Below, one piece after another: positions 1 through 24,523 of a stretch of 24,523 nt of DNA (positions are counted from its first letter, which is position 1; the number at the start of each line of letters is the position of its first letter). Position numbers and translations under genes: made by a program. The notes under the pieces were generated by a model that searched no databases, had not been told where the DNA came from, and saw nothing but the letters and a program-made list of their open reading frames with translations. The stretch is from IMG/VR virus record IMGVR_UViG_3300030380_005305, positions 25,339 through 49,861 of that record; one strand, written 5' to 3'. Source of the stretch: a virus.

Positions 1-1
1 G

Positions 2-283
2 GGAGCTCAAAAATTTGGCACATTAAAAACTTTATTACCAGAACATTCACAAATTATATTATCTCCAGGGCCCTTAATTTTTAAGTTAAGAAAACTGTTA
101 GATAAATATACTCCGGATGATTATTTACTACTTACAGGTGATCCTGCAATCATAGGTGTAGCTTGTTCAATTGTAGCTGATAAAACCGGAGGAAAATTTA
201 ATTTACTAAAATGGGATAGACAAGAAAAAACTTATTATCCCATAGAAATAAATTTATATGAACAAGGAAAGATTGAAGATTAA
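2..283 (+). CDS. C-terminal part of an unknown phage protein (5' truncated)
   Basis: An open frame enters from the left edge and ends at TAA 281-283, giving about 93 residues with no stop. The protein is mixed alpha/beta in character, with a stretch reading LLLTGDPAIIGVACSIVAD, and it is lysine- and leucine-rich. I do not recognise the family. It lies directly before the first promoter of the replication block, so it belongs to the preceding transcription unit. Because the start is outside the window, its full length and any N-terminal domain cannot be judged. Confidence 0.75.
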   Translation, partial: GAQKFGTLKTLLPEHSQIILSPGPLIFKLRKLLDKYTPDDYLLLTGDPAIIGVACSIVADKTGGKFNLLKWDRQEKTYYPIEINLYEQGKIED

Positions 284-285
284 AC

Positions 286-313
286 TTGACATAGGATATT
301 ATGACATTATATT
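286..313 (+). promoter_or_regulatory. Sigma-70-type promoter with TAGGATAT operator-like motif
   Basis: TTGACA at 286-291, a 16-bp spacer and TATATT at 308-313 precede the gene at 350. The spacer holds ATAGGATATT (291-300), a motif that recurs at several other promoters in the window. This is a plausible host-polymerase promoter for the replication operon. No transcript evidence is available. Confidence 0.6.
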
Positions 314-349
314 AACAACATTATTAACTACTACGAAAGGTAAAAAGAC

Positions 350-904
350 ATGAGTATAAATTTAGAAGAAGACAAAGTTGATTCGTTGGCTAACGAAAAT
401 ACCAATGACATCAAAGAATTATCTGCCCAGGTTGTAAAGTTAAGAAACTTGGAAGATAAAGTTACAGAAAAAGAAGAAGAATTAAAAAAACTAAAAAAGG
501 ATATGGACGTTTTATCTGGAGAGGTTATACCTACGATGATGACAGAAATGAATATATCAAAATTTAGTTTAGCAGATGGTGCAGGTGTACAATGCATGCC
601 CGTCTATGGTGCTTCAATTCCAAAAGCAAAAGAAGAAGAAGCATACAACTGGCTTCGTACAAACGGCTTGGGTGACATAATTAAAAATATGATCACCGTT
701 TCCTTTGGTCGTAACGAAGATAACAAGGCAGCAAATTTTGCTGTCCTTGCACAAGGTCAAGGATATCAACCTACCCAGAAGTTAAAGGTTGAACCCATGA
801 CCCTTAAAGCATTGGTTCGTGAGCGTCTTGAGTCTGGGAAAGAGATGCCCACGGATCTATTTAACGTGTTCGCAGGAAACAGAACCAAAATAACAAGGAA
901 ATAG
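350..904 (+). CDS. Conserved phage protein with N-terminal coiled coil
   Basis: 184 residues. The start ATG follows GAAAGG (RBS) at a suitable distance. Residues about 10-60 are rich in E, K and L in heptad-like spacing, so a coiled coil is likely. The remainder is a compact domain containing a VSFGRNED stretch and a basic C-terminus (TKITRK). Its position as first gene of the replication operon, next to a second conserved protein and just upstream of primase and helicase, suggests a role in DNA replication or recombination. That is an inference from context; I do not recognise a named domain. The minus-strand reading over the same bases is a shadow frame. Confidence 0.85.
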   Translation: MSINLEEDKVDSLANENTNDIKELSAQVVKLRNLEDKVTEKEEELKKLKKDMDVLSGEVIPTMMTEMNISKFSLADGAGVQCMPVYGASIPKAKEEEAYNWLRTNGLGDIIKNMITVSFGRNEDNKAANFAVLAQGQGYQPTQKLKVEPMTLKALVRERLESGKEMPTDLFNVFAGNRTKITRK

Positions 905-908
905 AAAA

Positions 909-1691
909 ATGAGCAAAGAACCAATAACGAAAAAAAACAATGCACTGTCTACAAATGTTGTGTTTGAAGCAGATGCAAACGTGCAAACTGGAACGGTAGG
1001 ACAAGATGATCTTGCATTACCGTTTCTTAAAATACTTGGTCAGTTATCTCCGGAAGTAAACAAGAGAGACGGTAAGTATGTCGAAGGTGCAGAACCTGGA
1101 ATGATTTACAATTCAGTAACAGGTGAACTCTTCGATGGTGAAAAAGGAGTCCAAGTGATTCCATGTTACTACAAACTTGAATACGTCGAGTGGAAAGATA
1201 GAGGAACAGATGGATCGGGTGCTCCGGTTAATATTTATCCTTCATCTAGTGACATCATGACTAAAACAACTAGAGGTGCAGATTTTAAAGATAGACTACC
1301 AAATGGTAACTATATTGAAAAAACTGCTCAACATTTTGTTATAGTTAATAGTGGATCACCAACTACTGCGTTAATTGCTATGAAATCTACTCAATTAAAA
1401 ATTAGTAGAAAATGGAATAGCATGATGCAAAGTATAAAGATGCAAGGTAAAAACGGTATGTTTACACCCGCATCTTTTAGCCATCTTTATCAATTAAAAA
1501 CTGTGCAACAGTCTAATGACAAAGGCACATGGTTTGGTTGGGAAGTGAGCAAAACAGGTCCAATTGAGGATGCTGCATTGTATCAACAAGCTAGAAGTTT
1601 TTCTGAAAGCATTTCTAAAGGAGATGTTCAAGTTAAACATGGTGAGGATAACACTGTCAGCACGTCAACTGAATCAGCTCACATTATGTAA
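909..1691 (+). CDS. Conserved phage replication-module protein, possibly ssDNA-binding
   Basis: 260 residues, starting 4 bp after the upstream gene with AAGGAAATAG as RBS. The N-terminus is low-complexity. It is followed by a conserved-looking block (LPFLKILGQLSPEV near residues 37-50) and a beta-rich core with aromatic and basic residues (for example EYVEWKDRG). The C-terminal tail (last ~35 residues) is acidic/polar and probably disordered. Basic-aromatic core plus acidic tail, and location beside primase and helicase, resemble phage single-stranded DNA-binding proteins. This is a suggestion only, as no OB-fold motif can be proved by eye. A structured non-coding segment separates it from the primase gene. 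Confidence 0.85.
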   Translation: MSKEPITKKNNALSTNVVFEADANVQTGTVGQDDLALPFLKILGQLSPEVNKRDGKYVEGAEPGMIYNSVTGELFDGEKGVQVIPCYYKLEYVEWKDRGTDGSGAPVNIYPSSSDIMTKTTRGADFKDRLPNGNYIEKTAQHFVIVNSGSPTTALIAMKSTQLKISRKWNSMMQSIKMQGKNGMFTPASFSHLYQLKTVQQSNDKGTWFGWEVSKTGPIEDAALYQQARSFSESISKGDVQVKHGEDNTVSTSTESAHIM

Positions 1692-1692
1692 A

Positions 1693-1748
1693 ATTCCCCT
1701 CTGGGAATGGTTGCAACGGGGGTGGCAAAGCGAGAGTGGAGTCGCCCC
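1693..1748 (+). promoter_or_regulatory. GC-rich RNA hairpins in the leader of the primase gene
   Basis: The 72-bp gap between 1691 and 1764 is far more GC-rich than its surroundings. It holds hairpin ATTCCC-CTCT-GGGAAT (1693-1708) and a second stem pairing GGGGTGGC (1719-1726) with GTCGCCCC (1741-1748, two G-U pairs). The primase RBS (AAAAAGGAAAG) follows. It could be an attenuator, a processing site or a translational control element. Neither stem has a proper U-tract, so simple termination is less likely. Confidence 0.5.
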
Positions 1749-1763
1749 TACTAAAAAGGAAAG

Positions 1764-3386
1764 ATGGAAAATAAATTTATAGAAATATTTACTGGTCTTA
1801 AAAGAGATTATGGTTATGCAGATATTAACTCTGCATTTAAAGATCCAGCTACCGGTAAACTAAAATTAAAATATGGCTGGGCAGCAAAAGAATTATTAGA
1901 GTCGGATTATTTAGATCATCTTACAGGTAAAAAATCTATCGGCATTCAACCTTGTAATGATGAGGGACTCGCAAAGTTTGGAGCAATTGATATAGACTCG
2001 GATGAATATGACAATTTTGATTTAAGGAAGTATTTAGAAATTATTGATAAAAAAAATATTCCTGTAGTACCTGTCAAATCTAAAAGTGGGGGACTGCATA
2101 TTTATGTGTTTTTTAAAGAACCAGTCAAAGCAAGTTTTGTAAGAAATTTTTTAGACAAATTATTGTTTACATTTGATTTAAAAGCATCAACAGAAATATT
2201 TCCAAAACAAACACAACTTGGTGTAGGTTCAGATCAAAAACCAATTAATGGTAATTTTATTAATCTACCTTATTACAATCGTAATGAAAGAGTAGGTGTA
2301 AATTTAGACGGTACAGAGTTTACCTTTGAACAATTTATAAAAGTCGTCGAGGCTAACACAAAAACAAAAGAAGAGCTAGAAGAATTTGCAGATGAATTAA
2401 TTAGATTAGAACTTACAGGTGGTGCAGATGAATTTATAGATGGACCTGTATGTCTTCAAAGATTATCAAAATCTAAATTAGATGATTATAGAGATAGATT
2501 TATTTATAATTATATGGTTTTTGCTAAAAAGAAATATCCAGACAACTGGGAAGAAAAACTTTTAGAAGGTGCTAGGAATTATATTGTTTACGATAACATA
2601 TGGGGTGATGAAAAAGTAAAACAAAAAATTAAAGCTTATAAAAAAGATACTGCAGGTCATACTTGTTCAGAAGAACCTATCAATAGTATGTGTGTTAAAT
2701 CAGAATGTTTAAAAAGAAAATTTGGAGTAGCTTCTGACAAAGTTAAAAAGTTTCCAACTTTATCTGCATTAATCAAAATAGATTATTCGCCAGATCCAGA
2801 ATTTAGATTTACTGTGCATTACAATGATAAAATCGAAGGTGAAACTACGCAACAAATAATTGCAAGAGATATAAATTATATTATGGACCAAGAAAAACTT
2901 AGACGTTTAATTGGAGCACATACACCTATTCCACCACCAAGGATTAAAGGTGATGATATGCAAACTATATTAGATACTTTATGGCAAGGAATGAAAACAG
3001 AAAAAGCTCCGCCAGGCACTTCACCTAAAGAAGTATTACATAAACATTTAGAAGATTATATTCATGGTGTTCCAGCTGTTAGTGATGCTGCATTTAGAAG
3101 TGGTAGTACATTAATTGATACTGATGGCTTTGCTTATTTTGTGTTTGATCCTTTTTATAATTTTTTAAAAAATAAAGAATGGAAAGCAAAGATTGATCGA
3201 ACTGGACAAATGTTAATGGATTTTTTTGAGGCCGAACTTCGACATCCTAAACGATACCCTAAAAAATCAACAGAAAAAAAATCTAACAATCCTGTGAGAT
3301 GTATAAAAGTTTCTATGAAATATTTTAACAAAGAAGAAAATGAAATAGAAATTTTACCAATGAAGAGTAAAAAAGATATTCTTTAA
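1764..3386 (+). CDS. Archaeo-eukaryotic-type primase / PrimPol (AEP superfamily)
   Basis: 540 residues; the likely replicative primase of the phage. The AEP fold is marked by the catalytic pair in AIDIDS (D76, D78), the SKSGGLHIYVFF motif with H112, and EIFPKQ (144-149) and GNFINLPYYN (163-172), a combination typical of AEPs of the TOTE-conflict/phage type. Four cysteines, C230 (GPVC) and C301/C310/C315, could form a metal-binding module, zinc or Fe-S, like those that accompany primase domains. The C-terminal ~200 residues have no recognised motif. The gene overlaps the helicase start by one base (TAATG), indicating translational coupling. DnaG-type motifs and an attached helicase domain are absent. 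PrimPol activity as opposed to pure priming cannot be told apart here. Confidence 0.88.
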   Translation: MENKFIEIFTGLKRDYGYADINSAFKDPATGKLKLKYGWAAKELLESDYLDHLTGKKSIGIQPCNDEGLAKFGAIDIDSDEYDNFDLRKYLEIIDKKNIPVVPVKSKSGGLHIYVFFKEPVKASFVRNFLDKLLFTFDLKASTEIFPKQTQLGVGSDQKPINGNFINLPYYNRNERVGVNLDGTEFTFEQFIKVVEANTKTKEELEEFADELIRLELTGGADEFIDGPVCLQRLSKSKLDDYRDRFIYNYMVFAKKKYPDNWEEKLLEGARNYIVYDNIWGDEKVKQKIKAYKKDTAGHTCSEEPINSMCVKSECLKRKFGVASDKVKKFPTLSALIKIDYSPDPEFRFTVHYNDKIEGETTQQIIARDINYIMDQEKLRRLIGAHTPIPPPRIKGDDMQTILDTLWQGMKTEKAPPGTSPKEVLHKHLEDYIHGVPAVSDAAFRSGSTLIDTDGFAYFVFDPFYNFLKNKEWKAKIDRTGQMLMDFFEAELRHPKRYPKKSTEKKSNNPVRCIKVSMKYFNKEENEIEILPMKSKKDIL

Positions 3387-4831
3387 TGACAAAGGTTACC
3401 AAAATATATGGCCCTCCAGGTACAGGGAAAACTGAAAAATTAATTCGAAGAGCTATGGCCTACATAAGAGTAGGCACTCCAGTAAATAAAATAGGTTACT
3501 TTGCATTTACTCGTAAAGCAGCTCATGAAGCAAGAGACAGAATGCTTAAAAAAAATTCCGAATATAAAAAAAAACAACTTCGATACTTTCAAACATTACA
3601 CTCTTTAGCTTTTCATAGTTTAGGACTTAGAGAAGAAAATGTTATGCAGGATTATCATTACAATGATCTTGGAAAAGAATTAAGTATAAGAGTTAATGCT
3701 AAAAAAGATGCAGATGCTTCGCCTTATCTAACTTGTGACAATGAATATTTTCAAATTATTTTAAAAGCAAAAGAAAAAGATATTCCTGTGTGGGATGAAT
3801 ATTGTACAGGTGAACACTCTACAAATGTAAAACCAGATTTATTAAAACACATTGAAGCAAACTACAACCATTACAAACATCCAGACATAAATAACTTAGT
3901 AGATTTTACAGATATGATTCATGACATCGTACAACAACCTAACAAGATTCCAAACTTTGATGTAGTATTTATAGATGAAGCTCAAGATTTATCGCCAATA
4001 CAATGGAAGCTGTATGACATACTAAAATCTAAATCGAAAAATATTTATTTAGCTGGTGATGATGACCAAGCAATATATGGTTGGGCTGGTGCAGATGTAG
4101 ATAGATTTATTCAAGAACCTGCTACAGAAAAAGTATTATCAAAATCACGAAGGATTCCGAAAGCAGTGCAAGATATATCGGAAATTATTACTGCAAGAAT
4201 TGCAGGACTTAGAGCAACTAAAAATTATTTACCAAGAGATGAAGAAGGATTATGTAGTAAAATTAATAGTTTAGAAAATGTAGATCTTTACCAAGACAAT
4301 TGGTTGATACTAACTAGAACTTTATCTAGGGCCAAAGAAGTATGTGATCTTTTAAAAGTAAAAGGTTTATATTATGAAAACAGACATCAAAAAAGTTACA
4401 ACACAAAACTCTACAAAGCAATTATTAATCATAGCAAATGGTTAAATGGAGAAGAAGTATCTGACACAGCATTAGAAGATATAAAAGAGTATTTAGGAAA
4501 CAGAGAACTCAAAAAAGATTTAAAATGGTTCGAGTGTTTTGATAATGCACCAGCTGATGATAAAATTTATATAAGATTAATGTTGTCAAATAAAGAAAGA
4601 TTAAGTGATGAAGCAAGAATTAAAGTGTCTACAATTCATGCTGCAAAAGGCGGTGAATGTAAAAATGTAATTTTAGTATTAGATAACGCTAAAAAAATAA
4701 GAGAAGCTATTGTTAAAAGTATAATAAAACGTGACGAAGAGCATAGAGTATGGTATGTAGGTTGTACGAGAGCAAAAAGAAATTTATATTTAATGAGAGC
4801 AAAAATAGAACGAAAGGGATATTCACTATGA
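3386..4831 (+). CDS. Superfamily 1A (UvrD/Rep/PcrA-like) DNA helicase
   Basis: 481 residues with a full set of SF1 motifs: Walker A GPPGTGKT (9-16), motif Ia around FTRKAAHEA (41-49), Walker B IDEAQD (195-200), motif III GDDDQAIYGWAGAD (223-236), motif V STIHAAKGGE and motif VI VWYVGCTRAKRNLYLM (455-470). It should be an ATP-driven 3'-5' unwinding enzyme. It is shorter than UvrD (~720 residues), in keeping with compact phage versions. It is translationally coupled to the primase upstream (TAATG) and to the next gene (ATGA). With no DnaB-like helicase in the window, it may be the replication helicase, though a recombination role is possible. Confidence 0.93.
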   Translation: MTKVTKIYGPPGTGKTEKLIRRAMAYIRVGTPVNKIGYFAFTRKAAHEARDRMLKKNSEYKKKQLRYFQTLHSLAFHSLGLREENVMQDYHYNDLGKELSIRVNAKKDADASPYLTCDNEYFQIILKAKEKDIPVWDEYCTGEHSTNVKPDLLKHIEANYNHYKHPDINNLVDFTDMIHDIVQQPNKIPNFDVVFIDEAQDLSPIQWKLYDILKSKSKNIYLAGDDDQAIYGWAGADVDRFIQEPATEKVLSKSRRIPKAVQDISEIITARIAGLRATKNYLPRDEEGLCSKINSLENVDLYQDNWLILTRTLSRAKEVCDLLKVKGLYYENRHQKSYNTKLYKAIINHSKWLNGEEVSDTALEDIKEYLGNRELKKDLKWFECFDNAPADDKIYIRLMLSNKERLSDEARIKVSTIHAAKGGECKNVILVLDNAKKIREAIVKSIIKRDEEHRVWYVGCTRAKRNLYLMRAKIERKGYSL

Positions 4832-5073
4832 CACATAAAGATATATTTAAGGATTCATTTCCACAAGATAAGCAAATAGGCGGGAGTCACTACAGAAACT
4901 TTCACATACAACCTTACGAATTTATTTCTAAAAATGATTTATCTTTTTTTCAAGGCAACGTTATTAAATATGTTTGCAGATATAAAAATAAAGCAGGCAT
5001 ACAAGATCTTCAAAAAATAATTCATTATTGTGAATTAGAAATTAAAACAATAAAAGATATGAATAAAAAATAA
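4828..5073 (+). CDS. DUF3310-family small phage protein
   Basis: 81 residues, starting at the ATG that overlaps the helicase stop (ATGA at 4828). A longer reading from 4750 inside the helicase gene is possible but has no separate RBS. The core QIGGSHYRNFHIQPYEFI followed by FQGNVIKYVCRYKNKAG and a terminal helix is the DUF3310 signature. A member in phage T7 (gp1.7) has been described as a nucleotide kinase; whether this one shares that activity is unknown. Position between helicase and polymerase fits nucleotide or replication metabolism. Confidence 0.85.
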   Translation: MTHKDIFKDSFPQDKQIGGSHYRNFHIQPYEFISKNDLSFFQGNVIKYVCRYKNKAGIQDLQKIIHYCELEIKTIKDMNKK

Positions 5074-5273
5074 TGCCAAAAAAATCAACAGTACGCAAAA
5101 CAATTAAATTTGCCAAAAATAAATTTAACTTAGAAATTTATCTTGGGTTAGAAAAAGAACTTGCATGGGAAATATTTCCTCATGACTACAATGCAGCTTT
5201 ATATGCATTTAGTAACAAAGATAAAATAACTAAAATAGTAGAAAACAAATATGTATATGAGGTAAAAAAATGA
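5073..5273 (+). CDS. Small basic protein of unknown function
   Basis: 66 residues. The start ATG shares its A with the preceding stop (TAATG), and the 3' end overlaps the polymerase start by 4 bp (ATGA). The protein is lysine-rich at the N-terminus (PKKSTVRKTIKFAKNK). I recognise no domain. Its tightly coupled position between DUF3310 and polymerase genes makes it very likely expressed, and suggests an accessory replication role by context only. Confidence 0.75.
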   Translation: MPKKSTVRKTIKFAKNKFNLEIYLGLEKELAWEIFPHDYNAALYAFSNKDKITKIVENKYVYEVKK

Positions 5274-7123
5274 AGATACCTTTATTTGAAGCACAGACTG
5301 AATGGAATGAACCAGAAGAATATCCGGATCTAAGAAAATACGACGAGATCGCAATTGACTTAGAGACAAGGGATCCCGACTTAAAATCTAAAGGTAGCGG
5401 TGCTATTATTGGTAATGGTGAAGTAGTGGGTATTGCGGTTGCTGTCCCAGGTAGAAAATTTTATTTTCCAATTGCTCATGGATCGGGGCCAAACATGAAT
5501 CGTAAGAGAACATTAAATTGGTTTCAAGATGTATTAGATAGCGACGCTATAAAAATATTTCACAACGCCATGTACGATGTGTGTTGGATTAAATCTATGG
5601 GGCTTAGCATTAATGGACAGATAGTTGATACTATGATTGCAGCATCTTTAATTGATGAAAATAGATTTAGATTTGATTTAAATAGTTTGTCTTGGGATTA
5701 TTTAGGTCATGGTAAAAATGAATCTGCATTAAATGAAGAAGCAAAGTCTAGAGGACTAGATCCTAAAGCAGATATGTGGCAATTGCCAGCAATGTATGTT
5801 GGATCTTACGCAGAAAAAGATGCAGAGCTTACATTGGAGCTTTGGCAAATATTTAAAAAAGAATTACTACATCAAGATGTTGAGTCTATTTTTGAACTCG
5901 AGACAGATCTGTTTCCTTGTCTGGTGGACATGAGATTTCTTGGGGTGAGAGTGGACGTTGAAAGAGCTCATAAATTGAAGCAAGCACTAACAGTGCAAGA
6001 AAATAACTTGCTCCAACAAATAAAAATAGAAACAGGAGTAGATGTTCAATTAATGGCAGCAAGAAGTGTTGCCAAAGTTTTTGATAAACTTGGTTTACCT
6101 TATGAAAGAACTGCAAAATCACAGGCTCCTTCTTTTACTAAAAATTTTATTTCTAATCATGAACATCCTGTAGTTAGAATGATTGCTCAAGCTAGAGAAG
6201 TTAACAAGGCTCATACTACATTTATAGATACCATAATTAAACATGAACATAAAGGTAGGATTCATGCTGACATAAATCAAATTAGATCAGATAATGGCGG
6301 AACTGTGACGGGCAGATTTTCATATTCAAACCCTAATCTACAACAGCTTCCAGCCAGAAATAAAGACCTTGGACCTATGATTAGGTCTATATTTATACCC
6401 GAGAAGGGCCATAGATGGGGTAGTTTTGACTATTCTCAACAAGAGCCTAGGTTGGTAGTGCATTATGCATCTTTACACAAATTTCCGTCTGTAAATGAAG
6501 TAATAGATAATTATGAAAATGATACCTCAACAGACTTTCACCAGGTCGTAGCGGACATGGCAAAAATTCCAAGATCACAGGCCAAGGTAATTAACCTCGG
6601 ATTATTTTACGGTATGGGTAAAGCTAAACTCCAGGCCGAATTAGGTGTATCTAAAGATAAAGCAGTAGAATTGTTCGATCAATACCACGCTAAAGTTCCC
6701 TTCGTTAAGCAGTTAATGAATAGTGCTTCCAATCGTGCCCAAGAGCGTGGTCAAATTCGAACTCTCTTGGGACGATTGTGTAGATTTCATTTATGGGAAC
6801 CGAATCAATTTGGTATGCATAAGGCATTGTCTCATGAAGATGCATTACAGGAACATGGACCGGGGATTCGAAGAGCTTACACTTACAAAGCTCTTAATAA
6901 ACTTATTCAAGGAAGTGCAGCTGACATGACAAAAAAAGCCATGTTAGACTTATATAAAAATAATATAATAGCACACGTACAAATTCACGATGAACTTTGT
7001 ATTTCTGTAAAAGATCAAGAACAAGCAGATAAAATTGTTGAGATTATGCAGGATGCAGTTACTTTAGAAGTCCCCAATAAAGTTGATTATGAATCTGGTT
7101 CTAATTGGGGCCAAATTAAATAA
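5270..7123 (+). CDS. Family A (Pol I-type) DNA polymerase with 3'-5' exonuclease
   Basis: 617 residues; replicative DNA polymerase. The N-terminal DnaQ-like exonuclease is intact: D30/E32 in AIDLETRD (Exo I), D103 in HNAMYD (Exo II), Y180 and D184 in YAEKDAE (Exo III). The polymerase domain shows motif A SFDYSQQEPRL (D387), motif B RSQAKVINLGLFYG (R435-G448) and motif C IHDEL (H573-L576). There is no 5'-3' exonuclease domain, as usual for phage enzymes. The residue matching E. coli Pol I Phe762 is Leu443; this position has been linked in marine phages to lifestyle and replication rate. The start overlaps the upstream stop (ATGA) and the stop overlaps the carbamoyltransferase start (TAATG). 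Confidence 0.96.
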   Translation: MKIPLFEAQTEWNEPEEYPDLRKYDEIAIDLETRDPDLKSKGSGAIIGNGEVVGIAVAVPGRKFYFPIAHGSGPNMNRKRTLNWFQDVLDSDAIKIFHNAMYDVCWIKSMGLSINGQIVDTMIAASLIDENRFRFDLNSLSWDYLGHGKNESALNEEAKSRGLDPKADMWQLPAMYVGSYAEKDAELTLELWQIFKKELLHQDVESIFELETDLFPCLVDMRFLGVRVDVERAHKLKQALTVQENNLLQQIKIETGVDVQLMAARSVAKVFDKLGLPYERTAKSQAPSFTKNFISNHEHPVVRMIAQAREVNKAHTTFIDTIIKHEHKGRIHADINQIRSDNGGTVTGRFSYSNPNLQQLPARNKDLGPMIRSIFIPEKGHRWGSFDYSQQEPRLVVHYASLHKFPSVNEVIDNYENDTSTDFHQVVADMAKIPRSQAKVINLGLFYGMGKAKLQAELGVSKDKAVELFDQYHAKVPFVKQLMNSASNRAQERGQIRTLLGRLCRFHLWEPNQFGMHKALSHEDALQEHGPGIRRAYTYKALNKLIQGSAADMTKKAMLDLYKNNIIAHVQIHDELCISVKDQEQADKIVEIMQDAVTLEVPNKVDYESGSNWGQIK

Positions 7124-8646
7124 TGTCTAGAATTATTGCTGTTCATAATTCACACAACGCTTCAATCTGCGAAATACAAAATAATAAAATTGTATACTTT
7201 CAAGAAGCAGAAAGAATAGACAAGAATAAAAAAAGTAGAAATTTTTATGTTCTTTTTAAAAAATATCAAAATCAAAAGTTTGATAAATTTATTTTAGTTG
7301 TACATTATAATTTAAATATTGTTGATATAATAAAAAAAGATATAGAAAATTATTTTGTTGAATTAAATATTCAATGTAAAGAAATACAAGTAGAATATGG
7401 CCATCATTTTTTTCACGCATGCTCATCATTTTTTAATTCTGGTTTTAAAAAATCATACGTTTTAACAATAGATGGAAATGGTAGTTGTATAGACAATAAA
7501 TATAATGAAATAATATCTTTATATTATTTTAATAAAAACAAATACAAAGTTATATTTAAAGTTTATTCGACAGATAATGGTGAAGAATTTGTTGATGGAA
7601 AAAACATATATATAAATACAATTAGTTTAGGAGAAATGTATGAACATGCAAAAAATTTATGTAACTTTAAAGAAGAAGGTTCTGTTATGGGATATTCTTG
7701 TTATTCCAAAGACAGTCAATATTTAAATTTATTTACAAAACGATTTAATCACCCTTCAATAATACAGAAAAGATTTTTTGAAACTTCTAATGATAAAAGT
7801 AATATTTGTTATCAAGCTCAAAAAAATTTGGAAAACATTATATTAAACTATGTAAAAAATATTATTAAATCTAAAGATAGAAATTTGTGTGTATCTGGCG
7901 GTGTTTTTCAAAATACAGTTTTAAATAGTAAGATACTTAACATTTGTCCTAATCTATATGTAGATCCATTTGCAGATGACAGTGGTTTATCTATGGGAGC
8001 AGCTTTGTGGGATATAAATAAAAATAAATTTAACAGTAAAAAAATACGTAATTTAAATTTAGGAGATCCACCGAACTACGATATTCTTTCCTTATACAAA
8101 ACTGTTAATGTAACTCCAAAAGAGGTTGCAACATTAATATTAAAAAAAAATATTGTAGCTATATATCAAGGAAGAAATGAATTAGGTAAAAGAGCTTTAG
8201 GAAACAGATCTTTTTTATACGATCCTACAGATCAACATGGAAAAGATAAAATAAATTTATTAAAAAATAGAGAATGGTTTAGACCAACTGCTGGAACAGT
8301 ATTACATGAACATGCAAAAGAATGGTTTGATTTAAAAACAAAAAAAGAAACACCCTTTATGTCTTATGTTTTTAATGTAAAAAAACAAGGTATTCCAGGT
8401 ATTACTCACGTCGATAATACATGTCGTATTCAAACATTAAAAAAAGAAGATAATTATCACTACTATAATTTAATAAATGAGTTTTATAAATTAACTAATG
8501 TTCCAATATTATTAAATACTTCTTTTAATTTTGCAGGAAAACCTTTGGTAAATAGTGTAGATGACGCAATGGACACTTTGACAGATAAAAAAAATTTATT
8601 TAAATATATATACTTTCCAGAAATTAGAAAATTATGTTATAATTAA
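7123..8646 (+). CDS. NodU/CmcH-type carbamoyltransferase
   Basis: 507 residues, close to family length. The N-terminal part has the ASKHA (TsaD/Kae1-like) fold signatures: AVHNSHNASI (6-15), the putative metal-binding GHHFFHAC (93-100), TIDGNG (115-120) and VSGGVFQN (257-264). The C-terminal YrdC-like lobe shows YQGRNELGKRALGNRS (348-363) and NREWFRP (382-388). The family transfers a carbamoyl group from carbamoyl phosphate, through carbamoyl-AMP, to a hydroxyl on a small molecule, sugar or, in some phages, a hydroxymethylated base. The acceptor here is unknown. Neighbouring 2OG oxygenases (10.97-12.57 kb) could supply hydroxyl groups, which is an inference. It is coupled to the polymerase by TAATG. 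Confidence 0.92.
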   Translation: MSRIIAVHNSHNASICEIQNNKIVYFQEAERIDKNKKSRNFYVLFKKYQNQKFDKFILVVHYNLNIVDIIKKDIENYFVELNIQCKEIQVEYGHHFFHACSSFFNSGFKKSYVLTIDGNGSCIDNKYNEIISLYYFNKNKYKVIFKVYSTDNGEEFVDGKNIYINTISLGEMYEHAKNLCNFKEEGSVMGYSCYSKDSQYLNLFTKRFNHPSIIQKRFFETSNDKSNICYQAQKNLENIILNYVKNIIKSKDRNLCVSGGVFQNTVLNSKILNICPNLYVDPFADDSGLSMGAALWDINKNKFNSKKIRNLNLGDPPNYDILSLYKTVNVTPKEVATLILKKNIVAIYQGRNELGKRALGNRSFLYDPTDQHGKDKINLLKNREWFRPTAGTVLHEHAKEWFDLKTKKETPFMSYVFNVKKQGIPGITHVDNTCRIQTLKKEDNYHYYNLINEFYKLTNVPILLNTSFNFAGKPLVNSVDDAMDTLTDKKNLFKYIYFPEIRKLCYN

Positions 8647-8655
8647 GGAGAAAAA

Positions 8656-9306
8656 ATGGCTTATTTAAATGCAAACATACCGCCAATTTATGCACAAATT
8701 AGAAGGGAGTATTTATATGACTGTAAAAAACATCACGGAGAAGTTGAAGACTGTATTATCTTTGGTATCACCTCTATGGGAGGTCGTGCTATCCTATGGC
8801 ATGCGCTTATGGAAAATGGTGCAATCTTTTATCGTCTCCCAATTACGGCTTTTATTCAACGTGGTTATGAATCCAAGTCTGTTCCATCCAAGAGACTTGA
8901 TGAACTGGAACTTTGGAATTCTTTTAGTTATTATCCTACTGTTACTAGTTGGTCTATTTTAACAGCCGCATCCGGAAAATATATAGGTAAAGATAAAAAA
9001 TGGCACCATGGCCACTATTTATTTACTGTTGACTGGGGACATCCAGATAGTAATATACTTGACACCGATCATTCGGAAATTCCGCACGAACATAAGTGCG
9101 CTCACATAATTGCATTAGATGATGGTAATTATGCAGCACAACCTAACAATCGATGTATATGGGACTTACCTTCTTTCACTGTGAAAGATAACATTCCAGA
9201 TTGGAAAGTGCAAACGAATGAATGGAACGTAGAAGATACTGGTAAATGGAAAACTGAAGATACCGATAATTTCTTTTACGAAATTGAGGAGAAAAAAAAT
9301 GATTAA
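8656..9306 (+). CDS. Conserved phage hypothetical protein
   Basis: 216 residues with a good RBS (AAGGAG, 6 bp before ATG). The protein is rich in Trp, His and Tyr (for example WHHGHYLFTVDWGHP near residues 115-130 and an HEHKCAH cluster near 145-150), with an acidic C-terminus. Clustered His/Asp/Cys could bind metal, but no named family comes to mind. It looks like a soluble globular protein without signal peptide or membrane span. It begins 9 bp after the carbamoyltransferase, and its end overlaps the next small gene. Confidence 0.85.
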   Translation: MAYLNANIPPIYAQIRREYLYDCKKHHGEVEDCIIFGITSMGGRAILWHALMENGAIFYRLPITAFIQRGYESKSVPSKRLDELELWNSFSYYPTVTSWSILTAASGKYIGKDKKWHHGHYLFTVDWGHPDSNILDTDHSEIPHEHKCAHIIALDDGNYAAQPNNRCIWDLPSFTVKDNIPDWKVQTNEWNVEDTGKWKTEDTDNFFYEIEEKKND

Positions 9307-9463
9307 TGTAGTTAATGGAATATGCATGGATTGTGGACACAGACATAGAGGAGTTGCAGAATGTAGTTTTTGTGAATGTGTTTGGGAAACAGTGCAAGAA
9401 AAAATAAGTATGATTAAAAAAATAAAAAATTTTTTAAGAAGATTAATTTTTTGGACAAGATAA
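9299..9463 (+). CDS. Small zinc-ribbon-like protein (54 aa)
   Basis: 54 residues starting at ATG 9299, which overlaps the preceding stop by 8 bp, with GGAG as RBS about 8 bp upstream. C9-x2-C12 (CMDC) and C22-x2-C25 (CSFC, plus C27) form a short two-knuckle metal-binding motif. The C-terminal half is a basic, hydrophobic helix (KKIKNFLRRLIFW). It may bind nucleic acid or protein. I know no family for it. It is one of several Cys4-type mini-proteins in this window. Confidence 0.65.
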   Translation: MINVVNGICMDCGHRHRGVAECSFCECVWETVQEKISMIKKIKNFLRRLIFWTR

Positions 9464-9480
9464 TTATGGAGTATCAGAGG

Positions 9481-9558
9481 ATGAACTATTACTTTACAGG
9501 TTTCCTAATAGTAATGTTAGTTGTCCTAGCTTTTTGTGGAGGACCAGGTGTCCAATAA
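9481..9558 (+). CDS. Possible 25-aa membrane micro-protein
   Basis: From ATG 9481 the frame reads 25 residues, almost all one hydrophobic segment (TGFLIVMLVVLAF) followed by CGGPGVQ. GGAG at 9468-9471 is a fitting RBS. An upstream ATG at 9466 would add five residues. It overlaps the following gene and sits in front of a membrane-anchored coiled-coil protein and a peptidase, so a small holin-like role is conceivable. The cysteine after LAF recalls a lipobox but Phe at -1 is unusual. It may also be merely a translational leader. Confidence 0.4.
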   Translation: MNYYFTGFLIVMLVVLAFCGGPGVQ

Positions 9559-9925
9559 ACCACTCAACATATCTGAATCGGCGGCTGTGCAGATGCCGAT
9601 GAAAACGGTTGCTAGCCTGATTTTACTCGTCGCAGCCGGCGTCTTCGCTTACACCGAGCTTACGGCAAGGTTAGTATCGCTGGAGACATCACGTGAGCTT
9701 TTTGAAAATGATTTATTAAAAAAATCTGAACAAGTGCCCGTGGACCAGGAACAACATTTTTTACTCGAAGATCTTTATAAAAGTGTCGAGAAAATGGAAA
9801 AGACTCAAGAAATGAACATGACCAACAAAGTTAATATAGAATTTCTTGCATCACAATTGGACAAAGCATTAAAAGACATAGAAGAATTAAAAGATAAAGT
9901 TAGAGAAAATGGAGGGCATCAATGA
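9548..9925 (+). CDS. Single-pass membrane protein with coiled-coil domain
   Basis: 125 residues from GTG 9548, chosen because GGAGG lies 5 bp upstream; an in-frame GTG at 9536 would add four residues but lacks this spacing. A transmembrane segment (VASLILLVAAGVFAYTEL, about residues 21-38) follows a short N-terminus. The rest is a charged coiled coil (for example SVEKMEKTQEMN and LDKALKDIEELKDKV). Short N-terminus, one span and a long coiled coil upstream of an endopeptidase resemble an inner-membrane spanin or a lysis accessory protein. This is inferred from architecture and position, not from sequence similarity. Confidence 0.75.
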   Translation: MSNKPLNISESAAVQMPMKTVASLILLVAAGVFAYTELTARLVSLETSRELFENDLLKKSEQVPVDQEQHFLLEDLYKSVEKMEKTQEMNMTNKVNIEFLASQLDKALKDIEELKDKVRENGGHQ

Positions 9926-10158
9926 TTTTAGAAGTAGTCGCTCTTCTTATGATTGTTAACGGAGAGATAAAAGAACACAGAATTCAAATTGATCCGGACA
10001 CAGGTAAACATTCGATGGCAATGTGTTTGAAAGGTAAGAGATATGCCAAGAGAACTGAAACAGGAAAAAATATACATCACCAGTGCATCAAGTCGATGGC
10101 CGAGGTAGAGCAGAATATTGATGGATCTTTGTCAATAAAAAAATTAATATTAGAATAA
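9922..10158 (+). CDS. Small protein of unknown function, hydrophobic N-terminus
   Basis: 78 residues. ATG overlaps the preceding stop (ATGA), with GGAGGG upstream as RBS; the stop shares its last A with the following start (TAATG). The N-terminal VVALLMIV is hydrophobic but short, so a weak signal or beta strand is possible. Two cysteines (AMCLKGKR and HQCIKS) may form a disulfide if exported. No family is recognised. Its place inside the candidate lysis group, between a membrane-anchored coiled-coil protein and the M15 peptidase, is the main clue. Confidence 0.7.
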   Translation: MILEVVALLMIVNGEIKEHRIQIDPDTGKHSMAMCLKGKRYAKRTETGKNIHHQCIKSMAEVEQNIDGSLSIKKLILE

Positions 10159-10634
10159 TGAATTTAAGTCGTAATTTTACACTTCAAGAGTTAATTAAAT
10201 CTGACACTGCTGTTAGACTAGATATCAACAACAATCCTAACTCTGGTCAAATAGAAAAATTAAAAGAACTTTGTGAAAATATTTTACAACCCGTAAGGGA
10301 TCACTTCGGTAGAGTAAAAGTAACGAGTGGGTTCCGTAGCGAGCAACTGTGCCTAAAGATAGGTAGCTCGATTAACAGCCAACATGCAAAAGCTGAGGCC
10401 GCAGACTTCGAATGTATGGGAACAGACAACGCTGAACTAGCTGACTGGATTTACATGAACCTAAATTTTGATCAATTGATCCTCGAATTCTACACGCCAG
10501 GCGAACCCAATTCGGGCTGGATCCACTGTAGTTACACATCAGATCAACCTAGAAAACAATTTCTACACGCATTTAAATCAGAAGGTAAAACAAAATATAA
10601 ACCTGTAATAGGAAAGGCTAAAGACCTTGTCTAA
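10158..10634 (+). CDS. M15-family peptidase, likely endolysin
   Basis: 158 residues, the usual size of Peptidase_M15_3 proteins. VTSGFRS (55-61) and the zinc ligands H76 (SQHAKAEAADFE, with D83) and H123 (GWIHCSY) are in place, so this is probably an active zinc peptidase (D-Ala-D-Ala or L-Ala-D-Glu endopeptidase) that cuts the peptidoglycan peptide stems at lysis. No signal peptide is visible, so release through a holin would be expected. It is coupled to the upstream gene by TAATG and overlaps the next gene by 8 bp. Confidence 0.9.
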   Translation: MNLSRNFTLQELIKSDTAVRLDINNNPNSGQIEKLKELCENILQPVRDHFGRVKVTSGFRSEQLCLKIGSSINSQHAKAEAADFECMGTDNAELADWIYMNLNFDQLILEFYTPGEPNSGWIHCSYTSDQPRKQFLHAFKSEGKTKYKPVIGKAKDLV

Positions 10635-10836
10635 TAAATTTAAAACATTTAATAATATAGATACTGTTCATGGTATTTGTGAAGAGTGCCAGGAAGATAC
10701 TATATTAGTTGCTATTGTTACTGATTATTATAGATGCACTAATTGTGGAAGTGACACTAGACAACACATTAATGGTAGTATAAGATACATGAAGTTAAGT
10801 GAAAGAGACAAAGAATATATAAAAGCTAATGGCTAA
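10627..10836 (+). CDS. Zinc-ribbon protein (69 aa)
   Basis: 69 residues from TTG 10627, supported by GGAAAGG (10611-10617) about 9 bp upstream and by overlap with the preceding stop. ICEECQED and RCTNCGSD form a classical Cys4 zinc ribbon spaced by about 19 residues. The C-terminus is charged. Such proteins often bind nucleic acid or RNA polymerase, but no target can be named here. The next small gene starts inside its last codons. Confidence 0.8.
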   Translation: MSNKFKTFNNIDTVHGICEECQEDTILVAIVTDYYRCTNCGSDTRQHINGSIRYMKLSERDKEYIKANG

Positions 10837-10963
10837 ACAAAAATTTACGCATTACATTCCTAGGGATAAACCTAAGAAGAGAGGGCCGCGACAACACAAA
10901 AAAAATTTAAATAAAAGTGAGCGGAGACAGCGTAAAATGACGCGTTACAAAGGCCAAGGTTAA
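10829..10963 (+). CDS. Very basic 44-aa protein
   Basis: 44 residues from ATG 10829, overlapping the zinc-ribbon gene by 8 bp. About 18 residues are Lys or Arg (for example PKKRGPRQHKKNL and ERRQRKMTRYKG), with almost no acidic residues, so it should bind nucleic acid or an acidic surface. No family is recognised. The clean overlap and the closeness of the following gene (8 bp downstream) support it as real, though it is short. Confidence 0.6.
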   Translation: MAKQKFTHYIPRDKPKKRGPRQHKKNLNKSERRQRKMTRYKGQG

Positions 10964-10971
10964 ATTAAAAC

Positions 10972-11520
10972 ATGGATCATACAGAGTTTGTTGTAGAAAT
11001 TAAAAATATTATTAATCCGGAATTCATTAAAAAAATAATTCCTGTAATAAATCATAAAGCTAAAAAACATTTAGATGTTATAAATGGATTTAGAAAAGAC
11101 GTAAGAAATGTTAAAGGTTATCATATAGACCCGGAGGGTTCTCCTACAGATATTTTTTATTGGAATTATATAAAATCAGAAATAGAAAGACTTTATACTT
11201 ACTATAAAATTAAATTTCCAATAATGAAAAGTGATAAAATTAATCAAATTGATTTATTAAAATATTCTGTTGGAGGAAAATATAATGCTCATACTGATCA
11301 TGGAACTTATTCTGCAAGACATTTAAGTATAATTATGAATTTAAATGATGATTATGAAGGAGGAGAGTTAGTATTTACAGATCAAAAATTTAATGAAATT
11401 AAAAAATATAAACTTGGTAAAGGATCTATTATATTTTTTCCTAGTAATTTTATGTATCCACATAGTATTCAACCTATAACAAAAGGAAAAAGGTATAGTA
11501 TAGTGTCATGGCTGCAGTAA
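10972..11520 (+). CDS. 2OG-Fe(II) oxygenase, prolyl-4-hydroxylase-like (first of three)
   Basis: 182 residues. The double-stranded beta-helix core carries the iron triad H107-x-D109 (YNAHTDHG) and H164 (PHSIQP), and R174 (GKRYSIVSW), which would bind the 2-oxoglutarate carboxylate. Spacing and the EGGELVF block match the P4H-type (2OG-FeII_Oxy) group. It should hydroxylate a protein, nucleic-acid or small-molecule substrate, which is unknown. It is not of the TET/JBP type by eye. It overlaps the second oxygenase gene by 13 bp, so the three are one translational cluster. Confidence 0.9.
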   Translation: MDHTEFVVEIKNIINPEFIKKIIPVINHKAKKHLDVINGFRKDVRNVKGYHIDPEGSPTDIFYWNYIKSEIERLYTYYKIKFPIMKSDKINQIDLLKYSVGGKYNAHTDHGTYSARHLSIIMNLNDDYEGGELVFTDQKFNEIKKYKLGKGSIIFFPSNFMYPHSIQPITKGKRYSIVSWLQ

Positions 11521-12047
11521 AATATAAATTAATAAAAAATTTTTTTTCCGAAGAAGAAATTAAAATTTTACATCACTATTGTTATAATAAATTAGATAGC
11601 AATAAAGACTGTACTATAGATACACAGTCTTTATCTCCATCATGGTACAATGATTTATTAATGAATTCTTTATTACATACAAAGTTACCTATAGTTGAAA
11701 AAGAATCTAATCTAAAATTATTTCCAACTTATGCATATTGGAGATACTATGTAATTGGTGGTAGATTAGCTAAACATATTGATAGACCAGCATGTGAGAT
11801 ATCTGTTACGGCCTGTATTAAAAAATATGATGACTGGCCTTTGATTGTAGAAAATAGTGAATTCTTTTTAAAAGAAGGAGATGCAGTTATATATGCGGGG
11901 TGTGATCAAGAACATTGGCGTCCTGGTACTTATAAAGGTGAAGGAATAGCTCAAGTATTTTTTCATTATGTAAATCAACATGGTCCTAATAAAGATCATG
12001 CATATGATAAAATAAAAAATCAAGAGGAGAAAATGCAAAAATGGTAG
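11508..12047 (+). CDS. 2OG-Fe(II) oxygenase-like protein (second of three)
   Basis: 179 residues. It shows H90-x-D92 (AKHIDRP) and H136 (QEHWRPG) at the spacing expected for a cupin-type iron centre, with the LKEGDAVIYAG strand pair between. The exact 2OG-binding residue is less clear than in the neighbour: R138 or a residue in the VFFHYVNQHGP segment could serve. The fold assignment is firm enough, the substrate unknown. Sequence similarity to the first oxygenase is low, so this is not a recent tandem duplication. It overlaps the next gene by 7 bp. Confidence 0.82.
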   Translation: MAAVKYKLIKNFFSEEEIKILHHYCYNKLDSNKDCTIDTQSLSPSWYNDLLMNSLLHTKLPIVEKESNLKLFPTYAYWRYYVIGGRLAKHIDRPACEISVTACIKKYDDWPLIVENSEFFLKEGDAVIYAGCDQEHWRPGTYKGEGIAQVFFHYVNQHGPNKDHAYDKIKNQEEKMQKW

Positions 12048-12565
12048 AAAAAGTTTACGAAATAGACAATGTTTTAAATGGATATGAACTCAAACATTTT
12101 TATACACAATTATTAAATAATAATTGGAAGATTAATTCTACATATGGAGATGATATATTTAGTAATTTTTATCCAACTTTTGAAGTATCTTTTGAAGATA
12201 CTGTTTATCAACAATATTGGTTTGGATTTTTTACAGGAATTGTATCATCAATTAATAGTCATCTTAAAAAAGAAAAAAATTTTGATTTAGGTAGTTATAA
12301 AATTAAACATATCACTTTGAATGCACAACATAATACTGGTAAATTTCATTTTCATGATCATAGAAAATATAAACATGTTATAGTTGGATTCTTAACGCCC
12401 GATTGGGATGATAGTTGGGGAGGAGAATTACAAATTGAAGATAAAACAATTAAATTTAAACCAGGTAATTTTGTTTTATTTTCTGGTAATAAATTACATG
12501 ATGCAATGCCTATCAAATCAAACTTACCTTATTGGCGTATTTCTGTTGGAATATTTATTGATTAA
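12041..12565 (+). CDS. 2OG-Fe(II) oxygenase-like protein (third of three)
   Basis: 174 residues; ATG is preceded by GAGGAG. The C-terminal half shows the typical order: FHFHDHRKYKH (102-112), PDWDDSWGGEL (120-130), KPGNFVLFSGNKLHDA with H153, and WRISVGIF with R166. The first iron motif is unusual, reading HFHDH instead of a clean HxD, so iron coordination may differ or the enzyme may be inactive. Substrate unknown. It is the last gene of this rightward block; its 3' end overlaps a minus-strand gene by 4 bp. Confidence 0.8.
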   Translation: MVEKVYEIDNVLNGYELKHFYTQLLNNNWKINSTYGDDIFSNFYPTFEVSFEDTVYQQYWFGFFTGIVSSINSHLKKEKNFDLGSYKIKHITLNAQHNTGKFHFHDHRKYKHVIVGFLTPDWDDSWGGELQIEDKTIKFKPGNFVLFSGNKLHDAMPIKSNLPYWRISVGIFID

Positions 12566-12807
12566 GTCTCTGCCTGTTCTGGTATATAGGGCTCACAGAT
12601 AAATTTAGGATAAAGTCTACTTTTATCTATTTGTTCATTTGTTACTAATTCGCTGTTGTAAAATAGTTCAAAAGATTGACCTAAACCGTCTTTAATGCAA
12701 CTACTAAAGGTATTATGATTCATCTGATATGAATGCATATCTTGAGTAACTGGTAAACAATTATTACCTATTCCAGTACATATAAATAATGTTAATAAAA
12801 ATTCCAT
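12562..12807 (-). CDS. Small putatively exported cysteine-containing protein
   Basis: 81 residues on the minus strand, starting at 12807 with AAGGG as RBS. The N-terminus MEFLLTLFICTGIGNN looks like a short signal or membrane anchor. Four cysteines (C10, C17, C37, C71) could form disulfides outside the cytoplasm. No family is known to me. It is the only minus-strand gene between 1 and 17.1 kb, and is divergent from the ribbon-helix-helix gene, with which it shares the AGGATATCCT palindrome region. A role in superinfection exclusion or host envelope change would suit an exported early product but is speculative. Confidence 0.72.
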   Translation of the reverse strand: MEFLLTLFICTGIGNNCLPVTQDMHSYQMNHNTFSSCIKDGLGQSFELFYNSELVTNEQIDKSRLYPKFICEPYIPEQAET

Positions 12808-12814
12808 ATAACCC

Positions 12815-12848
12815 TTGACACAAAGAAGAATATTTTGTAGGATATCCT
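12815..12848 (+). promoter_or_regulatory. Promoter with palindromic operator between divergent genes
   Basis: TTGACA (12815-12820), 17-bp spacer and TAGGAT (12838-12843) point at the ribbon-helix-helix gene. The perfect palindrome AGGATATCCT (12839-12848) covers the -10, and a further AGGATAT (12864-12870) lies by the RBS. The site is also upstream of the divergent minus-strand gene. This is a natural place for autoregulation by the encoded regulator. Confidence 0.6.
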
Positions 12849-12875
12849 TATATTAAAAATGAAAGGATATAACAG

Positions 12876-13049
12876 ATGACTGATTTTAGCAAATACAAAA
12901 ACATCTCTATAAAAAAAGAGACGTATGCAAAAATTGACAAAATTAGAAAAGTGTTAGTACCCGATGATCCCGAAGTATCGAGAGCGCAGGTAGTAACTAT
13001 TCTAGTAAACAAAGAAGCCAAACGTTTAAATGGCAAAATCAAAGACTAA
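12876..13049 (+). CDS. Ribbon-helix-helix-like DNA-binding regulator (57 aa)
   Basis: 57 residues from ATG 12876, with AAAGGATATAAC as RBS region. After a short arm, a beta strand (YKNISIKKETYAKI, residues 7-20) is followed by two helices (DKIRKVLV and SRAQVVTILVNKEAKRL), the length and order of Arc/MetJ/CopG-type ribbon-helix-helix repressors. Such proteins dimerise and place the strand in the major groove. The gene lies under its own promoter with an AGGATATCCT palindrome, and related motifs occur at other phage promoters, so it is a good candidate for the phage regulator. Assignment is by pattern; no search was run. Confidence 0.65.
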   Translation: MTDFSKYKNISIKKETYAKIDKIRKVLVPDDPEVSRAQVVTILVNKEAKRLNGKIKD

Positions 13050-13067
13050 CCAATACAGGAGGAAAGT

Positions 13068-13316
13068 ATGAAATATACATTAGTCAAAAGAATCACTTTC
13101 TCAAGTGATACAAACGATATAGTGAGTGTAATAAAAGAAGCAAACTCATTAGAAGATGTGCTGAAATATAAAGTAGGCGCAGAAATGTTAGAGGATCCAA
13201 AAGATAACACAAGTTTTGAGATTCTAATTAACATTAACAATGCATTTGATTACATCAAAGAGCCAGGAAAACCTTTGCTGCTCACAGATGAAGTTAAAAA
13301 TCAGAAGGCATCGTGA
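13068..13316 (+). CDS. Small protein of unknown function
   Basis: 82 residues with one of the strongest RBSs in the window (AGGAGG, 5-6 bp before ATG). Predicted mixed alpha/beta, with a DTNDIVSVIKEANSLEDVLKY segment probably helical and an EILININNAF strand. No family recognised. It is the second gene of the regulator's operon, and its stop overlaps the GTG start of the next gene. The strong RBS suggests abundant early expression. Confidence 0.78.
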   Translation: MKYTLVKRITFSSDTNDIVSVIKEANSLEDVLKYKVGAEMLEDPKDNTSFEILININNAFDYIKEPGKPLLLTDEVKNQKAS

Positions 13317-13495
13317 CGGAACTTAGAGACGAACATTTGGAGGTTATAAGTCGAAACAAAGCCATAGCTTATGAAAAAGAAAATAGTGATAAGTTATTAA
13401 AGGCCCGTGAGATTTATAACCAAACCAAGGGTTTACAAAATATATCGGAGCATGAACTCAAAAAATTTAATGAGTTGATGAAGTATAAGATATGA
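13313..13495 (+). CDS. Small helical protein of unknown function (GTG start)
   Basis: 60 residues from GTG 13313, which overlaps the preceding TGA (GTGA). The product is charged and mainly helical (for example SDKLLKAREIYNQTKGLQ). No domain recognised. Its stop overlaps the next start (ATGATG at 13492-13497). Coupled junctions on both sides support it being real. Confidence 0.65.
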   Translation: MTELRDEHLEVISRNKAIAYEKENSDKLLKAREIYNQTKGLQNISEHELKKFNELMKYKI

Positions 13496-13710
13496 TGAGT
13501 GAAGCCGACATAATTGAATATCATAAACTGGTAGAACAGTTAGAGTTATTAAAAAAGAAAGGAACCCCGGTTGATGACCGGGGTCCTAATGATCTTACTA
13601 AACAAATAGAAGTGTTAGAGTTTAGGAATGAAAAGCTACACAAGTACAATGAAAAATTGATTGAAGAAGTAAGATCTCTTCGATCTAAATTATATATAAA
13701 GGAAAACTAA
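13492..13710 (+). CDS. Small coiled-coil protein with an embedded GC-rich hairpin
   Basis: 72 residues. Start is either ATG 13492 (overlapping the previous stop) or the adjacent ATG 13495. Two helical, heptad-like regions (DIIEYHKLVEQLELLKKK and a C-terminal LEFRNEKLHKYNEKL stretch) flank a turn-rich linker, GTPVDDRGPND. That linker is encoded by a very stable DNA/RNA hairpin at 13561-13586. The product may dimerise as a coiled coil. No family is recognised. Confidence 0.7.
   Translation: MMSEADIIEYHKLVEQLELLKKKGTPVDDRGPNDLTKQIEVLEFRNEKLHKYNEKLIEEVRSLRSKLYIKEN
13561..13586 (+). other. Strong GC-rich hairpin inside a coding region
   Basis: GGAACCCCGG (13561-13570) pairs with CCGGGGTCC (13578-13586) around loop TTGATGA, nine base pairs with a single bulged A. 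It stands out in an AT-rich genome. No U-tract follows, so it is not a standard terminator. It could be a pause, an RNase processing site between the small early genes and the alpha-CTD gene, or chance in the linker codons. Confidence 0.55.
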
Positions 13711-13711
13711 T

Positions 13712-14134
13712 ATGAATAGAGAACTACTAGAAAAACCAATAAGTGATCTTGAATTAAGTGTAAGAGTACACTCTGCATTTTTAAGATACGAACCTCAAAT
13801 GAAAACAATTGGAGACTTAATACAAAAAACTCCAGGTGAGTTACTACGAACACCTAACTTTGGTCGTAAATCTATAAAAGAAGTGACAGAAGTTTTAGCT
13901 GCCATGGGTTTAAATTTAGGAACAAGTTCTGAATCTATACCTCCAACGATGGATAAAGTAAGACAAGACTTTGTTTATAATATAATTGAACATGCATCGA
14001 GTGCAGCAGGTAAATCTTTAGAGGTTATTGTAGATAAAAAAGAATGGGCCTATCATGATATTGAAAAATATTTTGAGTCTCATAGAAAAATAATGGACGC
14101 ATATAAAGAAGCATTACAGAGGCTGCATGATTAA
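13712..14134 (+). CDS. Homologue of the RNA polymerase alpha subunit C-terminal domain
   Basis: 140 residues. Residues about 5-70 closely match bacterial RpoA alpha-CTD: PISDLELSVR against PVDDLELTVR in E. coli, IGDLIQKTPGELL against IGDLVQRTEVELL, TPNFGRKSIKEV against TPNLGKKSLTEI, then LAAMGLNLG against LASRGLSLG. DNA-contacting positions equal to E. coli R265, N294, G296, K298 and S299 are kept as R18, N49, G51, K53 and S54, while N268 has no clear match because of a two-residue insertion. The N-terminal assembly domain of alpha is absent, and residues 71-140 are a unique helical extension. It may bind UP-element DNA, sigma or host activators and so redirect host polymerase. It is coupled to the methyltransferase gene by an 8-bp overlap. 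Confidence 0.88.
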   Translation: MNRELLEKPISDLELSVRVHSAFLRYEPQMKTIGDLIQKTPGELLRTPNFGRKSIKEVTEVLAAMGLNLGTSSESIPPTMDKVRQDFVYNIIEHASSAAGKSLEVIVDKKEWAYHDIEKYFESHRKIMDAYKEALQRLHD

Positions 14135-14789
14135 AGGAGATAGTAAAGGCTATAATTTTTTAGCTAAATGGACTGATCAATTAAGCCCACGAGACTTTTA
14201 TTTAACTGTAGAGATTGGTGTTCGTGAGGGTTACGGCTCTCACGTCATCATGGAGAATCTTAAAAATAAAAATCATTTTCACATAGGTATAGATCCTTAT
14301 GGAGACATGCTATACGACCACGTGGATACTCAAGCAGGTTTGGTGCCTAGGTGGACAGACTTTGATGGTAATATTTTATATAATCCAGATGGTTCATTTA
14401 AGACTCCAACGTATCCTAACTCTATGAAACAAACTTTCTTAACTGCTTTTAATAAACACGAAAATTTTATTCTGTATCAATTGGAAGACATTGAATATTT
14501 TAATGCCTTTGGTCAAGGGGTACCTATTTATTATAAAGGTGAAAAAAAAATTATGAACACTTATGATTTGGTTCACTTCGATGGTCCTCACACTACCGCT
14601 ACAGTATTACATGAAGCTTTATTTTTTGCTAATCGATCTAGACCTGGGACTAGATTTGTATTCGATGATGTAGATACTTATGACATAAGAGTAATTCAAC
14701 AAGCACTGACTCATTATGATTTTTATATAATGGAACGAGGTGAAAATAAAATATGTTTAGAAAGATCTAATGGCTTACAAAAATCCTAA
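14127..14789 (+). CDS. Class I SAM-dependent methyltransferase (Methyltransf_24-like)
   Basis: 220 residues. The Rossmann SAM-binding motif is VEIGVREGYG (28-37), followed by the acidic ribose-binding HIGIDPYGD (D56). Later come DLVHFDGPHT (147-156) and RFVFDDVD (176-183), the aspartates of metal-dependent O-methyltransferases of the TylF/Methyltransf_24 kind. It probably methylates a small molecule or glycan hydroxyl rather than DNA, since no DPPY-type motif exists. The RBS AGAGG lies 4 bp before ATG. It overlaps the HNH gene by 20 bp. Confidence 0.78.
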   Translation: MIKGDSKGYNFLAKWTDQLSPRDFYLTVEIGVREGYGSHVIMENLKNKNHFHIGIDPYGDMLYDHVDTQAGLVPRWTDFDGNILYNPDGSFKTPTYPNSMKQTFLTAFNKHENFILYQLEDIEYFNAFGQGVPIYYKGEKKIMNTYDLVHFDGPHTTATVLHEALFFANRSRPGTRFVFDDVDTYDIRVIQQALTHYDFYIMERGENKICLERSNGLQKS

Positions 14790-15243
14790 CGACGAACGAA
14801 GAGTACAAAAGGATTTTGAATACATGAACACGGAACGTGGATATGTAGGAAGAGCAATTAGTGGTAAACTTAAACCTAGTTATGGGGTATACGGAGGCCA
14901 TAAACCCCATAAGTCTATGGATAAAAAAGAATTTTGGAGACTTTATATGAATCATATTATTAATATGAAACATAAATTTCCAGAATCAGATGGTCGTATT
15001 TGTAGATATTGTGAGAACCCTTTTACTTTTAAAACAAGAAGAGGAACCAGGGGTAAAGGTTATCAAGGTCGTAAAGGTCAAAACCCAACAAATTTTAGTA
15101 TTGATAGATATGATCCAAGATTAACTTACATAACTTCTAATATTATCTTTTGTTGTGTGTCTTGTAATGATAAAAAAAGAAATAGTAATCCAGATGATTG
15201 GAAAAATTTTCTAAGGGTAGGAAAGGAATTTATAAGTGATTAA
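14770..15243 (+). CDS. HNH-family endonuclease
   Basis: 157 residues. The C-terminal half has a zinc-binding HNH (beta-beta-alpha-metal) design: CRYC (78-81), the catalytic-type strand SIDRYDP (110-116), an N in SNIIF, and CVSC (129-132) followed by NDKKR. The N-terminal ~70 residues are basic and may bind DNA. It might be a homing-type nuclease, a packaging-associated nuclease or a host-DNA nuclease; it is not beside the terminase, which weakens the packaging option. It overlaps the methyltransferase and exonuclease genes. Confidence 0.82.
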   Translation: MAYKNPNDERRVQKDFEYMNTERGYVGRAISGKLKPSYGVYGGHKPHKSMDKKEFWRLYMNHIINMKHKFPESDGRICRYCENPFTFKTRRGTRGKGYQGRKGQNPTNFSIDRYDPRLTYITSNIIFCCVSCNDKKRNSNPDDWKNFLRVGKEFISD

Positions 15244-15952
15244 AATAAATAAAAAATTTTATTATCCAAGTTCGACTCGAAAAATAATTGATGGTAAAAG
15301 ACATTACCTGGTAGGTGACGAAAAGTTACCAAGTGTTACTTCTATATTAAAAGCCTGCGAGAGTGAAGAGAAGAAAGCTTCATTAGAGGCTTGGAAAGCT
15401 AGAGTAGGTGAGGCTGAAGCAGAACGGATCAAGGACAATGCTGCATCGAGAGGGACCCTCATGCACTCGATTCTTGAAGGATATATGTTAGATAAACCTA
15501 TTGTGAATTTAACACCCGAAGGACAACAAGCTACGAAGATGGCACAGATAATCACGGACCAGGGATTAAAAGGTAGACTCGATGAGTTATGGGCCACAGA
15601 ATGTGTTTTATTTTACCCAGAGATGTACGCAGGTGCAACTGATGGAGTCGGAATCTACGAGGGCAAAGAGGCCATAATAGATTTTAAACAAACAAATAAG
15701 CCGAAACGAAAAGAATGGATCGAGGACTATTACCTACAATTAGCCGGATATGCGATTGCTCACAACCAAATATATAGCACTAATATCCAGTTTGGAATCA
15801 TTCTAATGTGTAGTAAAGACTTATTATTCCAGGAATTTCCCGTACAAGGGGAAGAATTTAGACATTATGCGAACGAATGGTGGAAGAAAGTAGCACAATA
15901 TTACAAGCAGAAAAAAGAATTTCAAGAAGTAGTTGACAGAGCCGGTATGTGA
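15236..15952 (+). CDS. PD-(D/E)XK exonuclease (Cas4/RecB-like)
   Basis: 238 residues from GTG 15236, overlapping the HNH stop, with GGAAAGG upstream as RBS. The nuclease core reads RGTLMHSILEG (H77), ATDGVG (D136), IIDFKQ (D149, K151) and YLQLAGYA (166-173), the order of lambda-Exo/RecB-type PD-(D/E)XK enzymes. It probably degrades double-stranded DNA ends for recombination or host DNA breakdown. There is no ATPase domain. The Cas4-type iron-sulfur cysteine set is not seen. A promoter for the next genes is embedded in its 3' end. Confidence 0.88.
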   Translation: MIKINKKFYYPSSTRKIIDGKRHYLVGDEKLPSVTSILKACESEEKKASLEAWKARVGEAEAERIKDNAASRGTLMHSILEGYMLDKPIVNLTPEGQQATKMAQIITDQGLKGRLDELWATECVLFYPEMYAGATDGVGIYEGKEAIIDFKQTNKPKRKEWIEDYYLQLAGYAIAHNQIYSTNIQFGIILMCSKDLLFQEFPVQGEEFRHYANEWWKKVAQYYKQKKEFQEVVDRAGM

Positions 15953-15967
15953 TGTTATATAGGACAT
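15933..15967 (+). promoter_or_regulatory. Promoter with TAGGACAT motif at the end of the exonuclease gene
   Basis: TTGACA (15933-15938), 17-bp spacer, TATATA (15956-15961). TAGGACAT (15960-15967) overlaps the -10 and start region, the same motif family as at 292 and 19788. It would drive the genes from 15986. The -35 lies within the exonuclease coding region. Confidence 0.65.
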
Positions 15968-15985
15968 TATATGAAAGGAATAAAT

Positions 15986-16171
15986 ATGAATAAAGAAATA
16001 CAAATGACGTTTAAAAAATATTGCAAAAAAAATTTACTATTTTTAGGTAGTAGATTTAATTGGAATAAAATCTACAATCAATGTGTTGTTCATTACGGAC
16101 AAGAAGTAGTAGATCAATCAGTTAAAGAACTTGAGCAAGAGGGAAAAATAACAAAGGTTGTTCAATCATGA
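15986..16171 (+). CDS. Small basic protein of unknown function
   Basis: 61 residues from ATG 15986, chosen because GAAAGGA lies about 6 bp upstream; an in-frame ATG at 15971 has no RBS and would start near the transcription start. The product is basic and predicted helical, ending in KELEQEGKITKVVQS, which resembles the last helix and wing of a small winged-helix domain, though this is weak. It overlaps the next gene by ATGA. Confidence 0.68.
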   Translation: MNKEIQMTFKKYCKKNLLFLGSRFNWNKIYNQCVVHYGQEVVDQSVKELEQEGKITKVVQS

Positions 16172-16371
16172 AAACGTTTAAATTAAGTATTGTTATGAGC
16201 GATAAAAGCTACGTTTGTAACAATATTAAAGATGAGGATGTAATTATAAAAGAGTTTGATCATTATGATCAAGCTCACAACTACATTGATAATACTTTTA
16301 AGAAAATAAAAAATGGTTGTAATTATAATTATTATGTAAAAACAAAGGAGTACCATGAAAGAAAAAGGTAG
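16168..16371 (+). CDS. Small protein of unknown function
   Basis: 67 residues; ATG overlaps the previous TGA. The protein is rich in Tyr, Asn and Lys, with a probable beta-alpha layout (FKLSIVMSDKSYV strands then DQAHNYIDNTFKKIKN helix). No family is recognised. It overlaps the next gene by 17 bp in another frame; that gene has its own RBS (AAAGGAG). Confidence 0.6.
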   Translation: MKTFKLSIVMSDKSYVCNNIKDEDVIIKEFDHYDQAHNYIDNTFKKIKNGCNYNYYVKTKEYHERKR

Positions 16372-16561
16372 ACAATGGGACGGAGTATCAAGGCCCGCGG
16401 ATGACAAGTACAGAGAAAACTTTGATAGGATCTTTGGCAAAAAAGAAGAGAAAAAAGATTTAATCAAAGGCACTATTATTTGCAAAGCAAAGAAGTGTAA
16501 TAATTATTTATATAAAAATGAAAGCCCAAGTTTAAAAGGATATTGTCTGGATTGTGGCTAA
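16355..16561 (+). CDS. Small protein with C-terminal Cys pairs (zinc ribbon-like)
   Basis: 68 residues with RBS AAAGGAG 5 bp before ATG. The N-terminal part (RQWDGVSRPADDKYRENF) is followed by a lysine-rich linker. The C-terminus holds C43 and C48 (CKAKKC) and C64/C67 (CLDC), a likely zinc-binding module. Function is unknown. It is the last gene before the non-coding iteron-like region. Confidence 0.7.
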   Translation: MKEKGRQWDGVSRPADDKYRENFDRIFGKKEEKKDLIKGTIICKAKKCNNYLYKNESPSLKGYCLDCG

Positions 16562-16573
16562 AATACAACAAAG

Positions 16574-16773
16574 TGTTGCAAATATGTCACAATATAGACC
16601 TGTATCTACCTATAGACTTTTTTTGCCAGAAAAGTTTTTTTGTTTTTCAATTTCCAAAACAGTGTTACAATGGTTACAATGGCTTTCAAAGTGCTATTAT
16701 TCGCATATACCAACACTTCTAGACGATATTTTTGTAACAAAACGCTGTTACAATGGTGTTACAGCTGTTACAA
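16574..16773. repeat. Iteron-like array of TGTTACAA motifs in a 326-bp gene-free region
   Basis: The stretch 16562-16887 has no convincing gene. TGTTACA or close variants occur at 16574 (TGTTGCAA), 16585 (TGTCACAA), 16663, 16672 (GGTTACAA), 16733 (inverted), 16746, 16757 and 16766. Several neighbours are 9-11 bp apart, about one helical turn. TTGTAACA-AAACGC-TGTTACAA (16732-16753) is a perfect 8-bp inverted repeat. Such phased repeats are typical of replication origins or multi-site operators. A frame from GTG 16554 crosses the region, but its codons merely follow the repeats. Confidence 0.6.
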
Positions 16774-16887
16774 TTTACAATAAGTGGCCTATATCAACAC
16801 TTTTAACAAACCCGTACGCGCGCATAAGAAAAAGTTTTTTGAAAAAAATGTGCCTAGAGAAAAAACCTATAGGTGCTATACAGAGAT

Positions 16888-17175
16888 ATGCGTAGAAATA
16901 AGAAATCAAAATTTAAACACGTTGTTATTGGTTCGAAGAAGTATTTTTTCTACCGTCTAGAGTGGCTTGATATAACTGGTGATGCGGGGCATGCATCAGT
17001 CGAAGAATTTGATAAATTCGAATGCAGCAAAATGATAACACATGCATACATATACAAACGAACCCCCAAATTCGTTTGGACATTTGCTTCATATGAGGAT
17101 AAAGATGTTTCATTTTCTGACCGTAATATATTTCCTGTTGGGTGTATTGTTAAGTTAGAGAAAATTACTCTTTAA
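16888..17175 (+). CDS. Hypothetical protein
   Basis: 95 residues from ATG 16888 (an in-frame GTG at 16873 is possible; neither has a strong RBS). The N-terminus is basic (MRRNKKSKFKH), the rest beta-rich with many aromatic residues (for example YFFYRLEWLD and KFVWTFASY). The family is unknown. It has the content of a small globular protein with a substrate- or nucleic acid-binding beta sheet. Its 3' end overlaps the convergent terminase small-subunit gene by 11 bp. Confidence 0.6.
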   Translation: MRRNKKSKFKHVVIGSKKYFFYRLEWLDITGDAGHASVEEFDKFECSKMITHAYIYKRTPKFVWTFASYEDKDVSFSDRNIFPVGCIVKLEKITL

Positions 17176-17647
17176 TTTCTTCCACGACTTCTGCGTCTGA
17201 GTCTATGATAGGCTTATAGTTTTTTAATGCTTTTTCTAATTCTTTGTCTAATTCTGATTCATCCACGTTGTTAAGGTCCTTATGTAGATGTATGTGATTA
17301 TTGTGTTGAAATCCTGCAGCCTTACCTCTAGCTACTTCCATATTACCTGCAGCACTCCAGGCTTTATTTTCTCTAGCTTCATCTCTAATTTTACCTAGTT
17401 CTGCCAGGTGTTTTTCATAAGTAATATCATATTTTTTTAACTTCTCTGCTCTAAGTCTTCCAATGTATTGAGTAACTAATGGGTATAAAGATGGGTTCTG
17501 TAGTTTACTTGCCGATACGTAAGCTGAATTAGGATCATAACCTGCAGCAATAGCGCATTCAGAATCAGTCTTTCGACCTTCTTCTGTCACTATTAAATTT
17601 GCAAATTTAATTTGTTTTTCAGTAAGTCTTTTTGGTACTCCTGCCAT
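17165..17647 (-). CDS. terS: Terminase small subunit
   Basis: 160 residues on the minus strand. The N-terminal part, KRLTEKQIKFANLIVTEEG (residues 6-24) with the DSECAIAAGYDPNSAY helix-turn-helix (28-43), is the typical Terminase_2-like DNA-binding domain. The central helices would form the oligomer, and the acidic C-terminus (EVVEEIKE) would contact the large subunit. It should recognise the packaging site. It is unusual in being on the opposite strand and about 4 kb away from the large subunit gene. The gene diverges from the one at 17688 with 40 bp between them. Confidence 0.82.
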   Translation of the reverse strand: MAGVPKRLTEKQIKFANLIVTEEGRKTDSECAIAAGYDPNSAYVSASKLQNPSLYPLVTQYIGRLRAEKLKKYDITYEKHLAELGKIRDEARENKAWSAAGNMEVARGKAAGFQHNNHIHLHKDLNNVDESELDKELEKALKNYKPIIDSDAEVVEEIKE

Positions 17648-17687
17648 AGACTTGCAATATAATTTATTTTTGATATATGTTCAAGTC

Positions 17688-17912
17688 ATGGTATCGGGAA
17701 AGTTATTAAGACAGGCCTTAGATAAATTTATGAAATCACCAGTAGCCCAAGAGGCTAGGGTGCAAGTATGTTTACCAGATGGTAAGTATTATGACATCAA
17801 AGATATAAAATTGATGGAAAATAAAATACTTGGTGTACGTGAGACTCATAGATTGGTCATGACTTTGTATTCTTCAAAGTGGAATATGGGTGAAGTAATT
17901 AAAAAAATTTAG
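17688..17912 (+). CDS. Small conserved-looking hypothetical protein
   Basis: 74 residues from ATG 17688; an upstream TTG at 17652 would add 12 residues over a likely promoter region (TTGCAA 17652-17657, TATATG 16 bp later), so the shorter form is preferred. A helical N-terminus (KLLRQALDKFMKSPV) leads to a beta-rich core containing LPDGKYYDIKDIKL. I recognise no named domain. The RBS is weak. Confidence 0.65.
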   Translation: MVSGKLLRQALDKFMKSPVAQEARVQVCLPDGKYYDIKDIKLMENKILGVRETHRLVMTLYSSKWNMGEVIKKI

Positions 17913-17941
17913 TTAGCTTGAATACTCTTAACTTAGCCTAA

Positions 17942-18316
17942 ATGAAAATTAAAAAAGAGACTAAGTTTTGGCATGAAATTAAAGCGTTCAATATTAAAAA
18001 TAATTGCAAATTATCATTTACACGCTTGGAAAATAGTGCTTCACACGGTACTCCCGATCTATTGGGTTATAATAATTCTGGCCACTTTTTCACTGTTGAA
18101 TTAAAGCTAAATCTGGCTAAAAAAATTCGCTTTTCTCCGCACCAAATTGGCTTCCATATCAAACATCCGCACAACAGTTTCATCATGGCCAAGGGCCTCT
18201 GTCAGACAGACATAAAACTTTATGAGGGAAGGTTTATACAAGATTTAATTAAGGGGAAGGCAGATCCGTGTGCCACGGGTATGGAGTCAAGCTTTAAATT
18301 TCTACAAAACGTTTAG
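17942..18316 (+). CDS. Holliday-junction-resolvase/VRR-NUC-like nuclease
   Basis: 124 residues. The PD-(D/E)XK signature is compact: E30, then GTPDLLGY with D39, then FTVELK with E53 and K55, and a conserved-type Q68 (SPHQIGFH). This spacing is found in archaeal Hjc-like and VRR-NUC nucleases. It probably resolves branched DNA before packaging or cuts structured DNA. Gly-47 and the aromatics around ELK are normal for the fold. It is the last rightward gene before a terminator-like repeat region. Confidence 0.8.
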   Translation: MKIKKETKFWHEIKAFNIKNNCKLSFTRLENSASHGTPDLLGYNNSGHFFTVELKLNLAKKIRFSPHQIGFHIKHPHNSFIMAKGLCQTDIKLYEGRFIQDLIKGKADPCATGMESSFKFLQNV

Positions 18317-18317
18317 C

Positions 18318-18336
18318 GTCCTACATATTATAGGAC
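18318..18336. promoter_or_regulatory. Inverted repeat GTCCTA-N7-TAGGAC
   Basis: GTCCTA (18318-18323) and TAGGAC (18331-18336) form a perfect inverted repeat just after the nuclease stop. No T-run follows, so it is not a terminator. TAGGAC is the core of the motif found at promoters at 15960 and 19788, so this may be a symmetrical operator copy. Confidence 0.45.
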
Positions 18337-18371
18337 AAAAATCAACGCGCAAAATGTCGCGGCCCGTGAGT

Positions 18372-18395
18372 AGTGCTTGTGGGCGGGACCCACCC
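18372..18395 (+). repeat. GC-rich hairpin repeat, copy 1
   Basis: Core GTGGGCGGGACCCAC folds as GTGGG-CGGGA-CCCAC. It is preceded by AGTGCTT and followed by CC and a T-rich run (TTTTTATTTTTTTT), so here it could end rightward transcription after the nuclease gene. Confidence 0.85.
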
Positions 18396-18404
18396 TTTTT
18401 ATTT

Positions 18405-18420
18405 TTTTTCACGTGAAACA
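18405..18420. promoter_or_regulatory. parS-like site (15 of 16 bases)
   Basis: TTTTTCACGTGAAACA matches the widespread bacterial chromosomal parS form TGTTTCACGTGAAACA at all but the second base. The central TTTCACGTGAAA is a perfect 12-bp palindrome. It lies between hairpin repeats 1 and 2, in a gene-free segment. No parA or parB gene is seen in the window, so host ParB would be the presumed ligand. Confidence 0.55.
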
Positions 18421-18424
18421 TTAG

Positions 18425-18471
18425 CCTGTGGCCTGTGGCCTCGGCTTGCGGACTGTGGTGCGTGCTTGTGG
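18425..18471 (+). repeat. Degenerate 7-bp tandem repeat (CCTGTGG-like)
   Basis: Successive units CCTGTGG, CCTGTGG, CCTCGG, CTTGCGG, ACTGTGG, TGCGTG and CTTGTGG run head to tail, and the last merges into hairpin repeat copy 2. The role is unknown; it may be slippage-derived or a protein-binding array. Confidence 0.5.
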
Positions 18472-18484
18472 GCGGGACCCACCC
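18462..18484 (+). repeat. GC-rich hairpin repeat, copy 2
   Basis: Same core as copy 1, preceded by GTGCTT and followed by TTATTTTTTATTTTTT, which reaches the 3' end of the convergent minus-strand gene. It is a plausible rightward terminator between converging transcripts. Confidence 0.85.
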
Positions 18485-18491
18485 TTATTTT

Positions 18492-18797
18492 TTATTTTTT
18501 CAGTATGCAGGGTTCCCAATAATACCAGCTTTTACAATTGGGACAACGAACTTGACAACAGACTTCTTCTTCCGTTCCTTCCTTAACTCTTTTTTTAATT
18601 TTATCATTGCATTCAATTAGAGGCACACCTCCAACTTCAATTACGTCATCGTGTTCAGCGTATTCCCTCGCTTGATGCTTGCAATCGTTACATTCCATTA
18701 ATTCTTCAGTTTTCATGATTCGCCAACCCGAACTTTTAAGCAGGTGCCTTACTTCATCATAGGTAGGACCGGAACTTATTTTAATAATTTTTTTCAT
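18492..18797 (-). CDS. Cysteine-rich, zinc-ribbon-type protein
   Basis: 101 residues, minus strand, with RBS AAGGAAAAC before ATG. CNDC (36-39) and CPNC (85-88) are CxxC pairs, and further cysteines (C63, C80, C81, C97) could complete one or two zinc sites. The N-terminal ~30 residues (GPTYDEVRHLLKSSGW) look like a separate small helical domain. Function unknown. Its start overlaps the stop of the upstream gene in this leftward operon (ATGA). Confidence 0.75.
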   Translation of the reverse strand: MKKIIKISSGPTYDEVRHLLKSSGWRIMKTEELMECNDCKHQAREYAEHDDVIEVGGVPLIECNDKIKKRVKEGTEEEVCCQVRCPNCKSWYYWEPCILKK

Positions 18798-19036
18798 GTT
18801 TTCCTTCTTTCATGTTGCTTGTTAGCTTCAATGATGTCAGTGTAGGGTACCGATTCATCAATAGCTTGTTGCTTGAGGGCTGGCGGAATACTACCAGCCC
18901 TCTGTTCCTCACCCTTGACGTGACAATGGGTTTCTAGGAATTTTTTACACTTGCGGACGTAGGCCTTAGACAGAAGCTTGTGATCGCAAATGAAATAATT
19001 TAATAGATTGTTATGTTTAGATCTAATGTTGGCCAT
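18794..19036 (-). CDS. Small basic protein in the leftward operon
   Basis: 80 residues, minus strand. The start overlaps the end of the Gp88-like gene by 14 bp, and no clear RBS is visible, so re-initiation is likely. The product is Lys/His-rich with three cysteines (C17, C30, C38); FICDHKLLSKAYVRKCKKF is probably helical. No family recognised. The tight overlaps on both sides support expression. Confidence 0.62.
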   Translation of the reverse strand: MANIRSKHNNLLNYFICDHKLLSKAYVRKCKKFLETHCHVKGEEQRAGSIPPALKQQAIDESVPYTDIIEANKQHERRKT

Positions 19037-19622
19037 AGCTAATATTTTTAATTTTTGGGTTCCAGCATTTTCTACAATCTAAACATTGCCCGCCCTGTTG
19101 CGGTGCTGGACATGTAGCCTTCTTTGTAACTACGGTTGAAGTATTGGGCCAGCTTTTAATTGGGCCTTGATTCACCATTGGTGAAGATAATCTAATAGTT
19201 AAATTATCGGGCTTATGTTTTAAATATTTTTTTACCCATGCCTCTTTAGTTGGCATCCAATGCATACGGGACGGCGTCAACCTACAGACAGCGAAAATTT
19301 TTTGAAGGTGTTCTAGATCCTGGACGTCGCCGCTGTCGTGCCAGCGGAATACATCGGGTTTTTTAGAATTTATTAATAGAGACATTGCTTCAACCCATCG
19401 AGGATCTTTAATAGCGGCCAGCCTTCTATACTGTGCATCTTGTACAACTTTAAAAACATAACAACCTTTTAAAGCATAGCAATCATTGCAAACTGAACCC
19501 TTCACGTCTTGAAGCTTGCCGCCGGTGTTGCATTCTTTGGCGGGAATTCCAATTGACCATCCGGGCATCTTGCCGGGCTTGCTAAGGCCTCCAACTAATA
19601 ACCAGGCCTCTTTAGTGTCCAT
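19023..19622 (-). CDS. Gp88-like cysteine-rich phage protein
   Basis: 199 residues, minus strand, starting at ATG 19622 (MDTKEAW). A longer frame from 19652 would overlap the upstream gene further and has no RBS. The sequence KECNTGGKLQDVKGSVCNDC with C31, C45, C48 and C54, and a C-terminal cluster (CPAPQQGGQCLDCRKC), resembles the Gp88 family first noted in mycobacteriophages. Conserved VFRWHDSGDVQD and MHWMPTKEAW motifs contain charged and aromatic residues typical of an enzyme site. Cofactor binding (zinc or Fe-S) is likely, but the function of the family is not known to me. It overlaps the upstream small gene by 11 bp. Confidence 0.72.
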   Translation of the reverse strand: MDTKEAWLLVGGLSKPGKMPGWSIGIPAKECNTGGKLQDVKGSVCNDCYALKGCYVFKVVQDAQYRRLAAIKDPRWVEAMSLLINSKKPDVFRWHDSGDVQDLEHLQKIFAVCRLTPSRMHWMPTKEAWVKKYLKHKPDNLTIRLSSPMVNQGPIKSWPNTSTVVTKKATCPAPQQGGQCLDCRKCWNPKIKNISYGQH

Positions 19623-19761
19623 TGTTATGCTCTTTAAATAATTTTTTAACAAATTTAATTAAATCTTTAAATTCTTGATTAGGATCAACTGTTAACCAAT
19701 CAACATTAGAATTAATTTTTAATGCTTTTATTATTTCTTTTTCTAATTGTGTTATATTCAT
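19612..19761 (-). CDS. Small helical protein, first gene of the leftward operon
   Basis: 49 residues, minus strand, from ATG 19761 with a good RBS (GAAAGGAA) and an evident promoter (19784-19812) in front. It is short, helical and lysine-rich (QLEKEIIKALKIN and FKDLIKFVKKLF), with no family recognised. It may act as a leader or small regulator. Its stop overlaps the Gp88-like start, so the two are coupled. Confidence 0.65.
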   Translation of the reverse strand: MNITQLEKEIIKALKINSNVDWLTVDPNQEFKDLIKFVKKLFKEHNNGH

Positions 19762-19783
19762 TTTGTATTCCTTTCATGAGTCT

Positions 19784-19812
19784 AATATAGGACATTATTG
19801 GACATAATGCAA
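19784..19812 (-). promoter_or_regulatory. Leftward promoter with tandem GGACAT motifs
   Basis: On the minus strand, TTGCAT, a 17-bp spacer and TATATT (plus-strand 19784-19789) face the leftward operon. On the plus strand, TAGGACAT (19788-19795) and TTGGACAT (19798-19805) lie exactly 10 bp apart across the spacer and -10, as expected for a tandem operator. Confidence 0.6.
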
Positions 19813-19845
19813 GGCCAGCAGCTCAAAATAAATAAAATTTTTTTC

Positions 19846-19874
19846 TTGACATATCCTATAATATCCTTTACACT
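19846..19874 (+). promoter_or_regulatory. Rightward promoter in front of the structured RNA region
   Basis: TTGACA (19846-19851), 17-bp spacer, TACACT (19869-19874). The spacer holds ATATCCTA (19851-19858) and ATATCCTT (19861-19868), 10 bp apart. An A/T tract at 19824-19844 sits directly upstream, like an UP element. No coding gene follows for about 760 bp. The rest of 19762-20000 holds only these promoter elements and hairpin copies 3 and 4. Confidence 0.62.
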
Positions 19875-19907
19875 TGGACGGCGGTTGGGGATGGCGGAGG
19901 ACAGATA

Positions 19908-19931
19908 AGAGCTTGTGGGCGGGACCCACCC
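19908..19931 (+). repeat. GC-rich hairpin repeat, copy 3
   Basis: AGAGCTT followed by the GTGGGCGGGACCCAC core and CC. It would lie near the 5' end of a transcript from the 19846 promoter. No T-run follows. Confidence 0.85.
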
Positions 19932-19952
19932 CGTGACTTGTTGCCTGTGATT

Positions 19953-19976
19953 AGTGCTTGTGGGCGGGACCCACCC
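19953..19976 (+). repeat. GC-rich hairpin repeat, copy 4
   Basis: AGTGCTT followed by the same core, 45 bp after copy 3. An A-rich tract (AAAAAATAAAAAC) follows, not a T-run, which argues against a simple terminator role for this copy. Confidence 0.85.
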
Positions 19977-20000
19977 TAAAAAATAAAAACTTTAAAAAAT

Positions 20001-20443
20001 GTCCTGCACAACCCTGCAGGACTTGGGGAGAGTTAAACCTTACACTCACAAAGGATCAGTAGGGCGGTACCTCGCATTATCGATAGTAACCTACTGATCC
20101 AAGATCCAATTACTGCCCGGACGTCTCCATCTTCATTGGATCATTAATCAGTGAGCAGAGGTAATTCCACTGCGGGATCTTCCATTACATTGGTCACTGA
20201 TCCCAGGTCACACTAAAACCGAAAAGTTACGAGAGGCAAACAACCCAGTCTCTTCTCAATTTCGGACATCATTTAAGATTAGTCAAATCTCTAATGTGAC
20301 CAGGGATCAGCATCCAGTGAAGACGACGCAAGGAGCGTGGTGTGACACTGGATCTAATCCTAGCTAGTTTGAGTTTATAACGTCGGATACTAGCAAACGG
20401 ACGTTAATAATTAAGACCGAACTAATGTTCATTTAATTATTAA
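20001..20443 (+). ncRNA. Candidate large structured non-coding RNA
   Basis: No gene is found here, but perfect or near-perfect stems follow each other closely: 20001-20008/20015-20022 (8 bp); 20053-20063/20090-20100 (11 bp); 20103-20110/20135-20142 (8 bp); 20147-20154/20194-20201 (8 bp); 20199-20212/20295-20308 (14 bp, one mismatch); 20312-20319/20346-20353 (8 bp, inner hairpin ACGC-AAGGA-GCGT); pseudoknot 20363-20368/20389-20394 with 20379-20384/20400-20405; and 20404-20414/20433-20443 (11 bp). The + strand is favoured by the upstream promoter at 19846 and by hairpin copy 5 downstream. Size and ornateness recall large RNA classes such as ROOL or GOLLD, but I cannot match it to any of them. 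Stems alone could also serve DNA packaging or replication. Confidence 0.6.
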
Positions 20444-20453
20444 ATCCAATATA

Positions 20454-20470
20454 ACAGAATATCCTATATA
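20454..20470. repeat. 17-bp direct repeat with operator motif (second copy 20583-20599)
   Basis: ACAGAATATCCTATATA occurs here and, identically, inside the promoter at 20583-20599. It includes the ATATCCTA motif. A -35-like TAACAG precedes this copy, so it may be a decayed promoter or an operator-only site. Confidence 0.6.
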
Positions 20471-20520
20471 CTCAAGGACAATATTGTCGCACCTAATTTA
20501 GAATTATTCTAAAGTAGAGA

Positions 20521-20544
20521 AGAGCATGTGGGCGGGGCCCACCC
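20521..20544 (+). repeat. GC-rich hairpin repeat, copy 5 (variant)
   Basis: AGAGCAT followed by GTGGGCGGGGCCCAC and CC. The A-to-G change relative to the other copies extends the stem to GTGGGC-GGG-GCCCAC, so folding is kept. It lies downstream of the structured RNA and may mark its 3' end. The preceding TAGAGA is shared with copy 6. Confidence 0.85.
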
Positions 20545-20579
20545 ATATAAAAAAATAAAAATTTTTTTCTTTTTAGGGC

Positions 20580-20608
20580 TTGACAGAATATCCTATATAA
20601 ACTATAAA
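20580..20608 (+). promoter_or_regulatory. Strong promoter with ATATCCTA operator motif
   Basis: TTGACA (20580-20585), 17-bp spacer, TATAAA (20603-20608), the best promoter match in the window. ATATCCTA (20588-20595) lies in the spacer. An A/T tract (20549-20574) lies upstream. It drives the gene at 20643, whose RBS is GAAAGGA. Confidence 0.72.
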
Positions 20609-20642
20609 CAAATCATAACTAACAAACGAAAGGAATACAGTT

Positions 20643-21239
20643 ATGCAACCATTAAGAAAAGACCACGTTGACAGGTGGAGTGAGTTTGTACGAGATGAAT
20701 TCGGAATTGCTTTTAATAGAGCGGAAGAAGAAATCGAAGTACAGGCGCAAGAAAAAGTTGAGGAAGTTGGTAAAGATTTTGCCAAAGAACTTAAACTTAA
20801 TCTTAAAATAAAAGAGTTGGATAAAAACGTAAATGCGTTGAGAGATTTCCAAGATAAGAAGCAATCTATGGAAAATGATTTACGTTATAAAGCTCAAAAA
20901 ATCGCTGATGAAATTTCAGAGATTTATAACAATAGTAAAAAAAGACGTAAATGGGATATGAATAACATCTCTATTGATATTAAAGATGATAACGATCCTG
21001 TTGAATACGTAACAAAGCGAATTAAAAAAGCTTGTTATGAAGAAGCAAAACGTCATTTTACAGCAAAGCATAAGTTGTATCATGCTTTAGATCAAAAACG
21101 TAAAAAGTGTTTGAATATACTTTATACAGGTAGTCATATTCAACCGACTTTGAGTGAGTTATCTAAAGAAATGAAAACCGCTAACATTCAATTAGATTTA
21201 CCTAATTCATTATTAGCTTTACCAAGTGGAGCAAAATAA
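20643..21239 (+). CDS. Coiled-coil protein of unknown function
   Basis: 198 residues. Residues about 25-105 are strongly helical and charged with coiled-coil spacing (for example AEEEIEVQAQEKVEEV and NVNALRDFQDKKQ). A basic stretch NSKKRRKWDMNN follows, then a second helical domain with two cysteines (KKACYEEAKRHF and KKCLNILY). No family is recognised. It sits alone under the strongest promoter of the window, so it may be an abundant early protein. It is translationally coupled to a membrane protein (TAATG). Confidence 0.8.
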   Translation: MQPLRKDHVDRWSEFVRDEFGIAFNRAEEEIEVQAQEKVEEVGKDFAKELKLNLKIKELDKNVNALRDFQDKKQSMENDLRYKAQKIADEISEIYNNSKKRRKWDMNNISIDIKDDNDPVEYVTKRIKKACYEEAKRHFTAKHKLYHALDQKRKKCLNILYTGSHIQPTLSELSKEMKTANIQLDLPNSLLALPSGAK

Positions 21240-21448
21240 TGATTAGAGCGATTTATTTTGCACTCAACTTTGTAATGATCTTTTTGGGTGTAGTGTTAGC
21301 GATATACTTTGATTTGTATATTGGGTTATCAGTAATAGCTTTGTTTACTTTCAAATTCTTTTTGCAATTACCAAGTACCGAAAGCAATAAAAGACTTGAT
21401 GAAAGTTTTAAGAAAGCAAAACAAATGGAGTTTGATTTTGATAAATAA
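21239..21448 (+). CDS. Small membrane protein with two transmembrane segments
   Basis: 69 residues; ATG shares its A with the previous stop. Two hydrophobic spans, about residues 4-25 (AIYFALNFVMIFLGVVLAIY) and 27-43 (YIGLSVIALFTFKFF), form a hairpin, with a charged cytoplasmic-type tail (SNKRLDESFKKAKQME). The topology fits a small holin or a membrane-modifying protein, but with its coiled-coil partner and distance from the endolysin gene, a host take-over or exclusion role is equally possible. Confidence 0.75.
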   Translation: MIRAIYFALNFVMIFLGVVLAIYFDLYIGLSVIALFTFKFFLQLPSTESNKRLDESFKKAKQMEFDFDK

Positions 21449-21466
21449 ATAATAATAAACACATAA

Positions 21467-21493
21467 TAGGCCATGCACTTTTTGCATGGCCTA
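21467..21493 (+). terminator. Terminator-like hairpin
   Basis: TAGGCCATGCA (21467-21477), loop CTTTT and TGCATGGCCTA (21483-21493) form a perfect 11-bp stem 18 bp after the membrane protein stop. There is no U-tract after it, so termination may be inefficient or protein-dependent. The motif TATCCTA follows at 21492 and 21502, 10 bp apart. Confidence 0.6.
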
Positions 21494-21544
21494 TCCTACA
21501 TTATCCTATGCAATAACCGCATACCTCTCCAGGTTGTATAGAGA

Positions 21545-21568
21545 AGAGCATGTGGGCGGGACCCACCC
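21545..21568 (+). repeat. GC-rich hairpin repeat, copy 6
   Basis: AGAGCAT followed by the GTGGGCGGGACCCAC core and CC, again preceded by TAGAGA as in copy 5. It is followed directly by another hairpin at 21569. Confidence 0.85.
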
Positions 21569-21587
21569 AAGCGCGCTTCGCGCGCTT
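21569..21587. other. GC-only hairpin next to repeat copy 6
   Basis: AAGCGCGC (21569-21576), loop TTC, GCGCGCTT (21580-21587): eight perfect pairs, very stable, followed by a single further T and then A residues. Together with copy 6 it makes a double hairpin between the upstream operon and the terminase gene. Confidence 0.6.
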
Positions 21588-21593
21588 TAAAAG

Positions 21594-21669
21594 GGGACCC
21601 TAAAGGAATTACTTTCGAACTTGCATGATTTATTATTTATCGAATACCCCTTAGTTTTGTAGGGGTCCC
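21594..21669. repeat. Inverted repeat flanking the terL leader
   Basis: GGGACCCTA (21594-21602) and TAGGGGTCCC (21660-21669) are complementary apart from one unpaired base, separated by 57 bp of AT-rich DNA. The right arm overlaps a weak promoter. It might be a packaging site element or a regulatory stem in the leader RNA. Confidence 0.45.
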
Positions 21670-21685
21670 AGACCTACCCTATATT
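21657..21685 (+). promoter_or_regulatory. Possible promoter for the terminase-portal genes
   Basis: TTGTAG (21657-21662), 17-bp spacer, TATATT (21680-21685), 21 bp before the terL start. The -10 is good, the -35 weak, and the TAGGAYAT motif is missing, which would fit late genes under other control. Confidence 0.35.
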
Positions 21686-21706
21686 GTTTGATTTGGATAG
21701 TTAATC

Positions 21707-23215
21707 ATGTATAATACTTTACCACCCATATTGAAATATATGCTAACTGTTGAAGATATTAATAAAATAGAAGATCCTATTGAGCGAAGAAAGCTCAAGA
21801 TACAGATTATACAACGGCATCAAAGAAAAGAACTTAAGCAAGTTAAAACTAATTTTTTATCTTTTGTAAAAAAGATGTGGCCAGATTTTATAGAGGGGTC
21901 CCATCACAAAGAAATCTCAGATAAATTTAATAGATTAGCAACTGGAGATTTGACCCGTCTAATTATAAACATGCCCCCTAGGCATACTAAATCAGAATTT
22001 GCGTCGTTCTTTCTTCCTGCTTGGATGATCGGACAAAACCCTAAATTAAAAATAATTCAAGCAACTCACACAGCAGAGCTTGCTGTAAATTTTGGTCGTA
22101 AAGCAAAACATTTAATTGACTCAGAAGAGTATCAACAAATTTTTAAAACAAGACTCCAAGAAGATAGTAAAGCTGCAGGACGTTGGAATACATCTGATGG
22201 CGGTGAATACTTTGCAGTCGGTGTCCAAGGTGCAGTGACCGGGAGAGGTGCTGATCTACTTATCATTGATGATCCACATTCAGAGCAAGATGTAAACTCA
22301 CCATCGGCATTTGATAATGCATATGAGTGGTATACTTCAGGACCACGGCAAAGGCTTCAACCAGGAGGTCGTATTGTTTTAGTTATGACTAGATGGTCTA
22401 CAAAAGATTTAACACAAAGATTGTTAAACGCACAAAGCAACGAGAACGCAGATCAATGGGAAGTCGTAGAGTTTCCAGCGATTATGCCGTCCGGTGAACC
22501 TGTGTGGCCAGAGTATTGGAGCAAAGAAGATTTAGCTTCTGTTAAAGCATCAGCGGGTGTTGCAAAATGGAACGCGCAATACATGCAAAATCCAACTTCA
22601 GAAGAAGGAGCTCTCATTAAACGTGAGTGGTGGAAAAATTGGGAATCAGAACATATGCCTGTTATTGAACACACTATTCAAAGTTATGACACAGCTTATC
22701 TTAAAAAAGAAACTGCTGACTACAGTGCGATCACTACTTGGGGAGTTTTTCGTCCTAATGAAGACTCACCTCGTCAATTAATATTATTAGATTCTTATAA
22801 AGAACGTTTAGAGTTTCCAGAGTTACGTCGTGTTGCATTAGAACAATATAGGTATTGGAATCCTGAAACAGTAATCATTGAAGCAAAAGCATCGGGGCTA
22901 CCTTTAATGTATGAGCTTAGACAGATGGGAATTCCTGCAATGAATTTTACACCAAGTAAAGGTCAAGATAAAATTGCAAGAGTTAATGCAGTGTCTCCAC
23001 TTTTTGAAGCTGGACAAATTTGGGCTCCTCTCGATCAAGAGTTTGCTCAAGAACTTGTTGAAGAATGTGCAGCGTTTCCTTATGGAGATCATGATGATTT
23101 AGTTGACAGTACAACACAGGCTCTGTTAAGATACAGACAAGGCGGATTTATAGATCACCCAGAAGATTACAAAGAAGAAGATCAACCCAAAAAGAAAAAG
23201 AAATTTTATTGGTAA
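21707..23215 (+). CDS. terL: Terminase large subunit
   Basis: 502 residues; ATPase-nuclease motor that packages DNA into proheads. The ATPase part shows a variant Walker A MPPRHTKS (89-96), Walker B LLIIDDP (184-190) and the coupling-type MTRWS (227-231). The C-terminal RNase H-like nuclease has D328 (SYDTAY), E392 (VIIEAK) and the DHDDLVDS cluster (461-468) as metal ligands. Domain content and length are complete. The start lacks a good Shine-Dalgarno sequence (GATAGTTAATC precedes ATG). It is followed without gap by a small gene (TAATG) and the portal. The matching small subunit is likely the leftward gene at 17165-17647. Confidence 0.95.
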   Translation: MYNTLPPILKYMLTVEDINKIEDPIERRKLKIQIIQRHQRKELKQVKTNFLSFVKKMWPDFIEGSHHKEISDKFNRLATGDLTRLIINMPPRHTKSEFASFFLPAWMIGQNPKLKIIQATHTAELAVNFGRKAKHLIDSEEYQQIFKTRLQEDSKAAGRWNTSDGGEYFAVGVQGAVTGRGADLLIIDDPHSEQDVNSPSAFDNAYEWYTSGPRQRLQPGGRIVLVMTRWSTKDLTQRLLNAQSNENADQWEVVEFPAIMPSGEPVWPEYWSKEDLASVKASAGVAKWNAQYMQNPTSEEGALIKREWWKNWESEHMPVIEHTIQSYDTAYLKKETADYSAITTWGVFRPNEDSPRQLILLDSYKERLEFPELRRVALEQYRYWNPETVIIEAKASGLPLMYELRQMGIPAMNFTPSKGQDKIARVNAVSPLFEAGQIWAPLDQEFAQELVEECAAFPYGDHDDLVDSTTQALLRYRQGGFIDHPEDYKEEDQPKKKKKFYW

Positions 23216-23427
23216 TGACGTTTGTATTTAAGCACCCTAGTAAGTATGTAAAAAATCCTACTCTTGTTAAAAACATGAAACATGTAAAACGAGATCAAAT
23301 ACCGCCATTAAGTGGCCCCAACCCACAAGGCTTGATTAATGAATCAAAAGCATATAAACAAGATAAATTGGAGAAAATAAATGGCAGAAATAGACAAAGC
23401 TTTAACCGAAATACGAAAAAAGGTTGA
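23215..23427 (+). CDS. Small protein between terminase and portal
   Basis: 70 residues from ATG 23215, sharing an A with the terL stop. It is basic, with a central RDQIPPLSGPNPQGL stretch rich in proline and glycine and a low-complexity polar end; probably largely unstructured. It overlaps the portal gene start by 47 bp in another frame. Placement suggests a minor packaging or head-assembly factor, but nothing in the sequence proves that. Confidence 0.65.
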   Translation: MTFVFKHPSKYVKNPTLVKNMKHVKRDQIPPLSGPNPQGLINESKAYKQDKLEKINGRNRQSFNRNTKKG

Positions 23428-24523
23428 GATAGCAGGGCCCGAGGAACAAGTCGAGGTTCAAGAAGAAATTAACGAATCATTACCTAATGCTGGTGAAACA
23501 GAAATTACTCCCACTGAAGATGGCGGCGTAGAAATTAATTTTGAACCTGGAGCATTTAACCAAGCACAAAGTGAAAATCACTTTGATAATTTAGCTGAGT
23601 TATTACCAGAGGAAATATTAGGTCCTCTAGGTTCAGAATTAAATCAAAATTATATGGACTACAAAGAGTCTCGTAAAGAATGGGAACACACTTACATAAC
23701 TGGTTTAGATCTTTTAGGATTTAAATACGAAGATAGAACAGAACCTTTTTCTGGAGCTGCAGGTGCTACACACCCAGTTCTTGCAGAAGCTGTTACACAG
23801 TTTCAAGCATTAGCATACAAAGAATTATTACCAGCAGATGGACCTATCAGAACTCAGATCATGGGTGCACCATCTCCTGAAAAAGAAATGCAATCAACTA
23901 GAGTAAAAGATTTTATGAATTGGCAGTTGATGGATCAGATGAAAGAATACGAACCTGAATTTGATCAATTGTTATTTTACCTCCCTCTTGCTGGATCTGC
24001 CTTTAAGAAAGTTTATTATGATGATCTTTTAGGCAGAGCAGTTTCTAAATTTGTACCGGCAGAAGATTTGGTTGTACCTTACTCTGCAACATCTTTAGAA
24101 GATGCAACGGCCGTGGTTCACGTTATTAAAACCAAAGAGAATGATTTAAGAAAACAACAAGTAAATGGTTTTTACAGAGACGTAGAGATTGGTGAACCTG
24201 CTGATACTGAATCTGATTTAGAAAGAAAAGAACGAGAGTTAGAAGGAATTACAAAAACACAAAATGAAGATATCTACAATATTTTAGAATTTCATGTTGA
24301 TTTAGATTTAGAAGGGTTCGAGGACCGAGGACAAGATGGTCAACCTACTGGAATTAAATTACCATACATTGTAACAATTGAAGAATCATCAAGAGAAGTA
24401 TTATCCATCAGAAGAAATTATGAAATTAATGATCCACAAAAAAAGAAAATTTCTTACTTTGTACATTTTAAATTTTTACCTGGTTTAGGTTTTTATGGTT
24501 TTGGTTTAATCCACATGATTGGT
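23381..24523 (+). CDS. Portal protein (3' end outside the window)
   Basis: The frame from ATG 23381 (RBS GGAG, 8 bp upstream) stays open for 381 codons to the window end. The N-terminal ~60 residues are acidic. A conserved-looking portal core follows: a WEHTYITGLDLLGF helix region, FSGAAGATHPVLAEAVTQF, ADGPIRTQIMG, EPEFDQLLFYLPLAGSAFKK and KFVPAEDLVVPY. This pattern is that of portal proteins of marine podovirus-like phages, which form the dodecameric head-tail gateway. Position right after terL supports the call. Length and C-terminal crown cannot be judged. Confidence 0.85.
   Translation, partial: MAEIDKALTEIRKKVEIAGPEEQVEVQEEINESLPNAGETEITPTEDGGVEINFEPGAFNQAQSENHFDNLAELLPEEILGPLGSELNQNYMDYKESRKEWEHTYITGLDLLGFKYEDRTEPFSGAAGATHPVLAEAVTQFQALAYKELLPADGPIRTQIMGAPSPEKEMQSTRVKDFMNWQLMDQMKEYEPEFDQLLFYLPLAGSAFKKVYYDDLLGRAVSKFVPAEDLVVPYSATSLEDATAVVHVIKTKENDLRKQQVNGFYRDVEIGEPADTESDLERKERELEGITKTQNEDIYNILEFHVDLDLEGFEDRGQDGQPTGIKLPYIVTIEESSREVLSIRRNYEINDPQKKKISYFVHFKFLPGLGFYGFGLIHMIG

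Follow-up and report, generated by a model that had tools for sequence, protein, structure and literature searches.

A previously unannotated, modular RNA of a pelagiphage-type virus, built from swappable hairpins with palindromic loops

The pRNA of phage phi29 multimerizes by loop-loop pairing, and to our knowledge very few natural RNAs form homo-multimers. Flavobacterium-1 (RF02976), a catalogued piece of 121 nt, reportedly originated in a comparative screen in 2017. GOLLD, ROOL, and OLE are large, ornate, highly structured bacterial and phage RNAs with pseudoknots; the first two are phage encoded, and symmetric intermolecular kissing loops in OLE (B3) and GOLLD (B8) have been argued for from palindromic covariation in work that also cites the phi29 homomers (Kretsch et al. 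2025, PMC12286853). Here, we analyze a 24,523-nt stretch of viral DNA (the window; positions 25,339 to 49,861 of IMG/VR record IMGVR_UViG_3300030380_005305) whose RNA is likewise large, structured, phage encoded, and equipped with a pseudoknot. At about 450 nt, it is shorter than GOLLD, ROOL, and OLE and is a mosaic of exchangeable modules, and its family carries many different long palindromic loops in place of their few fixed kissing loops. GOLLD and ROOL often lie near tRNA islands, whereas ARAGORN found no tRNA or tmRNA gene in the whole window, in agreement with the original prediction, which had seen no hallmark of either. That prediction had also named GOLLD and ROOL as precedents. No Rfam match to either was obtained, and the covariance models of GOLLD, ROOL, and OLE did not match 19760-20660 even at E up to 10, but the likeness holds in that the RNA is large and, probably, self-associating. 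By its predicted features, the RNA would work like the ornate phage RNAs, yet it falls outside their families.

The prediction rested on about 440 bp without a gene (20001-20443), and no convincing gene is present in 19930-20527; the sole nearby open reading frame of at least 40 aa (20528-20671) only abuts the end of this interval. Its long stems are present as well. For a 571-nt stretch, the folding energy is -175.6 kcal/mol on the plus strand (z = -7.7) and -197.1 kcal/mol on the minus strand (z = -8.2), values that none of 100 dinucleotide shuffles equaled on either strand. The Rfam covariance-model search that had been suggested left the window without a match at the gathering cut-off and gave chance-level hits only at E up to 10 over 19760-20660, and a similarity search of the region against annotated phages found nothing. 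Judged by these searches, no described RNA family covers the window. The GC-rich hairpin copies lie where they had been placed, and the leftmost predicted stem reads as an intrinsic terminator on the minus strand. The RNA boundaries originally given were wrong; we infer instead a minus-strand transcript that would start near 20441 and stop near 19994 (Table 1).

Table 1. Predicted features of the RNA locus (window coordinates).
Feature	Position	Strand	Basis
-35 element TTGAGT	20470..20475	-	TTGACA-N17-TATATA/T at homologous position in HTVC027P and others
-10 element TATATT, preceded by TG	20448..20453	-	Sequence match
Whole predicted RNA, ~448 nt	19994..20441	-	Fold z = -5.5 for exactly this interval; strand from G-U/A-C bias
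A/T-rich 5' hairpin	20404..20447	-	Fold
H-type pseudoknot	20363..20406	-	~16 different S1 stems in relatives, L1 and L3 conserved
UCACACC/GUCUU internal-loop hairpin	20310..20354	-	Covariation in 35 distinct homologues
Hallmark hairpin 1, GAUCCCUGGUC...GACCUGGGAUC, U.U mismatch	20199..20308	-	Covariation in 171 distinct homologues
Linker helices joining hairpins 1 and 2	20148..20199	-	Fold only
Hairpin 2, loop GAAGATGGAGACGTCCGGGCAGTA, palindrome GACGTC (20120-20125)	20103..20142	-	Loop on canonical GAUCCC stems in L215, L272, L273
Hairpin 3, loop GGTTACTATCGATAATGCGAGGTACCGCCC	20053..20100	-	Same loop on other stems in L008, L174, L268, L269, L271
Intrinsic terminator stem-loop	20001..20022	-	Like stem and U-run, by eye, in L124, L018, L114, L127
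Terminator U-run	19994..19999	-	Sequence
GC-rich hairpin repeat, left bound of RNA cassette	19960..19974		
GC-rich hairpin repeat, right bound of RNA cassette	20528..20542		

Relatives of the locus were gathered through the protein encoded at 20643-21239 and the GC-rich hairpin, which led to dozens of marine viral contigs. Between their conserved flanks, the homologous interval spans ~320-800 nt and is a mosaic of different modules of similar design, in which a hairpin of the type GATCCCTG-...-CTGGGATC recurs on the strand opposite the right-hand gene. A pattern scan of viral contigs for this hairpin gave at least 120 matches, and in all the hallmark hairpin was found on at least 155 contigs, including that of pelagiphage HTVC027P, and in phage 023Pt_psg01. 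These two, the latter uncultured, are also the closest records by large terminase (70% identity for HTVC027P), and the window is that of a pelagiphage-type virus. In both, the hairpin lies in an unannotated gap (MN698241.1, 17671-18218; MW574966.1, 16153-16477). The same scan covered 84,980 species of bacteria and archaea, one genome apiece, and returned one genuine-looking match, L260 (KB911123.1), a contig of phage-like character from a single-cell genome labeled Flavobacterium; the remaining five matches look like chance, lying inside unrelated bacterial DNA. The carriers are relatives of the phages of SAR11, a group that ranks with the most numerous bacteria of the sea; one of these carriers, HTVC027P, is cultured on strain HTCC1062, with public RNA sequencing of the infection (PRJNA1253180).

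The modules of these loci covary, and the window holds one of each: the H-type pseudoknot, the UCACACC/GUCUU hairpin, and the hallmark hairpin, laid out on the minus strand as GAUCCCUG-(variable paired stem)-loop-CUGGGAUC and bearing in the window a branched apical part of 78 nt. Among 171 distinct hallmark hairpins (less than 85% alike to each other), pairing is near-complete, and all four Watson-Crick pair types occur at arm positions 12-16. With the loops removed, the arms of 45 sequences have 99.0% of cells paired and a covariation of 0.464, against 0.129 when shuffled and less than 0.08 when slid. The UCACACC/GUCUU module is 97.7% paired in 35 sequences, with a covariation of 1.04 versus 0.30 shuffled and less than 0.18 slid. 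In the pseudoknot, S1 (UAACGUC/GACGUUA) pairs 20400-20406 with 20378-20384, S2 (GCUAGU/ACUAGC) pairs 20389-20394 with 20363-20368, and the third loop is A-rich (UAAACUCAA). In its relatives, the first loop (CAUUU/CUUUU) and the third loop (AAACU) are conserved, and the first stem that lies between them takes about 16 different sequences. The background of the pseudoknot finder is high (37 of 101 shuffled windows pass, versus 70 of 101 real ones), and its stems pair by construction, having been selected for pairing, so that the evidence lies in the subset with conserved loops around changing stems. Covariation across so many relatives strongly supports the central proposal of the original prediction, a large, unannotated, structured phage RNA.

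The strand on which that RNA had been read did not survive the comparison. On the proposed RNA strand, G-U pairs outnumber A-C at hallmark arm positions 12-16 by 115 to 6 and in the UCACACC/GUCUU module by 28 to 0; this bias, the terminator, the promoter of relatives, and the strand of Flavobacterium-1 all place the RNA on the minus strand, and the plus-strand reading is ruled out by the G-U bias and the terminator. The minus-strand promoter of the window, TTGAGT-N16-TATATT (20475-20448), has as its HTVC027P counterpart TTGACA-N17-TATATA, and the window terminator reads GTCCTGCAGGGTTGTGCAGGAC-ATTTTTT (20022-19994). In the window, such promoter and terminator consensus matches are by themselves at chance level, and the strand assignment is therefore decided by the comparative data. 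Nor can the terminator be called general, since a crude finder places one within 300 nt in just 32 of 112 loci. The TTGACA-N17-TACACT promoter originally proposed does exist, on the plus strand at 19846-19874, but is not the promoter of this RNA. We regard the structure and strand of the RNA as near certain.

Flavobacterium-1 provides an independent vote for this strand, which in HTVC027P and L260 is that of the hairpin. It shares the intergenic region with the hallmark hairpin, which it follows downstream, scoring 90.2 bits in HTVC027P (L267) and 104.3 bits in L260, and in five loci its core motif comes 205-257 nt after the hairpin; it is absent from the window (Rfam, E up to 10) and missing from most relatives. 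This arrangement suggests a larger phage RNA, of which the catalogued Flavobacterium-1 would be a fragment. The host implied by its name finds no support in these phage-like contigs, and the host assignment of RF02976 may be wrong, as L260 looks like a pelagiphage-type contig.

The apical loops have a median length of 33 nt and mostly look unrelated to one another. Of the 171, 43 recur on at least two stems of differing sequence, often identically, and 282 of 285 loop matches are on the RNA strand; the loops of window hairpins 2 and 3 are found elsewhere on canonical GAUCCC stems. Because a loop recurs on differing stems, the loop appears to be the unit under selection, with the stem having only to pair. 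Palindromes of at least 8 nt, centered mid-loop, occur in 41 of 113 non-redundant loops (36%), whereas dinucleotide shuffles yield 11.5% (p = 7e-12) and genomic DNA matched for GC content yields 9.6%. At 6 nt or more, 72 of the 113 loops have one, so that not every loop is palindromic, and window hairpin 1 has no obvious palindrome. Hairpin 3 has two, TATCGATA (20078-20085) and GGTACC (20066-20071), and its loop in L008, L174, L268, L269, and L271, with TGTCGATA, retains self-pairing via G-U.

When homologous loops differ within the palindrome, they tend to remain palindromic: this holds for 11 of 21 two-site changes versus 132 of 1613 control segments and for 4 of 4 four-site changes versus 3 of 166, or 15 of 25 versus 135 of 1779 in control DNA when combined (Fisher p = 5e-11). 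Examples are ACCATGGT/GCCATGGC/GCCTAGGC, GTTCGAAC/GGTCGACC/GGTGCACC, and CCAGCTGG/CCGGCCGG. The diversity of the palindromes, which have no common sequence, argues against a protein site and for nucleic acid that pairs with itself, and the inability of a contiguous palindrome to pair within one chain argues for pairing between molecules. At the level of sequence, these symmetric changes are the mark by which symmetric kissing loops between molecules have been recognized in GOLLD and OLE, and multimers are predicted on this basis. Among palindromes with a single change, G-U is not favored (3 G-U versus 6 A-C), and the palindromes themselves therefore do not prove that pairing is at the RNA level. 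Within one RNA, the loops of different hairpins are no more complementary than expected by chance, so the array has no evident intramolecular kissing network, and the loops are weak as self-folding units (mean z ~ -0.5).

We favor the explanation that a pelagiphage-type virus encodes, on the minus strand at 20441-19994, a modular non-coding RNA that is transcribed independently and probably binds copies of itself. A 5' domain, comprising the A/T-rich hairpin and the pseudoknot, would be followed by the UCACACC/GUCUU hairpin and then by the stem-loop array. Two copies of the RNA would pair through their loop palindromes as symmetric kissing loops, and self-association into dimers or larger homo-oligomers, which we consider likely, would follow. 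Loop cassettes would pass between phages while their palindromes drift by symmetric changes. The comparisons show the folded structure, its strand, the modular and recurrent design, and the excess and covariation of palindromes, and we infer the transcription boundaries, the formation of homo-oligomers, and any role in infection. An early-middle role is our guess because the neighboring gp33 and gp34 of HTVC027P peak at 6-9 h; these genes adjoin the RNA and form their own, highly expressed cluster at that time (PMC12753301). More tentatively, the hypervariable palindromic loop cassettes might act as homotypic "handshakes" by which RNAs recognize only their own copies. If so, assembly would be confined to RNAs of one phage lineage and would leave out those of co-infecting relatives. 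The many natural loop variants are a ready-made set for probing the function of palindromic loops.

Self-association is not the only use to which such loops could be put. The RNA might be real and its loops might act in trans, as antisense or bait for host or competitor nucleic acid or protein, with arrays carrying several specificities, and the retention of ~20- to 45-nt loops at high identity on unrelated stems, recurrent across phages, fits this idea. Against one SAR11 genome (1.2 Mb, G209), the only host genome covered, the mean longest match was 12.0 for the loops and 12.1 for shuffled loops, and trans action leaves the palindromes and their symmetric covariation unexplained; we consider it unlikely. 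We give still less credence to a leader or 3' untranslated region acting in cis on the expression or stability of neighboring minus-strand genes, whether the downstream GP88-family operon or upstream small open reading frames. A GP88-family gene (PF17338; 19023-19652, minus strand) does lie downstream on the RNA strand here, in HTVC027P, and in 023Pt_psg01, the array follows a small open reading frame on that strand in several relatives (L271, L268, L124), and gp33 and gp34 have an expression cluster of their own (PMC12753301). However, a terminator separates the array from GP88 in the window, as it does in several relatives, the GP88 gene comes with a promoter-like site of its own, and most of the structure is distant from any start codon.

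Two further readings seem very improbable. Conserved closing arms, variable middles, and cassette-like exchange recall attC, and a single hairpin accounts for most of the difference between L012 and L013, as might be expected of DNA elements folded as single strands, such as integron attC-like recombination sites or replication hairpins. The strong excess of G-U over A-C, the conserved single-stranded motifs (UCACACC/GUCUU and the pseudoknot loops), and the in-register terminator with same-strand promoter sites instead point to RNA. The position between the small (17165-17647) and large (21707-23215) terminase genes, together with self-pairing loops, a pRNA hallmark, would suit a self-assembling packaging RNA, for which we see comparably little chance. 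The window RNA has no Rfam match, differs from phi29 pRNA in size and fold, and has no link to a packaging ATPase of that type, the terminases being ordinary two-subunit ones; moreover, the hallmark hairpin was not found in the stretch examined of HTVC023P, a phage of the same type.

Several observations concern the surroundings of the self-associating RNA that we propose. GP88-family relatives occur in Roseobacter and Caulobacter phages. The GC-rich hairpin repeat has six copies in the window (18366-18396, 18455-18485, 19902-19932, 19947-19977, 20515-20545, and 21539-21569), all in one orientation whatever the gene direction, which separate small cassettes; at least 120 stretches of viral DNA contain the repeat core, GTGGGCGGGNCCCACCC. 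The plus strand at 19846-19990 may give rise to another small transcript, with the TTGACA-N17-TACACT promoter, two GC hairpins, and a conserved stretch rich in GC; in some relatives (L004, L012), a T-run follows. In L271, L268, L124, and L135, the array also occurs, like a 3' module open to exchange, after small open reading frames on the RNA strand, to which a GGGGCGAGCAATCGCCCC-type hairpin or else a GGGACAACUU module joins it. Loops that match array loops identically or nearly so are carried by A/T-flanked hairpins elsewhere in related phages (L006, L088, L037, L104). Finally, read by eye, L005, L018, and L267 have a different 5' domain, formed by two hairpins; their loops could kiss, with changes that compensate each other, possible pairs being UUUAGG/CCUAAA (L267), AUUAGG/CCUAAU (L018), and GUUAGG/CCUAAC (L017).
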